Shown here: one piece after another, positions 1 through 64,000 of the stretch | Position numbering within the stretch: the first letter of the stretch is position 1 | Layout of the letters: every line of letters begins with the position of its first letter | NCBI RefSeq assembly: GCF_014647155.1 | Contig: NZ_BMOQ01000001.1 | Span: 310,001 to 374,000, forward strand | Reading direction: 5' to 3' | DNA length: 64,000 bases | From: Halarchaeum nitratireducens | Lineage (GTDB): Archaea > Halobacteriota > Halobacteria > Halobacteriales > Halobacteriaceae | Made by a program: the position numbers and the translations under genes | Notes under the pieces: generated by a model | The model's database searches: none | Seen by the model: the letters and a program-made list of their open reading frames with translations, nothing else | Told to the model about the DNA's origin: nothing

Positions 1-118
1 CCGCCGCCCCGGCCCCCTCGACTTTCCGGTGGCCGGCGTCGCGGAGCCGTCGCTCGATCTCGCGGCTCTCGCCGCGGTTCGACGTGCACCCGTAGGTCTC
101 GATGTGGTACCGGGCCAT
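1..118 (-). CDS. tRNA methylthiotransferase, MtaB/CDKAL1-like (N-terminal fragment)
   Basis: Only the first 39 residues are present; the gene runs off the left edge. The N-terminus MARYHIETYGCTSNRGES carries the first cysteine of the UPF0004 domain (YGCTSN) typical of radical-SAM methylthiotransferases. Archaeal members of this type make the 2-methylthio modification on t6A37 of tRNA. The ATG is at 118. An AT-rich element at about 145-148 (AAAA on the plus strand) lies 27-30 nt upstream and fits a leaderless promoter. The radical-SAM CxxxCxxC and TRAM domains would lie outside the window, so the family call rests on the N-terminus alone. Confidence 0.75.
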   Translation of the reverse strand, partial: MARYHIETYGCTSNRGESREIERRLRDAGHRKVEGAGAA

Positions 119-214
119 CTCGTCCGCGTTTCGCGTGGGACGGCCAAAAGCCCCGCGCTTCGCGCGGCGCGCGCACCCCAAGCGATTTGCCGCCGCCGGG
201 CGGACCACCGGACA

Positions 215-1351
215 ATGCCCTCCAGGCGACGCGTCCTCGCGACGACCGGCGCGCTCGGTGCCGCGGCGCTCGCGGGGTGTGACGCGGTCCGCGACGACGG
301 CCCGACCGACGACGACTACCCCGAAGGCGTCCGCGTCCGCGCCGGCTGGCCCGCGCCGAACCGCGACGACGCCAACACGCGCGCCGCCCGCGACGGGAAC
401 GCGCTCGAGTCCCCGAAACGCGCGGCGACGCTCCCCGGGAGAGCCGGCACGACCGCCGCCGACGGGCGCGTCTTCGCGGCCCTGAAAAGCGGCGTCCGCG
501 CGTACGACGTGACCGGAGAACGCCGCTGGTCCGCCCCCGGGCTCGACGACGCGCCCCCGCGCGTCCTCGACGGCACCGTCTACGCGCCCCACCCCGAGGA
601 CCCCCTCGTTCGCGGGTACGACGCGGCCACCGGCGAGGTGACGGCGACGTACGACCTCCCCGCGCGGGCCGTCACGTCGCCCGTCTGGAACAACGGGCGC
701 GACCGCTTCGCCGTCGCGCTCGCGGACGGCCGCGTCGCCGGGGTCGCGACGGACCGCGACGCGACGTGGACCGGCGACCCCTGGGGGTCGGTGAACGCCC
801 TCGCGGTCAACATGGGGAGCGTCGTCGCCGCCACCGACACCGGCGAGGTGTACGTCTACGGCACCGACGGGTCGCCCGCGTGGCGAGCGATCCTCGACGC
901 GACGGACCTCGTCGCGCCCGTCGTCGGCGACGAGCGGCTCTACGTCGCCGGGTGGGACGGGACGATCCGCGCCCTCGACCGGACGGACGGGACGCCGGTC
1001 TGGACGCGCGAGCGGGGCTTCGTCGAGACGCCGCTCGCGCTCGACGGCCCGCGCCTCTACCACGGCCTCGGCGACCTGCGCGCGTACGACACCGCGACGG
1101 GCGCGACGCTGTGGTCGTACGCGCCGGACGCCACCGTCCGGTGCGCGCCCGCCGTCGTCGGCGACACCGTCTACGTCGGCCGAACCGACGGCGCGCTCGT
1201 CGCGCTCGATCGCGCCGACGGCACCGAGCGCTGGACGCTCGACCTCGGACGCTACGTCGGCCCCGCGGTCGCGGCCACCGACGGCGCCGTCTACGCCCGC
1301 GGGCGAACGGACGACGGACGAAGTGCGACGTTCGTCGTCACGGACGGGTGA
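215..1351 (+). CDS. Secreted PQQ/beta-propeller repeat lipoprotein
   Basis: The 378-residue protein starts MPSRRRVLATTG and has an arginine-rich Tat-like signal followed by a lipobox (ALAGC, Cys about 22), so it is probably exported and lipid-anchored. The rest is a run of blades with PQQ-repeat features such as VRALDRTDGTPVWTRE and LVALDRADGTERWTLD, giving one seven- or eight-bladed beta-propeller. Such proteins bind ligands or partners at the cell surface; no catalytic residues are recognisable. The ATG at 215 is preferred over an upstream in-frame GTG because it puts the signal peptide at the N-terminus, and an AT-rich element (GATTTG, about 183-188) lies near -28. It is divergent from the methylthiotransferase gene. 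Confidence 0.85.
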   Translation: MPSRRRVLATTGALGAAALAGCDAVRDDGPTDDDYPEGVRVRAGWPAPNRDDANTRAARDGNALESPKRAATLPGRAGTTAADGRVFAALKSGVRAYDVTGERRWSAPGLDDAPPRVLDGTVYAPHPEDPLVRGYDAATGEVTATYDLPARAVTSPVWNNGRDRFAVALADGRVAGVATDRDATWTGDPWGSVNALAVNMGSVVAATDTGEVYVYGTDGSPAWRAILDATDLVAPVVGDERLYVAGWDGTIRALDRTDGTPVWTRERGFVETPLALDGPRLYHGLGDLRAYDTATGATLWSYAPDATVRCAPAVVGDTVYVGRTDGALVALDRADGTERWTLDLGRYVGPAVAATDGAVYARGRTDDGRSATFVVTDG

Positions 1352-1513
1352 TGCCGCCCCCACTGACGGTCGACAGCGCCGTCACGGGCGTCGGACACGA
1401 CCCTGCCGGCTTCGGTCGACGGACCGGTCGCGGCCGCGAAGAAGCCGGGTCCGCCCGTCACCGCCGCACGCCGGATGGTAACGCTTTCACGCCCGGCGTC
1501 CCGGTGTACGGCT

Positions 1514-2323
1514 ATGGTGCTCCCGTCCGGGTTCACGGTGCCGCCGCTGCCCGCACTCGCCGTCCTGCTCGCCGGCGTCGCCGCCGCCGCGGTCGCCCTC
1601 GCCCGCGAGCGCCCGCCGCTGACCGACCGGACGGTCCTCGCGTTCGCGCCGTGGATGGCACTCGGTTCCGCCGCCTACGTCTGCTACCAGCTCGATCTCC
1701 TCCCCGCCGCGGTGACGCCGTTCGCGTCCGCGCCCGCCGTCTACGGCTCGACGTTCGTCGTCGCCGTCGCCGTCTGGCTCGGCGCGCGCCGCACGGACTC
1801 GCCCAAGCGCGTGCTCGCCGGCGTCGGCCTCCTTGCGCTCTCCGTTCCCGTCGCGCTCACCGCCCGCTACGGGACGATGAACGACTCGTTCGCCCCGCTG
1901 TGGCCGCTGTTCGCGCTCCTCGCGGGGTTCCTCCTCGGCGCCGTCTGCTGGGTCGCCCTCCGCCGCTTCCGCCCTGCGGACGCGCGCGCCGTCGACGGGG
2001 CGGGCGCGCTCGTGCTCTTCGGCCACGCGCTCGACGCCGCCACGACCGCCGTCGGCGTCGACGCCCTCGGCTTCGGCGAGCAGACGCCGCTCTCCCGCCT
2101 CGTGATGGAGTTCGCCGCCGGCCTCCCGACCGCCCCGACCCTCGGCGTCGGCTGGCTGTTCGTCCTCGTCAAGCTCGCCGTCGCCGTCGCCGTCGTCGCC
2201 CTGCTCGCCGACTACGTCCGCGAGGCCCCCACGGAGGGGTTCCTCCTCCTCGCGCTCGTCGCCGCGGTCGGCCTCGGCCCCGGCGCGCACAACCTCCTGC
2301 TCTTCACCGTGGCGACGCCCTGA
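1514..2323 (+). CDS. DUF63 family membrane protein
   Basis: The 269-residue polytopic membrane protein has the hydrophobic spacing and the conserved segments of archaeal DUF63 (for example GSAAYVCYQLDLLP and FGHALDAATTAVGVD). Its molecular function is unknown. About eight hydrophobic helices can be seen from end to end. The ATG at 1514 was chosen because the sequence CTTTC at 1484-1488 lies 26-30 nt upstream. An earlier start at 1475 would add a polar tail and no promoter. The 162-nt gap upstream holds nothing else recognisable. Confidence 0.85.
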   Translation: MVLPSGFTVPPLPALAVLLAGVAAAAVALARERPPLTDRTVLAFAPWMALGSAAYVCYQLDLLPAAVTPFASAPAVYGSTFVVAVAVWLGARRTDSPKRVLAGVGLLALSVPVALTARYGTMNDSFAPLWPLFALLAGFLLGAVCWVALRRFRPADARAVDGAGALVLFGHALDAATTAVGVDALGFGEQTPLSRLVMEFAAGLPTAPTLGVGWLFVLVKLAVAVAVVALLADYVREAPTEGFLLLALVAAVGLGPGAHNLLLFTVATP

Positions 2324-2367
2324 GCCGGTCCGGACGCTTTTTGCCGCCGTCGCGCGACGTGCCACGT

Positions 2368-3096
2368 ATGGCCAACCAACCCCACCTACTCGTCGAGCAG
2401 GGCGACGTGAACGAGATCGCGCTCGTCCCCGGCGACCCCGGACGCGTCGAGCGGATCGCCGACCACTGCGACGACCCCGTCGAGGTGTCGTCGAACCGCG
2501 AGTACACGCTCGTCAACGCCACCTACGAGGGCGTCGACCTCACGATCTGTTCCACGGGGATCGGCGGCCCGAGCACCGCCATCGCCGTCGAGGAACTGGC
2601 GAACGTCGGCGTCGAGACGTTCCTCCGCGTCGGCACCACGGGGGCGCTCCAATCCGAGATCGAGATCGGGGACATGATCGTCGCCACCGGCGCGGCCAAG
2701 GAGGAGGGGACGACGAAGCGCTACGAGTCGGCCGAGATCCCCGCCGTCCCGCACTACGACGCGCTCACCGCGCTCGTCGACGCCGCCGAGGCGCGCGGCG
2801 AGAACGTCCACGTCGGCCCCATCGTCAGCGACGACGCGTTCTACAACGAGACCGAGGACTACGTCGACGCGTGGAACGCCGCCGGCCTGCTCGCCGTCGA
2901 GATGGAGGCCGCGACGCTCTTCTCGCTCGCACGCCGCCGCGGCCTGCGCGCCGGCGCCATCTGCACCGCCGACGGGAACCTCATCGAGGGGACCCAGAAG
3001 GGCGCCGACGGGACGGACGAGCTCCCGGAGAAGGCGAAGAACAACGTCGCCCGCGCCATCCGTATCGCGCTCGACGCCACCACGACGCTCGCCTGA
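2368..3096 (+). CDS. udp: Uridine phosphorylase (nucleoside phosphorylase family)
   Basis: The 242-residue protein belongs to the NP-I family. It has the phosphate-binding GDPGRVERI segment near residue 20, the STGIGGPSTAIAVEEL segment, and the EMEAATLF motif, whose Glu-Met-Glu contacts the ribose of the nucleoside. The reaction is uridine plus phosphate giving uracil and ribose-1-phosphate, in pyrimidine salvage in the cytoplasm. Length and motif order match uridine phosphorylases better than purine enzymes, but substrate cannot be proved from sequence. A TTTTT element at 2338-2342 lies 26-30 nt before the ATG. Confidence 0.85.
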   Translation: MANQPHLLVEQGDVNEIALVPGDPGRVERIADHCDDPVEVSSNREYTLVNATYEGVDLTICSTGIGGPSTAIAVEELANVGVETFLRVGTTGALQSEIEIGDMIVATGAAKEEGTTKRYESAEIPAVPHYDALTALVDAAEARGENVHVGPIVSDDAFYNETEDYVDAWNAAGLLAVEMEAATLFSLARRRGLRAGAICTADGNLIEGTQKGADGTDELPEKAKNNVARAIRIALDATTTLA

Positions 3097-3170
3097 GCGT
3101 TCTCAGACCGGCGGCGCCTCGCCGCCCGCAGGCGAAAGACCGAAAGCCGCTCGCGCCGTCCGAACGCCAC

Positions 3171-4679
3171 ATGATCGAGTCGCTGCGGCGACGCCTGCGG
3201 ACCGCCCGGAGGCGCGCTGTCGCGCTCGAACGCCGCCGATCGGACGACGCCCGCCACTGGCTCGCCGAGACGAGCAACCTCACGCACGCCTCCGTGCTCG
3301 TCTTCGTACCGCTGCTCATCGGCTTCGTCACGCTGCTCTCGAACGAACTCCAGCTCGTCTCCTTCCTGCTCTTCCCGCCGCTGGCCTCCGGGACGTACAC
3401 GCTGTTCGCCCACCCCGAGGGGACGTACGCGAACCCGTGGAAGTTCGTCGGCGGGCTGAGTCTCGGGGCCTTCTGCGGGTGGGTCGCCATCGAGTTCACC
3501 GCGCTGCTCGTCGCGCCGACGGGGGGCGGTGCCGTCCTCTGGGAGGTCCACGCGTGGGCCGCCGCGCTCGCCATCTTCCTCACCGGCGCGCTCACGTGGG
3601 TCTTCGATCTCGAGGAGCCGAGCGCGTTCTCGACGGCGCTCCTCGTCCTCCTCACCGATCCCGGTCGCTTCCTCGACGTCGCCGGGATCGCCGTCTCGAC
3701 CTCCGTCGTCTACGTCGTCACCGTCGCGCTCTCGACGAGCATCATCGCCGTCGTCTTCGTCGTCTGGCGCCACGAGTTCTACGAACGCCGGGCGCGCTAC
3801 CTCTACTCGACCACGCAGGCCGACGACCACGTCCTCGTGCCGGTCCACGACGACGTCGGGGCGCAGGCCGCGATGTTCGGCGCGCGCCTCGCCGCCGCGC
3901 ACGACGCCGGCAAAGTCGTGCTCCTCGACGTCGTCGACGACGCGGCCATCGCCGCCGCCGAGCGCCGTCTCCTCGACGAGGCCGGCGACGTCGACCTCGG
4001 TACCGGGAACCCCGACGTCGGCGACGACGCCGACATCCACGAGCTCGCCGAGCGCAGCGCCGCCGACGAGGCCGCCGCCGAACTGGAGCGTCGCGCCGCG
4101 CACATCGAGACCCGCGTCGGCGTCCCCTGCGAGGTGGTCGTCGCCGTCGAATCCGACCTCTCCGCCGCCGGACTCCTCGACGTCGCGCGCGACGCCAACT
4201 GCGACCTCATCGCCCCGCCGCTCGAACGCGAGGCCAACGGGACGCCGGCCCGCCTCGTCCGCGACCTCTTCCGCAGCGACGTCGATACCGTCGCCTTCGA
4301 CGCGAAACACGACCGCACCGACTGGAAGCGCGTGATGGTTCCCGTCCGCCGCACCGGCCCGATCGCGCACGCCATGGTCGACTACGCCGAACGCCTCGCC
4401 GGCCGCGCCGGCACCGTCAGCGTCTGCACCTGCATCGGCGACGAGCGCTCGCGGCGCGACGCCGAGTCCATGCTCGCCGACCTCACCGAGACGACGAACG
4501 CGCGCTGTGAGACCCGCGTCTCGCGCGCCACTCTCGGCGAGTTCCTCGCGCGAAACGAGTCACACTACGACCTCGTGATCCTCGGTGAGCCGACCCGGAG
4601 CGCGCGACCCGACACGCCCGCCCCGTTCGAGCGTAGCCGCGACCTCGACACGGACGTCGCCGTCGTTCACACCCGCTAG
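3171..4679 (+). CDS. HPP-family membrane domain fused to two UspA-like domains
   Basis: The 502-residue fusion has three parts. Residues about 35-205 are hydrophobic with roughly five to six membrane helices and an HPP-like segment (SFLLFPPLASGTYTLF). A first universal-stress-type domain begins near residue 219 (HVLVPVHDDVG) and a second near 384 (WKRVMVPVRRTG). HPP membrane domains occur in nitrite and other anion transporters, and UspA domains often bind nucleotides, so a regulated membrane transporter or channel is a reasonable inference. The substrate is unknown. A second, stand-alone HPP protein lies at 17798-18292. Confidence 0.75.
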   Translation: MIESLRRRLRTARRRAVALERRRSDDARHWLAETSNLTHASVLVFVPLLIGFVTLLSNELQLVSFLLFPPLASGTYTLFAHPEGTYANPWKFVGGLSLGAFCGWVAIEFTALLVAPTGGGAVLWEVHAWAAALAIFLTGALTWVFDLEEPSAFSTALLVLLTDPGRFLDVAGIAVSTSVVYVVTVALSTSIIAVVFVVWRHEFYERRARYLYSTTQADDHVLVPVHDDVGAQAAMFGARLAAAHDAGKVVLLDVVDDAAIAAAERRLLDEAGDVDLGTGNPDVGDDADIHELAERSAADEAAAELERRAAHIETRVGVPCEVVVAVESDLSAAGLLDVARDANCDLIAPPLEREANGTPARLVRDLFRSDVDTVAFDAKHDRTDWKRVMVPVRRTGPIAHAMVDYAERLAGRAGTVSVCTCIGDERSRRDAESMLADLTETTNARCETRVSRATLGEFLARNESHYDLVILGEPTRSARPDTPAPFERSRDLDTDVAVVHTR

Positions 4680-4802
4680 ACGACGCGTCCTCTCTCGCCG
4701 GCCGCCTCTCTTCTCTCGCTCTCGCCATCCGCTCGCGCTCGACTCCCGGTCCTCGCGCCGCCCGCCGGCCGCCCCGCCCACCCGACGTTCGTCCCGCGCC
4801 GC

Positions 4803-6005
4803 TCAGCTCGCGTTCCCGTCTCCCTTTCCGCTCTCGCTTCCGTTCCCGTTCCCGCTTCCGTCTTGCTCCTCGTCTCCGGTCACCTGCTTTGCGGTCTCCT
4901 CCGCGTCCTCGTCGCCGAGCGCCGACTGCACCAACAGCCGTCCGCCGATGACCGCGGGACTGATGACGGTGTTCGCGCCCGCCGCGCGGAGCTTCTTCTC
5001 GTTCTCCCGCTCGGTCGCCGCGGCGACGATCCGGACGTCCGGCTGGAGTTGGCGCGCGGTGAGGATGGCGAGGGCGTCCTGTCCGTCGTCGTTGGTCGCC
5101 GCGACGACCGCGTCCGCGCGGTCGATTCCGGCGTGTTCGAGCGACGCGGCGTCCGAGGGGTCCTCCGTGAGGACGTTGAAACCGCGTTCGCGGAGCGCCG
5201 AGCCGGTGGCGGGCTCCTTCACGACGACGACGAACTCGTGGTCGTCACCGAGTTCTTCGAGGATCGATTCGGTTAGCTCGCCGTAGCCGGCGACGATAAC
5301 GTGGTGTTCGAGGGATTCGAGTTGTGATTGGGTCATGCGTCCGAGTGCTGAGGCGAAGCGCGCCTCGATGGCGGGCCCGAGGAGGGTGCTGAGCGCGATA
5401 CCGAAGCCGGCGACGCCGAGGACGAGGACGGAGAGCGAGAACAGCGTCGCCATCTCCGTCTTCGGCGTGATGTCGCCGTAGCCGACCGTGCTGGCCGTGA
5501 CGAGCGTGTAGTAGAAGGCGTCGAGCAGCGAGGAGACGCCGGGGAACCCATCGCGTAAGGCGTACGTTCCGACGGTGCCGTACGCGAGCACGCCCGCGAG
5601 CGCCACCGCCGCGGTGATCTGGCTCGTCGACAGCGAGAGCCCCCGATCGAAGCGCGCGCGCATCGATACGACGACCGGGAGCGAGAGGAGCGAGAGCACG
5701 ACGAGCGGCACCGAGTAGACCGACACCTGCACGAGTCCCTGCGCCGCCGTCACGGGCAGGAGGACGACCGTCGACCACCACGCTGTGCGGAGGCCGCGGC
5801 GCATCCCGAGCGCCGAGACGACCATCAGGAAGCCCGTGAGCGTTCCCGTGAACCCCGCGACCTGCTGGACGGGGCCCGGAACGAACGGCCCGAACTGCGG
5901 GCTGAGGATGTTCACGACGCCCGTCACCACGGAGAGGACGGCGACGAGCGACGTGAGCAGGACGGCGGCGTGCGCCGACAACAGCCGCCGGTTCGTGCGA
6001 GCCAT
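4803..6005 (-). CDS. Voltage-gated-like K+ channel with cytosolic RCK (TrkA-N) domain
   Basis: The 400-residue protein has about four N-terminal membrane helices, then a two-helix pore module with the selectivity filter TVGYGD (about residues 172-177). A TrkA-N/RCK domain follows from about residue 230 (HHVIVAGYGELTE). No regular row of S4 arginines is visible, so voltage sensing is doubtful. The last 35 residues form a Gly/Asn/Ser-rich acidic tail. It should conduct potassium across the membrane under ligand control, which matters for a salt-in halophile. The ATG at 6005 is supported by TTTATA on the minus strand (6029-6034), 24-29 nt upstream. Divergent from the TrkA-C-like pair. Confidence 0.88.
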   Translation of the reverse strand: MARTNRRLLSAHAAVLLTSLVAVLSVVTGVVNILSPQFGPFVPGPVQQVAGFTGTLTGFLMVVSALGMRRGLRTAWWSTVVLLPVTAAQGLVQVSVYSVPLVVLSLLSLPVVVSMRARFDRGLSLSTSQITAAVALAGVLAYGTVGTYALRDGFPGVSSLLDAFYYTLVTASTVGYGDITPKTEMATLFSLSVLVLGVAGFGIALSTLLGPAIEARFASALGRMTQSQLESLEHHVIVAGYGELTESILEELGDDHEFVVVVKEPATGSALRERGFNVLTEDPSDAASLEHAGIDRADAVVAATNDDGQDALAILTARQLQPDVRIVAAATERENEKKLRAAGANTVISPAVIGGRLLVQSALGDEDAEETAKQVTGDEEQDGSGNGNGSESGKGDGNAS

Positions 6006-6095
6006 GTCGGGGCGGGGGGCGCACGCAGTATAAACGTAGCGCGACGCGTCCGCGACGCGCGGCGACGGACGGGCGGCGTCGTCGCCGACCGCGGG

Positions 6096-6274
6096 CCGCG
6101 ACCGGGGAGCGCACACGGGGTGCGCGCCGCCGGGTCGAACCGCACTACGGCGTCGCATTCTCGACCCACCGCGTCACGCTTCCGCCCCACCGCCCCGCAC
6201 TCCTGACCCACCGCTCCGCACCGACCGCTTGCCGCGACCGGGGACGCGCACACGAGGTGCGCGCCGCCGGGTCG
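6096..6274. repeat. Imperfect direct repeat of 42/43 bp in the intergenic region 6006-6314
   Basis: Copy 1 is at 6096-6137 and copy 2 at 6232-6274. Both begin CCGCGACCGGGGA and end GCGCCGCCGGGTCG, with only a few differences. They are separated by 94 bp that itself contains two GACCCACCGC units. The repeat lies in a 309-bp gap with no gene between the K+ channel and the TrkA-C-like gene. Whether it is regulatory or a remnant cannot be told from sequence. Confidence 0.7.
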
Positions 6275-6314
6275 CGGCGGTACCGATTTACCCACCCCGC
6301 ACCACGGTCGGGGT

Positions 6315-7565
6315 ATGCCGTTCGGTCTCTCCACGGGGTCGTTCCCGATGCAGGTCCTCCTCGGGGTCTATCTCGGCCTCCTCACGGGCGTGATCCCCGC
6401 GCTCGTCTGCTTCGGGTTCGGCTTCGGCTTCAAGTACATCACGGGACTCACGATCCCCGCGTTCGGTGTCGTCGTCCTCGGCATCGCCATCGCGGGCATC
6501 AACGGCGGGCTGATGGCGTTCAACGACGTCACGGTCGTCCAGTCCTCGAACAGCATCGCGCTCGTTACCGCCCTCGTCGTCGTCCTGATGGGGTGTTTCT
6601 ACGCCCACGCACGCGGCGACGCGCTCGGGGCGAACCTCCCCAAACACTTCTCGCTCAAGCGCCTCCGCGAGCGCACCCTCTCGCGGGACGTCGTCGACCT
6701 CGTCGGCGGCATCGGGCAGGTCCGCGTCCCCATCGTCGGCGCGGTCGGCGACATGGAGGGCTACCCGCCGCTCCCCGAGACCCTGCGCACCGAGATCGCC
6801 GCGGTCGACTGGACGTTCCCCGCCGACCTCCCGATCGCCGAACTCGAACGCCGCTTCGAGGAGCGTCTCCGCGTCGAGTTCGACGTCGCGGACGCCGACG
6901 TCCGCATCGACGAGCGCGCCCGCGCGACCGTCGTCGTCGCCCCGCCGCTCTCCGGCGTCTCGAAGCGCGTCCCGCGCGGTGAACGCGCCGTCTCCGTCAG
7001 CGCGCTCGTCCCGACGGGCGTCGCGCGCGGCGACGTCGTCTCGCTCCACACCGACGTCGGGGACTGCACCGGCACCGTCGTCGCCGCCAAGAGCGCCGAA
7101 CCGGACGAGGCGGACGCGGAGGTATCGCCGACGCCCGCCGCGACCGACGGCGGCACCGCCGTCGAGGTGCCCGCTCGTACCGCCGCGCCCGTCACTACCG
7201 GCGGCGAGGGACGGATCACCGTCGCCACCGACCGACCGAGCGCGGAGACGCTCGTCGCCGCGAGCCGGGGGTCGGTCGTCGTCACGGCACGCGGCACCCG
7301 CCGTGAGTTCGAACTCCTCTCCCTGCTCCGGCGCACCGGCAACCGCGTCCGACGGCTCACCCTCCGCGCCGATGGGCCGCTCGACGGAACGACGCTCGGC
7401 GACGCGGACGTCCGCGACGCGTACGGCGTCGCCGTCATCGCCCTCCGTCACGACGGTTCGTGGACGGTCGCGCCGCGGGGCGACACGGCCGTCTCGGGCG
7501 GCGACGACTGCTTCGTCGTCGGGACGCGCGAGAAGCTGAACGCCTTCGCGGAGGCGGCGGCGTGA
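6315..7565 (+). CDS. Membrane protein with TrkA-C-like soluble region (first of a pair)
   Basis: The 416-residue protein has about three or four N-terminal membrane helices (residues 10-100), then a long soluble part. One segment (residues about 205-260, VVVAPPLSGVSKRVPRGERA) resembles RCK-C/TrkA-C domains that bind small ligands, and a second soluble region covers about 300-415. Haloarchaeal relatives are annotated as TrkA-C-domain proteins of unknown transport role. Its stop overlaps the start of the next gene by one base (TGATG), so the two are translationally coupled. The K+ channel gene lies immediately upstream in the opposite direction, which suggests a link to potassium or ion homeostasis. 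That link is inference. Confidence 0.65.
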   Translation: MPFGLSTGSFPMQVLLGVYLGLLTGVIPALVCFGFGFGFKYITGLTIPAFGVVVLGIAIAGINGGLMAFNDVTVVQSSNSIALVTALVVVLMGCFYAHARGDALGANLPKHFSLKRLRERTLSRDVVDLVGGIGQVRVPIVGAVGDMEGYPPLPETLRTEIAAVDWTFPADLPIAELERRFEERLRVEFDVADADVRIDERARATVVVAPPLSGVSKRVPRGERAVSVSALVPTGVARGDVVSLHTDVGDCTGTVVAAKSAEPDEADAEVSPTPAATDGGTAVEVPARTAAPVTTGGEGRITVATDRPSAETLVAASRGSVVVTARGTRREFELLSLLRRTGNRVRRLTLRADGPLDGTTLGDADVRDAYGVAVIALRHDGSWTVAPRGDTAVSGGDDCFVVGTREKLNAFAEAAA

Positions 7566-8791
7566 TGGCCGTCTCCGCGCCCGCGTTCGCGTTCGCGCTC
7601 GCCGGGAGCGCGCTCGCCTTCCCCCTCCAGAGCGGGGCCGTCGACTTCGTCGACGTACTGACCCGCGGCGCGCTCCGGATCGCCGGCCTCGGCGTCTTCT
7701 CCCTCCTCGTCGCGTTCGCCGTGAGCGCCGTCTACCGCTGGTACTTCCGGCAGAGCGCACACGCGGCGCTCGGGACGTTCGCCGGCGTCTCCGGCGTCGC
7801 GCTCTACTTGAACACGAAGACGGCGTTCGCGTCCGTCGTGGCCAATCAGGCCACCGTGTTCGACCCGACCGACATCGTGTTCAACCTCTCGGCGTTCGCC
7901 GTCGCGATCGCGCTCGGCGTACCCGGCGCGCGCGCCGGCGATCGCATCGCCGTCGAGACCTTCGCGTTCCTCGGCACCCGCGAGGTCGACGGCGAGGTCG
8001 GCCAGCTCGTCAAGGCCGTCGGCCGCGTCGTCACCGTGGAGATCCCCGACGAGATCGACGACGTCGACGGCTACGATCCGGTCTCCGAGGAGACGAAGGA
8101 GCGGATGGCGAACAAGACGCTGCTCTTCCCGCGCGGGCTGACCGTCGCGGACCTCGAATCCCGCCTCGCCGCTCGCCTCCGCGAGGACTACGACGTCGGT
8201 TACGTCGACGTCGACCTCGACGCGAACGGCGCGGTGAAGTACTTCGCCGTCGGCACCCGCCTCGCCGGCATCGGCCCGACGCTCGGGCCCGGGATGGGCG
8301 CCGTCGCCGTCCGCGCCGACCCGCCGAACGACGCCGGCCCGGGCGACGCCGTGCAGGTCTGGCGGACGGAGCCGTCGCCCGAGCGCGTTGCGACCGGCGA
8401 GCTCCGCGGCGTCGCGGACGACGTCGCCACGATCGCGCTCGACGCCGCGGACGCGGAGCGGATCGCCGGCGGCGACTATCGCCTGCTCACGCTCCCGAAC
8501 GACCCCAGCGCCGACCGGCAGTTCGCCTCGATCCTCCGCGGGGCCGACGAGACGATGGCGACCGTCACCGTCCGAGAGGGGAGCGCGCTCGCCGGCGCGA
8601 CGGTCGAGGACGTCGGAGCGACCGTCGCCGCCGTCCGCCCCGCCGACGGCCCGATCGACCCCATCCCGTCGCTCGCCCGTCCGCTCGCCGTCGGCGACGT
8701 CCTCTACCTCGTCGCTCGCCCGGAGGCCGTCCGGGAGGCCGAGGTGGCCGCGAGCACGGGCGTCCCCGGTGACGGCGAGGGCGACGCCTGA
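7565..8791 (+). CDS. Membrane protein with TrkA-C-like soluble region (second of a pair)
   Basis: The 408-residue partner of the preceding gene has the same plan. About three membrane helices come first (residues 5-30, 40-60, 100-120), then a soluble region with LFPRGLTVADLESRLAARL matching the equivalent part of the neighbour. Two regions resembling RCK-C follow: around residues 215-300, and around 325-395 with ATVTVREGSALAGATVEDV. It starts with the ATG that shares one base with the upstream stop. The pair probably acts as one complex. No transporter family is recognisable in the membrane part. Confidence 0.65.
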   Translation: MAVSAPAFAFALAGSALAFPLQSGAVDFVDVLTRGALRIAGLGVFSLLVAFAVSAVYRWYFRQSAHAALGTFAGVSGVALYLNTKTAFASVVANQATVFDPTDIVFNLSAFAVAIALGVPGARAGDRIAVETFAFLGTREVDGEVGQLVKAVGRVVTVEIPDEIDDVDGYDPVSEETKERMANKTLLFPRGLTVADLESRLAARLREDYDVGYVDVDLDANGAVKYFAVGTRLAGIGPTLGPGMGAVAVRADPPNDAGPGDAVQVWRTEPSPERVATGELRGVADDVATIALDAADAERIAGGDYRLLTLPNDPSADRQFASILRGADETMATVTVREGSALAGATVEDVGATVAAVRPADGPIDPIPSLARPLAVGDVLYLVARPEAVREAEVAASTGVPGDGEGDA

Positions 8792-8827
8792 CGACAGCCT
8801 GATACCGCGCGCGCTCCCACCGACGGT

Positions 8828-9091
8828 ATGGAGTGGAAGCTGTTCGCGGACCTCGCGGAAGTCGCCGGCGACGACCGGGTCGACGTGACCGTCTCGGCGG
8901 ACGCGACGGTCGGCGACGCCCTCGAGGCCCTCCTCGACGAGCGACCGGCGCTGCGCGAGCGCGTCCTCGCCGACGACGGGACGCTCTACGACCACGTCAA
9001 CCTCCTGCGGAACGGCGCGGACGCGACGCTCGACGACGCCGTCGACGGCGGCGACGAGCTCGCGCTCTTCCCGCCCGTCAGCGGCGGCTGA
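8828..9091 (+). CDS. samp1: Small archaeal modifier protein SAMP1 (MoaD/ubiquitin-like)
   Basis: The 87-residue beta-grasp protein ends in the diglycine FPPVSGG needed for adenylation and isopeptide or thiocarboxylate formation. It starts MEWKLFADLAEVAGDD and closely follows the characterised Haloferax SAMP1. SAMPs are activated by the E1-like UbaA and are attached to lysines of target proteins; SAMP1 also supports MoaE and so molybdenum-cofactor synthesis. No ubaA gene lies nearby. The short gap from the upstream gene (36 nt) may mean co-transcription. Confidence 0.9.
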   Translation: MEWKLFADLAEVAGDDRVDVTVSADATVGDALEALLDERPALRERVLADDGTLYDHVNLLRNGADATLDDAVDGGDELALFPPVSGG

Positions 9092-9096
9092 CCGCC

Positions 9097-9470
9097 TCAC
9101 TCGTAGTGCTTGCCGACGAGCACGTGGAGCGCGCACGCCGACGTCGGCCGTCCGTCGAACGCGACGAACACGCCCGCGTCGTGATCGAGCGACCAGAAAC
9201 GCGCGATCGTCCCCTCCTCGAAGTGCCGGAACGTCCCCCGAACGGCACCGAGGTCGTCGAACAACGTCTCGTGGTAGTCGCGGGTGACGTCCTGGAGCAC
9301 GACGTCCCCGTAGATGGCGTCGAAGTCAGATCCGTCGTACGCCGCCGTGACGGCCTCGTTCCGGCAGTGGCGCTGTACCCGTCCCGGTCGTAGGTCGCCA
9401 CCGCCCGCAGCCCGTCGCCGTACGCGTCCCGGAGGCGCCCGACGAGTCCCGGCGTCTCGTGCTCGGCCAT
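9097..9470 (-). pseudogene. Small conserved haloarchaeal protein gene broken by a one-base frameshift
   Basis: The first part reads MAEHETPGLVGRLRDAYGDG through DRDGYSA in the frame that starts at 9470. The rest (NEAVTAAYDGSDFDAIYG to the end HVLVGKHYE) reads in the next frame. The switch lies near 9355-9366 and one added base there (for example GG to GGG) would give a continuous protein of about 125 residues. Pattern and length resemble haloarchaeal DUF7522-like proteins, a recollection I hold with moderate confidence. Either the gene is recently inactivated or the assembly lacks one base. The predicted start and both halves look otherwise undamaged. Confidence 0.75.
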
Positions 9471-9568
9471 GCGCGGTCGGCACGCGTGACGCGGGGATCA
9501 CGTTCGTGCCCGCGATCACGTCGCTCGTGTCCGACTCGCACCGCCCGTCGGACGCGTCGCCGTCGACG

Positions 9569-10831
9569 CTACTGCGCCGACTCGGGCACCGAGCGCTCGC
9601 TCAGCTCGCCGGCGAGCGGCGTCCGTATCGCCTCCGCTGGGGAGTCCGTGTTGGCGAGCGCCCACATCAGCTTCGTCTTCGCCGTCCCCGGTAGGAGGTC
9701 CTCGCCCTCGATCACGCCGGCGTCGAGGAGGTCCCGCCCGGTGTCGTACACTCGATCGCAGACGCGGCCGCCGAGGCACTGGGAGGTCATCACGACCGTC
9801 GTGCCGGCGTCGGTGAGGTCGTCGATCACGTCCACGAGATCGGAGTTCACGTGTCCGAGCCCCGTCCCCTCGATGACGACGCCGGCGCGTCCCTCCAGCA
9901 TCTCGAGGAACGCCGGATCCATCCCGGGGGTGAACGTCACGAGCTCGACGTCGGGTTCGAGCGCCGGGTCGAGCGAGAGGTCGGCGTCGCCGCGCTCGGC
10001 GAGGGCCGCCGCGTCGTCGTAGCTGACCGTCTCGCTCTCGTAGTCGACGTGGCCGATCGGGGTCCCGTCGACGGTCTCGAAGGCGTCGCGCCGCGACGTG
10101 TGGGCCTTTCGGACGCGCGTCCCGCGGTGGAGGGCACACCGGTCGTCGGACTGCGTCGCGTGCATGCAGACCATCACCTCGGCGACGTCGGACTTCGCGG
10201 CCTCGACGGCGCAGACGGCGTTCATCACGTTGTCCGATGAGGGCCGGTCCGCGGAGCGCTGACTCCCCGTGAAGACGACCGGGACCGGCGTGTCGAGCAT
10301 GAACGAGAGGACGGACGCGGAGTACTGCATCGTGTCGGTCCCGTGCATCACGACGACGCCGTCCGCGCCGTCGGCGATCTCCTCGCGGACGGCCTCGGCG
10401 AGCTCGCGCCAGATCGAGGGGTCCATGTTCTCGGAGAGGATGTTGGCGACGACCCTCCCCCGGTAGTTCGCGCGGCCCGCGAGGTCGGGGACCGCGCGGA
10501 GGACGTCCTCGGCGTCGAACTGCGCCGTCACCGCGCCCGTCCGGTAGTCGACCGTGGAGGCGATCGTCCCGCCGGTGCTGATGAGCGCGATGGTGGGGAG
10601 GTCGTCGTCGAAGGCGACCTCGGAGCCCTCGCCGTCCCCCTCGCCCGCGTTGCCGTCGATGGCGTAGACGTCCGATTCGAGCACCTCGACGTCGGCGTCC
10701 TCGCGTTCGACGCCGACGTTGTAGCCGCTCTCCAGTTTCACCACGAGGTGCTCCGGCGTCGAAGACGGCAGGAGCACGCCCTCGTTCACCTGTCCGTCGC
10801 GCTCTACGCGGACGCGGTCCCCTGAGTGCAT
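9569..10831 (-). CDS. gatD: Glu-tRNA(Gln) amidotransferase subunit D (asparaginase-like)
   Basis: The 420-residue protein has an N-terminal small beta-barrel (about 1-75), then the L-asparaginase fold. Its motifs are STGGTIAS (about residue 90) and HGTDTMQYSAS, which hold the catalytic threonines, aspartate and downstream lysine. GatD releases ammonia from glutamine, and GatE uses it to convert Glu-tRNA(Gln) to Gln-tRNA(Gln). This archaea-specific route replaces a direct glutaminyl-tRNA synthetase. The N-terminal domain separates GatD from stand-alone asparaginases. gatE is not in this window. The ATG at 10831 has an AT-rich element (TTTCAA on the minus strand, about 10857-10862) near -28. 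Confidence 0.92.
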   Translation of the reverse strand: MHSGDRVRVERDGQVNEGVLLPSSTPEHLVVKLESGYNVGVEREDADVEVLESDVYAIDGNAGEGDGEGSEVAFDDDLPTIALISTGGTIASTVDYRTGAVTAQFDAEDVLRAVPDLAGRANYRGRVVANILSENMDPSIWRELAEAVREEIADGADGVVVMHGTDTMQYSASVLSFMLDTPVPVVFTGSQRSADRPSSDNVMNAVCAVEAAKSDVAEVMVCMHATQSDDRCALHRGTRVRKAHTSRRDAFETVDGTPIGHVDYESETVSYDDAAALAERGDADLSLDPALEPDVELVTFTPGMDPAFLEMLEGRAGVVIEGTGLGHVNSDLVDVIDDLTDAGTTVVMTSQCLGGRVCDRVYDTGRDLLDAGVIEGEDLLPGTAKTKLMWALANTDSPAEAIRTPLAGELSERSVPESAQ

Positions 10832-10917
10832 GAGTGAGAGTCGCGCGTCGCTACCCTTGAAACCATCCGTTCGGCGGCGGGGCAAGAGCCATACGGTTCG
10901 CCCGCGCACGAAGGGAC

Positions 10918-11412
10918 ATGTCGCGCGACGATCCGCTCGGAGATCTCGACGGGGCGGACGGAGCGAGCGCACGCGGTAGCGCAAACGCGAGTCGCGATCG
11001 CAGACGGGACGAGCGTCCCGGCGGTCTCCGTGCACGCGCCCGCACGTTCTTCTCACCGCGCCGGTTTCTCCTCGCGCTCGTCCTCGCCGCCGCCGGGCTC
11101 TTCGTCGGCGGACTCGTCCCGCTCGTTGGATCGCTGACGCGATTCGTCGGCCTCGCCGCCGCGACGTTCGCGCTCGGCGTCGCGTCCGCTCGGCGGTGTT
11201 ACGTCGAAGTCGCACTCGCCGGGGCGCTCGCGGCCGTGGGGAGCGTCCTCCTCGGACTCCTCACCTCGGCCTTCCTTCCGATCACCGTGGACTTCCTCGC
11301 GCGCTCCGGCGTCGCGTTCGCGCTCGCCGTCGCCGGGATCGGCGCGCTCGCCGGGCTGCTCGGGTACTACTTCGGGCGCGACCTGCGCGCGGGTTTCACT
11401 CGGAGTCTGTGA
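10918..11412 (+). CDS. Conserved haloarchaeal membrane protein
   Basis: The 164-residue protein has a polar, Arg-rich N-terminal tail of about 45 residues (cytoplasmic by the positive-inside rule). About four helices follow, between residues 48 and 155, and a short end DLRAGFTRSL. I do not recognise a functional family. It is divergent from gatD and overlaps the 3' end of the ArsR-type gene by 17 bp. CATA at about 10890-10893 lies 25-28 nt before the ATG. Confidence 0.7.
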   Translation: MSRDDPLGDLDGADGASARGSANASRDRRRDERPGGLRARARTFFSPRRFLLALVLAAAGLFVGGLVPLVGSLTRFVGLAAATFALGVASARRCYVEVALAGALAAVGSVLLGLLTSAFLPITVDFLARSGVAFALAVAGIGALAGLLGYYFGRDLRAGFTRSL

Positions 11413-12118
11413 CGCGCCACCCGTCGTCGCCGTCGGGTTCGATGACGCCGCGTTCGAGCAGGTCGCCGATCGCGTGCTCGACGACCTCGGCCGGCGCGTC
11501 CACGCGCCGCGAGAGCGCCTCGACGGTTCCCGCCCCGTCCGCGACGGCCGCGACGACCTCGGCGTAGAGCCCCTCGTGGTCGTCCGCGTCGAGCGCGCCC
11601 GCGAGGTCGTCCCGGACGTCCGCGAGGCGGCCCTGCACCCAGCGCTGGGCGAGCGACAGCTCGCGCTCTAAGCTCTCCAACTCCGCGAGGTCCGCGGCGA
11701 GCGACGCGACGTCGCCGCTCGCGTCGTCGTCCGTCTCATCGTCCGCGTCCTCATCCGCCCCGTCGTCCACGCCGGCGGCGACGTCCGCCACGCCGTCGAT
11801 CGAGAGGTGGTGACAGCGCGTCAGATCGAGGTCGCGGCTCGCCGGATAGGCGGATTTCGCGCCGAAGCCGTGGCGCGAGACGGTCACTTCGAGCCGGAGG
11901 TTCCGCGCGATGTGGAAGTACTTGCGGCGTTTCTCATCCGTTCGGCTCTCGACGACTCCGGCCTCCTCCAAGCGGCGGAGGTGGTCGATGACGGCTTTCG
12001 GGGAGACCCCGAGGTACTCGCTGATCTCGGTGACGTAGCAGGGCTTGCGCGCGAGCAAGCGCAGGATGCGACGCCGGTTCTCGTTGCCGAGGAGGTCGAG
12101 TAGTGCCCCGGAGTCCAT
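11396..12118 (-). CDS. ArsR/HTH-type transcriptional regulator
   Basis: The 240-residue protein opens with a winged helix-turn-helix typical of archaeal ArsR-like regulators (LLDLLGNENRRRILRLLARKP then SEYLGVSPKAVIDHLRRLE, residues about 4-60). An acidic linker around residues 105-140 and a coiled region rich in Leu/Glu follow. A second winged-helix-like module near the C-terminus (VEALSRRVDAPAEVVEHAI) may bind DNA or mediate dimers. The ATG at 12118 is chosen because minus-strand CTTTTG at 12145-12150 lies 27-32 nt upstream; the GTG at 12139 would sit almost on that element. The target genes are unknown. Confidence 0.82.
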   Translation of the reverse strand: MDSGALLDLLGNENRRRILRLLARKPCYVTEISEYLGVSPKAVIDHLRRLEEAGVVESRTDEKRRKYFHIARNLRLEVTVSRHGFGAKSAYPASRDLDLTRCHHLSIDGVADVAAGVDDGADEDADDETDDDASGDVASLAADLAELESLERELSLAQRWVQGRLADVRDDLAGALDADDHEGLYAEVVAAVADGAGTVEALSRRVDAPAEVVEHAIGDLLERGVIEPDGDDGWRVTDSE

Positions 12119-12212
12119 ACGGACGTGAGTTGGCGCCACGCGCTCAAAAGGGTAGCGCAGTGCCCGCCACCGCCGATGGGTTTTTCACCCACTGTGGCAG
12201 AGTATAACACAC

Positions 12213-12548
12213 ATGTTCGAGGTGTTCTCGACCGGCTACTACCTCGGACGGCTCTACGTCGAACCGTCCGACGACGGCACGGCCGCGCTCCAGCGCCGCC
12301 AACACGAACGCGTCAACGAGCAGGTGTACGCGGGCGAGGGGCTCGCGCGCACCGACTACCCCCTCGTCATGAAGGTCGGAACCCGACACTACCGCGTCGA
12401 GGGCGACGCGGACGTCCCCGCGGACACCCTCGTCGTCCCGCGCGAGACGCTCGATGAGGCCGGCGTCGACAACCCGCCCGCGCTCGCGGAGGTGCTGCTC
12501 GCCCGGCCCGACCACGCCCGTCGGCTCTTCGAGGTCGGCGCGGTGTAG
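12213..12548 (+). CDS. DUF5802 family protein
   Basis: The 111-residue soluble protein starts MFEVFSTGYYLGRLYVEPS and matches the haloarchaeal DUF5802 family in length and pattern (GTRHYRVEGDADVPADTL). Function unknown. It lies between the ArsR-type regulator (divergent) and the VLRF1-type gene (same strand, 44 nt downstream). The sequence GGGTTTTTCACCC at 12178-12190 provides a TATA-like TTTTT about 28-33 nt upstream and forms a short inverted repeat. A second AT-rich TATAAC lies only 9 nt before the start. Confidence 0.78.
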   Translation: MFEVFSTGYYLGRLYVEPSDDGTAALQRRQHERVNEQVYAGEGLARTDYPLVMKVGTRHYRVEGDADVPADTLVVPRETLDEAGVDNPPALAEVLLARPDHARRLFEVGAV

Positions 12549-12592
12549 TCCGGGCCGGAACCCCTAAGCGGCGCCCGACCCGCGTTCGGGGC

Positions 12593-13507
12593 ATGCTGGA
12601 TCGACTCCTCGGTCGGGCCTCCCTCAAAGAGCGGATCGCCGAACTGGAGGACGAGACCGAGAGCCTCCAAGCGCAGTTGGACGCGGAGAACGAGCGGCGC
12701 CGCGAGGCCGTCGCCGCGCGCAACGAGGCCGAAGAGACGATCAACCGCTTGGAAGACCGGATCACGGAACTGGAGGATCGCGCCGAGCGCGCGGAGGGCG
12801 ACGACGGCGCGAACGTCGACTATCGCGCGAGCGAGGCGCTTCGCGGCCCCCGGCTCGACGACGTGCTCGATCGCCTCGCGGGCATCGAGACCGACCCGGA
12901 GGGCGCGCTCACCGCGATGGTGACCGACGAACACGCCGTCCCCGAGCCCGTGAGCGACGCCCTCGGCGAGCGCGCCCCGCTCGTCGAGCGCGCCGCCCCG
13001 TGTCTCGTCTGCGTCGACGACGCCTCGCTCGTCGCCGCGACGCTCGCCCCGCCGCTCGCCCCCGACGCCTTCTGCGAGTGGGGCGAGTCCTTTCGCCTCG
13101 ATCGATCGTGGTTCGAGCCGACGGGGACGTACGCCCTCGCGCTCGTCCGCGCGGACCTGTTCGCCGTCGGGATCTACGACGCGACCGGCGACGGGGTCGA
13201 GCGCGTCCACGTCGAGGGGTTCGAGAGCGACGTGAAGAGCACGCATTCGAAGGGCGGATTCTCCCAGTCGCGCTTCGAGCGCCGCCGCGAGAGTCAGATC
13301 GACGAGCACCTCGACGACGCCCGCGCCGCCCTCGACGCCCTCGACGGCGAGTACGGCTACGACGCGTGCTACGTCACCGGACAGACGACGCTCTTCGGCG
13401 AGTTCGACGCCGACGCCAGCGCGCCCTCGGACGCGAGCGGCGAGCCGTTGGACGCCCTCGCCACCGCCGCGAGCGATTTCTGGACCGTTCCGTATCGCTC
13501 GCTCTGA
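12593..13507 (+). CDS. VLRF1-type release-factor-like protein (Vms1/Ankzf1 family)
   Basis: The 304-residue protein has an N-terminal coiled coil (residues about 8-68, heptad ELEDETESLQAQL) followed by an eRF1-like alpha/beta domain. The signature KGGFSQSRFERRRE (about residues 219-232) matches the catalytic loop of VLRF1 domains, where the Gln replaces the GGQ glutamine of release factors. Eukaryotic Vms1 cuts nascent chains from tRNA on stalled 60S ribosomes, so this protein is probably a peptidyl-tRNA hydrolase in archaeal ribosome rescue. That is family knowledge, not tested here. Start ATG with CCTAAG at about -25. Confidence 0.78.
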   Translation: MLDRLLGRASLKERIAELEDETESLQAQLDAENERRREAVAARNEAEETINRLEDRITELEDRAERAEGDDGANVDYRASEALRGPRLDDVLDRLAGIETDPEGALTAMVTDEHAVPEPVSDALGERAPLVERAAPCLVCVDDASLVAATLAPPLAPDAFCEWGESFRLDRSWFEPTGTYALALVRADLFAVGIYDATGDGVERVHVEGFESDVKSTHSKGGFSQSRFERRRESQIDEHLDDARAALDALDGEYGYDACYVTGQTTLFGEFDADASAPSDASGEPLDALATAASDFWTVPYRSL

Positions 13508-13552
13508 GTCGGTCTGACAACCGTTAAATCGTCCTCCCACCACCGATACGGT

Positions 13553-14566
13553 ATGCGTATCGCCATTCTCGCGCACGAGAAGTTCCCGGACGGGGCGAAG
13601 ACGGCCACCGGCGTCCTCCGCTACGGTGCACACGACGTCGTCGCCGTGCTCGACCGCGACCGCGGCGGCGAGCGGGTCGCCGACTGCGACGCCTCGCTCC
13701 CCGACGCGCCCATCGTCGCGTCGCTCAGCGAGGTCGACGACCCGCTCGACGCGCTCCTCATCGGCATCTCGCCGATCGGCGGTGGCTTCGACGAGTCGTG
13801 GCGCCCCGACGTCCGCGCCGCGCTCGAACGCGGCTGCGACGTCATCTCCGGGCTCCACTACTTCCTCGAAGACGACAGCGAGTTCCGGACCCTTGCCGAG
13901 GAGCACGGCTGCGAGCTCTGGGACGTCCGCCGACCGCCGAACGGCCTCGGCGTCGCGGACGGCGTCGCCGACAGCGTCGACGCGACCGTGATCGCCACCG
14001 TCGGGACGGACTGCAGCGTCGGGAAGATGACGACGACGTTCGAACTCGTCGACGCCGCCCGCGAGCGCGGCGTCGACGCCGCGGTCGTGCCTACGGGCCA
14101 GACCGGCATCATGGCGGAGGGCTGGGGGTATCCGATCGACCGCGTCATCTCGGACTTCGCCGCCGGCGCCGTCGAGGAGCTGATCCTCGAACGCGGAAAC
14201 GACCACGACTACCTCTTCGTCGAGGGCCAGGCGAGCATCGCCCACCCCGCTTATTCGGGCGTCTCGACCGCGATCCTCCACGGCTCGATGGCCGACGAGC
14301 TCGTGCTCTGTCACGCCACCGGCCGCGAGCGCTTCCACGGGTTCAGTCAGTCGCTCCCGTCGATCCCGGAGTTCGTCTCCCTCCACGAGTCGCTGGCCGC
14401 ACCGGTCGGCGGCAGCGAGGTCGTCGCGGGCGCGCTGAACACACGGACCGTCGACGACGACGCCGCGGCCGACGCGGCCGTGGACGAGTACGCCGACGCG
14501 CTCGGCCGCCCGGCCGCCGACCCGATCCGGCAGGGGCCGGACGAGGTCCTCGACGCGGTGCTGTGA
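13553..14566 (+). CDS. dgcN: DUF1611 protein, DgcN-like N-acyltransferase candidate
   Basis: The 337-residue protein has the DUF1611 layout. A Rossmann-like N-terminal domain (residues 1-135, ending RRPPNGL) is followed by a P-loop domain with TVGTDCSVGKMTTT near residue 150. Bacterial DgcN, named in current annotation as an N-acetyltransferase acting on D-glutamate, belongs to this family. The next gene overlaps by 4 nt and encodes an enolase-superfamily racemase like DgcA, so the two probably form one pathway. An alternative is a transport or cell-wall amino-acid role, as for other DUF1611 members. TTAAAT at 13524-13529 lies 24-29 nt upstream of the ATG. Confidence 0.7.
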   Translation: MRIAILAHEKFPDGAKTATGVLRYGAHDVVAVLDRDRGGERVADCDASLPDAPIVASLSEVDDPLDALLIGISPIGGGFDESWRPDVRAALERGCDVISGLHYFLEDDSEFRTLAEEHGCELWDVRRPPNGLGVADGVADSVDATVIATVGTDCSVGKMTTTFELVDAARERGVDAAVVPTGQTGIMAEGWGYPIDRVISDFAAGAVEELILERGNDHDYLFVEGQASIAHPAYSGVSTAILHGSMADELVLCHATGRERFHGFSQSLPSIPEFVSLHESLAAPVGGSEVVAGALNTRTVDDDAAADAAVDEYADALGRPAADPIRQGPDEVLDAVL

Positions 14567-15618
14567 GCCTCACCACCGACTTCGAGCGGCTCACCCTCCC
14601 GCTCGAACACGAGTTCGGGATCTCGCGGGGCTCATCGGCGACCGCCGAGAACGTCGTCGTCCGCGTCAGCGACGACGGACACACCGGCGTCGGCGCGGCC
14701 GCGCCCTCCGCGCACTACGGCGAGACGGTCGAGACAGTCGAGGCCGTCCTCCCCGACCTCCTCGCGTCCGTCGAGCGCGTCGGCGACCCGGCGAACCACC
14801 AACGGATCGCCGCCGCGATGGACGACGTCGTCCGCGCTAACCCGGCCGCGCGCGCCGCCGTCGACATCGCCTGCTGCGACCTCGCCGCGAAGCGCGTCGG
14901 CCTCCCCCTGTCTCGCCACTGGGGGCTCGACCCCGCGAGCGCGCCCGAGACGTCGTTCACGATCGGTCTCGACGACACCGAGCGGATGCGCGCGAAGACG
15001 CGCGACGCCGTCGACGCGGGCTACGAGATCCTGAAGGTGAAACTCGGCACGTCGCGCGACGAGGAGATCGTCGAGGCCGTGCGGGACACCGCGCCGGACG
15101 CGACGCTCCGCGTCGACGCGAACGAGGCGTGGACGCCCCGCGAGGCCGTCTCGAACACCGAGTGGCTCGCCGACGCCGACGTCGAGTTCGTCGAACAGCC
15201 CGTCCCCGCGGAGAACCCCGACGGAATGCGCTTCGTCCGCGAACGCGGCGCGCTCCCGATCGCCGCCGACGAGTCGTGCGTCACGCTCGCGGACGTCCCG
15301 GAGGTGGCCGAGATCGCGGACATCGCCAACGTGAAGCTGATGAAGTGCGGCGGGCCCAGCGAGGCGCGCCGACTGATCCACGCCGCCCGCGCCGGCGGCC
15401 TCGACGTGATGCTCGGTTGCATGGTGTCGTCGAACGCCGCCATCGCCGCCGCGGCGCAGCTCGCACCGCTCGTCGACTACGCGGACCTCGACGGGTCGCT
15501 GCTCCTCGCGGACGACCCGTACGAGGGCGTGCCGATGCCCGACGGCGAGATCGACCTCGCGGCCGTCGACCGACCGGGGACGGGCGCGCGGCTGGCCGAG
15601 CCCGTGGCGAACGGGTAG
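14563..15618 (+). CDS. dgcA: Enolase-superfamily racemase/epimerase (DgcA- or dipeptide-epimerase-like)
   Basis: The 351-residue protein has the complete muconate-lactonizing subgroup active site: KVKLG (paired lysines, about residue 155), [13 protein letters not shown] and AADES (metal ligands), and the opposite lysine in VKLMKCGG. Such enzymes racemise the alpha carbon of acyl amino acids or dipeptides. Next to a DUF1611 gene, the best reading is N-acetyl-D-glutamate racemase; L-Ala-D/L-Glu epimerase is the alternative. It begins with GTG at 14563, which overlaps the upstream TGA (GTGA), so translation is coupled. A strong hairpin follows at 15630. Confidence 0.72.
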
Positions 15619-15629
15619 CGCTCCTCGGT

Positions 15630-15673
15630 CCCGTCCGCGGCCGCGCCACCGTTTCGCGGTGGCCGCGGACGGG
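15630..15673 (+). terminator. Long GC-rich hairpin after the dgcA-like gene
   Basis: The arm CCGTCCGCGGCC plus CCACCG (15631-15651, with a 3-nt GCG bulge) pairs with CGGTGGCCGCGGACGG (15657-15672). This gives about 17 bp of stem with a five-base loop. It starts 12 nt after the stop codon. No T-run follows, so it may end or protect the dgcNA transcript rather than act as a classic archaeal terminator. The rest of the 15619-15815 gap holds only the thrS promoter element CTTAT (15785-15789). Confidence 0.55.
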
Positions 15674-15815
15674 TCGCGTGATCAGGGCATACGCCGGGCT
15701 GTGCGCGCCATCGCGTTTCAACGCGACGCCGTCCCCGCTGGTTGATCGCCGTCGGTTCGCCGGGGGTGTCGCCGGACGGACACGCTTATGTGGGCCGTTG
15801 GCCGTATCACGGCCC

Positions 15816-17747
15816 ATGAGCGAGATCACGGTCACGCTCCCCGACGGCTCCGAGCTCGACGCGGAGGCCGGGGAGACGGTCGAGGACGTCGCGTACCGAA
15901 TCGGCGAGGGCCTCGGCCGCGACACGGTCGCCGGCGTCGTCGACGGGGAACTCGTCTCGAAGGACGACCCCCTCACCGAGGACTGCCGGATCGAGATCGT
16001 GACGGATTCCTCCGAGGAGTACCTCGACGTCCTCCGTCACACCGCCGCACACGTTTTCGCGCAGGCTCTCCAGCGCCTCCACCCGGACGCCCGACTCACC
16101 ATCGGCCCGTACACGGACGAGGGCTTCTACTACGACGTCCACGGCGTGGACCTCGACGAGGCCGACCTCGACGAGATCCAGGCCGAGGCCGAGGCGATCA
16201 TCGAGGAGGACCTCGACGTCGAGCGCGTCACGATGGATCGCGAGGACGCCTTGGAGTTCTACGACGACAACCCGTTCAAACGCGAGATCCTGGAGGAGGA
16301 GGCCGCGGGCGAGGACACCGTCTCCTTCTACCGGCAGGGCGAGTTCCAGGACCTCTGTAAGGGCCCGCACGTCGAGTCGACGGGCGAGATCGGCGGCTTC
16401 GAACTGCTGGAGATCTCTGCCTCCTACTGGCGCGGCGACGAGGACGAGGAGACGCTCACGCGCGTCTACGGGACGGCCTTCGAGACGCAGGCCGAACTCG
16501 ACGACCACCTCGCCATGCTCGCCGAGGCCGAGGAGCGCGATCACCGCAAGCTCGCGCGCGAGCTCGACCTCTTCAGCATCCCGGAGCATTCGCCGGGCTG
16601 CGTCCACTACCACCCGAACGGGATGGCGATCCGCCGCGAGCTCGAGGAGTACGTCCGCGAGAAGAACGACGACCTCGGCTTCGAGGAGGTCCGTACGCCC
16701 GAGCTGAACAAGACGGACCTCTGGAAGCCTACGGGCCACTACGAGACGTTCACCGAGAACGGCGAGATGTTCGCTTGGAGTCAGGACGACACCGAGTACG
16801 GCCTGAAGCCGATGAACTGCGCGAACCACGCGCACATCTACGACTCGAACACTCACTCCTACCGGGACCTCCCGCTTCGCTTCTCCGAGTTCGGCAACGT
16901 CTATCGCAACGAGCAGTCGGGCGAACTCTCCGGCCTCCTCCGCGTGCGCGGCATGACGCAGGACGACGGTCACGCGTTCGTCCGCCCCGACCAGATCCAG
17001 GGAGAGATTCTCTCGATCCTCCAGTCCATCGAGGACATCTACGGCCACTTCGGCCTCGACGTCCTCTACAAGCTGGAGACGCGCGGCGAGGACGCGATGG
17101 GGAGCGAGGAGATCTGGAAGCAGGCCACGGACGCGCTCATCGACGCGATGCGCGAGGAGGACCTCGACTACGACGTCGAAGAGGGCGAGGCCGCCTTCTA
17201 CGGCCCGAAGATCGGCATCAACGCCCGCGACGCCCTCGGGCGCGAGTGGACGATCGGCACCGTGCAGGTGGACTTCAACATCCCGCGCAACCTCGATCTG
17301 ACGTACGTCGGCGAGGACAACGAGGAACACCACCCCGTGATGATCCACCGCGCCCTCCTCGGGAGCTTCGAGCGCTTCATGGGCGTGATGATCGAGCACT
17401 TCAACGGGAAGTTCCCGACGTGGCTCGCTCCCGAGCAAGTCCGCATCCTGCCGATCAGCGACGACAACCTCGATTACGCTCGCGAGATCGCCGCGGAGCT
17501 CGACGACTATCGGGTCGAGGTCGAGGACCGCTCGTGGACGATCGGGAAGAAGATCCAACAGGCCCACGAGGACCGCGTCCCGTACATGGCGATCGTCGGC
17601 GGCGACGAGGAGGCGGCGAACGTCATCAGCGTCCGGGACCGCATGGAGCGCGAGGCGAACGACGTCTCCCGCCCCGAGTTCCGCCAGCACCTCGAACGCG
17701 AGGTCGCACAGAAACACCTCGAACCGACGTTCCTCGCCGGCCGATGA
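15816..17747 (+). CDS. thrS: Threonyl-tRNA synthetase
   Basis: The 643-residue class II synthetase has a TGS domain (residues 1-65, [13 protein letters not shown]) and an editing/SAD domain ([11 protein letters not shown] about residue 80, with the HxxxH motif). The catalytic core carries zinc-ligand Cys in [10 protein letters not shown], motif 2 ([13 protein letters not shown]) and motif 3 ([13 protein letters not shown]), and the C-terminal domain binds anticodon. This bacterial-type layout with TGS plus HxxxH editing differs from the DTD-like N-terminus of many other archaeal enzymes. The ATG at 15816 has CTTAT 27-31 nt upstream. Confidence 0.96.
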
Positions 17748-17797
17748 ACGCCTCGACGTGCGCGCGGCGGGCGCGGATCGCGGGTCGCTGACGCCGC

Positions 17798-18292
17798 ATG
17801 GCGAGCGGTGACGAGTTCGGCGTCGGCCTCGGGGACGCCGCGTCGCTCGCCGTCCTCCTCGGCCCGCTCGCGTTGCTCGCGTGGGCGACGGGCCTCCCCG
17901 TCCTCCTCCCGAGCCTCGGCCCCTCCGCGTACGCCCTCGTCGTCCGCGACCGCCCGTGGCGGCCGCTCGCCCGCGAGTTGCTCCTCGGACAGGTCGTCGG
18001 CGTCGTCGTCGCGTTCGCCGCCGTTCGCACCCTCGTCGGTCCGCTGACCGGACTCGACCTCCTGGCGCACACCGCGACGGGCCTCCATCAGGTCGCGGCG
18101 GTCGTCGTCGCCGTGATCACCGCGACCGTCGGAATGACCCTCCTCGACGCCCGCCACGCGCCCGCCTACGCGACCGTCCTCATCTTCACGCTCGGCATCC
18201 CCGGGCGCGCGATCGACGTCCTCGTCTTCTGCGGCGGCGTCGTCTGCCTCCTCTGTCTCGACGCCGCGCGAACGCGACTCGCCGCGGCTTAA
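17798..18292 (+). CDS. HPP family membrane protein
   Basis: The 164-residue membrane protein has four to five helices and the family signature LPSLGPSAYAL near residue 40. HPP proteins include plant and bacterial nitrite transporters of plastid or inner membranes, so an anion transport role is possible but unproved. The gene follows thrS by 50 nt with no clear TATA element, so it may be read through from thrS. Its end overlaps the convergent membrane-protein gene by 4 bp. Confidence 0.78.
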   Translation: MASGDEFGVGLGDAASLAVLLGPLALLAWATGLPVLLPSLGPSAYALVVRDRPWRPLARELLLGQVVGVVVAFAAVRTLVGPLTGLDLLAHTATGLHQVAAVVVAVITATVGMTLLDARHAPAYATVLIFTLGIPGRAIDVLVFCGGVVCLLCLDAARTRLAAA

Positions 18293-19356
18293 TCCTCGAC
18301 TTCGCGGCGCTCACCGCCCGCAGACCCCGTCTCGTCCCAATCGAGATCGTGCGAGCGGTCCGTCTCCCGGAGGATGAACGGACCGATCGAGAGCGTGCGC
18401 TTCGTCACCGTGACGATCCGCAGGACGTACGCGAGGAGGATGGCGAACGGCGTCAGCGTCACCGAGACCGTCAGCGCGGCGACGACGAGCGCGACCCGTC
18501 CCCGCGACACGTACGACGGATCGAAGAAGAGCAGCGCGCCGACCGCCACCGCGATCGCCGGCACCGACGCGTAGAGGACCGTCCGAGAGAGGTCCGTGAG
18601 CTCCCACTGGAAGTAGAGCGTCTTGAAGTGTTCGCGCGCCGGACCGAACAGTTCGAGCGCCTCGATGAGCTCGTCGAAGGCCTCCGCGGCGGACTCGCTC
18701 AGTGCGTCCGCGTGCGCCGCGCGGATGCGTCTGGCCGCGTAGAGCTTCCACGAATAGTTGTAGTTGAGCGCGGAGAACACGACGTCGAACTCGCCGAACT
18801 GCGATCCTTCGAGGTTCGACGCGACCGTCTCCGCGTTTCCTTCGAGGTTCTCGACGTACGTCGCGACCTTCGCGGTGAGGTCGTCGTCGTCGATCTCGCC
18901 CACGGCGTCCTCGAGTGCCTGCGCGCGCCGCTCCGTGAGTTTCACGAGCGAACGGAGGAACGCCGAGGGCTGTGCGGGGCTCACCGGTTCGCCGATGACG
19001 TCCTCGACGTCCGCTCGGAACGACATCGCCCCCTCCATGCGCTCGCGCTGATCGCCGATCGGCCCCTGCTCCTGTGAGAGGACGAGCTGGCTCAGCGTCA
19101 ACACGAGCGTCACGCCCGTGATCGTCGAGCCGACGAGCGCCTGATACAGCGTCTCCAAGGGGTCGCCGTCGGTCAGGAGCGTGCGGACTGGCGTCGGGTG
19201 GAGGAGGCCCGCCGCGACGAGCGCGACGAACACGGCACCGACGATCCCCCCCGCGACGAGCCACCGATCGGCGTTGAGGAGCACCCAGAACTTCCGGCTG
19301 TTCTCGGGCACCCGCTCGCGCATCGTGTCGCTCGGCTGGTCGTCGGCTCCCGACAT
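18289..19356 (-). CDS. Conserved haloarchaeal membrane protein
   Basis: The 355-residue protein has two N-terminal helices (WLVAGGIVGAVFVALVAAG, then GSTITGVTLVLTLSQLVLS). A helical cytosolic middle spans residues about 110-245, and two C-terminal helices follow (residues about 250-310). The polar end is DWDETGSAGGERREVED. I recognise no functional family; the layout resembles haloarchaeal proteins of unknown role often found near stress genes. The ATG at 19356 is preferred over 19383 because minus-strand CTTTTG at 19381-19386 is about 27 nt upstream. It is next to pspA on the same strand, but each gene appears to have its own promoter. Confidence 0.65.
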   Translation of the reverse strand: MSGADDQPSDTMRERVPENSRKFWVLLNADRWLVAGGIVGAVFVALVAAGLLHPTPVRTLLTDGDPLETLYQALVGSTITGVTLVLTLSQLVLSQEQGPIGDQRERMEGAMSFRADVEDVIGEPVSPAQPSAFLRSLVKLTERRAQALEDAVGEIDDDDLTAKVATYVENLEGNAETVASNLEGSQFGEFDVVFSALNYNYSWKLYAARRIRAAHADALSESAAEAFDELIEALELFGPAREHFKTLYFQWELTDLSRTVLYASVPAIAVAVGALLFFDPSYVSRGRVALVVAALTVSVTLTPFAILLAYVLRIVTVTKRTLSIGPFILRETDRSHDLDWDETGSAGGERREVED

Positions 19357-19401
19357 GGCGCACTCGACGGCCGGCGACGCCAAAAGCGGTGGTGGCCGGC
19401 G

Positions 19402-20241
19402 TTACGCCTTCGAGTCCTCCTCTTCTTCCGCTTCCTCCTCGCGGAGCGATTCGAGCTCCGCCTCGACGGCCGCCTCGTCGACGGCCGCGTCCGCCCCGGC
19501 GCTCGTCGCGTCCGCTTCGCGCGCCGATCCCTTCGACGCGCGCTCTCCCCCGTTCTCGGCGCGCAGCGTCTCCAGCTCCGCCTCCACCTCGCGGTTCGCG
19601 CGGCCCGCCGAGAGTTCGCGGTCGATGGCGTCCTCGTCGCTGAACTGGTCTTCGAGCACGCCGCGCTCGGTGAGCTCGTCCATCGCGGCCGCGCGGGCCT
19701 CCATCTCCTCCGTGCGCTCCTCGGCGCGTTCGACCGCGCGCCCGACGTCCGCCATCTCGTCGCCGACGCCCGTCATCGCCTCGGAGACGCGGTTCTGCGC
19801 TTCAGCGGCCTCGTAGCGCGCCTTCATCGTCTCCTTCTTCGTGCGGAAGCGCTCGATCCGCTCTTGGAGCTGGCTCTTCTTCTCCTCCAGGTCGGACTGG
19901 GTGGATTCGAGCGACGCGATCTGGTCTTCCATCTCCTCGATGCTCTCCAGCTTCGCTTGCTTTTTCTCCAGCGCGCGTCGCGCGAGGTCCTCCCTGTCCT
20001 GTCGCATCGCCTCGCGCGCCTGCTCGTTGTGTTTCTCGACGTTCTCCTGCAGGCGCCCGCGTTGCACTTCGAGGCGTTTCTTCTGCGCGACGAGGTCCGC
20101 GAGCCCGCGCTCGACGTCCTTCAGCTCGTCGCGCATCTGTTCGTACGAGTAATCGAGCGTCTCCGTGGGGTCCTCCGCCCGGTTGAGGATCGAGTTGAGC
20201 TTCGAGCGGACGACGTAGGAGGCGCGCGAGAGTAGACCCAT
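19402..20241 (-). CDS. pspA: PspA/IM30 (ESCRT-III-like) family protein
   Basis: The 279-residue protein starts MGLLSRASYVVRSKLNSIL, the amphipathic helix of PspA/IM30 proteins that binds stressed membranes. A long coiled coil covers residues about 25-160 (QMRDELKDVERGLADL). The remaining third is acidic with Glu-rich repeats (ELESLREEEAEEEEDS) and is an addition to the usual family length of about 220-230 residues. PspA proteins keep membrane integrity and form rods or rings. The promoter element (20266-20270) is shared with the divergent hydrolase gene. Confidence 0.88.
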   Translation of the reverse strand: MGLLSRASYVVRSKLNSILNRAEDPTETLDYSYEQMRDELKDVERGLADLVAQKKRLEVQRGRLQENVEKHNEQAREAMRQDREDLARRALEKKQAKLESIEEMEDQIASLESTQSDLEEKKSQLQERIERFRTKKETMKARYEAAEAQNRVSEAMTGVGDEMADVGRAVERAEERTEEMEARAAAMDELTERGVLEDQFSDEDAIDRELSAGRANREVEAELETLRAENGGERASKGSAREADATSAGADAAVDEAAVEAELESLREEEAEEEEDSKA

Positions 20242-20265
20242 AGCCCACCGTAGTGGGCCGAAGGG

Positions 20266-20270
20266 TAATA
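20266..20270. promoter_or_regulatory. Shared TATA-like element of divergent pspA and hydrolase genes
   Basis: The sequence TAATA lies 25-29 nt upstream of the GTG at 20295 and its complement TATTA lies the same distance upstream of the pspA ATG at 20241. The midpoint, 20268, is 27 nt from both starts. Both genes fit leaderless transcription, so one AT-rich block could serve both directions. Confidence 0.6.
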
Positions 20271-20294
20271 GTCCTCACCCGCCATCGTCCGACC

Positions 20295-20912
20295 GTGACC
20301 GATGCGACGGTGCTCGTGCCCGGCGCTCGGCGCGTCGTCGGGACGCTGGACGCCCCAGTTGAGGGGAGCGACGCCTGCGTCGTGGCGTGTCCGCCTCATC
20401 CGCGTCACGGCGGGCATCGCGGCGACGCGCGTCTCCGTGCCGTCAGCGACGCCCTCGCGGAGCGCGGCGTCGCGTGCCTCCGGTTCGACTACGGCGACTG
20501 GGACCGCGGCCGCGGCGAGCGCGAGGACGCGCGCAACGCTCTCCGGTGGGCGCGCGAGCGCTACGAGACGCTCGGGCTGTTCGGCTACAGTTTCGGTGGC
20601 GGGATCGCCGCCCTCGCCGCCGCGAGCGTCGACGTGCCGCTCCGCGGCGTCGCGCTCCTCGCACCCGTCGCCGCGCTCGATGCGGACGATGGTGACCTCG
20701 ACGTCCCCGACGCCGTCACCGCTATCGACGTCCCGCTGTCCCTCGTCGTCGGGACCCGCGACGCGACGGCCGACTGGCGGCCCGTGGTCGCGGCCGCCGA
20801 ATCGGCCGGCGCGAGCGTGACGACTCTCGACGCCGATCACGCGTTCGCGGGTGCGACGAGCGAGGCGGTCGAGACGATCGCGCGGTTCCTCGCCAATCGT
20901 CTCAGGGCGTGA
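20295..20912 (+). CDS. Alpha/beta hydrolase (dienelactone-hydrolase-like)
   Basis: The 205-residue protein has a nucleophile elbow GYSFGGG (about residue 97) and a C-terminal DADHAF carrying the catalytic His. An Asp in VGTRDAT is the likely third member of the triad. The fold and small size match short alpha/beta hydrolases; the substrate is unknown. The GTG at 20295 is chosen over an upstream GTG at 20253 because the TATA-like element at 20266-20270 lies 27 nt before it. Its end overlaps the convergent dehydrogenase gene by 11 bp. Confidence 0.78.
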   Translation: MTDATVLVPGARRVVGTLDAPVEGSDACVVACPPHPRHGGHRGDARLRAVSDALAERGVACLRFDYGDWDRGRGEREDARNALRWARERYETLGLFGYSFGGGIAALAAASVDVPLRGVALLAPVAALDADDGDLDVPDAVTAIDVPLSLVVGTRDATADWRPVVAAAESAGASVTTLDADHAFAGATSEAVETIARFLANRLRA

Positions 20913-21927
20913 GAACGGCGCGGAACCGAACGTCCGAGTCCATCATCCGCTGATACGCCGCTTCCGCGTCGTCGAGAGCGAACGTCTCGACCGCCGGCGT
21001 GATCGCGCGGCGCTCGCTGAACGCCAGCGTCTCCTCGGCGTCGAGCGCGGTCCCGGAGGCCCACCCTTCGACTGCGCCGCGCGTCCCGACGAGCGCGCCG
21101 ACGTGGACGTCCACGGGCTCCTCCGGGACGCCGACGGCGACGACGCGACCGTCCGCCGCGAGGCCGCCGACGACGGACTCGATGGCGGGCGCGGAGGGCG
21201 CGGTGGCGAGGACGACGCTCGCGCCGCCGAGCGCGTGGAGTCTCTCGGCGGGATCCTCGCGCTCCACGTCGACGTAGTGGTCGGCGCCGAAGTCCAGTGC
21301 GTGCTCCTTCTTATCGGTCCCCCGGGAGAGAGCCACCGTCTCGAAGCCGGCCTCGTGGGCGTACTGGATCCCGAGGTGACCGAGGCCGCCGACGCCCTGG
21401 ACGGCGACGAGGTCGCCCGGTCGGGCGTCGCTGTGTCGTAGCGCGTTGAACGTCGTGAGGCCGGCGCAGAGCAACGGGGCGGCCTCGACGGCGTCGAAGG
21501 ACTCGGGGACGGCCGCGACGGCCTCGTGGGGAGCGACGGTGTACTCGGCCCACCCGCCGTCGCGCTGGACGCCCATCACGTCGGCGTGCTCGCAGGAGTG
21601 GAAGTCGCCGCGGCGGCAGGCCTCGCAGGTGAAGCAGTGACCGCCGTGCCAGCCGACGCCGACGCGTTCGCCCTCCTCCCACTCCGTGACGTCGTCGCCG
21701 ACGGCGTCGACGCGTCCGACGACCTCGTGACCGGGGACGCGGGGATACTCCAATCCGCCGCCGTAGGCGTGCCCCTCGCGGGCGGCGTCGTCGCCGCCGC
21801 AGACGCCGCAGGCCTCGACGGCGACGCGGACCTCGTCGCTGTCGGGCTCCGGGACGGGGAGTTCGCGGGTCTCGAAGGCGGCACCTTCCTCGGGGACGAC
21901 GACGGCGCGCATCGACTCGTCTGTCAT
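20902..21927 (-). CDS. Zinc-dependent alcohol dehydrogenase, proton-relay variant
   Basis: The 341-residue medium-chain dehydrogenase has catalytic zinc ligands in ACGVCGG, PGHE and LLCAGLTT, structural zinc cysteines in CFTCEACRRGDFHSC, and the NAD(P) loop GVGGLGHLG. Unlike its tandem paralogue, it has Gly-Gly in place of His-Ser after the first zinc cysteine. This removes the Ser/Thr that relays the proton in classical alcohol dehydrogenases. It may prefer another substrate or act slowly. Minus-strand TTTTTT at 21950-21955 lies 23-28 nt upstream of the ATG. Confidence 0.88.
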   Translation of the reverse strand: MTDESMRAVVVPEEGAAFETRELPVPEPDSDEVRVAVEACGVCGGDDAAREGHAYGGGLEYPRVPGHEVVGRVDAVGDDVTEWEEGERVGVGWHGGHCFTCEACRRGDFHSCEHADVMGVQRDGGWAEYTVAPHEAVAAVPESFDAVEAAPLLCAGLTTFNALRHSDARPGDLVAVQGVGGLGHLGIQYAHEAGFETVALSRGTDKKEHALDFGADHYVDVEREDPAERLHALGGASVVLATAPSAPAIESVVGGLAADGRVVAVGVPEEPVDVHVGALVGTRGAVEGWASGTALDAEETLAFSERRAITPAVETFALDDAEAAYQRMMDSDVRFRAVLTP

Positions 21928-21987
21928 ACGCGGCGATGCGGGAGTCGCGAAAAAAGACCTCGGGGTAGGGGCGCGTCGTGCCTCCGC

Positions 21988-23004
21988 CTACGGTTCGAGG
22001 ACGGCGCGGAATCGGACTTCGCTGGCGAGCATCTTCTCGTACGCGTCCTGCGCGTCGCCGAGGTCGAACGTCTCGATCTCGGGCGTCACGTCGCGCAGCG
22101 CGCTGAACTCGAGGGTGTCCTGCGAGTCCTTCGCCGTCCCGGAAGCCCACCCGGAGACGGAGCCCCGAACGCCGACGAGCGCGCCCGCGTGGACGCCGAC
22201 GGGTTCGCCGGGGATGCCGACGGCGATGACCTCGCCGTCCGCACCGAGGCCGCCGACGACGGACTCGATGGCTGGCGCGGAGGGCGCGGTGGCGAGGACG
22301 ACGCTCGCACCGCCGAGCGCTCGGAGCTCCTCGGCCGCGGCCGTCGCCTCCGTGTCGACGTAGTGGTCGGCGCCGAGTTCGAGGGCGCGTTCTTTCTTGT
22401 CGGTCCCCCGGGAGAGGGCGACGACCTCGAAGCCGGCCTCGTGGGCGTACTGGATCCCGAGGTGACCGAGACCGCCGACGCCCTGAACGGCGACGAGGTC
22501 GCCCGGCCGAGCGTCGCTGTTCCGCAGCGCGTTGAACGTCGTGATGCCGGCACAGAGCAGCGGTGCGGCGTCCGCGGCGTCGAGTTCGTCCGGGACGGCC
22601 GCGAGCGCCTCGTGGGGGGCGACGGTGTACTCCGCGTAGCCGCCGTCGAAGTCGAGGCCGGTCACCTTGGCGTGCTCACAGTTGATGAAGTCGCCGCGGC
22701 GACAGGCCTCGCAGGTGAAGCAGTGACCGCCGTGCCAGCCGACGCCGACGCGTTCGCCCTCCTCCCACTCCGTGACGTCGTCGCCGACGGCGTCGACGCG
22801 TCCGACGACCTCGTGACCGGGAACGCGGGGATACTCGATGCGCGGGTAGAGCCCTTCCTTCGTCATCTCGTCGCTGTGACAGACGCCGCAGGCCTCGACT
22901 GCGACGCGGACCTCGTCGCTGTCGGGCTCCGGGACCGGCTTCTCGACGACGTCGAAGTCGGCCTCCGCCTCCGGAACCTCGACCGCGCGCATGGTGTCGT
23001 TCAT
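21988..23004 (-). CDS. Zinc-dependent alcohol dehydrogenase
   Basis: The 338-residue paralogue of the next gene has all usual features: CGVCHSDE (catalytic Cys and relay Ser), GHEVVGRV, structural zinc cysteines in CFTCEACRRGDFINC, LLCAGITT and GVGGLGHLG. It oxidises primary or secondary alcohols, or reduces aldehydes, with NAD(P). DNA identity to the downstream copy is very high in the zinc and cofactor regions (a 119-bp block is identical), which indicates recent duplication or gene conversion. The ATG at 23004 is the first in-frame start that gives the family length. Confidence 0.92.
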   Translation of the reverse strand: MNDTMRAVEVPEAEADFDVVEKPVPEPDSDEVRVAVEACGVCHSDEMTKEGLYPRIEYPRVPGHEVVGRVDAVGDDVTEWEEGERVGVGWHGGHCFTCEACRRGDFINCEHAKVTGLDFDGGYAEYTVAPHEALAAVPDELDAADAAPLLCAGITTFNALRNSDARPGDLVAVQGVGGLGHLGIQYAHEAGFEVVALSRGTDKKERALELGADHYVDTEATAAAEELRALGGASVVLATAPSAPAIESVVGGLGADGEVIAVGIPGEPVGVHAGALVGVRGSVSGWASGTAKDSQDTLEFSALRDVTPEIETFDLGDAQDAYEKMLASEVRFRAVLEP

Positions 23005-23132
23005 ACCTGAGGGGTCGGGCGGCGCGCTGTTAGTGTTGCGGCTACGGGCACTACGGACCGCCTTCGGTGGACGAACGTCCGTCGAACGAGTTATTCGGTG
23101 GCGTGGCATATCGTCGCACGACGCGGACGCCT

Positions 23133-23156
23133 CCGAAACCGTTTTGACCGTTTCGG
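23133..23156 (+). promoter_or_regulatory. Inverted repeat spanning the pyrG promoter
   Basis: CCGAAAC (23133-23139) and GTTTCGG (23150-23156) are perfect inverted repeats. Between and within them lies GTTTT at 23141-23145, at -25 to -29 relative to the ATG, which is probably the TATA element. A protein bound here would cover the promoter, so this is a candidate operator of pyrG. It could also be fortuitous. Confidence 0.45.
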
Positions 23157-23169
23157 CCGCAGACGCGGT

Positions 23170-24816
23170 ATGCCGCAGGAGACCGGATACGACCCCGATC
23201 TGGGGAACAAGTTCGTCTTCGTCACCGGCGGCGTGATGTCCGGCCTCGGGAAGGGCATCACCGCCGCGAGCCTCGGTCGCCTCCTCACGAACGCGGGCTT
23301 CGACGTCACCGCCGTCAAGGTCGACCCGTACCTCAACGTGGACGCGGGCACCATGAACCCCTATCAGCACGGCGAGGTGTACGTGCTCAAAGACGGCGGC
23401 GAGGTCGACCTCGACCTGGGGAACTACGAGCGCTTCCTCGACGTCGACATGACCTCCGATCACAACGTCACGACCGGGAAGGTCTACCAGGAGGTCATCG
23501 AGCGCGAACGCGCCGGCGACTACCTCGGGAAGACGGTACAGGTCATCCCGCACGTCACCGACGACATCAAGCGCCGGATCCGCGAGGCCGCCGAGGGGAC
23601 GGACGTCTGTATCGTCGAGATCGGCGGGACGGTCGGCGACATCGAGGGGATGCCCTACCTCGAGGCCTTACGACAGTTCAGCCACGAGCAGGACGAGGAG
23701 GACCTCCTCTTCACGCACGTCACGCTCGTTCCGAACTCGAAGAACGGCGAGCAGAAGACGAAGCCCACGCAACACTCGGTGAAGGAACTCCGGAGTATCG
23801 GCCTCCAGCCGGACATCCTCGTCGGGCGAAACCCCGAGAAGCTCGCGGACGACGTCCGCGAGAAGATCGCGCTCTTCTGCGACGTCCCCACCGAGGCCGT
23901 CTTCTCCAACCCCGACGTCGAGGACATCTATCACGTCCCGCTCGTCCTCGAAGACGAGGGTCTCGACGAGTACGTCATGGAGCGCCTCGCCATCGCCGAG
24001 GACGCCCTCCCCGCCGCCGAGCGCTCCACCGAGTGGCGCGACATCGTCACCCGGGACGCGACGGGTGAGGTCGACGTCGCCCTCGTGGGGAAGTACGCCC
24101 TCGAGGACGCCTACATCTCGATTCACGAGTCGCTCAAGCACGCCGGCCTGGAGAAACAGGTCGACGTGAACGTCCAGTGGGTGGACGCCGACGAAATGGG
24201 CGACGAGCACGAGGAGCGCCTGCGGACCGCCGACGGCGTCGTCGTCCCCGGCGGCTTCGGGGCACGCGGCACCGCCGGGAAGCTCGACGCGGTCCGCTAC
24301 GCCCGCGAGCACGACGTCCCCTTCCTCGGGCTCTGTCTGGGCTTCCAGCTCGCCGTCGTCGAGCACGCACGCAACGTCCTCGGCCTGGAGGGCGCCCACT
24401 CCGCCGAGATCGACCAGGACACGCCCCATCCCGTCATCGACCTCCTGCCCGAGCAGTACGACCTGGAGGACCTCGGCGGCACGATGCGCCTCGGCGCGCA
24501 CGTCACCGAGATCGACGAGGGCACGCTCGCCGAGCGCGTGTACGGTGCCACCGAGTGCACGGAGCGCCACCGCCACCGCTACGAGGTCAACCCCGAGTAC
24601 ATCGAGCGCCTCACCGCCGACGACCTCACCTTCTCCGGGCACGCCGGCAACCGCATGGAGATCGTCGAGCGCGAGGACCACCCGTTCTTCCTCGGGACGC
24701 AGTTCCACCCCGAGTTCCGCTCCCGGCCGAGCCGGGCGAGCCCGCCCTTCGTGGGCTTCCTCGACGCCGTCATGGAGCGCGCGGACGTCGCCGCGGGCAC
24801 GGAGGTGACGCAGTAA
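23170..24816 (+). CDS. pyrG: CTP synthase
   Basis: The 548-residue enzyme has an N-terminal synthetase domain with [15 protein letters not shown] (P-loop, about residue 20) and the allosteric segments [15 protein letters not shown]-terminal class I glutaminase domain carries the nucleophile Cys in [16 protein letters not shown] and His/Glu in FHPEF. It makes CTP from UTP, ATP and glutamine ammonia. The start was chosen for the promoter at -27 and family length. The stop shares one base with the guaAb start (TAATG), so the two nucleotide genes are coupled. Confidence 0.97.
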
Positions 24817-25733
24817 TGGTCGACGTCGAATCCTTCGTCGACGACGCGAAAGCGGAGATCCGCGAGGAGCTCGGCGACTCGACGGCGATCATCGCGCTCT
24901 CCGGCGGCGTCGACTCCTCGACGGCGGCCGCGCTCGCCTACGAGGCCGTCGGCGAACAGCTCGTCCCCGTCTACGTCGACACCGGCCTGATGCGCAAGGG
25001 CGAGACCGAGGAGATCGAGGAGGTCTTCGGCTACATGGAGCGCCTCCGCGTCGTCGACGCGACCGAGCGGTACCTCGACGAGCTCGAGGGCGTCACCGAC
25101 CCCGAGGAGAAGCGCCACGTCATCGGCGAGCAGTTCATCCGGGAGTTCGAGACCGTCGCCGAGGAGGTGGACGCCGACTACCTCGTACAGGGCACCATCT
25201 ACCCCGACCGCATCGAAAGCGAGGGGAACATCAAGTCCCATCACAACGTCGGCGGGCTCCCCGACGTCGTCGACTTCGACGGCCTCATCGAACCCCTGCG
25301 CGACCTCTACAAGGACGAGGTCCGGGAGGTCGCGCGCCACCTCGGCCTCGAGGAGATCATCAGCGAACGGATGCCGTTCCCCGGGCCCGGCCTCGCCGTC
25401 CGCGTCGTCGGCGAAGTCACCCCCGAGAAGGTTCGCGTCGCCCGCGAGGCGACCGCCATCGTCGAGGACGAACTCGAGGAGTACGACCCGTGGCAGGCGT
25501 TCGCCGCCGTCCTCGGCCGCGCGACGGGCGTGAAGGGCGACAACCGCGTCCACGGCCACGTCGTCGCCGTCCGCTCCGTCGAGAGCCGCGACGGCATGAC
25601 CGCGCGCGCCCAAGAGCTCGACTGGGAGACCCTCCAGCGCCTCCAGAGTCGGATCACCGGCACCGTCGAGGACTGCTCGCGCGTCGTCTACGACGTCACC
25701 CACAAGCCGCCGGCGACCATCGAGTACGAGTAA
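24816..25733 (+). CDS. guaAb: GMP synthase subunit B (ATP-PPase/synthetase subunit)
   Basis: The 305-residue protein is the PP-loop synthetase part only: [10 protein letters not shown] near residue 28, then GMP-synthase regions TIYPDRIES and [11 protein letters not shown] and the C-terminal dimerisation end [12 protein letters not shown]. Archaea split GMP synthase into separate glutaminase (GuaAa) and synthetase genes; the glutaminase gene is not in this window. It adenylates XMP at C2 and aminates it to GMP. A short T-run (CTTTTTC, 25740-25746) follows the stop and may end transcription. Confidence 0.95.
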
Positions 25734-25952
25734 GCACCGCCTTTTTCCCTCGTCGGGTTTCCTCGGGCCTTCGGCTCCTGCGGGGACCCCCTCCTCGCAC
25801 ACACACGGTCCGCGTGAACGGAGCGAACGCGGGGTCGGCGAGACCGTCGGTTTCGCAGAGGGGAAAACGGCCGCGAGCGCTCCGCGACCGCGTTACCGAC
25901 TCCGTTACCGGCGTCCGCCACGTCTTTCTTCTCACCCCGCGACGACTCGCGT

Positions 25953-26267
25953 ATGGACCGCTACGACGACGTCGACACCGACGCCGGCGACGGCGAGGTC
26001 GTGACGACCGAACTCCACTACTCGCCCGACGTGCTCGTGAAGGCGTTCGCGCTCGGTCCCGGCGCGGCGGTCGACCCCCACGAGCACCCCGGGCAGACGA
26101 ACGTCTTCCACGTCCTCGAAGGCGACCTCGTCGTCGTTCGCGGGGACGAGGAGGAGCGCGTCGGCGCGCCCGCCGTCGTCCCCTTCGAGCGCGGCGTCCC
26201 GCACGGCGCGCGCAACGAGAGCGACGAGGTCGCGGTGTTCACGGCGACGATGGGGCCGATGGAGTGA
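25953..26267 (+). CDS. Cupin-domain protein
   Basis: The 104-residue single-cupin protein has HEHPGQTNVFHVLEG and a later PHGAR, which supply the His/Glu metal site of small cupins. Function is unknown; similar proteins bind a metal and sugar or phenolic ligands. The preceding 219-bp gap contains a T-run after guaAb and the promoter TCTTT (25923-25927) 26-30 nt before this ATG; nothing else is visible there. It is followed by the antiporter gene after 43 nt. Confidence 0.85.
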   Translation: MDRYDDVDTDAGDGEVVTTELHYSPDVLVKAFALGPGAAVDPHEHPGQTNVFHVLEGDLVVVRGDEEERVGAPAVVPFERGVPHGARNESDEVAVFTATMGPME

Positions 26268-26310
26268 GCGAGCCACCACCTTTGATAGCGGTCGCGCCGC
26301 TCCCGTCGGT

Positions 26311-27546
26311 ATGACCGGCGCCCCCGATCCGCTGCTCGGCGTGCTCGCGACGCTGACGCTCGTGCTCGTCGCCGCGCACGGCCTCGGCGCGCTCGCCGCG
26401 CGCGTCGGGTTCGCGCCCGTCGTCGGCGAACTCCTCACCGGTCTCGTCCTCGGCCCCGCGGCACTCGGCCTGCTCGCGCCCGCGCTCACGGGCCTCGTCG
26501 TCCCGATTCCGGCGTGGCTGGACGTTCTCGCGTCGCTCGGCCTCGTCCTCCTGCTCCTCCTCGCCGGCACTGAGGTCGACGTCGCGGCGCTCAGGCGCCA
26601 CGCGTCCGCGACGGCCGCCGTCGCCGCCGGCGGGTTCGTCGTGCCGTTCGTCGCCGGCATCGGCGTCACCCTCCTCTTGCCCCCGGACGCCCTGCCGGCG
26701 GGCGTCTCGTCGCTCGCGGTCTCGCTCGTCGTCGGGACGGCGCTCGCAGTCTCCGCCGTCCCCGTCACCATCCGCGTTCTCGTCGACTTGGACGCGCTCG
26801 ACCGCCCGGTCGGCCAGCGAACCCTCGCGATCGCCGCCGTCGTCGACGCCGTCGGCTGGCTCGTCTTCTCCGTCGTCGCGGACGCCGTCCGAACGGGCGG
26901 CGTCGACGCGCTCCGGGTCGGTCGCACGCTCCTCGTCCTCGCCGGCTTCGTCCTGCTCGCCGCGACGGTCGGCCGGCGCGTCGTCGACGTCCTCCTCGAA
27001 CGGGCGGCACGCGCACGCTCGCCCGCGCTCTCCCAGTTCTCCGCCGTCGTCCTCGTCGGGTTCGCGACGACGGCCGCCGGCCTCGCCGTCGCCGTCGAAG
27101 CCGTCGTCGGCGCGTTCACCGCAGGGGTGCTCGCCGGCCGCCGCCTTGACGAAGCGGCCGGCCGCGTCCTTCACGTCGTCGCGCTCGGCCTGCTCGCCCC
27201 GCTCTTCTTCGCCACCGCCGGCCTCCGCGTCGACGTCGGGACGCTCCTCACGCCCGGCGCCGCCGGCGTCGCCGCCCTCCTACTCGTCGTCGCCGTCGCC
27301 TCGAAAGCCGCCGGCGTCGCGCTCGGCGGCGCGCTCGCTGGCCTCTCGCGCGCCGAAATCGCTTGCCTCGCGGTCGGCCTGAACGCCCGCGGCGCGATGG
27401 AGATCGTCATCGCAAGCCTCGGCCTCGCGCTCGGCGTCCTCAGCCCGACGCTCTACGCCGCCATCGTCGTCGTCGCCGTCGCGACGTCCGTGGCGATGCC
27501 GCCGCTCCTCCGCCGCGCGCTCGTGCGTCTCCCCGCCGACGCGTAG
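26311..27546 (+). CDS. CPA2-type cation:proton antiporter
   Basis: The 411-residue protein has about 12 hydrophobic helices of the Na+/H+ exchanger family: an N-terminal GELLTGLVLGPAALG, a central acidic GTEVDV and a C-terminal GLNARGAMEIVIAS. It should exchange Na+ or K+ for protons across the membrane, adjusting pH and cytosolic cations. No TrkA-N domain is fused to its end, but a stand-alone TrkA-N-like protein gene follows at 27883. TTTGATA at 26281-26287 lies 24-30 nt upstream of the ATG. The stop TAG is followed by an open frame without further stops (see 27661). Confidence 0.88.
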   Translation: MTGAPDPLLGVLATLTLVLVAAHGLGALAARVGFAPVVGELLTGLVLGPAALGLLAPALTGLVVPIPAWLDVLASLGLVLLLLLAGTEVDVAALRRHASATAAVAAGGFVVPFVAGIGVTLLLPPDALPAGVSSLAVSLVVGTALAVSAVPVTIRVLVDLDALDRPVGQRTLAIAAVVDAVGWLVFSVVADAVRTGGVDALRVGRTLLVLAGFVLLAATVGRRVVDVLLERAARARSPALSQFSAVVLVGFATTAAGLAVAVEAVVGAFTAGVLAGRRLDEAAGRVLHVVALGLLAPLFFATAGLRVDVGTLLTPGAAGVAALLLVVAVASKAAGVALGGALAGLSRAEIACLAVGLNARGAMEIVIASLGLALGVLSPTLYAAIVVVAVATSVAMPPLLRRALVRLPADA

Positions 27547-27660
27547 GCTCGCGGCGCGCCTCGCTCCGGCCGTAACGTCCGTTGTCCCGAGACGCGCACG
27601 GCCGCCCGTACGGGAGCGTCGGAGACCGATACCGCGTCGGTCGACGCTCCGACCGACCAC

Positions 27661-27828
27661 GTGCTCACGCAGGAGGAAGTGCCCGGCGGTGCGCTCGTCT
27701 TCCCCGCCATCACCGCCGTCGACCACGTCCGCTTCCTCTGCCTCGCCGTGGTCGGGGCTGCCATCGGCGGCTCGGTCTCCGTCGCGCTCCTCAAGTACGG
27801 CTACGCCCTCCGCGGCCCCCGCGAGTGA
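27661..27828 (+). CDS. Small single-helix membrane protein (candidate)
   Basis: The 55-residue frame starts at GTG and reads a short N-terminus (LTQEEVPGG), one membrane helix (FLCLAVVGAAIGGSVSVALL) and a basic end KYGYALRGPRE. It is too short to have been found by ordinary ORF length limits but has haloarchaeal composition and a charged C-terminus. It is in the same frame as the preceding antiporter, and the 114 nt between the antiporter stop and this GTG contain no stop. GATACC at about 27628-27633 could be its promoter. No family is recognised. Confidence 0.5.
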   Translation: MLTQEEVPGGALVFPAITAVDHVRFLCLAVVGAAIGGSVSVALLKYGYALRGPRE

Positions 27829-27882
27829 CCGGCCGCATCGCGTACTCGCCACCTTCTTAGGCGCTCGCGTCTATCCCCGTGC

Positions 27883-28209
27883 ATGAACGTCGTTATCGTC
27901 GGTCCCGACCGCGGCCTCGGCGACGCCCTCGCCGCGCGCGGTGCAAGCGTCACCCGCCTCGAAGGCGTCGCGTCGGGCGAACGCCTCCGCGAGGTCGGCA
28001 TCGAGGACGCCGACCTGCTCGTCGTCACGGACGTCGGCGAAGCCACCGCGATCCCCGTCGCCCTCGAAACGAACCCCGACCTCCGCACCGTGGCGTACAC
28101 GGACGACTCCGTCCCCGAGTTCGTCCGCGGGCAACTCGACTTCGCCGTCGATCCGGCCGTCCTCCCCGTCGAGGCCATCGCGGAGGAACTCACGCCGACG
28201 CTCGGCTGA
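27883..28209 (+). CDS. TrkA-N-like nucleotide-binding protein (single domain)
   Basis: The 108-residue protein has a Rossmann-like start MNVVIVGPDRGLGDALAARG and a core DADLLVVTDVGEATAIPVAL, as in TrkA-N domains. Haloarchaeal relatives are sometimes misnamed CTP synthetase (probably the DUF7126 family). It may bind NAD or a nucleotide and regulate a partner; the antiporter upstream is a candidate. TTCTTA at about 27854-27859 lies 24-29 nt before the ATG. The next gene follows after one base. Confidence 0.75.
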   Translation: MNVVIVGPDRGLGDALAARGASVTRLEGVASGERLREVGIEDADLLVVTDVGEATAIPVALETNPDLRTVAYTDDSVPEFVRGQLDFAVDPAVLPVEAIAEELTPTLG

Positions 28210-28210
28210 G

Positions 28211-28519
28211 ATGGTCTCGCTCCCGTCGCTCCCGCGGCCGTCGGCGCTTCCGTCGCGCCCCACGCTCCCGCGAGTGCCGCGGCCGTCCCGTTCCGACCTC
28301 GCGGCTGCGCTCCGCTCGCTCCCCCGACTGTCGCTCTCGTCTCTCACGCGTGCCGCGTCACGACCCGGTACGCGCCTGCGCCCGTCCGCCGAGACCGTCG
28401 ACGCGACGCTCGCGCTCGCCGCGCTCGGTGCCGGCGTCGGCGTCGTCGCCACGGCCGTCTACACGGCCGCGCGGGCCGTGTTGCCGCTCGCCCTGCTCCG
28501 CGGTCTCCTCACCCCGTGA
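28211..28519 (+). CDS. Small membrane protein of unknown function
   Basis: The 102-residue protein begins one base after the TrkA-N-like gene and is likely co-transcribed. The N-terminal 60 residues are Ser/Pro/Arg-rich; then one or two helices follow (VDATLALAALGAGVGVVATAVYTAA). I recognise no family. Codon use in the first half is unusual (many Pro/Ser/Arg), so the true start could be further downstream. The end overlaps the convergent gene by 11 bp. Confidence 0.55.
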   Translation: MVSLPSLPRPSALPSRPTLPRVPRPSRSDLAAALRSLPRLSLSSLTRAASRPGTRLRPSAETVDATLALAALGAGVGVVATAVYTAARAVLPLALLRGLLTP

Positions 28520-28802
28520 ACGACGGGAGCGGGACCGCGATCGGCCGCTCGGCGTCCGTCGGCGTGCCGTTCACGTCCGCCGCGTACGGGCTGACGTGCT
28601 CCCAGCAGACGAACGTCGAGACGCGCCCCGCCTCGTAGAGGTAGAAGTCGGCACCGGCGGGACAGACCACGCACCGCGGCGCGTCGTCCAGCGCGGCGAG
28701 CGCCGCGTCGCGGACGGCGCGCGCGGCCGGGCCGGGCCCGTCCGCCCCTCCACCCGTCGCGTTCTCCGCCCCGTCTGTCCCGCCCGCGCCGTCCGAGGAC
28801 AT
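28509..28802 (-). CDS. Conserved haloarchaeal protein with conserved cysteines
   Basis: The 97-residue protein has an acidic/Gly-rich N-terminus and a conserved C-terminal half with CVVCPAGADFYLYEAG and FVCWEHVSPYA. Three Cys and one His could hold a metal. Function is unknown. The ATG at 28802 is preferred over 28811 because minus-strand AGTTTATC at 28827-28834 is about -27. It lies just downstream of the cyclo-ligase gene on the same strand. Confidence 0.65.
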   Translation of the reverse strand: MSSDGAGGTDGAENATGGGADGPGPAARAVRDAALAALDDAPRCVVCPAGADFYLYEAGRVSTFVCWEHVSPYAADVNGTPTDAERPIAVPLPSFTG

Positions 28803-28832
28803 ACCGCACACTTCGGCGGCCTGACTGATAAA

Positions 28833-29561
28833 CTATCGGTCGCTCTCGGCCGCCAGCTCCGCGAGAATCGGGATCTCGGCGCGGTCCTCGTCGCTCACGG
28901 CGTCCCAGTCGACCCCCACCGGGCGGGCGTACGGCGTGTCGGTGTCGACCGTGCGCTCGGGCGTGACGACGAGGTCCATCGGGACGTCGTGGTCGGCTAC
29001 CGGCCACGTCGCCGCCTCGACCACTTGGCGCTCGTGGACCGTCGTGGCGACCGTCGTTTCGTCGTCGACGAGACCCAGATCGACGAGCACCCCGAACTCG
29101 ACGTCGCTGAACCCTTCGCCCTTCCCGACGCGCGCCCCGTCCTCGCTCACTGCCACGCTCCCCGAGAGCACGAGATCGACGTGCCCCAGTGCGGCGGGGC
29201 GGACGGCCTCCGCGTACTCCTCGACGTTCGAGAGCGCGGGCGCCCGATCGTACTCCGCGGGATCGATGCGCTCGGGGTCGAGTTCGAGGAAGCACTCTGG
29301 ATCGCGCAGGCGCGGCACCGCCATGTAGAGCGTCTTTCCGTCGCGGAGCGCGCGCCGCCGCGCCGGGAGCTGGGGCGCGTCCGGGTTCGCCTTCACGACG
29401 GCCGCGTCGCGCCAGGCGTCGGTCGCGGCGAGTCGCTCGGCGGCCTCGTCCGCTCCGTCGAAGTTCGGGATGCGGCCGTGCGGCGGGAAGGGGAAGCGAG
29501 CGATCCCCGCCGACTCCAGCGCGTCCCAGACGCGCTCGCGGACGTCGCTCTTCGCGTTCAC
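28833..29561 (-). CDS. 5-formyltetrahydrofolate cyclo-ligase family protein
   Basis: The 242-residue protein has features of the family: an N-terminal helix, a phosphate-binding KANPDAPQLPARRRAL region (about residues 58-73), the conserved GKGEGFSDVEFG near residue 170 and DLVVTPERTV near the end. The enzyme turns 5-formyl-THF into 5,10-methenyl-THF using ATP; archaeal members could act on other folates or pterins. Its start overlaps the MoaB stop by 4 bp (ATGA), so the two form one operon. The stop is 31 nt from the next gene start. Confidence 0.85.
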   Translation of the reverse strand: MNAKSDVRERVWDALESAGIARFPFPPHGRIPNFDGADEAAERLAATDAWRDAAVVKANPDAPQLPARRRALRDGKTLYMAVPRLRDPECFLELDPERIDPAEYDRAPALSNVEEYAEAVRPAALGHVDLVLSGSVAVSEDGARVGKGEGFSDVEFGVLVDLGLVDDETTVATTVHERQVVEAATWPVADHDVPMDLVVTPERTVDTDTPYARPVGVDWDAVSDEDRAEIPILAELAAESDR

Positions 29562-30253
29562 GTTCCCGAGGTCTCCTCGACGTCGCTCGCGTCCGACGCA
29601 CCGTCCCCGGTACGCCGCGCCAGTCCGACGAGGTGTGAGAGCTCGGGCAGGATCACCGCCGCGGTACCGAGGCGGACCGCGCTCTCGCTCCCCGGGAGGC
29701 AGAAGATCGGCACGCCGCTCGCGACGCCCGCCTCCGCGCGCGTCCCGACGACGCGCGTCCCGATTTCCTCGTAGGAGAGCCGGCGGAAGAGCTCGCCGAA
29801 CCCCGGGAGGCGCTTGTCGCAGAGCGGCCGCACCGCCTCGACGGTGACGTCGTCCGGCGTCACGCCCGTCCCGCCGGTCGTCACGATCGCGTCGACGTCG
29901 CCGTCGCGGGCGAGGCGATCCACCGTCCCCTGCACGTCGTCGAAGTCGTCGTCGACGACGTCGCGCGCCGCCACCTCGTGGCCCGCATCCTCGACGAGCG
30001 CCGCGATCGCGTCGCCACTCGGGTCGTCGTCCGCATCCCGCGACGACGACACCGTCACGACGCCCACCGCCGCCGTCTCGACGTCGTGGGCGTGGTGGTC
30101 GTCATGCTCGTGGGCGTGTGCGTCGTGTCCGTGGTCGTCGTGATCCCCGCGTGCGTCGTGCTCGTCGCCACGGTCGCCGTGCTCGTCTCCGTCGTCCGCG
30201 TCCGTCGCTCCGTCGTCCGCGCGCCGCGTGTCCCGCGACTGGAAGTCGACCAT
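29558..30253 (-). CDS. moaB: Molybdenum cofactor protein MoaB/MogA-like with His-rich N-terminal extension
   Basis: The 231-residue protein consists of an N-terminal extension (residues about 1-57) with very many His and Asp residues, such as DHDDHGHDAHAHEHDDHHAH, then a complete MoaB/MogA fold. The fold shows TVSSSRD, TTGGTGVTPDD near residue 120, and PGSESAVRLG near 200. Family members adenylylate molybdopterin before metal insertion. The His-rich extension is absent from most MoaB proteins and could bind a metal. The ATG at 30253 has AT-rich CTTTG (minus strand, 30278-30282) at -27. Confidence 0.85.
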   Translation of the reverse strand: MVDFQSRDTRRADDGATDADDGDEHGDRGDEHDARGDHDDHGHDAHAHEHDDHHAHDVETAAVGVVTVSSSRDADDDPSGDAIAALVEDAGHEVAARDVVDDDFDDVQGTVDRLARDGDVDAIVTTGGTGVTPDDVTVEAVRPLCDKRLPGFGELFRRLSYEEIGTRVVGTRAEAGVASGVPIFCLPGSESAVRLGTAAVILPELSHLVGLARRTGDGASDASDVEETSGT

Positions 30254-30337
30254 GTCCCTCGTCGCCCCGCCAGCGACAAAGCCGTTGTCCGTCGCGGACC
30301 GGCAGGGATTTGGGCTCGCACTCGAATACTGCAGCGT

Positions 30338-30601
30338 ATGGCACGCGAGCGCGACGACGAGAGCGGGACGTACCTCCACGACCCCGTCACCGTCGCCGAC
30401 GACGAGGAGGGACTCGACGACCGCCAGTCGTGGATCCTCGTCGCCACGCTCGCCTTCGCCGGCCTCGTCGCCCCCGCCGCCGTCTACCTCTGGCCGCCGT
30501 CCTTCCTCGGCTTCCGGAACGCGTACATGGCCGTGGCGATGGTGCCCGCGTTGATCCTCGCCGTCGTCGCGCTCTGGTCCGTGCAGGCGACGCGCTCGTA
30601 A
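30338..30601 (+). CDS. Small two-helix membrane protein
   Basis: The 87-residue protein starts MARERDDESGTYLHDPVTV and has two helices (WILVATLAFAGLVAPAAVYLW and YMAVAMVPALILAVVALWS). It is typical of conserved haloarchaeal small membrane proteins of unknown role. ATTT at 30308-30311 lies 27-30 nt upstream of the ATG. It is divergent from the moaB gene. The 152-bp gap after it (30602-30753) contains an inverted-repeat segment CGAGCC...GGCTCG and no gene. Confidence 0.7.
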   Translation: MARERDDESGTYLHDPVTVADDEEGLDDRQSWILVATLAFAGLVAPAAVYLWPPSFLGFRNAYMAVAMVPALILAVVALWSVQATRS

Positions 30602-30753
30602 CCACCGAGTCTCCCGATCTCGTTCCTCGACGCCGCGCTACGCACGCACGACTCGGCGCGTCCCGTCCGCGAAGCGAAGCCCACGGCTCCGCGTTGCTAC
30701 GAGCCACGCCTCTCGGCTCGCTTCGCTACCGACCCGAGGACGGGAAGGCCGCG

Positions 30754-31377
30754 TTACTCCCGCGGACCCCCGGCGACCGGGTCCGCCTCGCCGGTGTGGT
30801 CACGGCGGAGCGCGATGTCGAACCACGGACAAAAGCGCAGTTGTCGGTAGTGACGCGGGTTCGCCCAGAGGTCCTCGTAGTCCGCCCAGAGGACCCCGCC
30901 GACCTCCTCCTCGTCGGGGTCGAGCGTCGTGTCGTGGAGCGTCGCCTGCAGGACCGCGCAGACCTCCCACTCGACGCCCTCGTCGTGGTAGTGGCGCTTG
31001 TACTCGAAGCGGTCGGTCACTTCGAGATCGTCGTACTGGTCGGGCGTCACGCCGAGCTCGTCCTCGAGGCGCTCCTTCGTCGCCTCGACCTGCGATTGGC
31101 CCTCCACGGGGTGGGAGGCGACGGTGCCGTCCCAGTGGGTGTCCCAGAGGCGCTTGCGCGCGGCGCGCTGGGCGAGGAGGACGCGCCCGTCCTCGTCGAA
31201 GAGGAGGCAGGTGAACGCCCGGTGGCGCACGCCGTCGCCCATGTGCGCGTCGAGGCGGTTGACGAGCCCCTGTGGCTCGTCGGCGTTGTTCACGGCGACG
31301 ACGTCCTGTCGTGCGTTCTCGACTTCCTCCGCGGTCCGGACGTACTCGCCCTCGCTCCCGGCGTCTGCGTCGCTCAT
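30754..31377 (-). CDS. idi: Isopentenyl-diphosphate delta-isomerase, type I
   Basis: The 207-residue Nudix-fold enzyme has HRAFTCLLFDEDGRVLLAQR (about residues 52-71), the TCLLFDE metal region, the catalytic Cys region in WDGTVASHPVEGQ and the E-rich EVGGVLWADYEDL. It interconverts IPP and DMAPP, the starting step for archaeal ether lipids and carotenoids. Haloarchaea may also carry a type II enzyme elsewhere. The ATG at 31377 has ATTTGTA on the minus strand (31400-31406) near -27. Confidence 0.92.
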   Translation of the reverse strand: MSDADAGSEGEYVRTAEEVENARQDVVAVNNADEPQGLVNRLDAHMGDGVRHRAFTCLLFDEDGRVLLAQRAARKRLWDTHWDGTVASHPVEGQSQVEATKERLEDELGVTPDQYDDLEVTDRFEYKRHYHDEGVEWEVCAVLQATLHDTTLDPDEEEVGGVLWADYEDLWANPRHYRQLRFCPWFDIALRRDHTGEADPVAGGPRE

Positions 31378-31566
31378 GGGGAATGGGAGGACGAGGCGCT
31401 ACAAATGGTTTCGGACTTCCGTCCTCTCGGTGGGGACGAAGGCGACGCGGGCGCGCTCGGGGATGTGGACGCGCCCGTCGCCGCTCGCACGGTAGTGAAC
31501 GGCGGGCGTCGACGTCGCCACTGGGTGCTAGAAACCTTCATCCGACTGATCGGTGTCGGTGCGCGT

Positions 31567-32382
31567 ATGCCCGCTCGCCGGACCGTCTTCGCCGTCGTCC
31601 TCGTCGTGTTCGCGCTCGCCGTCGGCGGCGCGGCCGTCCTCTTCTGGAACTTCACGCAACCCGTCGAGGAGTCGTACACGCACGAGTACGAGTACCGCGC
31701 GAGCGTCACGCCGAACGCGACGCTCACGAACGCGACCCTCTACCTCCCCGTGCCCGCCGAGGCGAACGGGACGCGGGTCGGCGCGGCGGTCGTCGACCCC
31801 CGGAGCGTCCCGAACGCCAGCGTCACGCGCGACGCGACCCTCTCTTACGCGCTCGTTGACACCCCAGCGGGCCCGATGCTCGCCGTCGACGCCGCCCGCA
31901 TCCCCGCGAAGACGCGCACCGCTCCCGACCCGACGCCGCTCCCGACGAGCGACGGTCCGGCGAGCGACGGCCCGACGACGACCGCCGACCCCGCGCCCGC
32001 CCCCGGAAACCACAGCGTCACCGACCCCTACACGGTGACCGTGACGCTCCGCACGAACCACCCCATCGACACGCGCTCGCCCGTCGGCGACGAACCGGTG
32101 CTCGTCCCGCGGCGGAACGCCGTCGAGGTGTCCTGTGACGACCCCGGCGCGGGCGACGCCACCTGTCGGAACGTCGAGAGCGCCGTCTACGCCGACTACG
32201 ACGCGCCGGCGAACGCCAGCGTCGAGGTGTTCGTCTCGCTCACCGGCTCGAACTGGTGGTTCGCCGGCGGCTGGACGGGCAACGAGTACCACCAGTACGG
32301 GAGCGTCGATCTGACCGGCTCGCAGGACGGGTGGGCGTCGATGAACGTCACCGAACGCGTCGGCTTCGGGACGTACCGCTAG
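31567..32382 (+). CDS. Exported haloarchaeal protein with N-terminal membrane anchor
   Basis: The 271-residue protein has one N-terminal helix (TVFAVVLVVFALAVGGAAVLF), then an extracellular beta-rich domain with many NAT/NAS sequons (candidate N-glycosylation sites such as NATLTNATLYLP). A Pro/Thr/Asp linker covers about residues 118-145, and the C-terminal half contains SNWWFAGGWTGNEYHQYG. Two Cys (SCDDPGAGDATC) may form a disulfide. Function unknown. TAGAAACC at 31529-31536 lies near -31 to -37, so the promoter is not clear. It ends convergently with the ABC permease gene (4-bp overlap). Confidence 0.7.
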   Translation: MPARRTVFAVVLVVFALAVGGAAVLFWNFTQPVEESYTHEYEYRASVTPNATLTNATLYLPVPAEANGTRVGAAVVDPRSVPNASVTRDATLSYALVDTPAGPMLAVDAARIPAKTRTAPDPTPLPTSDGPASDGPTTTADPAPAPGNHSVTDPYTVTVTLRTNHPIDTRSPVGDEPVLVPRRNAVEVSCDDPGAGDATCRNVESAVYADYDAPANASVEVFVSLTGSNWWFAGGWTGNEYHQYGSVDLTGSQDGWASMNVTERVGFGTYR

Positions 32383-33344
32383 CGCCCGGCGTCGCTGCTG
32401 CCGACGCCCGGGATCGCGACTTCGGCCTCCACCTTCGACATCCCGTAGGATGCGGTGACGACGAGCACGAGGTAGAAACCGGCCGCGAGGACGTAGGCGT
32501 TCGTGTACGCGAACGTCTCCGAGCCGATCGAGTCCGCCTGTGTGAATATCTCCGGGACGGTGATGAACATCGCGAGCGAGCTGTACTTGATGAGATAGAC
32601 GAGCTCGTTCGTCCACGACGGGATCGCGTACCGAAGCGCCTGCGGGAGGACGACGTAACGGATACCGCCGAGTTTGTCGAGGCCGACGGCGCGCGCCGCC
32701 GTCAGCTGGCCGGGGTCGACGCTCTCCACCGAGCCCCGGATGTACTCCGCCTGATAGGCCGAGGAGTTGATGACGAAGCCGATGATGGCGATCCAGACCG
32801 CCTGCGCGGGGACGATGCCCTGCCCGACGCCCGGCACCTCTCGGATGAACTTCGAGAGGAACGGCGCGCCGTAGTAGAGCAAGAAGAGCTGCGCGACGAG
32901 CGGTGTGCCGCGAATGAGCTCGATGTAGACGAACGCGACATACTTGGTGACGCGGCCGTAGACGCGCGCCGCCGCGAGCGGCACCGCGACGACGAGCCCG
33001 ACGAGGGTGCTGATGACCGTCAGGACGACGGTGAGCCACGCCGCGACGGCGAGCTGTGGGCCGTACTGGCTCGCGAATCCCACCATCCCGACCGCCCAGC
33101 CGACGAGGTCGAAGCCGGTCGCGACGAGCGGGACGCCGTCCCCGACGGCGCCGAGCGTCGCGCCGAGCGACTCGGTCGCCGTGGCGAACGACTGTGGGAC
33201 GAGCGGCTCCGTCGGTCCGACGACGACGCCGCCGAGCCACGAGTTCAGCCACCGGAAGCAGAGCCAGAGCCAGATCGCGCCGCCGATGGCGTACGTGAGG
33301 CCGCGCTCTAAGTCGGCGTGGCGGCGTTCGCGCTCCGCGGACAT
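32379..33344 (-). CDS. Amino-acid ABC transporter permease (second)
   Basis: The 321-residue membrane protein has a His/Glu/Gln-family permease domain with five or six helices. It carries the ATPase-coupling EAA-like motif (RAVGLDKLGGIRYVVLPQALR) and TNELVYLIKYSSLA. An extra N-terminal region of about 90 residues with one more helix precedes it. It begins one base after the ATPase stop and completes an operon of binding protein, permease, ATPase and permease. Polar amino acids are the likely substrates. Confidence 0.9.
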   Translation of the reverse strand: MSAERERRHADLERGLTYAIGGAIWLWLCFRWLNSWLGGVVVGPTEPLVPQSFATATESLGATLGAVGDGVPLVATGFDLVGWAVGMVGFASQYGPQLAVAAWLTVVLTVISTLVGLVVAVPLAAARVYGRVTKYVAFVYIELIRGTPLVAQLFLLYYGAPFLSKFIREVPGVGQGIVPAQAVWIAIIGFVINSSAYQAEYIRGSVESVDPGQLTAARAVGLDKLGGIRYVVLPQALRYAIPSWTNELVYLIKYSSLAMFITVPEIFTQADSIGSETFAYTNAYVLAAGFYLVLVVTASYGMSKVEAEVAIPGVGSSDAGR

Positions 33345-34106
33345 CTACGACTCCGACCCGCCGCCGTGCAGTTCGGTGAGCCGGCGGAGGAACTGCTCGG
33401 TGCGTTCGTGTCGCGGGTCCGTGAACAGCCGCTCGGGGTCGCCGTGCTCGACGAGACGGCCGTCTTCGAGGAACATGATGTCCGTCGCGACCTGCCGGGC
33501 GAACCCCATCTCGTGGGTGACGCAGAGCATCGTCATCCCCTCGTCGGCGAGCTCGCGCATCACGCCGAGGACCTCGCCGATGAGCTCGGGGTCGAGCGCG
33601 GACGTCGGCTCGTCGAAGAGCATGAGCTTCGGGTCCATCGCGAGCGCGCGAGCGATGCCGACGCGCTGTTTCTGCCCGCCGGAGAGCTCCGCCGGGTAGG
33701 AGTCGGCTTGGTCCGCGAGACCGACGCGTTCGAGCTCGTCGAGCGCGCGATCGTTCGCCTCCGCCTTCGACTTCCCGAGGACGCGACGCGGGCCGAGCGC
33801 GACGTTCTCCCGCGCGCTGAGGTGCGCGAAGAGGTTGAAGTCCTGGAAGACCATCCCGACCTGCCGGCGCAACTCGTTGACGTCCATCGCCATGACGTCC
33901 TCGCCGTCGAGGCTGATCGTCCCCCCCTCGAACTCGGTGAGGCGGTTCACGCACCGGAGGAGCGTGGACTTCCCGGAGCCGCTCGGGCCGATGAGCACCT
34001 GCACGTCCTGTGCGTCCATCGTGAAGTCGATGCCGTCGAGGACGAGCTCGTCGCCGTAGCTCTTCTGGAGGTCCTCGACGGTGAGGAGGTGGTCGTTCCG
34101 GCTCAC
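33345..34106 (-). CDS. Amino-acid ABC transporter ATPase
   Basis: The 253-residue protein has Walker A GPSGSGKST (about residue 38), the signature LSGGQKQR, Walker B LMLFDEPTSALD and the switch His in CVTHEMGFA. It matches the GlnQ/HisP type. It starts at GTG (34106), which overlaps the permease TGA by 4 nt (GTGA), so translation is coupled. It energises the permeases on both sides. Confidence 0.93.
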   Translation of the reverse strand: MSRNDHLLTVEDLQKSYGDELVLDGIDFTMDAQDVQVLIGPSGSGKSTLLRCVNRLTEFEGGTISLDGEDVMAMDVNELRRQVGMVFQDFNLFAHLSARENVALGPRRVLGKSKAEANDRALDELERVGLADQADSYPAELSGGQKQRVGIARALAMDPKLMLFDEPTSALDPELIGEVLGVMRELADEGMTMLCVTHEMGFARQVATDIMFLEDGRLVEHGDPERLFTDPRHERTEQFLRRLTELHGGGSES

Positions 34107-34789
34107 TGTGAGGCACCCCCGTCCGGGACGCCGAAGGCGTCGTCCACGTAGTCGAGGACTCGGTTCCCGACCAGCGTCAACGCGAGGTAGACGGCGGCCG
34201 CCGTCACGAACAACTCGGGCGTCGCGGTCGTCTGCTGCGGGATGAGGTTGTACATCTGGTAGAAGATCTCCGTGTAGCTGATCGCGAACGCGATGCTGGT
34301 GTCCTTGAGGACGATCGTGTACTCGTTCTGGAAGCCGGGGACGAAGCGTCGGAGCCCCTGCGGGATCATCACATGCCGGATGGCGCCGAGCTTCGAGAGG
34401 CCGACGGCGCGCGCGGCCTCCATCTGGCCGCGGTCGATGGACTGGAGCGCCCCCCGGAACACCTGCGCTTGGTAGGCGGCGCTCCGGACGCCGAGCGCGG
34501 CCGTCGCGGCGACGAACGCCGGCGAGAGCCCGAGCCCGAAGTACGTGATGAACATGATGACGAGGATCGGCGTCCCGCGAACGGCGACGCCGGCCTTCCG
34601 GGCGAGCCACGCGCTCCGCCGCCCGCCGTACACTTCGAGCGCGCCGAGCGGGACGCCGACGAGGAATCCCGCGAGGAGCGCGGTCCCGGTGAGTCGGACG
34701 GCGGGCCAGACGCCCCGGAGGAGCGTGCCGAGGTTCTGCCAGACGTACGTCCAGTCGGCCGTGGCGAGCGACAGCGCGGCGGCGGTCAT
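34103..34789 (-). CDS. Amino-acid ABC transporter permease (first)
   Basis: The 228-residue membrane protein has about five helices and the coupling motif EAARAVGLSKLGAIRHVMIP, typical of polar amino-acid permeases. It starts 4 nt after the binding-protein stop. It pairs with the longer permease downstream; a heterodimer is likely. No N-terminal signal is needed. Confidence 0.9.
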   Translation of the reverse strand: MTAAALSLATADWTYVWQNLGTLLRGVWPAVRLTGTALLAGFLVGVPLGALEVYGGRRSAWLARKAGVAVRGTPILVIMFITYFGLGLSPAFVAATAALGVRSAAYQAQVFRGALQSIDRGQMEAARAVGLSKLGAIRHVMIPQGLRRFVPGFQNEYTIVLKDTSIAFAISYTEIFYQMYNLIPQQTTATPELFVTAAAVYLALTLVGNRVLDYVDDAFGVPDGGASQ

Positions 34790-34793
34790 GGGG

Positions 34794-35645
34794 TTACTCG
34801 CTCGTCGTCGTGGTGCCGCCGGAGGCGAACCACTTCTCGGTCAGGTCGGCGTACGTGCCGTCGTCTCGGACGGCCTGCAGGCCGCTGTTGAGCGCGGATT
34901 CGAGGTCCCCGTCGTTCTGGCGGACGCCGAAGCCGTACTGCTCACCGGTGTCGACGGTCGCGGAGACGACGACGTCGCGGTTGTCGACGAACGTCTCGGC
35001 GACGGGCGTGTCGATGACGACGACGTCGATGTTGCCGTTCTCGAGGTCGGAGACTGCGAGCGGGTACTTCGGGTAGGCGTTGTAGTTCGACTGCTTCAGC
35101 GTTCCCTCGTCGATGAGGTCCTGAATGAGGCTCTCGCCGGTCGTCCCGGACTGTGCGCCGACCGTGTGACCGGCGAGGTCTTCGAGCGACTGCGGCTGGA
35201 AGCTCGACCCCTCGCGGACGAGGAGCGCTTGGTTCGCGTCCCAGTAGGGGTTCGTGAACCCGATGGACTCCTTGCGCTTCTCCGTGATCGTCATCCCGGC
35301 GGCGATGGTGTCGATCTTGTCCGTGGTCAGCGCCTGGATGAGCGAGCCGAACTCGTACTGCTCCCAGCGCTGGAGGGTGTATCCGTCCGCCCGCTCGACG
35401 ACGGCCTCGAGGAGGTCGACGTCGAAGCCGACGAGCTCGCCGTCCTGCATCATCTCGAACGGCTGGAAGCCGGGGGCGGTGCCGGCGACGATCTGCGTCT
35501 GCTGCGTGCCGGACGTCGTGCTCCCGGTCGTCGTACTCTCGGTCGTCGTGCCTCCGCTGTCGCTCCCGCCGGTCGACGTACAGCCGGCGAGGGTGAGCGC
35601 CGCGCCGCTCGCGCCGAGCGCTTCGAGGTAACTCCGTCTGTCCAT
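34794..35645 (-). CDS. Amino-acid ABC transporter substrate-binding lipoprotein
   Basis: The 283-residue protein starts MDRRSYLEALGASG with a twin-arginine and a lipobox LTLAGC, then a Ser/Thr/Gly linker (about residues 22-50). A type II periplasmic-binding-protein domain follows, with GFQPFEMMQDGELVGFDVDL, AGMTITEKRKESIGF and VGAQSGTTGE. These match glutamine/polar amino-acid receptors. The ATG at 35645 was chosen over GTG at 35651. It is the first gene of the operon and probably sets uptake of amino acids outside the cell. Confidence 0.92.
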   Translation of the reverse strand: MDRRSYLEALGASGAALTLAGCTSTGGSDSGGTTTESTTTGSTTSGTQQTQIVAGTAPGFQPFEMMQDGELVGFDVDLLEAVVERADGYTLQRWEQYEFGSLIQALTTDKIDTIAAGMTITEKRKESIGFTNPYWDANQALLVREGSSFQPQSLEDLAGHTVGAQSGTTGESLIQDLIDEGTLKQSNYNAYPKYPLAVSDLENGNIDVVVIDTPVAETFVDNRDVVVSATVDTGEQYGFGVRQNDGDLESALNSGLQAVRDDGTYADLTEKWFASGGTTTTSE

Positions 35646-35802
35646 GTCCACGCGATCGGTCGGGGTCTACATAAATTGCGGCAACTCCGGCGGCGAGTCG
35701 TTCGACGCCCGACACGCACCAGCGGCGGGTATTCGACGAACGACGAATGCCTGTATCGACGCAGTCCATAGGTTTTTGGCCCGCCGCGTCGGCGTAGTGG
35801 AC

Positions 35803-38064
<2,262 letters not shown>

Positions 38065-38127
38065 CGGTCGCGGTTCGTTCTCATTGATCGGCGCGCGTTC
38101 GGCGGACCCCGGTTCGCCCGGGCCCGC

Positions 38128-38748
38128 CTAATCCCCCGCGTGGCGGTTCGCCCGACTCGGCGGCGGGATCTGTGGCTCCTCGGATTCGACGCCGGGCAGG
38201 AGACAGCGGGGCGCTTCGTCGTTGACGTGCGCGTACTCCTCGGGCGCGTTGGCGAGGACGTGCGCGGGGTTCTCGCCGCTCCGCAGGTCGGCCGCGCGCA
38301 GTTCGCCGAAGCCCGCGACGCGCGCACGGATCCCGCGCCAGTGGTTCGCCGCTTCCGCCGGCACCGCGGCGTCGCGGACGGGTCGGTACTCCGACCCGCG
38401 GCCCGCCAGCACCGCGAGGTTCACGTCGCCGGCGAGGGCGCTGTGGTCGACGAGCACGCCGACGTTCGCGTCCGCGGGCGCGCGGTGCGCGAGCACGTCC
38501 AGTCCGAGGTGGAGCGCGCGATACTCCGCGACGTTGTTGTCCGGGGCCGGATCGGGGACGGCGAGGCGCGCGACGCGCTCCCCGCTGGCCGTCTCGATGA
38601 TGACGCCGAGCCCCCCGCCGTCGCGGGCGAACGACCCGTCCGTCGCCACGTAATACTCCCGGTGGTGGGTCCGCGGGTGGTGGGCGATGTGTGGGGTCGG
38701 TGCGTCGTCGAACAGCTCGCGTAACCGTTGCCGGCCCACGGTGGCCAT
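38128..38748 (-). CDS. rnhA: RNase HI-family protein
   Basis: The 206-residue protein has an RNase H fold: ATDGSFARDGGGLGVI (first Asp, about residue 36), NNVAEYRALHLGLD (Glu) and VLVDHSALAGDVN (second Asp). Near the end, ENPAHVLANAP has His where the last Asp of canonical enzymes usually stands (N-P/R-A-D-x-L-A). Activity may therefore be altered, or this subfamily uses His. A C-terminal Cys-Pro-Glu extension follows. It would cut RNA in RNA:DNA hybrids. The start at 38748 has minus-strand TTTAA at 38774-38778, 26-30 nt upstream. Confidence 0.8.
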   Translation of the reverse strand: MATVGRQRLRELFDDAPTPHIAHHPRTHHREYYVATDGSFARDGGGLGVIIETASGERVARLAVPDPAPDNNVAEYRALHLGLDVLAHRAPADANVGVLVDHSALAGDVNLAVLAGRGSEYRPVRDAAVPAEAANHWRGIRARVAGFGELRAADLRSGENPAHVLANAPEEYAHVNDEAPRCLLPGVESEEPQIPPPSRANRHAGD

Positions 38749-38829
38749 GCGGATGGCTACCCCCCGCGAGGACTTAAACGGTGCGCCGCCCCGCAACTAC
38801 TACGATCCCCGGCCGCCGACGTGTCCGGT

Positions 38830-39342
38830 ATGGCGCTCACCGCCCGCGACCTGATGACGACGGACGTCGAAACCGTTGCTCCCGACGACGAGATCAGCGA
38901 GGTGCTGACGAAGCTCTCCCGGCGCGACTTCACAGGGTTCCCCGTGGTCGATGGCACCGACCTCGTCGGCGTCGTCACCGAACACGACCTCGTCGACATC
39001 TTCCAGCCGAGCGGGCGCACCCTCTACGTGCCCTTCGGTCTCCCCCCCTTTCTGGAGAGCCTGACCTACGCCCTCGATCTCTCGTGGGACGAACTCGACG
39101 TCGAACTCGACCTCGTGAAGAACGCCGGGCGGCCGATCCGCGAGGTGATGTCGCGTGACGTGCGGACCATCGGCCCGGACGCGCCCATCGACGACGTGCT
39201 CGCCGTCCTGGTCGACGAGGACGAGGACGTCAACCGCATCCCGGTCGTCGAGGACGGCGCGCTCGTCGGTATCGTCGCCAGACAGGACGTCCTCGGTGCC
39301 ATCTACCGCGAGCGGACGGCCGACGCGGCCGACTCCGAGTAA
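38830..39342 (+). CDS. CBS-domain pair protein
   Basis: The 170-residue protein has two CBS domains, each with the hydrophobic and Asp/Thr pattern: VMTTDVETVAPDDEISEVL-like at residues about 7-65, and EVMSRDVRTIGPDAP at about 97-155. It probably binds adenosine nucleotides (AMP, ATP or NAD) and regulates a partner. No partner is fused. It is divergent from the RNase H gene. The ATG at 38830 follows an in-frame GTG at 38821, which is a possible alternative. Confidence 0.85.
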   Translation: MALTARDLMTTDVETVAPDDEISEVLTKLSRRDFTGFPVVDGTDLVGVVTEHDLVDIFQPSGRTLYVPFGLPPFLESLTYALDLSWDELDVELDLVKNAGRPIREVMSRDVRTIGPDAPIDDVLAVLVDEDEDVNRIPVVEDGALVGIVARQDVLGAIYRERTADAADSE

Positions 39343-39414
39343 CGCTCTCCGTCCCGACGGCCGCGGCCGCGGTCGCATCGAAACGTTGAGTGGTCCGCGA
39401 CGCCTCCCGCCGCC

Positions 39415-40365
39415 GTGTCCCGATACCGTGACGCCCTCCTGTTCTGCGCCCTCGCCGTCGCGTGGGGGTCGGCCTTCGTCGCCATCAAGGCCGGCCTCGA
39501 ACACGTCGCACCGGTCTTCTTCGCGGCGCTCCGCTACGACCTCGCAGCCGTCCTGATGTTCGGGTACGTCGCCGCGCGCGCCGACCGGTGGCGCCCGCGG
39601 ACGCGCCGCGAGTGGCTCACCGTCGCCGTCGGCGCCGCGCTCCTCATCGCCGCCTATCACGCGTTCCTCTTCGTCGGCGAGGCGCGCCCCGGCGTGACCG
39701 CCGCCGCGGCCGCCGTCGTCGTCAGTCTCAGCCCCGTCCTCACGACCGCGTTCGGCCGCGTCGTCCTCCCCGACGATCGGCTCTCCGCGCTCGGCGCTCT
39801 CGGGCTCTGCTGTGGGTTCGTCGGCGTCACGATCATCGTCGTCCCTCCGACGGTCGTGACCGCGGGCGACCTCTCCGCGATCCTCGACTCGAACGCTGTC
39901 GGCACGCTGCTCGTCCTCTGCGCGACCGCGGCCTTCGCGCTCGGGAGCGTTCTCACCGAGCGCCTCGACACCGGACTGCCGCCCGCGACGATGGAGGCGT
40001 GGTCGATGCTCCTCGGCGCGCTCTCGCTCAACGCCGCGAGTCTCGCGCTCGGCGAACCGCAGACGATCCCGCTCACCGTCGACGCGCTCGGCGCGCTCGC
40101 GTACCTCTCGGTCGTGGCGAGCGCGTTCGGCTTCCTCCTCTACTTCGATCTCCACGAGCGCCTCGGCTCGGTGGAGGTGAACCTCGTCTCGTACGCCGCA
40201 CCGATCGTCGCGGCGCTCGTCGGCTGGTGGCTCCTCGGCGAGTCCCTCGACCTCACGACCGCCCTCGGCTTCCTGATCGTCTTCGCGGGGTTCTGTCTGC
40301 TCAAGCGCCGCGCGCTCTACGCGGAAGTCACGCGACTCGATGGCCGCGGTCGGCGCGCGGACTGA
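39415..40365 (+). CDS. EamA/DMT-family transporter
   Basis: The 316-residue protein has ten helices in two five-helix EamA repeats, with WGSAFVAIKAGL near residue 18 and the second repeat near 165 (CATAAFALGSVLTERL). DMT exporters move amino acids, nucleobases or other metabolites; the substrate is unknown. Translation likely starts at GTG (39415). The C-terminal polar tail (LKRRALYAEVTRLDGRGRRAD) is cytoplasmic. Confidence 0.85.
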   Translation: MSRYRDALLFCALAVAWGSAFVAIKAGLEHVAPVFFAALRYDLAAVLMFGYVAARADRWRPRTRREWLTVAVGAALLIAAYHAFLFVGEARPGVTAAAAAVVVSLSPVLTTAFGRVVLPDDRLSALGALGLCCGFVGVTIIVVPPTVVTAGDLSAILDSNAVGTLLVLCATAAFALGSVLTERLDTGLPPATMEAWSMLLGALSLNAASLALGEPQTIPLTVDALGALAYLSVVASAFGFLLYFDLHERLGSVEVNLVSYAAPIVAALVGWWLLGESLDLTTALGFLIVFAGFCLLKRRALYAEVTRLDGRGRRAD

Positions 40366-40403
40366 GCACCATACGAGTCGGTCCGGAGAACGAGAGACGG
40401 GAG

Positions 40404-40646
40404 CTAGTCGGCGTGGTACTCGCGGCCGACGACGAGCGAGACGACGTGGAGGGCGATCAGTAGCGCGAACGCGTATCGCGTCCCGGTCGTCTGCAGGCCG
40501 CTGACGACGAGCGGGACGTAGAGGAAGGGGAGGGCGATGGCGCTCCAGAAGCCGAGCGCCTCGATCGGTCTGCGGAGGAGGGCGACCCCCTCCGCGTGTT
40601 CACCGAGTCGCCGCAGCGGGGTGTCGTGAAGTGGGTGGTTCGACAT
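40404..40646 (-). CDS. Small haloarchaeal membrane protein
   Basis: The 80-residue protein has a polar N-terminus (MSNHPLHDTPLRRLGEHAEG) and two helices (FWSAIALPFLYVPLVVSGL and YAFALLIALHVVSLVVG). It ends GREYHAD. The family function is unknown. A clear TATA element CTATAT on the minus strand (about 40674-40680) is 28-34 nt upstream of the ATG. The 234-bp region between this gene and the next contains that element and the next gene's promoter only; CTCGA...TCGAG flanks AAAAAGTTTA near 40781-40799. Confidence 0.72.
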   Translation of the reverse strand: MSNHPLHDTPLRRLGEHAEGVALLRRPIEALGFWSAIALPFLYVPLVVSGLQTTGTRYAFALLIALHVVSLVVGREYHAD

Positions 40647-40880
40647 GGTCGGGCTGACCTCACTTCGAGCGTGGGGCCCCGACTGCATATAGGGGCGCGA
40701 TGCTTCCGGTCGTTTCACGCTGTCAGGGGGCGTAAACTCATCTCCCGGCGTCGTTTCATGACGGGTGCTACGCCCTCGAAAAAGTTTATCGAGCGATCTG
40801 AGGGAGTGACACCGATCCGCCGAGTCACCGGGGCCGCGGGGGCCGGTACTGGTTTCACGGGGCCGCGAGAACCACCGGTC

Positions 40881-41306
40881 ATGAGTGACGGTCTGACCGT
40901 CCCGCCGAACTGGACGCGCGACGATCCGGACTGGGAAGAGGACGTCGGGCGAAAGTACGATCCGCGTACCGTCGTCGAGTACGAACACCTCGACCACCCG
41001 CTCCGGGTCGTCCTCTCGCCGTCGCGCGTCCCGGCGGACGTCGCCGACGACGAGCGCGGCTATCGGGTCGACGTCCGGTACGGCGACGTCGAGACGGCGA
41101 TCGAGACGTTCGAACTCGCGGCCGTCCCCTCGCTCTCCGAGGCGCACGGCGTCGCCGCGGACTTCATGCGCCTCTACACCGAGTTCGGCGCGGGCGGCGA
41201 TCGCGTCGGGCGCGTCGTCGAAGACATCGCGGCCGTCAAGGCCGACGCGTGGGAGTCGGACCACGACGCGCTCGTCGGTGACGTCCACGTGACCGCCCTG
41301 TCCTGA
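40881..41306 (+). CDS. Conserved haloarchaeal soluble protein
   Basis: The 141-residue acidic protein starts MSDGLTVPPNWTRDDPDWEED and contains GYRVDVRYGDVETAIETFEL and a helical C-terminal half ending DVHVTALS. There is no recognisable catalytic motif and no membrane segment. TTT at 40853-40855 gives a weak promoter element at -26 to -28. The 3' end meets the decayed exported-protein gene on the other strand. Confidence 0.68.
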   Translation: MSDGLTVPPNWTRDDPDWEEDVGRKYDPRTVVEYEHLDHPLRVVLSPSRVPADVADDERGYRVDVRYGDVETAIETFELAAVPSLSEAHGVAADFMRLYTEFGAGGDRVGRVVEDIAAVKADAWESDHDALVGDVHVTALS

Positions 41307-41349
41307 CCCGCGCTCGTCGGTGACGACTATCGCGCGTCCGGTACCCCGT

Positions 41350-41701
41350 TCACCCGTACCGAACGTGGTGCTCTGCGTCTCCGCGTCCGCCCACTCCCCG
41401 ATCGACACCGTCACCGTCTCGTTCGCGTCGGCTCCGGCCACCGAACCGGCGCCCGTGTCCCCCACCGTCGCCGTGGCTGTGGTCGTCGTCGCCGCCTCGG
41501 GTGGCGTCGTCTCGGTCGGTGCTGGCGGCGTAGTCGTCGACGTGACCGCGGTCGTCACCGTCGGCTCGGGTGGCGTGGCACTCGCGTCCGTACCTCCGAC
41601 AGTCGACCGGTCCCGCCGAACAGCGCCGCCCCGCCAACCGCGACGACCACGAGCGCGAGCGCGAGCACGACGCCGACGATCACGCGTCCCCGGATGTCCA
41701 T
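41350..41701 (-). pseudogene. Decayed or frameshifted exported-protein gene
   Basis: The N-terminus MDIRGRVIVGVVLALALVVV (start 41701) is a typical haloarchaeal membrane anchor or signal and runs to ALFGGTGR. A one-base loss near 41610-41625 then moves translation to another frame. There a Thr/Pro/Ala linker (TVTTAVTSTTTPPAPTE) and ANETVTVSIGEWADAET follow. The new frame lacks a stop before it runs into the antisense of the neighbouring gene, while the frame reached after a further one-base loss stops at 41350. The gene is therefore probably inactive and truncated, or the assembly has errors here. Confidence 0.6.
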
Positions 41702-41890
41702 ACGACGGCCTCCCGGTCCGTGCGCAGTTGTTAGCCGCTCGAAAACGCGGCTCAGACCGCTCTCAGGATGCGAAGTGGGGACGCGACGACGTACAACGCG
41801 GGGGAGTGCGGCCGCCACGGACCGCTCCGTTTCGTCCTGGAGCCGCTGGGTTGCGCGGGTGCTCCGTGCGTCGTTGAACCGTGAGTAGAG

Positions 41891-42043
41891 TGCCCGGGGA
41901 GGGGTTCGAACCCTCGGCCTCCGCATGTCCCAGGTTCGAGGCTCGGCGGGCCTCGGGGGACACGCACAGCCACCGAATGGCTGCCGCACCGAATCTCGGA
42001 ACCCTATGAGTGCGGCGCTATGACCAGACTAAGCCACCCGGGC
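41891..42043 (-). tRNA. tRNA-Met (CAT), elongator, with a 78-nt BHB intron
   Basis: Exon 1 is 42005-42043 and exon 2 is 41891-41926, 75 nt when joined. The acceptor arms GCCCGGG/CCCGGGC, the anticodon stem CCGCA/TGCGG with CAT in the loop, and the T arm GAGGG-TTCGAAC-CCCTC are complete. The intron (41927-42004) lies between positions 37 and 38. A bulge-helix-bulge motif is visible: central helix CTCA/TGGG, bulges TAG and ACA cut after the second base, and outer helix GGTTC/GAACC. CCA is not encoded. Haloarchaeal elongator tRNA-Met commonly has such an intron. Confidence 0.95.
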
Positions 42044-42157
42044 TCACCCGTCCATAATCGGAGGTCGCGTATTAAAGTTCTCTTTCGACAGCGCACCGCG
42101 GTCACACGGCCCACAATACGGCGTCGATTTTATGCTCGGGCGCGCGTACGACGGCGT

Positions 42158-43399
42158 ATGGACGTACCCGCCGCCGTCGCGTCGGCGCTCGATGAGGAGT
42201 CGGTCGCCGCCCGCGTACCCCTCCGCGGTGACGACGCGCTGTTCGTCACCCCGACCCGGACGCTCGTCTATCACGCCGACGGCCTGCTCAGCAGCGAGTC
42301 CGTCGAGGAGCTCGGCCACGACGCCGAACGCGTCGCCGTCGACGACGGCCGACGGAAGACCACGCTCACCCTCGACTACGGCCTCGACGGCGAGCGCTCC
42401 GTCGTCGTCCCCGCGGGCCGCGTCGACGACGTCCTCCATCCCGTTCTCGCGGGCGTGCTGAACGCCGCAGGGGTCACCGACCCCGGCGAATCGGTCTCCC
42501 GAACCTACCACTTCAACGAGCTCACGCTCGCCGTTACCGACCGCCGCCTCGTCCGCCACGTCGGCGCGGCCGTCTGGGACGAGGACTACGACGAGATCGA
42601 TTACGCGGACGTCACGGGGTTCGACACGGAGGAGGGGAGCGTCGCGAGCCAACTCGTCCTCGAAACGACGGGACGCACACAGCGCATCAAAGTGCCGAAC
42701 GAGCAGTTCCGCGACGTCCGCGAGACGGTCGAGGAGGCGCTCTACGAGTTCCACGGCGTCCCCTCACGCGCCGCGTTCCACGAGGCGATGCGCGAAGAGA
42801 GCGCGGACGAAGCGTCCGGTGCGGCCGGCGAGTCCGACGACGCCGACGACGCGGACGCCGCCGTCGCCTTCGCGGACGCCGGCATCGACGCCATCGGCGA
42901 GCGACGCGGAGAGCGACGCGACGCGGCCGCGGGCGGGGACCGCCACGCCCCCGAGCGCGACGCGAGCGCGGCCGCCGTCGACGCCGACCGCATCGAGACG
43001 ACCGCGACGGACGACGCGAATTCGGCGGGCGACCCAGACCCGGCGGACGACACGGGTCCGGCGGACGACGCGAACCCGAGAGTCGATGCGACAGGCGCGA
43101 CGCCCCGTGACGACGCGACCGCGTCGGAGGCGGAGGCGGGCGATTCGATCGCCGCGGCCGGCGCGTCCGTGACGTCCGACGGAGACGAGACGCCCGAGCG
43201 CACCGCGCCGTTCGACAGCGACGCGCTCGTCGCCGAACTCGAAGCCGCCCGGGACGCCATCGCGGACCAGCGCGACCGCGCGGAAGCACAGCGAGACACC
43301 CTCGAACGCCAGCGCCGGGCGATCGACGCCCAGCTCGACGCGCTCGACGAGCAACGCGAACGACTTGAGGACGCCCTCGACGCTATTCCCGACCGGTGA
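42158..43399 (+). CDS. Haloarchaeal protein with PH-like N-terminal region and coiled-coil end
   Basis: The 413-residue protein has a conserved N-terminal half (residues about 1-200). It shows GDDALFVTPTRTLVYHADG and LAVTDRRLVRHVGAAVWDEDY, which look like two small PH-like or YcxB-type modules (probably family DUF7115). An Asp/Ala/Thr-rich disordered linker (about 205-340) and a C-terminal coiled coil (DAIADQRDRAEAQRDTLERQ) follow. Function unknown. GATTTTAT at 42126-42133 supports the ATG. Its end overlaps the convergent DUF5830-like gene by 17 bp. Confidence 0.75.
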   Translation: MDVPAAVASALDEESVAARVPLRGDDALFVTPTRTLVYHADGLLSSESVEELGHDAERVAVDDGRRKTTLTLDYGLDGERSVVVPAGRVDDVLHPVLAGVLNAAGVTDPGESVSRTYHFNELTLAVTDRRLVRHVGAAVWDEDYDEIDYADVTGFDTEEGSVASQLVLETTGRTQRIKVPNEQFRDVRETVEEALYEFHGVPSRAAFHEAMREESADEASGAAGESDDADDADAAVAFADAGIDAIGERRGERRDAAAGGDRHAPERDASAAAVDADRIETTATDDANSAGDPDPADDTGPADDANPRVDATGATPRDDATASEAEAGDSIAAAGASVTSDGDETPERTAPFDSDALVAELEAARDAIADQRDRAEAQRDTLERQRRAIDAQLDALDEQRERLEDALDAIPDR

Positions 43400-44045
43400 C
43401 CTTCCGGATGCACGACGAGCCGAACGGCCCGATTTCGCCCGCGTCGAGTCGGATGAAATACCCCTCGGAGAGTCCGGTCCCACAGCGCCGACAGGAGAAC
43501 TCCCCCTCTTTCGTCACGACGTCCGCACCGAAGCGGACGTAGCCGCCGCCCTGGGGGCGGACGGTCGCGCCTTCGCGATCGATGAGCCCGCGCTCCTCCG
43601 CGGCCTCGATGATCTCCCGAACGATCCGCGGGTGCGTCGACACCGTTTCGACGCGGTCCATCAGCGCCGCCATCGACAGCTCGTCGTCCTCCAGTCGCTC
43701 GATCAGCGCGACGCCGAGCTCGATCGGATCCGGGTCCGCGGGCGGCTCGATCGGGTCTGCGTCCCCGGCCGAGCGTCGACCGTCCCCGGCGGCGCTCTCG
43801 TCGCGTCCGCTGTCGCGCTCGTCGGAGCTATCGCGCTCGTCGTCGAGCCTCCGCTCCCTCTCGCCCTCGTCTCCGCCGTCGCTCGCCGCGTGCCCGCGCG
43901 TCTCACCGCTCTCGTCTCCCGTCGCGTCGTCCGCGCGAAACCGCGGGTCGCTCAGCGAGGTCTCAGCGCTGTCCGGCTCCCGTGCGTCGCCGTCCTCGTC
44001 GCTCGCGGGCTGTTCGGTCGCGTGCCCCGAGTCCTCTCGCGTCAC
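43383..44045 (-). CDS. DUF5830-like protein with C-terminal zinc-type segment
   Basis: The 220-residue protein has a long acidic disordered N-terminal part (about 1-95, Ser/Asp/Glu/Arg-rich) and the conserved DUF5830 core. The core has helices ELGVALIERLEDDELSMAAL, a strand region GGYVRFGADVV, CRRCGTGLSEGYFIRL and a tail GPFGSSCIRKVTGRE. Three cysteines may bind zinc. The core is haloarchaea-specific and its role is unknown. The N-terminal extension is longer than in most relatives as I recall them, so the true start may be internal. Confidence 0.75.
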   Translation of the reverse strand: MTREDSGHATEQPASDEDGDAREPDSAETSLSDPRFRADDATGDESGETRGHAASDGGDEGERERRLDDERDSSDERDSGRDESAAGDGRRSAGDADPIEPPADPDPIELGVALIERLEDDELSMAALMDRVETVSTHPRIVREIIEAAEERGLIDREGATVRPQGGGYVRFGADVVTKEGEFSCRRCGTGLSEGYFIRLDAGEIGPFGSSCIRKVTGRE

Positions 44046-44129
44046 TACGCCACCCTGCGGTCGCCGACCACATAGCGCCTGCGGACGGGAGAAGAAGACC
44101 TATTCCCGCCGCTCGCGTAGCCGCGGATC

Positions 44130-44771
44130 GTGCCTCCGAGTCAGCGCGCGCGCGCCGTCGCCGTCGTCGCCGTCGCGCTCGTCGCCACCGCCGCCCTCCT
44201 CGTGTCGCCGGCGGCGGCGCTCGACCGCGTGCACGCGCTCCTCACGAGCCCGTGGTTTCCCCTCCTTCTCGTCGCTCTCTACGCGCTTCGCCCCCTCTTC
44301 GCGTGGCCGATAACGGTCCTCTCCGCGCTCTGTGGCTATCGATACGGCCTCGTCCTCGGCCTCCCGATCGCGCTCTGTGGCGCCGTCGCCACGAGCCTCC
44401 TCCCGTACTACGCGGGGCGTCGGGTCCCGACCGACGGCGGCGGCCTCCTCGGACGGCTCACCGCGGGAAGCACGGCGTACTTCGAGCGCGCCGGCGGCGT
44501 GCGGGGCGTCGCGGCCGCCCGTCTCGTCCCCACGCCCGCGGAGGCCGTCTCCGGTGCGGCGGGTGCCGGCGGCGTTCCCGTCCGCGCGTTCGCGCTCGGG
44601 ACGCTCCTCGGCGAACTCCCGTGGACCGTCGCCGCCGTCGTCACCGGCACCGGCCTCGATCGCTTCGTCGTCTCGGCCGTCGAGGTCGACCCCCGCCTCG
44701 TCGCCGGGATCGCGGCCGTCGGCGTGCTCGCCGTCGTCGGGCCCGCGTACGCGTGGTGGCGCGAGCGCTGA
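44130..44771 (+). CDS. TVP38/TMEM64-family (VTT/DedA-like) membrane protein
   Basis: The 213-residue protein has about five helices and the characteristic internal region (WPITVLSALCGYRYGLVLGL near residue 60, ARLVPTPAEAVSGAAG near 130) of VTT-domain proteins. Members are probable lipid scramblases or undecaprenyl/dolichol-phosphate or metal-linked transporters. It starts at GTG (44130); TATT at 44101-44104 is 26-29 nt upstream. Confidence 0.82.
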   Translation: MPPSQRARAVAVVAVALVATAALLVSPAAALDRVHALLTSPWFPLLLVALYALRPLFAWPITVLSALCGYRYGLVLGLPIALCGAVATSLLPYYAGRRVPTDGGGLLGRLTAGSTAYFERAGGVRGVAAARLVPTPAEAVSGAAGAGGVPVRAFALGTLLGELPWTVAAVVTGTGLDRFVVSAVEVDPRLVAGIAAVGVLAVVGPAYAWWRER

Positions 44772-44795
44772 CCCGTGTCGGGACGCCGACGCGGG

Positions 44796-44951
44796 TCAGC
44801 GCGTCCAGAAGGTGTCCCCGCAGTCGTAGACGACGCCGTGGCTCGGGCAGACGTACTTGCAGTGGCGCTTGTACAGCGCCCGGTCGCACATCGGGCACGG
44901 CCGTCCGCTGGCCTCCGCCGCGTCGCTCGCCTCGCCCCCGGCGTCGCTCAT
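44796..44951 (-). CDS. HVO_2523-family small zinc-finger protein
   Basis: The 51-residue protein has an acidic N-terminus (MSDAGGEASDAAEASG) followed by a zinc finger with CPMC (residues 19-22), KRHCKYVC and DCGDTFWTR. Haloarchaeal zinc-finger micro-proteins of this type (for example HVO_2523 in Haloferax) exist as a named family; their role is not known. It lies 25 bp from the end of the convergent VTT gene. No promoter element stands out. Confidence 0.85.
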   Translation of the reverse strand: MSDAGGEASDAAEASGRPCPMCDRALYKRHCKYVCPSHGVVYDCGDTFWTR

Positions 44952-45086
44952 ACGCGACACTCGCGGCTCGGAGGCAAGAGCGTTACGCGTGTGCCGACGG
45001 AACCCGGTGCGAGCGAGGACGCGAGCGGAGACGGACGGAGGAGAGGAGAACCGTGAACGTGCGGACCGACTCAGCGTCGCGTCAGC

Positions 45087-48000
45087 TTACGAGCACTCCG
45101 ACCAGCCACACGACTGGCAGGTCTTGCAGCCCTCGGAGTAGTAGAGGTCCATCGCGCCGCAGTCGGGACACTCGGGGCTCTCGCCGGCCGCGAGGAGGTC
45201 CGCGGTCGCGTCGTCGTCGGCCGTGCCGGACTCGGCGGGCTCGCCGACGTCTGCGTTCGGGGAGACGGCGTCGCCGACGTCGACGTCGGCGCTCGCCGCG
45301 CCCGCGCCGTCCGTCTCGACGCTCGCGGCGTCATCCTCAGCGAGCTCGGTCAGGTTCTGCTGTTTGGGCACCTGCTTGTCGATCTCGCCGTCGAGGTAGC
45401 GGCGCATCGCCGTGCCGATCGCGTCCGGGATGGAGTTGATCTGCTCGCCCTTGTCCCACGCGACCTTCGGGCTGCGGATGCCCTGGAGCTCGCTCGCGAT
45501 CTCGTCGGGGTCCACGCCGGCGCGCAGCGCCGTCGAGACCGTCTTCGCGAGCGATTCCGTGAAGGAGGCCGTGAAGCCGCCCGAGTTGCCGATGTTGGCG
45601 AAGAGCTCGAACGGCCGGCCGTTCTCGTCCTCGTTGATGTTCACGTAGAGCTTCCCGTAGCCCGTGTCGATGCGCTGGGTGACGCCGTAGAGGACGTCCG
45701 GGCGCGGGCGCTTCTGGGCGCCCTCCGGGGCGACGTCGATCTCGACGAGCTCGTCGACGTCGTCGCCGACCGCCGCGCGGACCTCCTCGTTGTCGAGGAA
45801 GCCCTCGAGGTCGCCGAACGTCTCGCGGATGCTGTCCAGCATCGCCTCGGCGGCCTCGTCCTCCTCCATGTCGCTGAACTCGGTGTTGTCGGCGCGCGTC
45901 GTGAGGACCTGCTTCGAGCGCGTCCCGTCGCGGTAGACGGTGACGCCCTTTCCGCCGTGCTCGTAGATGTACTCGTACACCTCGCGCATGTCCTCGACGG
46001 ACGCGGAGTTCGGGAAGTTACACGTCTTCGAGATGGCGGAGTCGACGCCGTCCTGACACGCGCACTGGACCGCGGCGTGCTGGATGCCCGTGAGGTCGGC
46101 GGTGACGACGAAGAGCTCGCCGATGGCGTCCGGGACGGTGGAGAGCCCGGAGACGCCGTCGAACTCGTTGTTCGCCATCTGCGCCTGGGCCTCTTCTTTC
46201 ACCGCGTCCACGTCGACGTCGTTGGCCTCCAGCGTCCGGAGGAAGTAGTCGTCGAACTCGACGAGCATCTCGTCGCCCTGCACGTCGTCGCTGACGTTCT
46301 TGTAGTAGGCGACGTTGTAGATCGGTTCACAGCCGCCGGTGGTGTTGCCGACCATCGAGGTCGTGCCCGTCGGCGCGATCGTCGTCGTGTTGTGGTTGCG
46401 GATCGCGTACCCGTCCGCGTACGCCTCGGGATCCTCGCCCGTGTGGTGCTCGAACCACTCGGCGTACTCCGTCGGGTTCGCGTACTTCGAGTTGTCCCAC
46501 TCGTCGAAGGAGCCGCGCTCCTCGGCGAGCTCGTGGGAGGCGGTCTTCGAGCCGTGGTTGATGTGTTGCATCACCTGACTCGCCACCTCGTTCGCGGGCT
46601 CGTCGCCGTAGCGCATCCCGAGTTGGACGTAGAGCTGTGCGAGACCCATGATGCCGAGGCCGATCTTGCGCATCTCGGAGACCTTCTCCTCGATCTCCGG
46701 GACGGGGAAGTCCGACATCGTGACGACGTTCTCCAAAAAGCGCGTGCCGGTCTCGATGCGGTAGTCGAACTCCTCGACGTCGAGGGCCTCGTCGAGGAAG
46801 CGCGAGATGCCCTCGTCGAGGCTGTCGTACTCGTGTTCCTCGCTCCAGACGCGCCAGTCCGGCGCGTCGTCGGCGACGATCGTCGAGAGGTTGATGTGCC
46901 CGAGGTTACAGGCCTCGTACTCCTCGAGGGGCTGCTCCCCACAGGGGTTCGTGGCGAGCATCTCGTGTTCGGGGTGTTCCTCGACGTCGAAGGAGTGCTC
47001 GGTGTTCGCGCGATCGAGGTAGACGACGCCCGGCTCGCCGTTCTCGTGGGCGCCCTCGACGATGCGCTCCCAGATGAGCTCCGCGGGGATGGAGAACTCC
47101 TCGCCGACGTCGACGTACTCGCCGAGGTCGTAGCGCGCGTACATCTCCTTCGTCTCCGCGGTGGCGATGTGCGGCTCGCCCGTCCGCGGGTTCGTGAAGG
47201 TGAACTCCTCGCCGTTCTCGAGGGCGTCCATGAAGTCGTCGGAGACGCCGACGGAGATGTTGAAGTTCGAGAGGTGCCCCTCGACGGCGTTCCGGAGATG
47301 CTTTGGCACCTTTCCGTCCTCGTCGATGAGGTCGCGGGCCTCCTCCAGGGCCTCGCTGAACGTCGTGTACGTGTAGTCGTCGGGGTCGTTGAGCTTCAGG
47401 CAGTGGGCCAGCGAGACGTCTTTGTTCTTCGAGTGGATGAACTCGATGACGTCCGGGTGGCTGATGCGCATGACGCCCATCTGCGCGCCGCGGCGCGCGC
47501 CGCCCTGCGCGATGGTCTCGCACATCTGGTCGAACGTCTCCATGAACGTCATCGGACCGGAGGCGATCCCGCCGGTGGAGCCGACGGGGTCGCCGAAGGG
47601 ACGCAGCTGCCAGAAGGCGTACCCCATCCCGCCGCCAGACTGGAAGACCTCCGCGGCCTCCTTGGCGGTCTGGTGGATGTCGGTCAGATCGTCGGCGGGC
47701 GAGTCGACGAAACACGCCGAGAGCTGCTGGAGCTCGTCGCCCGCGTTCATCAGCGTGGGCGAGTTCGGCATGAAGGCGAGCCGGCTCATCAGCTCCTCGA
47801 AGCGCTCCGCCGTGTCCTCGACGTGCGCGCGGACGTCGTCGGGGAGCTCGGGGACGACCGTCTCGTAGGCGAACTTGTTGACGTTCTCCTCGGTGAGGTC
47901 GATCTCGACGTCGTCGTCGACGGCGACGTCATCGCCGAAGACCTCCGCGACGAGCTCGTCGCGTCGCGGGTGACCCGGTTTCACCTGATCGGGCGTGACG

Positions 48001-48242
48001 GTCACGTCGACGCCCTGCTTTTCGGCCTCGAAGACGGCCTCGGCGAGCGCGATGTTCCGCGCGACCCGCGGGAAGAGGTCCTCTTGGTCCTCGATGAGGT
48101 CGCCGTCGGCGTTCTGGCGGAGATAGCGCGCCGGCAGGATGTTGTTGTACGCGTTCTCGGTCATCCGCTCGGCGAGCGTGTCGCCGTCGACGCGCTTTAT
48201 CGGCAGGGTGATCTCGTCCGCGCCGATGTCGTTCGAGCTCAT
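45087..48242 (-). CDS. nrdJ: Adenosylcobalamin-dependent ribonucleoside reductase (class II)
   Basis: The 1051-residue enzyme has the catalytic barrel with ACFVDSPADD (active-site Cys pair partner), GGGMGYAFWQLRPFGDPVGS, NPCGEQPLEEYE (catalytic Cys in the loop) and TGTTSMVGNTTGGCEP. A long Asp/Ala/Glu linker (about residues 955-1020) then leads to a C-terminal zinc-ribbon-like segment CPDCG...CKTCQSCGWSEC. It makes deoxyribonucleotides with B12 and works without oxygen dependence. The ATG is at 48242. The likely promoter lies up to 190 nt upstream, which leaves room for a leader; I see no B12 riboswitch box. Confidence 0.95.
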   Translation of the reverse strand: MSSNDIGADEITLPIKRVDGDTLAERMTENAYNNILPARYLRQNADGDLIEDQEDLFPRVARNIALAEAVFEAEKQGVDVTVTPDQVKPGHPRRDELVAEVFGDDVAVDDDVEIDLTEENVNKFAYETVVPELPDDVRAHVEDTAERFEELMSRLAFMPNSPTLMNAGDELQQLSACFVDSPADDLTDIHQTAKEAAEVFQSGGGMGYAFWQLRPFGDPVGSTGGIASGPMTFMETFDQMCETIAQGGARRGAQMGVMRISHPDVIEFIHSKNKDVSLAHCLKLNDPDDYTYTTFSEALEEARDLIDEDGKVPKHLRNAVEGHLSNFNISVGVSDDFMDALENGEEFTFTNPRTGEPHIATAETKEMYARYDLGEYVDVGEEFSIPAELIWERIVEGAHENGEPGVVYLDRANTEHSFDVEEHPEHEMLATNPCGEQPLEEYEACNLGHINLSTIVADDAPDWRVWSEEHEYDSLDEGISRFLDEALDVEEFDYRIETGTRFLENVVTMSDFPVPEIEEKVSEMRKIGLGIMGLAQLYVQLGMRYGDEPANEVASQVMQHINHGSKTASHELAEERGSFDEWDNSKYANPTEYAEWFEHHTGEDPEAYADGYAIRNHNTTTIAPTGTTSMVGNTTGGCEPIYNVAYYKNVSDDVQGDEMLVEFDDYFLRTLEANDVDVDAVKEEAQAQMANNEFDGVSGLSTVPDAIGELFVVTADLTGIQHAAVQCACQDGVDSAISKTCNFPNSASVEDMREVYEYIYEHGGKGVTVYRDGTRSKQVLTTRADNTEFSDMEEDEAAEAMLDSIRETFGDLEGFLDNEEVRAAVGDDVDELVEIDVAPEGAQKRPRPDVLYGVTQRIDTGYGKLYVNINEDENGRPFELFANIGNSGGFTASFTESLAKTVSTALRAGVDPDEIASELQGIRSPKVAWDKGEQINSIPDAIGTAMRRYLDGEIDKQVPKQQNLTELAEDDAASVETDGAGAASADVDVGDAVSPNADVGEPAESGTADDDATADLLAAGESPECPDCGAMDLYYSEGCKTCQSCGWSECS

Positions 48243-48638
48243 GCGTCGCGCCTCCGTGCTGTTCGGGACGTACAGGTGGGTTTCGGGCTCATAGGTATGG
48301 GGTGGTAAGAGGTCGTTCGAGACGACCCATCGTTACTGGCGGATCCGGCATAGGTGTTGCGTCACGTCGAGTCGGACGCGACTCCCTCACACCCGCACCG
48401 GTCTCGCGCGTGCTACGTCCGTATTCGCGGGAGGGCCATAACCCCTCGTAAAGCGGTGTGAAAGTGGCCGACCAGACGCGGCTATCCGACCGCAGTCTAC
48501 GGCTTTTCAGTTTCGCGCGTCGGTCCGCGCGGCCGCCGCGACGGCCCGCGCACCGACACCCGCTCAACGCCCGCCCGGCGGGGATCACGGTTCGGAGACG
48601 CCCCCAGACTTTTCGTCTCACCCGCCGACGGACCGCGT
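48243..48638. other. 396-bp region without genes between nrdJ and a small membrane protein
   Basis: No convincing coding frame occurs here. The right end holds ACTTTTCG (48608-48615), the promoter of the small membrane protein at 48639. On the minus strand, AT-rich segments TTTACG (about 48450) and GTTATGG (about 48437) lie some 195-210 nt before the nrdJ ATG and could start a long leader. CATACCTATGAG (about 48288-48299) is closer, near -50. No riboswitch motif was recognised. Confidence 0.5.
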
Positions 48639-48833
48639 ATGGCACCACTCGCATCGACGCTTCCGTTCGTCCTCGGTCTCCCCGGTGGCGACCTGGGTTC
48701 GCTCGTCGTCGCGCTCGTCGTCGCGCTCCTCGCCGTCTTCGTCGGTAAGTTCGTCCTGAACGTCGCCTCGAAGCTCATCGTCATCGCCGTGATCGTCGTC
48801 GGCGCGCTCTGGCTCGTCTCGACGTTTCTCTGA
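48639..48833 (+). CDS. Small two-helix membrane protein
   Basis: The 64-residue protein has two hydrophobic helices (GSLVVALVVALLAVFVGKFVL and LIVIAVIVVGALWLVSTFL) with little else. It matches haloarchaeal small membrane proteins of unknown function. TTTT at 48610-48613 lies 26-29 nt before the ATG, which supports the start. It is convergent with trpG (4-bp gap). Confidence 0.7.
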   Translation: MAPLASTLPFVLGLPGGDLGSLVVALVVALLAVFVGKFVLNVASKLIVIAVIVVGALWLVSTFL

Positions 48834-48836
48834 GCC

Positions 48837-49418
48837 TCACACGCCCGCGAGGAAGTTCGAGACGACGTCGTGGCCGACGCCCGTGAGCACGCTCTCCGGG
48901 TGGAACTGGACGCACTCGATCGGGTGCGTCTCGTGGCGGATCCCCATCGGGAGCGTCTCGCCCGCGTGCTCCGTCGTCGCCGTGACGGCGAAGCAGTCGG
49001 GGATCTCGGTACAGATCAGCGAGTGATAGCGCCCCGCCTGGAACCCCTGTTCGAGGTCGCGGTAGACGCCCGCGCCGTCGTGGTCGACGGGGTAGGCCTT
49101 CCCGTGGACGGGCGCGGGCGCGTGCCCGACCGACCCGCCGTACTCGTACGCCGCGGCCTCCATCCCCAGACAGACGCCGAGGGTCGGCACCTCGTGGCTG
49201 AGGCCGGTGAGGACGTCCGCGGTGACGCCGACGTCCCGCGCGTTCTTCGGGTGGCCCGGACCCGGCGAGATCACGATCGCGTCCGGCTCCTCGGCCGCGA
49301 CCTCGGCCGCCGTCGCCGTGTTCTTCAGCACCGCCGTCTCGACGCCACGGTGCTCGCTGACGTACTCGACGAGGTTGTACGTGAACGAATCGAAGTTGTC
49401 GACGAAGACGACCTTCAT
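48837..49418 (-). CDS. trpG: Anthranilate synthase component II (glutaminase)
   Basis: The 193-residue class I glutaminase starts with VDNFDSFTYNL, has PGPGHPKNA, the catalytic Cys in LGVCLGMEA and the His/Glu pair in QFHPES. The HQ that usually follows CLG is replaced by ME. It feeds ammonia to TrpE. It overlaps the end of trpE by 4 nt (ATGA) and is the last gene of trpDFEG. Confidence 0.92.
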   Translation of the reverse strand: MKVVFVDNFDSFTYNLVEYVSEHRGVETAVLKNTATAAEVAAEEPDAIVISPGPGHPKNARDVGVTADVLTGLSHEVPTLGVCLGMEAAAYEYGGSVGHAPAPVHGKAYPVDHDGAGVYRDLEQGFQAGRYHSLICTEIPDCFAVTATTEHAGETLPMGIRHETHPIECVQFHPESVLTGVGHDVVSNFLAGV

Positions 49419-50995
49419 CGGGACGCCTCCTCGGGGGTCCGCGCGATCGCGTCCAGCGCGTCGAGCACCCCGCCCATCTTCTTCTCCGTCTCCTCGTACT
49501 CGCTCGTCGGATCGGAGTCCGCGACGACGCCGGCGCCCGCGCGGACGCGCACGACGTCCGCGCCCGCCGTTCCCGCGCCGTGCTCGACCGTCGCCGTGCG
49601 GATGCAGATGGCGACGTCCGCGTCGCCCGTCCACGAGACGTACCCCACGCCGCCGCCGTAGATGCCCCGCGGCGCGCGTTCGAGCTCGTCGATGAGCTCC
49701 ATCGCACGGACCTTCGGCGCGCCGGAGAGCGTCCCCGCGGGGAACGCCGCGCGGATCGCGTCGAAGGCGTCGAGGTCGTCGCGCAGGCGGCCGGTCACCG
49801 TCGACTCGATGTGCTGGACGTGGCTGTACTTCAGTACGCGCATGAACTCGGGGACGCGCACGCTCCCGGCCTCGCTCACGCGCCGGACGTCGTTGCGCGC
49901 GAGATCGACGAGCATCGTGTGCTCCGCGCGCTCCTTCTCGTCCGCGAGCATCTCGCCCGCCAGCCGCCGGTCCTCGACGGGGCTCGTCCCGCGCGGACAG
50001 GTGCCCGCGATCGGGTTGTTGAGGACTTCGCGGCCGTGGACGCTCGTGAGCGTCTCCGGGCTCGCGCCGACGACCGTCCGCTCGCCGTGCTGCAGGACGT
50101 ACATGTACGGCGAGGGGTTGATCTCGCGGAGCGCCGCGTAGAGCCCGAGCGGGTCGAGGTCCCCCTCGCGCTCCCGCGTCCGCGAGATGACGCCCTGATA
50201 GATCTCGCCGTCGAGCACCGCCTCCTTGGCGCGCTCGACCGACGCCTCGTACTCGTCCCGTGGCCCCGCGCTCTCCGCCACGGGATCGAAGCCGCCGGTC
50301 TCGGGCTCTCCGGCCTCCGCGAGCGCGTCCTCGACGCGTTCGACCTCCGCGACCAGGTCGTCGTAGATCGCCCCGACGTCGTCCTCCGCCGGGTCGACGA
50401 CGGGCGTACAGACGAGCGAGAGCGTTCCGGTCGCCCGATCGAAGCGCAAGACGCGCGTCGTGAGGACGAACTCCGCGTCCGGTACGCGCGTCGCCGGGCG
50501 CTCGACACCGACCTCGTCGAGCCAGAGGTCGTAGACGGCGTCGTAGGCGACGAACCCCACGAGGCCGCCGTCGAGCAGTTGGCGTTCGCTCTCGGGGAAG
50601 CCCCGGCGCTCGGCGTCCGGGAACGCCCCGCGGAGCTGATCGAGGACGTCGCCGTCGCCCGGCGTCACGCTCGCCGCCGCGCGCGTGTCCGCGAGGCGCT
50701 CGACCGTCGTGCCGTCCGGCGTCGCGCTCACGACCGCGTCCGGGGCGTAGCCGACGAACGAGTAGCGCGCGTGTCGATCGCCCACCGCGTCGCGCGGCCG
50801 GAACGCCCCGCCCGGGTCGGAGGCCGCGGTCTTCTCCGCGGATTCGAGGAGGAACCCGTAGTCGCCGTCCGCGAGCGCCGCGTACGCGCCCAGCGGCGTG
50901 ACCGCGGCGTCGATCTCGGCCTCGGCGTAGACGACGCCCGGACCGTCGCCGGCCGCGCGCTCTGCGAACGCCTCGCGAGACACGTCGAACGCCAT
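49415..50995 (-). CDS. trpE: Anthranilate synthase component I
   Basis: The 526-residue protein has the chorismate-binding domain in its C-terminal half: NPIAGTCPRG, MLVDLARNDVRRV, FPAGTLSGAPKVRAMEL and GGVGYVSWTGDADVAICIR. The N-terminal region (1-220) includes the usual Trp feedback-binding part (LLESAEKT). It makes anthranilate from chorismate and ammonia, the first committed step of Trp synthesis. Its ATG shares a base with the trpF stop (TGATG). Confidence 0.95.
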   Translation of the reverse strand: MAFDVSREAFAERAAGDGPGVVYAEAEIDAAVTPLGAYAALADGDYGFLLESAEKTAASDPGGAFRPRDAVGDRHARYSFVGYAPDAVVSATPDGTTVERLADTRAAASVTPGDGDVLDQLRGAFPDAERRGFPESERQLLDGGLVGFVAYDAVYDLWLDEVGVERPATRVPDAEFVLTTRVLRFDRATGTLSLVCTPVVDPAEDDVGAIYDDLVAEVERVEDALAEAGEPETGGFDPVAESAGPRDEYEASVERAKEAVLDGEIYQGVISRTREREGDLDPLGLYAALREINPSPYMYVLQHGERTVVGASPETLTSVHGREVLNNPIAGTCPRGTSPVEDRRLAGEMLADEKERAEHTMLVDLARNDVRRVSEAGSVRVPEFMRVLKYSHVQHIESTVTGRLRDDLDAFDAIRAAFPAGTLSGAPKVRAMELIDELERAPRGIYGGGVGYVSWTGDADVAICIRTATVEHGAGTAGADVVRVRAGAGVVADSDPTSEYEETEKKMGGVLDALDAIARTPEEASR

Positions 50996-51666
50996 CAGGC
51001 CGACACCTCAGCACCGTCGGCGGACGCGCCTGCCGCGTTCGACACGAACGCCCGCACCGCGTCGTGGTCCTTCACGCCGCCCTCGGACTCGACGCCTGAC
51101 GCGACGTCGACCGCGTAGGGGTCGACCGCCCCGACCGCCTCCGCGACGTTCGCGGGCGTGAGCCCGCCCGCGAGGATCACGGGGACGTCGAGGGACGCCG
51201 CGAGGTCGTGCGTCGCCGTCCAGTCGTGCGTTCGGCCGGTACCGCCCGCACCCGATTCGTCCGTCGAGTCTACCAGCAGCGCGTCCGCGGCGTCGGCGTA
51301 CGCGCGTGCTGACTCGGGCTTCGCCGCGTCGACCGTCTTGACCAGCGCGGCGTCGCAGTCGCCGGCGAGCCGATCGATCGCCCCGACGTCGACGTCCCCG
51401 TGGACCTGCACCGCGTCGGTCCCCACCCGTTCGTGGAGCGCCGGGATCGACTCGATGGGCGCCATCGTGACGAGTACCGTCGAGACGAACGGCGGCACCG
51501 CCCCGACGAGGGTCGCGGCGCGCTCGGGACTGATCTCGCGGGGCGTGTCCACCGGCACGTCCACGATGAACCCGAGGGCGTCCGCGCCCGCGTCGACGGC
51601 CGCCGCGACGTCGTCTGCGTTCGTCAGTCCGCAGACCTTCGTGCGGGTCCGTCCGGGCATCGTCAC
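50995..51666 (-). CDS. trpF: Phosphoribosylanthranilate isomerase
   Basis: The 223-residue TIM-barrel protein starts MTMPGRTRTKVCGLTNADD, with the catalytic Cys in KVCGL. The acidic partner comes later in the barrel, and LAGGLTPANVAEAV (phosphate site) and DVASGVESEGGVKD mark the end. It converts PRA to CdRP. The GTG at 51666 overlaps the trpD TGA by 4 nt; an ATG two codons inside (51660) is a close alternative. Confidence 0.93.
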   Translation of the reverse strand: MTMPGRTRTKVCGLTNADDVAAAVDAGADALGFIVDVPVDTPREISPERAATLVGAVPPFVSTVLVTMAPIESIPALHERVGTDAVQVHGDVDVGAIDRLAGDCDAALVKTVDAAKPESARAYADAADALLVDSTDESGAGGTGRTHDWTATHDLAASLDVPVILAGGLTPANVAEAVGAVDPYAVDVASGVESEGGVKDHDAVRAFVSNAAGASADGAEVSA

Positions 51667-52670
51667 TGCTCCACGCTCGCGCCGCGGAGCGCGTCCAGCG
51701 TCTCGGCGGCCGCACCGGTGTCGATGGCGTCGCGCGCGGCGTCCACGCCGCCTTCGAGGGTGTCCGCCTCGCCGGCGACGTAGACGGCCGCCCCCGCGTT
51801 CGCCAGGATGACGTCGCGCTTCGCGCCCGTCACGTCGCCCTCGACGATCCCGCGCAGGTCGGCGGCGTTCTCCTCGGGCGTGCCGCCCGCGATGGCGCCG
51901 ATCGGCGAGCGCGCCAGCCCGAGGTCCGCGGGCGTGAGCGCGTACTCTTCGACGTCGTCGCCGTGGACTTCCGCGACGACGGTCTCGTCGTGGATCGTGA
52001 TCTCGTCGAGGCCGCTCCCGTGGACGACGAGGGCGTCTTCGGCCGGCATCTCCGTGAGCGCGCTCGCGATCACGGGGACGAGGTCGGGATCGTAGACGCC
52101 GAGGACTTGGGCGTCCGCGCCCGCCGGGTTCGTCAGCGGCCCCAGCACGTTGAATATCGTCCGCATCCCGAGCTCGCGTCGGGGCCCGATGACGGCCTTC
52201 ATCGCGGGGTGGAACGCGGGCGCGTGCATGTACCCGATCCCGTAGGTCTCGATGTGGTTCTCCACGGCGTCGGGCGCGGCGTCGAGGTCGACGCCGACCT
52301 CCTCCAGGACGTCCGAGCTCCCCGAGGACGAGGAGACGGAGTAGTTGCCGTGCTTAGCCACGGGAACGTCCGCCGCGGCGACGACGATCGCGGACGTCGT
52401 GGAGACGTTGATCGTGTTGTAGTCGTCGCCGCCCGTCCCGCAGGTGTCGACGAGCGGGGACCGGTCGGGATCGATCGTGATCGCGGCGTCGCGCATCCCC
52501 TGCGCGAAGCCCGCGATCTCCGTCTCCGTCTCGCCCTTCGCGCGCAACCCGGCGAGCAGCGCGCCGATCTGCGCGTCGCTCGCGCCGTCGAAGACGGCGG
52601 TCGCGGCGGCGCGTGCCGCCTCCAGCGTGAGGTCCTCCCCGTCGGTGACGCGTTCGATGTAGTCCTGCAT
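51663..52670 (-). CDS. trpD: Anthranilate phosphoribosyltransferase
   Basis: The 335-residue protein has DTCGTGGDDYNTINVST (PRPP site, about residue 74), KHGNYSVSSSSGSSDVLE, the anthranilate region AFHPAMKAVIGPRRELG and NVLGPLTNPA. It joins anthranilate to PRPP and is the first gene of the operon. The ATG at 52670 gives the family length. The upstream region (52671-52840) holds only the promoter and the TGTACA boxes described separately. Confidence 0.95.
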   Translation of the reverse strand: MQDYIERVTDGEDLTLEAARAAATAVFDGASDAQIGALLAGLRAKGETETEIAGFAQGMRDAAITIDPDRSPLVDTCGTGGDDYNTINVSTTSAIVVAAADVPVAKHGNYSVSSSSGSSDVLEEVGVDLDAAPDAVENHIETYGIGYMHAPAFHPAMKAVIGPRRELGMRTIFNVLGPLTNPAGADAQVLGVYDPDLVPVIASALTEMPAEDALVVHGSGLDEITIHDETVVAEVHGDDVEEYALTPADLGLARSPIGAIAGGTPEENAADLRGIVEGDVTGAKRDVILANAGAAVYVAGEADTLEGGVDAARDAIDTGAAAETLDALRGASVEQ

Positions 52671-52682
52671 GGTGGACACCGG

Positions 52683-52718
52683 TGTACGATATCGGCTTAT
52701 GATGTACAAGTCTGTACA
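52683..52718 (-). promoter_or_regulatory. Candidate trp operator: TGTACA boxes at the trpD promoter
   Basis: TGTACA occurs at 52703-52708 and again at 52713-52718, ten bases apart, and a near match TGTACG at 52683-52688 is twenty bases from the first. All three fall on one helix face. Minus-strand AT-rich elements lie at 52696-52700 (about -27 from the ATG) and at 52723-52727 (TTATA, about -55), so the boxes flank or overlap the core promoter. TGTACA is the known TRP box bound by TrpY in Methanothermobacter. Confidence 0.65.
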
Positions 52719-52840
52719 CCGGTATAAGCCTGTCGCGCTCACGGCGGGTGAGAGTCGTCCCCTCGCCGGCTCCGGTTCGAAACCTTCAACTGTGACCGGG
52801 GGTAACGGAGAGATGCGTTCGGAAGCACGCGACGCCGTGC

Positions 52841-52915
52841 GGGTTGGTGGTCTAGTCAGGCTATGACACCTCCTTGACATGGAGGAGGCCGGCGGTTCAA
52901 ATCCGCCCCAACCCA
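52841..52915 (+). tRNA. tRNA-Val (GAC)
   Basis: The 75-nt gene has acceptor arms GGGTTGG/CCAACCC plus A73, anticodon stem CCTCC/GGAGG with loop TTGACAT (anticodon GAC), T arm GGCGG-TTCAAAT-CCGCC and no intron or encoded CCA. A 24-nt copy of its 3' end lies 114 nt downstream. Confidence 0.96.
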
Positions 52916-53031
52916 CTTTCTGACGAACCAACGACGACAAGCAACGCGAGGAGTCTGTTGTTCGTCGAAAGTGTTCGGGCGAATTTGAATCAGGGAGGTC
53001 ACGCGCAGCGCCAGCGAGCACGTCCGACCGA

Positions 53032-53055
53032 GGTTCAAATCCGCCCCAACCCACT
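53032..53055 (+). repeat. Direct repeat of the tRNA-Val 3' end (candidate attachment site remnant)
   Basis: The 24 bases at 53032-53055 are identical to 52894-52917, the T arm and acceptor 3' strand of tRNA-Val plus two bases. Tandem copies of a tRNA 3' end are the usual scar of site-specific integration. The 114 bases between them (52918-53031) are too short for a functional element and hold no gene. They could be what remains after deletion of an island. Confidence 0.7.
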
Positions 53056-53059
53056 CGAC

Positions 53060-53167
53060 CTTTTGCTGCGCGCTAACTCCGTTAGCGCTAGCAAAAGCTC
53101 GGCCAAAAGCACTCCTCTTCACTTCGCTTCGCTCCGTTCGGTCGTCGGCCAGCGCGCGAAGCGCGCT
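53060..53167. repeat. Palindromic sequences in gene-free DNA after tRNA-Val
   Basis: CTTTTGCT (53060-53067) and AGCAAAAG (53090-53097) flank a second perfect inverted repeat GCGCTAAC/GTTAGCGC (53070-53077 and 53081-53088), together forming one long hairpin. A further palindrome AGCGCGC-GAA-GCGCGCT lies at 53151-53167. The whole region 52916-53312 has no gene and looks less GC-biased than its neighbours, fitting a remnant of transferred DNA. Confidence 0.6.
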
Positions 53168-53312
53168 GTGAATCCCCTCGCTCGGGCTTTTCAAGCCGCT
53201 CGCTCGGCGAACGCGATCCTCGTGGTCTGTTCAGCCCGGTCGTCGTTGCAGGACCCCTCTCCGTTTTCGTCGTCCCGAAGACACTTACCGATCCGCTCGA
53301 CTAGTCTCGATT

Positions 53313-53729
53313 GTGTCACGTTCGGGCCTCCTCGTCGCTTTCGTGGCGTGCCTCGCGGTACTCGCGGGGTGCTCGGGCGCGCCCGTCGGCGACCACACGC
53401 AGACGCAACTCCGGACGTACGCGCTCCCGATGCACGCGGTGAACCACGATGACGCGAACCACACCGTGCGCGTCTCGATCCACGCCCACGGGGACGCCCG
53501 CAGCGACGAGAACGTCACGCTCGCACCCGGAGAGCGCCAACGCGTCACGACGCTCACGTCGACGAACGCGGACGCGGGGACGACGTACCGCATCGAGGCG
53601 CGACTGGACGACGAGCGCGTCGCGCGGAACGTCACGGTCACGGAGGCCGTCGCTCAGCGGGGGACGACGGCGACGCTCGTCGTCACCGACTCCGGCGGCC
53701 TGCGCCTCGCCGTCGCGGCGTCGCCTTGA
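53313..53729 (+). CDS. Small exported lipoprotein
   Basis: The 138-residue protein has a signal peptide with lipobox LAVLAGC (Cys about 20), followed by a beta-rich domain with NHTVRVSIHAHGDARSDENV and repeated Thr/Val strands. Function unknown; small haloarchaeal lipoproteins of this form are common. Translation begins at GTG (53313), supported by CTTACC (53284-53289) 24-29 nt upstream. Possible sequons NHT, NVT are present. Confidence 0.75.
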   Translation: MSRSGLLVAFVACLAVLAGCSGAPVGDHTQTQLRTYALPMHAVNHDDANHTVRVSIHAHGDARSDENVTLAPGERQRVTTLTSTNADAGTTYRIEARLDDERVARNVTVTEAVAQRGTTATLVVTDSGGLRLAVAASP

Positions 53730-53740
53730 CCGATACGCGC

Positions 53741-53845
53741 CTATCTGCCGAGGGTCGCGCCGCAGTCGGGGCAGGTCCCATCGAGGTGGGTGACCGGGGC
53801 GTCGCACTCCGGACAGAACTCGCGGTAGCAGACACGCTCTCCCAT
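53741..53845 (-). CDS. Zinc-ribbon micro-protein (34 aa)
   Basis: The 34-residue frame reads MGERVCYREFCPECDAPVTH then LDGTCPDCGATLGR. The two CxxC pairs (CPEC and CPDC) form a classic minimal zinc ribbon. Haloarchaea contain many such zinc-finger micro-proteins; I cannot name the family. It sits between a lipoprotein gene and the CBS/HPF-like gene, on the opposite strand, and has no obvious promoter. Confidence 0.7.
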   Translation of the reverse strand: MGERVCYREFCPECDAPVTHLDGTCPDCGATLGR

Positions 53846-53980
53846 GGTTGGGCTTACCACTCACACTCGGAAACGTCTTTCGGCGCACCGCTGAGGGCTG
53901 CCACGTCGGTTCCGCGAAACGGCGGTTCGCGGGCGCCTGCAACAACCCTTTAGACCCTCCCGGGCCAACTCCGCGGGTAC

Positions 53981-55138
53981 ATGGACATCTCCGATATCGC
54001 AACGCAGGACTACACCGAGGTCGACGCCGAAGAGCGACTCGGGAAAGTGCGGGCCCTCTTCGAGGACGAGAACCCGAAAGGCGTCATCGTCACGCGCGCC
54101 GGCGGCGCGGAGTACGAGGGCGTCATCACGCAAAAACAGCTCCTCAGCTCGCACATCGAGGACGACACGCGCGCGATCACCCTCGCCAACCCCAGCGGCA
54201 ACGCCCCGAAGCTCACGCGTACCGAGAACGTCCGCGACGTCGCCCGGAAGCTCGTCGAGGGCGGGACGAAGATCGCGCCGGTCTTCGAGGCCGACCAGCT
54301 CTGGGGGATCGTCACCGAAGACCACATCCTCGAGGCGGTCCTCGACAACCTCGACGCGCTGACCGTCGAGCAGATCTACACCGCGGACGTCGTCACCGTC
54401 GACGAGGACGCCACCGTCGGGACGGTCATCAACCGCCTGCGCGAGCACGGCATCTCGCGGCTCCCCGTCCTCGACGAGGACGGCGACCTCACGGGCGTCG
54501 TGACGACCTACGACCTCGTCCACTTCGTCACGCGCGATATCGAGAAGACGACGCGCGGCGACCGGCGCGGCGAGGTCGAGCGGATGCTCGATCTCCCGGT
54601 CGCTGACGTCATGTCCGAGCCCGTCACGACGATCCGCCCCGACGACAGCGTTGAGTCGGCCGTCCGCACGATGCTGGAGAACGACTACGCGGGCCTCATC
54701 GTCACCACGGAGAACGAACCCGACACGGTGGCCGGCGTGCTGACCAAGACCGACGTGCTGCGCGCGCTCTCCTACACTGAAGAGGAGCACATGGACGTCC
54801 AGATCACGGGCATCGATCTCCTCGACGCCCTCGCCCGCGACGACGTCCGCGAGGGGATCGAGAAGGTCACGGAGAAGTACTCGAAGCTCCACGTTCGCCA
54901 CGCCCACGTGCGCTTCCACGAGCACAAAGAGCGTCTGCGCGGCACGCCGCTCATCCAGTGTCAGATCCGCCTGCGGACGAACAAGGGCCAGATCGCCGGC
55001 ACGGGCGAGGGGTACGGCGCGGACAACGCCTACTACATGGCGCTCGACACGCTCGAACGCAACGTCCTCGAAGTGAAGGGCGTGCAGGCGGACGAGGAGT
55101 ACCAGGGGCAGCTCCTCCGCAAGCTCGGCGAGCTCTAG
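53981..55138 (+). CDS. Four-CBS protein with HPF/S30AE-like C-terminal domain
   Basis: The 385-residue protein has four CBS repeats (residues about 1-65, 68-125, 128-190 and 205-270; for example VTVDEDATVGTVINRLREHG). A C-terminal domain of about 80 residues (HVRHAHVRFHEHKERLRGTP then CQIRLRTNKGQIAGTGEGYG) resembles the ribosome-hibernation factor fold. Such archaeal proteins may bind ribosomes under nucleotide control of the CBS part; this is inference from family resemblance. CTTTAG at 53948-53953 is near -30. Confidence 0.75.
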   Translation: MDISDIATQDYTEVDAEERLGKVRALFEDENPKGVIVTRAGGAEYEGVITQKQLLSSHIEDDTRAITLANPSGNAPKLTRTENVRDVARKLVEGGTKIAPVFEADQLWGIVTEDHILEAVLDNLDALTVEQIYTADVVTVDEDATVGTVINRLREHGISRLPVLDEDGDLTGVVTTYDLVHFVTRDIEKTTRGDRRGEVERMLDLPVADVMSEPVTTIRPDDSVESAVRTMLENDYAGLIVTTENEPDTVAGVLTKTDVLRALSYTEEEHMDVQITGIDLLDALARDDVREGIEKVTEKYSKLHVRHAHVRFHEHKERLRGTPLIQCQIRLRTNKGQIAGTGEGYGADNAYYMALDTLERNVLEVKGVQADEEYQGQLLRKLGEL

Positions 55139-55833
55139 AAGTCGGTACCGCCCGCGGGCGCCTCGAGTCCCCGATCCGTAATCTCGAAGCGCGCGCGCTC
55201 TCCCGTCGGCTTCGCTCGGTGCTTCTCTAAGATCGCCCGTCTGGCGTCGCCGCGGAACCGTTCGAGTCTGACGACCGTCGCCGTCCAGTGTTCGAGGGTG
55301 TGCCCGCCGAGCGGGCGCGTCCGGTCGGCGTCCGGGTCGGTGTACACCTGATTCGTGACGAGCGCCGCGAGCTCGTGCTTGCGCGCGAGCGAGAGGAAGT
55401 GCGTCACCTGCCGTGCGACCTCGCGTAGCGCCTCGCCGTTCTCGCTTCCGGCCTCGGTCCGCCGCAGCCGGTAGAAACCCGTCGCCGAGTCGAGGACGAC
55501 GAGGTCCGCGCGCTCCGCGAACCCCTCCGCGTCCTTCACGGCCTCGGCCTGCTCGTCGAAGTCGTGGGCCTCGCTGACGACGATGCGCTCGGCGGCGGCG
55601 TCGGGGTCGTCCGCGACCGCCGAGAGCACCTGTTCGAAGCGATCCGGCGAGAGCCCCTCGGTGTCGACGTAGACGGCGGTCCCGCCGCTCGCGGCGACGT
55701 GCGCGGCCGCGGCGAGCGCGACCGTCGTCTTCCCCGCGCCCGGCGGGCCGTACACCTGCGTGACCGCCTCTCGCTCCAGCCCGCCGCCGAGGAGGTCGTC
55801 GAGCGGCGTACACCCCGTCGTCAGTGCACTCAT
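55135..55833 (-). CDS. radB: DNA repair/recombination protein RadB
   Basis: The 232-residue RecA-family protein has Walker A GPPGAGKTT (about residue 29) and the Walker B-like ADLVVLDSATGFYRLRR, but lacks the N-terminal HhH domain of RadA. This combination and size mark RadB, a paralogue that helps RadA load or stabilise. The ATG at 55833 has AAAAA (plus strand, 55860-55864), TTTTT on its own strand, at -27 to -31. It converges with the CBS gene (4-bp overlap). Confidence 0.9.
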   Translation of the reverse strand: MSALTTGCTPLDDLLGGGLEREAVTQVYGPPGAGKTTVALAAAAHVAASGGTAVYVDTEGLSPDRFEQVLSAVADDPDAAAERIVVSEAHDFDEQAEAVKDAEGFAERADLVVLDSATGFYRLRRTEAGSENGEALREVARQVTHFLSLARKHELAALVTNQVYTDPDADRTRPLGGHTLEHWTATVVRLERFRGDARRAILEKHRAKPTGERARFEITDRGLEAPAGGTDF

Positions 55834-55938
55834 TCGTCGTCAGTAGCGCGCCGCTCGGGAAAAACGCGCCGATACCCGGGGTCGCGCCTCCACCCACGCC
55901 CGGGAAGGTTTTTGCCCGCGCTCGTCGTGCGTCCCGTC

Positions 55939-56661
55939 GTGATCGTCGTCGACACCGACGACTTCGAGGTCTACCACGAGGTCGTCGGCGAACTCCGCGA
56001 GCGCGGTGTCGCGTTCACGACCGTCGAGCCCGGGGACCCCCTGCCCGCCGACACCGACGCCGTCATCACGGGCCCCGGAGACGACGTGGACGTCCCCAGT
56101 GACGTCGTCGTCGCGGACCCGGACGATCCCCGCGTGGCCGTCGAGGAGGCCCTGACCCTCCTCCGTGGCGGCGGGCGCACCGTCGTCGGTGTCGACCCTG
56201 GGCCGCGACCCGGAATCGCCGTCCTCTCGGGCGATCTCGTCGTCGCCGTCTTCCACGTCCCCGTCGCGGACGCGGCGGACGTCGTGCTGGAGGAAGTCGC
56301 GGACGCCCCCGATCCGCTCGTCCGCGTCGGCGACGGCGCCCGCCGCCACGGCGCGCGGATCATCGACGGCCTCGACGACGTGACGGTCGAGCTCGTCGAC
56401 GAGACGGGGACGACGCCCTACCTCGGACGCGGCGCGCGCGGGATGGACGACGTGCTCGCCGCCGTCAACATCGCGCGCCTGACGGGCGACGTCGTCGGCG
56501 GGCGCAGCTTCGAACCGACCGCCGGCGAGCTCGACGTCATCAAGCAGCGCTCGCGCGAGCGGTCCGCCGAGAACCGCACCATCACCGAGGACCTCGCCCG
56601 CCGGGTCGCCACGGGCGAACTGACGCTCGACGAGGCGCTCGAACGACACGAGGGCCAGTAG
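55939..56661 (+). CDS. Conserved haloarchaeal protein with VDPG (RNase-H/RuvC-like) motif
   Basis: The 240-residue protein has an N-terminal part (VVDTDDFEVYHEVVGELRER), then a segment TVVGVDPGPRPGIAVLSGD (about residue 88). The VDPGPRPG step resembles the first strand and Asp of RuvC-like nucleases and other RNase H-fold proteins. A helical C-terminus follows (DVIKQRSRERSAENRTITED). Function is unknown. The GTG at 55939 fits the TTTTT at 55909-55913 (-26 to -30); an upstream GTG (55927) does not. It is divergent from radB, which makes a DNA-related role thinkable. Confidence 0.65.
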   Translation: MIVVDTDDFEVYHEVVGELRERGVAFTTVEPGDPLPADTDAVITGPGDDVDVPSDVVVADPDDPRVAVEEALTLLRGGGRTVVGVDPGPRPGIAVLSGDLVVAVFHVPVADAADVVLEEVADAPDPLVRVGDGARRHGARIIDGLDDVTVELVDETGTTPYLGRGARGMDDVLAAVNIARLTGDVVGGRSFEPTAGELDVIKQRSRERSAENRTITEDLARRVATGELTLDEALERHEGQ

Positions 56662-56688
56662 CGTCAGCGTTCGGCGGACGCCCCGTGA

Positions 56689-58050
56689 TCAGTCCCCCGC
56701 GCGAGCCGTGCGCACCGCCTCGACCGCGCGGCGCATGACCTCTCGGACGGGGAGGTCGGTCTCGCGCGCGACCGCGTGGGCGTCGTCGTACTCCGCGCTG
56801 TAGTCGTAGACCTCGCCCTCGGCGTCGCGCGCCACCTTCACCGCTACCTCGTGGACCTCGTCGCCGACCGCGACCTCGGCGGTCTCGAACTCCCGATCAG
56901 CGATCCAGCGGTGGCTCGCGCCGGTCTCGCGGATCCCGAGCGTCCCCGTCTCCTCGGCGAGACGGCGCGCGATTGCCCCCGCGTCGGCGGGTTTCGCGAC
57001 GACCTTCACGAGGTGGCCGGGCCGGGACTTCTTCATCGTCAGCGGGACGACGGAGATGTCGCGCGCCCCCGCCTCGGTGAGCGTGTCCTGGAGACCGCCG
57101 AGCACCTCCGGCGGCGCGTCGTCGAGGTTCGTCTCCAAGACGACGACGTCGTCGCGGACGAGTCCGTTCCGCGTTCCGTCTGCCGCGGTCCCGTCGGTCG
57201 GCTCGGTCTCCGTCTCGCCTTCCCCGCCGAGGACGGCGCGGAGGACGTTCGGTCGCTCGCCGAGATCCATCGACCCCGCACCGTACCCCGACTCCGAGAC
57301 GCGCAGCGCCGGGGCGTCGTCGACGCCCTCGGCGTAGTGGGCGAGGAGCGCCGCGCCGGTCGGCGTGAGCAGTTCGGCCTCGACGGGCCCGCCGCGGAGG
57401 CGCCACGACGCGCGCTCGGCGATCTCGACGACCGCGGGCGCGGGGACGGGGTACGTGCCGTGGTGCATCGACACCTCGCCGCTCCCCGCGAAGACGGGCG
57501 TCGTCACGATCCGATCGGGATCGAGGTCGTCGAGGAGGAGCGCGACGCCGACGACGTCCGCGATGGCGTCGTCAGCCCCGACCTCGTGGAAGTGCGCGTC
57601 GTCGAGATCGGTCCCGTGGACGGCGGCCTCGGCGCGACCCAACACTTCGAAGACCGCGAGCGCGTCCGTCTCGACGCGCTCGGGGAGGTCCATCGCTTCC
57701 ACGAGAGCGACGACGTCGGCGTACGTCCGGTGGGGGCCGTGCCCCTCGGCGTCGTCGTGACCGTCCGCCACGTCGCCGTGGTCGCCCTCCGCGCCGATGT
57801 GATCGCTCTCCCCGTCGCCGTGGCCGTGATCGCGTTCGCCGGGTGTCGCATTCTGCGCCTCAGCGTCGTGCGCGACCGTCACCGACGCGGCGCGGACCCC
57901 TCGTTTCGTTACCGTCGTCACGTCGTAGGAGACGCCGAGGGCGTCCTCGACGCGTTCGAGGGCGGTCGGGTCGGCGCCGGCGGCGACGAGCGCACCGAGG
58001 AGCATGTCGCCGCTCGCGCCCGTGCGGCCGTCGAAAGCGAGCGTGGTCAT
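56689..58050 (-). CDS. larC: Nickel insertion protein LarC-like
   Basis: The 453-residue protein is a complete LarC in one frame: TLAFDGRTGASGDMLLGALV at the start, HFHEVGADDAIADVVG, and the C-terminal LETNLDDAPPEVLGG and KKSRPGHLVKVV. A His/Asp-rich insertion (about residues 70-105, GERDHGHGDGESDH) may hold nickel. LarC adds nickel to the pincer cofactor of lactate racemase; in Lactobacillus it needs a frameshift, here it does not. larB and larE are not visible in this window. A GAAAAG element (58075-58080) supports the ATG at 58050. Confidence 0.9.
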   Translation of the reverse strand: MTTLAFDGRTGASGDMLLGALVAAGADPTALERVEDALGVSYDVTTVTKRGVRAASVTVAHDAEAQNATPGERDHGHGDGESDHIGAEGDHGDVADGHDDAEGHGPHRTYADVVALVEAMDLPERVETDALAVFEVLGRAEAAVHGTDLDDAHFHEVGADDAIADVVGVALLLDDLDPDRIVTTPVFAGSGEVSMHHGTYPVPAPAVVEIAERASWRLRGGPVEAELLTPTGAALLAHYAEGVDDAPALRVSESGYGAGSMDLGERPNVLRAVLGGEGETETEPTDGTAADGTRNGLVRDDVVVLETNLDDAPPEVLGGLQDTLTEAGARDISVVPLTMKKSRPGHLVKVVAKPADAGAIARRLAEETGTLGIRETGASHRWIADREFETAEVAVGDEVHEVAVKVARDAEGEVYDYSAEYDDAHAVARETDLPVREVMRRAVEAVRTARAGD

Positions 58051-58125
58051 ACCGGCAGGGGGTGCGCGGCGGCGAAAAGCGTGCCCCTTCGGCGACACCG
58101 GCCGATGTTCGTGCGAGCGTCAGCG

Positions 58126-58158
58126 CTATGTGTCCGGATGTGATACCGTGACACATAG
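58126..58158. promoter_or_regulatory. Palindrome between larC and cdc48
   Basis: CTATGTGTC (58126-58134) and GACACATAG (58150-58158) form a perfect 9-bp inverted repeat with a 15-base spacer, centred at 58142 in the 174-bp divergent region. It lies about 76 bp from the larC start and 67 bp from the cdc48 start. The length and symmetry fit a dimeric regulator site. No known regulator can be assigned. Confidence 0.55.
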
Positions 58159-58224
58159 GGCTCGTCCGGGGGAAGACGTTTCCCTCGCGCGGCGAGAAAC
58201 CATCCACATCGGACACCCCTGACA

Positions 58225-60450
58225 ATGAACGAAGTCCAACTCGAGGTTGCGAAGGCGTACCCGAACGACTCGGGACGCGGTATCGCGCGCCTCGACCCCG
58301 ACACGCTGTTGCACCTCAAGCTCAGTCCGGGCGACATCATCGAAATCGAGGGCGGCGACACCACCGCCGCGAAGGTCTGGCGGGCCGACCGGCAGGACTG
58401 GAACACCGACACGGTCCGCATCGACGGCTTCACTCGGCAGAACGCGGACGTCGGCATCGGCGAACGCGTCGAGATCCGGAAGGCGGAGGCCGAGAAGGCC
58501 GACTCGCTCGTCCTCGCGCCGCCCGAAGAGGCGAGCGTCCAGTTCGGAAGCGATGCGGCCGGCATGGTCAAACGCCAGATCCTCAAGCGCCCGGTCGTCT
58601 CGCGAGACATCGTTCCCGTCATGTCCTCCACGAACCACCCGTTCATGCGCTCCCCGGGGCAGGCGATCCCGCTGATCGCCGTCGAGACCGAACCCGAGGG
58701 CGTCGTCCTCGTCACCGAGGACACCGACGTCGAACTGCGCGAGGAGCCCATCAGCGGCTTCGAGCGCACCGGCGGCGGTATCACCTACGAGGACATCGGC
58801 GGCCTCCAGAACGAGATCCAGCGCGTCCGGGAGATGGTCGAGCTCCCGATGAAACACCCCCAGATCTTCCAGAAGCTCGGCATCGAGCCCCCGCAGGGGG
58901 TGTTGCTCCACGGGCCGCCCGGCACCGGGAAGACCCTGCTCGCGAAGGCCGTCGCCAACGAGACGTCGGCGAGCTTCTTCTCCATCGCCGGCCCGGAGAT
59001 CATCTCGAAGTATTACGGCGAGTCGGAACAACAGCTCCGGGAGATCTTCGAGGACGCGAAGGAGGACTCGCCCTCCATCATCTTCATCGACGAACTCGAC
59101 TCCATCGCACCCAAGCGCGAGGACGTCACGGGCGAGGTCGAGCGTCGCGTCGTCGCCCAGCTCCTGACGATGATGGACGGCCTCGAAGGCCGCGGCCAAG
59201 TGATCGTCATCGCGGCGACGAACCGCGTCGACGCCGTCGACCCCGCGCTCCGGCGCCCCGGTCGCTTCGATCGGGAGATCGAGATCGGCGTCCCCGACGA
59301 GGTGGGCCGCGAGGAGATCCTCAAGATCCACACGCGCGGCATGCCCCTCTCCGACGACGTCAACCTCGGTCACCTGGCCGGCGAGACGCACGGCTTCGTC
59401 GGCGCGGACATCGAGAGCCTCACGAAGGAGGCCGCGATGCGTGCGCTCAGACGCTACCTCCCCGAGATCGACCTCGACGAGGAGGACATCCCGCCGAGCC
59501 TCATCGACCGGATGATCGTCAAGCGCGAGGACTTCCGCGGCGCCCTCGGCGAGGTCGAACCGTCGGCGATGCGCGAGGTGCTCGTCGAACTACCGAAGAT
59601 CTCGTGGGACAACGTCGGCGGACTCACCGAGGCCAAACAGGACATCCAGGAGGCCGTCGAGTGGCCGCTGAGCAGCCCCGAGAAGTTCGACCGGATGGGG
59701 GTCGACCCGCCCGCGGGCGTCCTCCTCTACGGCCCGCCCGGCACCGGGAAGACGCTCATGGCGAAGGCCGTCGCCAACGAGACGAACGCGAACTTCATCT
59801 CGGTCAGGGGCCCCCAGCTCCTCTCGAAGTGGGTCGGTGAGTCCGAGAAGGCCATCCGTCAGACCTTCCGGAAGGCCCGGCAGGTCTCCCCGACGGTGAT
59901 CTTCTTCGACGAGCTCGACTCGCTGGCCCCCGGTCGCGGGCAGGAGGTCGGCAACAACGTCTCCGAGCGCGTCGTCAACCAACTCCTCACCGAGCTGGAC
60001 GGCCTGGAGGAGATGGGCGAGGTGATGGTGATCGGTGCGACGAACCGCCCCGACATCATCGATCCCGCGCTCATCCGCTCCGGGCGCTTCGACCGCATGG
60101 TCATGGTCGGCCAGCCCGGCGTCGAGGGCCGCGAGCGGATCCTCGAGATCCACACGCAGGACACGCCGCTCGCCCCCGACGTCTCGCTGCGCGAGCTCGC
60201 CGAGATCACCGACGGCTACGTCGGGAGCGATCTCGCCTCCATCGCCCGCGAGGCCGCCATCGAAGCGCTCCGCGACGACGACTCGGCCGAGGAAGTCGAG
60301 ATGCGCCACTTCCGCGCGGCCCTCGAAAACGTCCGGCCCACCATCACCGAGGACATCCTCGACTACTACGACCAGGTCGAGGAGCAGTTCAAGGGCGGTA
60401 ACACGCCCGGGCAGGACCGCCGGCAGGGCGGTCACATCGGGTTCCAATAG
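58225..60450 (+). CDS. CDC48/VCP-type AAA ATPase
   Basis: The 741-residue protein has a CDC48 N-domain (residues 1-185, ending REEPISG) and two AAA modules. D1 has Walker [10 protein letters not shown] (about residue 230) and [17 protein letters not shown]2 has YGPPGTGKT (about 503) and [15 protein letters not shown]. Both keep arginine fingers ([36 protein letters not shown]). It unfolds proteins, probably for the proteasome and for complex disassembly. The C-terminal tail has no HbYX motif. GAGAAACC at about 58193-58200 is near -27. Confidence 0.95.
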
Positions 60451-60788
60451 TCCCTCTTGCCAGCCCCGGCTTCCCCGGGGCCGACAAAGGCGACGACGAA
60501 AGCACCTTCGGACCTCCTCTGGGTCCTCGGACCTCCGCGCCTCCGGTACCGGTGCGAGTGAACCGCGCGACTACCGGATCTGTCTGTCCCCTCGTCGCGC
60601 GGCTGCGAGCCCGCGTGATTCGGCCGACCCACATCGGCGTCGACGCGGCCGTCCGCATATCTCCTCGCCGACCCTCCCGTCTCAGTAGACGAACCCCGCC
60701 ACGACGTGACCGACCGCGTCCCCGCACCGAGAGAGGCCCGTCGCCGTCGCTCGACGGGTGAGAGAACGGAGGAGAGAGGCGGTGGTTG
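60451..60788. other. 338-bp convergent intergenic region
   Basis: The region lies between the cdc48 stop and the eS8 stop. It begins with an inverted repeat (CCCCGGCTTCCCCGGGGCC, about 60465-60483) that could end cdc48 transcription. Short frames occur but lack haloarchaeal composition. No RNA gene or repeat was recognised. Confidence 0.5.
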
Positions 60789-61160
60789 TTACTCGACGAG
60801 GACCGCGTTGACCTGCCCGTCCTGTCCGGGGCGGGAGGTGACGCGCGCACGCCCGGCGGACGTCTCGATGACCGCGCCCTTCGTGATGATGTTCCGGCGG
60901 GCGTAGTTCGGGTTCGCGTCGTTCTCGACGACGTCCTCGATGGTCGCGTGCTCGGTTTCGCCGTCGTCGGTGACGTTGGCGACGTCCGTGGAGAGCGCGC
61001 GGACCTTCGTCCCGCTCCCGCGGGCGTCGACGACGCGGAAGCGGCCCTCGCCGACCGTCGTCTCCGTGGGGGAGCGACCGAGCTGGTGCTTCTTCTTCTT
61101 CGAGTGCGGGCGGGTTCGCGCACCCGTCTTCGTGCGCTTGGAGCGGCCCTGGTTCTGCAT
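60789..61160 (-). CDS. rps8e: Small ribosomal subunit protein eS8
   Basis: The 123-residue protein starts MQNQGRSKRTKTGARTRPHS and carries the eS8 core with RSPTETTVGEGRFRVVDARG, TKVRALSTDVANV and the C-terminal NYARRNIITKGAVIETSAGR. It is a basic ribosomal protein of archaea and eukaryotes, bound to 16S rRNA. Minus-strand TTTTA at 61186-61190 is 26-30 nt upstream of the ATG. The size is normal for archaeal eS8. Confidence 0.96.
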   Translation of the reverse strand: MQNQGRSKRTKTGARTRPHSKKKKHQLGRSPTETTVGEGRFRVVDARGSGTKVRALSTDVANVTDDGETEHATIEDVVENDANPNYARRNIITKGAVIETSAGRARVTSRPGQDGQVNAVLVE

Positions 61161-61248
61161 ACCCCGAGATGGCGTCGTTACGTACTAAAACCGTTCGATC
61201 CGGTGGGGACCCGCCGTCTTTAGGCCGTCGCGCGCGCTCTCCGGACAC

Positions 61249-61689
61249 ATGAGCCTCCGCGTCGCCGTCGGCGCGCCCTTCGTCTCCGAGGGACGCGACC
61301 GGCTCGGCGAACACGAGTTCGTCGTCGCCCTCTCGCTCGACCGGGACTGGATGAGCCCGGATCAGGCCAAACGCCTCGTCGACGTCGCGACGGGCGAGGG
61401 ACTCCTCGAACGCGACGAGGGCGACCTCGTGGCGGCGTTCGACCTCGACGCGGTCACCATCCCCGAGGAGTTCTCGCCCGACGAGTCGCTGTTTCAGGAG
61501 CGCTCGGCGTTCGAGACCGCGCTCGACGCCGTCGTCTCGGCCGGGGCGGACCGACAGGAGACCGTCGCGGCCGTCAACGCACTCCAGCGGGACTTCGGCG
61601 TGACGGCCGACGTCGCCGCCGTCCTCCACGCGCGCCGGGAGGGCGTCGACGTCGCCGCGGCCGCCCGCAAGGCCGGGGAGGACCTCTGA
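61249..61689 (+). CDS. DUF2240 family protein
   Basis: The 146-residue protein begins MSLRVAVGAPFVSEGRDRLG and matches archaeal DUF2240 with two helical winged-helix-like segments (SLDRDWMSPDQAKRLVDVA and VNALQRDFGVTADVAAVL). Function unknown; DNA or RNA binding is possible. CTTTA at 61218-61222 is 27-31 nt upstream. It is followed directly by the next gene (stop at 61689, start at 61690). Confidence 0.88.
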   Translation: MSLRVAVGAPFVSEGRDRLGEHEFVVALSLDRDWMSPDQAKRLVDVATGEGLLERDEGDLVAAFDLDAVTIPEEFSPDESLFQERSAFETALDAVVSAGADRQETVAAVNALQRDFGVTADVAAVLHARREGVDVAAAARKAGEDL

Positions 61690-62082
61690 ATGGTCGAGCG
61701 CGAACTCGACGACGGCACGCGGATCGCCCAACTGCTCGCCTCGGAGATCACGGGCCGCGAGGCCGGCCCGTTCGCGGACGCGGCCGTGACGGACGCCGAC
61801 CCGGACGTCGAGGCGACACCCGCCGGGGCGCGAGCGTACGACGTCACGCTCGGCGACGTGCGCGTCGCGTCCGTCTTCGTCCTCCCCGAGCGCGTCCGAG
61901 TCGAGTTCGCGGTCGGTCTCGACGCCGCGAAGCGCGCCGCGGACGACGCGGACCTCCGAGCGCGTCCCAGCGCGACGACACCGCCCTCGCTCCTCGTCTT
62001 CGTCGAGGACGGTGCCGAGGCGAAACGCGTTCTCCCGGCGTTCCGGGCCGCGCTCGACGCGGCGCGCGAACAGTACGTTTAG
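61690..62082 (+). CDS. Conserved haloarchaeal protein co-transcribed with DUF2240
   Basis: The 130-residue soluble protein starts the base after the DUF2240 stop. It has a beta-rich middle (YDVTLGDVRVASVFVLPERVR) and a helical end LPAFRAALDAAREQYV. No named family is recognised. Its last codons (CAGTACGTTTAG) contain TTTA, the promoter element of pyrF. Probably a partner of the preceding protein. Confidence 0.75.
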   Translation: MVERELDDGTRIAQLLASEITGREAGPFADAAVTDADPDVEATPAGARAYDVTLGDVRVASVFVLPERVRVEFAVGLDAAKRAADDADLRARPSATTPPSLLVFVEDGAEAKRVLPAFRAALDAAREQYV

Positions 62083-62106
62083 GCCCGCCCGACACGCACC
62101 GACGCC

Positions 62107-62907
62107 ATGGGCTTCTTCGAGGACCTCGCGGCGCGTATCGACTCGCGGGACACGATGGTCTGCGTCGGACTCGATCCCGATCCCGATCGCCTCCCCGACG
62201 AGGTTCGGGACGCCGCGTTGCCGCGCTGGCAGTTCAACCGTCGGATCATCGACGCCACGCACGAGTACGCGGCCGCGTACAAGCCGAACGCGGCCTTTTA
62301 CGAGGGCGTTGACGGATGGCGCGCGCTCGCGGAGACGATCGCGTACGCCCACGGCAAGGACGTCCCGGTGATCCTCGACGCCAAGCGCGGCGACATCGGC
62401 AACACCGCCCGACAGTACGCGAAGGCGCTCGACCGGGCCGACGCGATCACGGTCAACCCCTACATGGGCCGCGACAGCCTCCAGCCGTTCCTCTCCCGGG
62501 AGGAGAAGGGGATCTTCGCCCTTTGTCGCACCTCGAACCCCGGCGGGAAGGACTTCCAGAACCTCGAACTCGCGTCGTACGACGAGTACCTCTACGAGCA
62601 CGTCGCGCGGCGCATGGCCGAGTGGGACGAGCACGGAAACGTCGGCCTCGTCGTCGGCGCGACCCGCCCCGCGGAACTCGAACGCGTCCGGGAGCTCGCA
62701 CCCGACCTGCCCTTCCTCGTGCCGGGCGTCGGCGCGCAGGGCGGCGACGCCGAGGCCGCGGTCGAACACGGCCGCACCGCCGACGGCGTCGGCGTCGTCA
62801 ACTCCACGCGCGGGATCATCTTCGCGGGCGAGGACCGAGAGGACTGGGACCGCGCGGCCGGCGCGGCCGCCAAGCGACTCCGCGACCGACTGAACGAGTA
62901 CCGCTGA
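62107..62907 (+). CDS. pyrF: Orotidine 5'-phosphate decarboxylase
   Basis: The 266-residue TIM-barrel enzyme has the catalytic DAKRGDIGNTARQYAKA (Lys/Asp tetrad, about residue 92), the phosphate-binding VVGATRPAEL, LVPGVGAQGGD and the closing VVNSTRGIIFA. It decarboxylates OMP to UMP. The long form (about 265 residues) is the type 2 subfamily. TTTA at 62078-62081 lies 26-29 nt upstream of the ATG, inside the end of the preceding gene. Confidence 0.95.
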   Translation: MGFFEDLAARIDSRDTMVCVGLDPDPDRLPDEVRDAALPRWQFNRRIIDATHEYAAAYKPNAAFYEGVDGWRALAETIAYAHGKDVPVILDAKRGDIGNTARQYAKALDRADAITVNPYMGRDSLQPFLSREEKGIFALCRTSNPGGKDFQNLELASYDEYLYEHVARRMAEWDEHGNVGLVVGATRPAELERVRELAPDLPFLVPGVGAQGGDAEAAVEHGRTADGVGVVNSTRGIIFAGEDREDWDRAAGAAAKRLRDRLNEYR

Positions 62908-63022
62908 CGCCCGCTGGCGCGCCCGTCAGACACGTCGCTGCACGGTATCGCCGCACGCGACCGAATCGCACCGCCGTCGCCACGCTCGTGGGACCAGCCG
63001 CGCGCGACCGTCTCACCGCGCG

Positions 63023-63205
63023 CTATCGCGGTCCGGGAAAGCCGTTCTCGTCTCCCCCTCTCGATCGGCGTTCCTCCGCCGCACACTCCTCGCAGAGCCC
63101 GAGCCCCGGATCGTAGTGTGCCCGACAGACGACGGCCCCACAGCGCTCGCACGCGAACTGCGCCTCCGCGGCCTCGCAGATCTGACAGAGTCCGGTGACG
63201 CTCAT
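63023..63205 (-). CDS. Small zinc-finger protein (60 aa)
   Basis: The 60-residue protein has CQIC (residues 7-10), CERCGAVVCRAHYD and LCEECAAEE. This gives a Cys/His array like HIT-type or B-box zinc fingers, able to hold two zinc ions. The C-terminus is acidic/basic mixed. The ATG at 63205 is better than an upstream start at 63235 because TGTAT (minus strand, about 63229-63233) is near -27. Function unknown. The gaps on both sides (62908-63022 and 63206-63365) hold no other gene. Confidence 0.8.
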   Translation of the reverse strand: MSVTGLCQICEAAEAQFACERCGAVVCRAHYDPGLGLCEECAAEERRSRGGDENGFPGPR

Positions 63206-63365
63206 ACGGTCCCGCAGGCGACGACGATACATCAACCCGGGGGCCGGCGCGGGACGCGGACCGACGTCCGATCGACGACGGTTCTCCGTGAATACGGACG
63301 CCTCGGGTCGTCTCCGGAGTCTTCCCCGGGGAAGGCTTTTGTTAGGTGGTCACTAACACGCACCC

Positions 63366-64000
63366 ATGAGCGTCGACCGATCCGTCCTGCATCGCGCGCT
63401 CGAACGCGGCGAGCAGGAGGGTGGGCACGTGGAGTTCAAAGAACGCCTCACGCGCGAGGTCCACCTCGCCGAGGGGCGACTGGAGAGCCTGGCCGCCCAG
63501 CTCCGTCACCGCGTCCTCTCCGGCGACGGCGAGGCGCAGTACGTCGTCGGCGTCACCGACGACGGCGGCATCGCCGGAATCGACCCCGAGGCCTTCTCGG
63601 AGACTCTCGACGTCCTCAGCCTCCTCGCCGAGGAGGCCAGCGCCCACATCGACGACGTCCAGACGTGGGGGACGGAGGGACGCGGGCTCGTCGGCGTCGC
63701 CACGGTCCGCGACGGCGGCCAGCTCACCGCCGACGACGATCACGTCATCGTCGGCACCGCCGGCCACGTCGACCACGGGAAGTCCACGCTCGTCGGCTCG
63801 CTCGTCACCGGCCGGGCCGACGACGGGGACGGCGACACCCGGAGCTTCCTCGACGTCCAACCCCACGAGGTCGAACGCGGCCTCTCCGCCGACCTCTCGT
63901 ACGGCGTCTACGGCTTCGACGGCGACGGGCCGGTCCGCGTCGAGAACCCCCACCGGAAACACGAGCGCGCCGCCGTCGTCGAACGCGCCGACCGCGTCGT
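63366..64000 (+). CDS. GTPBP1-like translational GTPase (N-terminal part, cut by the window end)
   Basis: The visible 211 residues begin MSVDRSVLHRALERGEQEGG, then an N-terminal module (GHVEFKERLTREVHLAE) and the G1 loop GTAGHVDHGKSTLVGSL (about residue 131). Members of the GTPBP1/GTPBP2 family are EF-Tu-like and act in translation surveillance. No stop occurs before 64000, so the C-terminus is missing. A TTTTGTTA promoter element (63337-63344) is near -27; it overlaps an imperfect inverted repeat GTTAGGTG/CACTAAC and follows the 14-bp palindrome CTTCCCCGGGGAAG (63321-63334). Confidence 0.88.
   Translation, partial: MSVDRSVLHRALERGEQEGGHVEFKERLTREVHLAEGRLESLAAQLRHRVLSGDGEAQYVVGVTDDGGIAGIDPEAFSETLDVLSLLAEEASAHIDDVQTWGTEGRGLVGVATVRDGGQLTADDDHVIVGTAGHVDHGKSTLVGSLVTGRADDGDGDTRSFLDVQPHEVERGLSADLSYGVYGFDGDGPVRVENPHRKHERAAVVERADRV

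Follow-up and report, generated by a model that had tools for sequence, protein, structure and literature searches.

Phased TGTACA boxes over the promoters of both haloarchaeal trp operons, a probable operator for a TrpY-family repressor

In Methanothermobacter, the TRP-box consensus is reportedly TGTACA and TrpY bound at such boxes is said to block TBP, both points being ascribed to Xie and Reeve in 2005; in 2008, Karr et al. reportedly found that the repressing complex no longer assembled when the trpB2 control region carried insertions, an effect that fits helical phasing of the boxes. Regulators of the Lrp/AsnC type, such as Halobacterium LrpA2, combine a helix-turn-helix with an amino-acid-sensing domain, as TrpY does, and we know of no TGTACA array read by LrpA2. 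Repression of the Methanothermobacter trp genes by TrpY via TRP boxes is documented, and the same source covers a second archaeal regulator of trp and aromatic operons, Tar (TK0271) of Thermococcus kodakarensis, an activator with a TGGACA-N8-TGTCCA site upstream of BRE/TATA (PMC6737238). In Thermococcus, the TrpY homologue fails to bind the trp promoter (PMC6737238), and membership in the TrpY family alone is thus no proof of function.

The window, meaning the whole 64,000-nucleotide stretch of Halarchaeum nitratireducens DNA that was analysed, carries a trpDFEG operon on its minus strand (Table 1). An earlier note on this DNA had described two TGTACA boxes one helical turn apart, with a near-match two turns further on, beside the core promoter of the first trp gene. 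Coordinates and spacing proved exact: reading along the forward strand, a TGTACG is followed after 20 bp by a TGTACA and after another 10 bp by a second TGTACA, and the array as a whole is flanked by the TATA box on one side and the Shine-Dalgarno element of trpD on the other. Given the minus-strand orientation of the operon, the exact boxes form the TATA-proximal pair and the near-match, next to the Shine-Dalgarno element, belongs to the predicted leader. The order on the coding strand is BRE-like CGACAG, TATA box CTTATA, TGTACA, TGTACA, an AAnnCGAA-type stretch, CGTACA, GGTG and ATG. Transcription is predicted to start at the first A of the AAnnCGAA-type segment (52698) because this base lies about 27 bp from the TATA box, which places TRP box 3, 20 bp past box 2, inside the predicted leader.

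Table 1. Features of the trpDFEG operon, its promoter and the TrpY-family gene (positions in the window, except those of trpY, given as G000 and L205 coordinates)
Feature	Position	Strand	Remarks
BRE-like element CGACAG	52730..52735	-	strong conservation of C, G, A, C/T, A (columns -7 to -3) across 81 trpD promoters
TATA box CTTATA of trpD	52723..52728	-	T-T-A, columns 1-3, in nearly all of 81 promoters
TRP box 1, TGTACA	52713..52718	-	exact; at most 1 mismatch in 74/81 promoters
TRP box 2, TGTACA, 10 bp past box 1	52703..52708	-	exact; at most 1 mismatch in 69/81 promoters
AAnnCGAA-type segment, third register position, no box	52691..52698	-	column 30 A and column 34 C invariant
TRP box 3, fourth register position, CGTACA on coding strand (TGTACG on forward strand)	52683..52688	-	1 or 2 mismatches to TGTACA in 77/81
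Shine-Dalgarno-like GGTG	52677..52680	-	columns 48-51 conserved; 5-7 nt ahead of start codon in 77/81
trpD, anthranilate phosphoribosyltransferase, first in operon	51663..52670	-	335 aa; 91% identity to Halarchaeum acidiphilum product
trpF, phosphoribosylanthranilate isomerase	50995..51666	-	223 aa; function from sequence recognition and operon position
trpE, anthranilate synthase component I	49415..50995	-	526 aa; PF04715 match G000:C1:360420-360902, minus
trpG, anthranilate synthase component II	48837..49418	-	193 aa; function from sequence recognition and operon position
Host trpY	G000:C1:89941-90432; L205:1471-1974	-	167 aa; TrpY-family match

The arrangement resembles that of Methanothermobacter thermautotrophicus (trpEGCFBAD, trpB2) in having TGTACA boxes over a trp core promoter and a TrpY-family protein encoded in the genome; it differs in that the haloarchaeal trp genes are split in two operons, with one array each. 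The Tar site is another matter, since here the motif is TGTACA, the steps are of 10 bp and the position is downstream of the TATA box. No Tar-type TGGACA-N8-TGTCCA palindrome is conserved in the 81 trpD promoters considered below, where conservation upstream of the BRE-like element is near zero.

Two further features of the neighbourhood can be mentioned here. The outer boxes belong to an inverted repeat spanning 52679-52722, CCGGTGTAC ... GTACACCGG, which is probably incidental because it is not conserved in relatives. The trpD promoter also adjoins a tRNA-like gene (52838-52915) with a valine-type anticodon GAC, as judged by eye; a second copy of its 3' end, TTCAAATCCGCCCCAACCCAC, lies about 140 bp further along (53033-53057), in the manner of an integrated-element scar.

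TGTACA is over-represented in the window (5 occurrences vs 0.85 expected, with five or more reached in 0 of 100 shuffles), and the exact pair TGTACA-N4-TGTACA occurs a single time in the 3,141,185 bases of the host genome searched. Exact pairs were scanned for in 147 genomes of the phylum. Within the 33 haloarchaeal genomes of that scan, the trpD site accounts for 11 of the 13 pairs, and the reversed control pattern does not occur in the same 33 genomes. The remaining two haloarchaeal pairs lie upstream of a TFB gene (L178:1495-1510, genome G011) and within a gas-vesicle-like gene (L146:1501-1516, genome G014); having no trp gene nearby, both are probably due to chance.

Absence of the boxes from the trpD promoters of relatives would have spoken against a control site, and the outcome was the opposite. 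When 80 trpD loci from many haloarchaeal genera were aligned with that of the window, all 81 promoters could be laid out gap-free from BRE to Shine-Dalgarno, with a mean pairwise identity of 73% in the box region vs 31% in the flank upstream of BRE. Against a background of 0.0029 per position for six-mers within one mismatch of TGTACA, boxes 1 and 2 are kept at the frequencies given in Table 1, and the leader-side box 3 differs from TGTACA at one position in 45 of the 81 promoters and at two positions in 32. The third register position, one turn past box 2, was considered as a degenerate box and dropped, given that it carries 3-5 mismatches in every one of the 81 promoters; the near-match does stand two turns further on, as had been described. 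Of 145 haloarchaeal genomes searched with a 40-position profile on sequence alone, 142 returned the site, with essentially one strong site each. Loss of the site from the other three (G001, G021 and G139) was considered and rejected, as inspection of their trpD promoters revealed boxes in the same register and the misses reflect a limit of the profile search, so that all 145 genomes were either scanned or inspected with the same result. The two trpD loci of Natronorubrum bangense (L042 and L043), one plasmid-borne and the other chromosomal, do not differ in their promoter regions. Judged by this conservation, the trpD boxes are a real control site, present in all related genomes checked.

The other host trp genes, which the earlier note had proposed to search for similarly spaced boxes, turned out to carry the same kind of array at trpC. 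This gene, located on a different contig, begins with TTGTACAGATGCGTGCATTAGTGTACAGTAATGG, in which three boxes, the middle one degenerate, follow each other in 10-bp steps up to the start codon; the transcript is predicted to be leaderless. The three-box layout stands ahead of trpC in 29 of 30 haloarchaeal genomes compared. The exception is the small-genome haloarchaeon G021, where a three-box promoter of the trpC type is found between trpC and trpB (L180:1060-1110, G021:C39), ahead of the latter, from which it follows that the control site remained with trpB upon rearrangement.

Column profiles of both arrays correlate at lags of 10 and 20 positions, the lag-10 correlation reaching p = 0.0008 for trpC and p = 0.04 for trpD in permutation tests. 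Placement relative to the core promoter is not shared: box 1 of trpC overlaps the TATA box, whereas boxes 1 and 2 of trpD lie between TATA and the predicted start, and the distance from the first T of TATA to the start of box 1 is 9 bp in trpD vs 3 bp in trpC. The boxes are thus phased with respect to one another and do not form a fixed core-promoter element. A profile built from the trpC array placed its best site at trpC (at trpB in G021) in 39 of 39 genomes searched, with no convincing third target in those 39 genomes. In the host genome, the two profiles together returned only the trpD and trpC sites and, wherever strong matches in haloarchaea were set against gene positions, these fell on trp operons only.

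Related arrays are not limited to haloarchaea. In non-haloarchaeal methanogens of the phylum, exact pairs lie directly upstream of three trp genes (trpB2, trpD and trpC) and of the gene for ADH synthase, an aromatic-pathway enzyme. In one methanogen family, several genomes have TATACA/TGTACA/TATACA arrays in 10-bp steps past the trpD TATA box, and related arrays are found in methanogens at trpB2, at trpC and ahead of the ADH synthase gene as well as at trpD of another family. The occurrence at trpB2 of a related methanogen parallels Methanothermobacter trpB2. Phased TGTACA boxes ahead of the ADH synthase gene were seen in three methanogens (L162, L164 and L173, in genomes G152, G240 and G190, respectively), which suggests that the putative TRP-box regulon of these methanogens is wider than the haloarchaeal one. 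The reading covered the exact-pair loci other than L166 and L168-L171. Pairs at L155-L160, L167 and L175-L177, with no trp gene nearby, were taken as chance matches, which are to be expected because many of those methanogen genomes are AT-rich. No regulator gene was recognised beside trpE in 11 outgroup methanogen loci.

A search for a TrpY homologue, the other check that had been proposed, led to a host protein whose entire length matches NCBIfam NF053754 (TrpY_fam, TrpY family transcription regulator), at 233 bits with a cut-off of 180. Its C-terminal ACT-like domain matches Pfam ACT with E = 1.7e-5, just under the curated cut-off. All 145 haloarchaeal genomes carry a single-copy gene that matches NF053754 above cut-off. 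The same model gave matches in three of 14 control genomes, those of Haloferax volcanii, Methanosarcina acetivorans and Lactococcus lactis, with two of these matches exceeding the cut-off, and a direct protein search recovered relatives, a few of them weak, in 146 of the 147 genomes of the phylum. The segment around VDRRVVDSTT, the best conserved across lineages in an alignment of 17 TrpY members, is taken from its sequence pattern as the putative helix-turn-helix.

Differences from the Methanothermobacter protein and its gene are also evident, although the gene-level ones do not define the family. The second-codon tryptophan of Methanothermobacter TrpY has reportedly been proposed as a sensor of charged tRNA. 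All methanogen proteins in our alignment begin with Met-Trp, mostly as their sole tryptophan (three start at the Trp itself, the stretch being one codon short), whereas seven of the eight haloarchaeal proteins aligned begin with Met-Phe and have no tryptophan, G021 retaining Met-Trp. The second-codon tryptophan thus seems to have been lost in most haloarchaeal TrpY. Unlike the Methanothermobacter gene, which is divergent from the trp operon and autoregulated through TRP boxes, host trpY shares a contig with trpD at a distance of some 272 kb (trpY at 89941, trpD at about 362,700) and has no TGTACA boxes upstream.

We consider it very probable that the boxes are the operator of the haloarchaeal TrpY-family repressor. 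The proposal of a TrpY-type control site is well supported as an inference by the conserved trpD boxes, the trpC array and the TrpY homologue in the host; the identity of the binder, tryptophan as its effector and cooperativity are modelled on Methanothermobacter TrpY. The protein, with an N-terminal helix-turn-helix and a C-terminal, amino-acid-sensing ACT domain, would bind one TGTACA-like box after another at 10-bp intervals along the same face of the helix, between the TATA box and the translation start, occupying them cooperatively. With plentiful tryptophan, tryptophan-bound TrpY would assemble over the core promoters of trpDFEG and, at the second array, of trpCBA, where it would block TBP/TFB or RNA polymerase. 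With scarce tryptophan the complex would fall apart and both operons would be transcribed. In agreement with this mechanism, H. salinarum induces trpD1FE1G1 as well as trpCBA when aromatic amino acids are absent (PMC4162585). Counting against TrpY as the explanation are the Thermococcus homologue that does not bind, the absence of boxes at host trpY, in contrast to the autoregulated Methanothermobacter gene, and the trpCBA promoter of Haloferax volcanii, which PMC13147458, citing Large et al. 2007, presents as not tightly regulated.

Because TrpY is universal in the class, its co-occurrence with the arrays does not distinguish it from other universal regulators, and the same trp operator might be read by another protein, for instance the Lrp-type LrpA2 (trh1) or a further helix-turn-helix regulator. 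TGTACA is, however, the known TRP box of TrpY, reportedly described by Xie and Reeve in 2005, and in methanogens of the phylum TGTACA arrays mark trp and aro genes in genomes that also carry the TrpY family. Halobacterium lrpA2 (OE2776F) does respond to aromatic amino acids, increasing 14.9-fold in H. salinarum when these are lacking, and LrpA2 has been proposed as their regulator (PMC4162585), but its induction identifies a response and not a target. We regard a different reader of the boxes as unlikely.

Still less probable is that the conserved stretch represents an extended core promoter or initiator for general factors, such as a particular TBP/TFB pair, with no regulator site in it. The whole stretch does lie between BRE/TATA and the start codon, and columns near the predicted start are conserved; a general element would nevertheless hardly be confined to trp operons, as the strong profile matches set against gene positions are, nor would its distance from TATA vary between trpD and trpC while the 10-bp step stays, and one box is placed within the trpD leader. 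Least probable of all is RNA-level control, in which the trpD leader would act as an attenuator or translational switch, as the box abutting the conserved Shine-Dalgarno-like GGTG might suggest, for transcription is predicted to start downstream of boxes 1 and 2, and trpC bears the same array with a predicted leaderless transcript.

TrpY with its TRP boxes is a known kind of system. What is new, as far as open literature shows, is its apparent occurrence in haloarchaea with two operons and a fixed phased layout; as the earlier note had supposed, we found no description of it for haloarchaea in the open-licence literature, although one may have been published elsewhere. The haloarchaeal TrpY branch was left without an assignment in a 2019 study (PMC6737238). 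The present comparison suggests a likely function for a single-copy regulator carried by every haloarchaeal genome checked.

On the evolutionary side, we see an even chance that TrpY-read, TGTACA-like arrays in 10-bp steps over core promoters are ancestral to Halobacteriota and were retained on trp and aro genes through operon splitting and rearrangement, haloarchaea having then shed the trpY linkage, the autoregulation boxes and, mostly, the codon-2 tryptophan, leaving a free-standing repressor of exactly two operons. The operator layout is kept in phase throughout a class and is recognisable in related methanogens. TrpY binding at trpDFEG and trpCBA would make up a complete small regulon, predicted in genetically tractable hosts such as Haloferax volcanii, where trp genes and promoters driven by tryptophan are in routine use.
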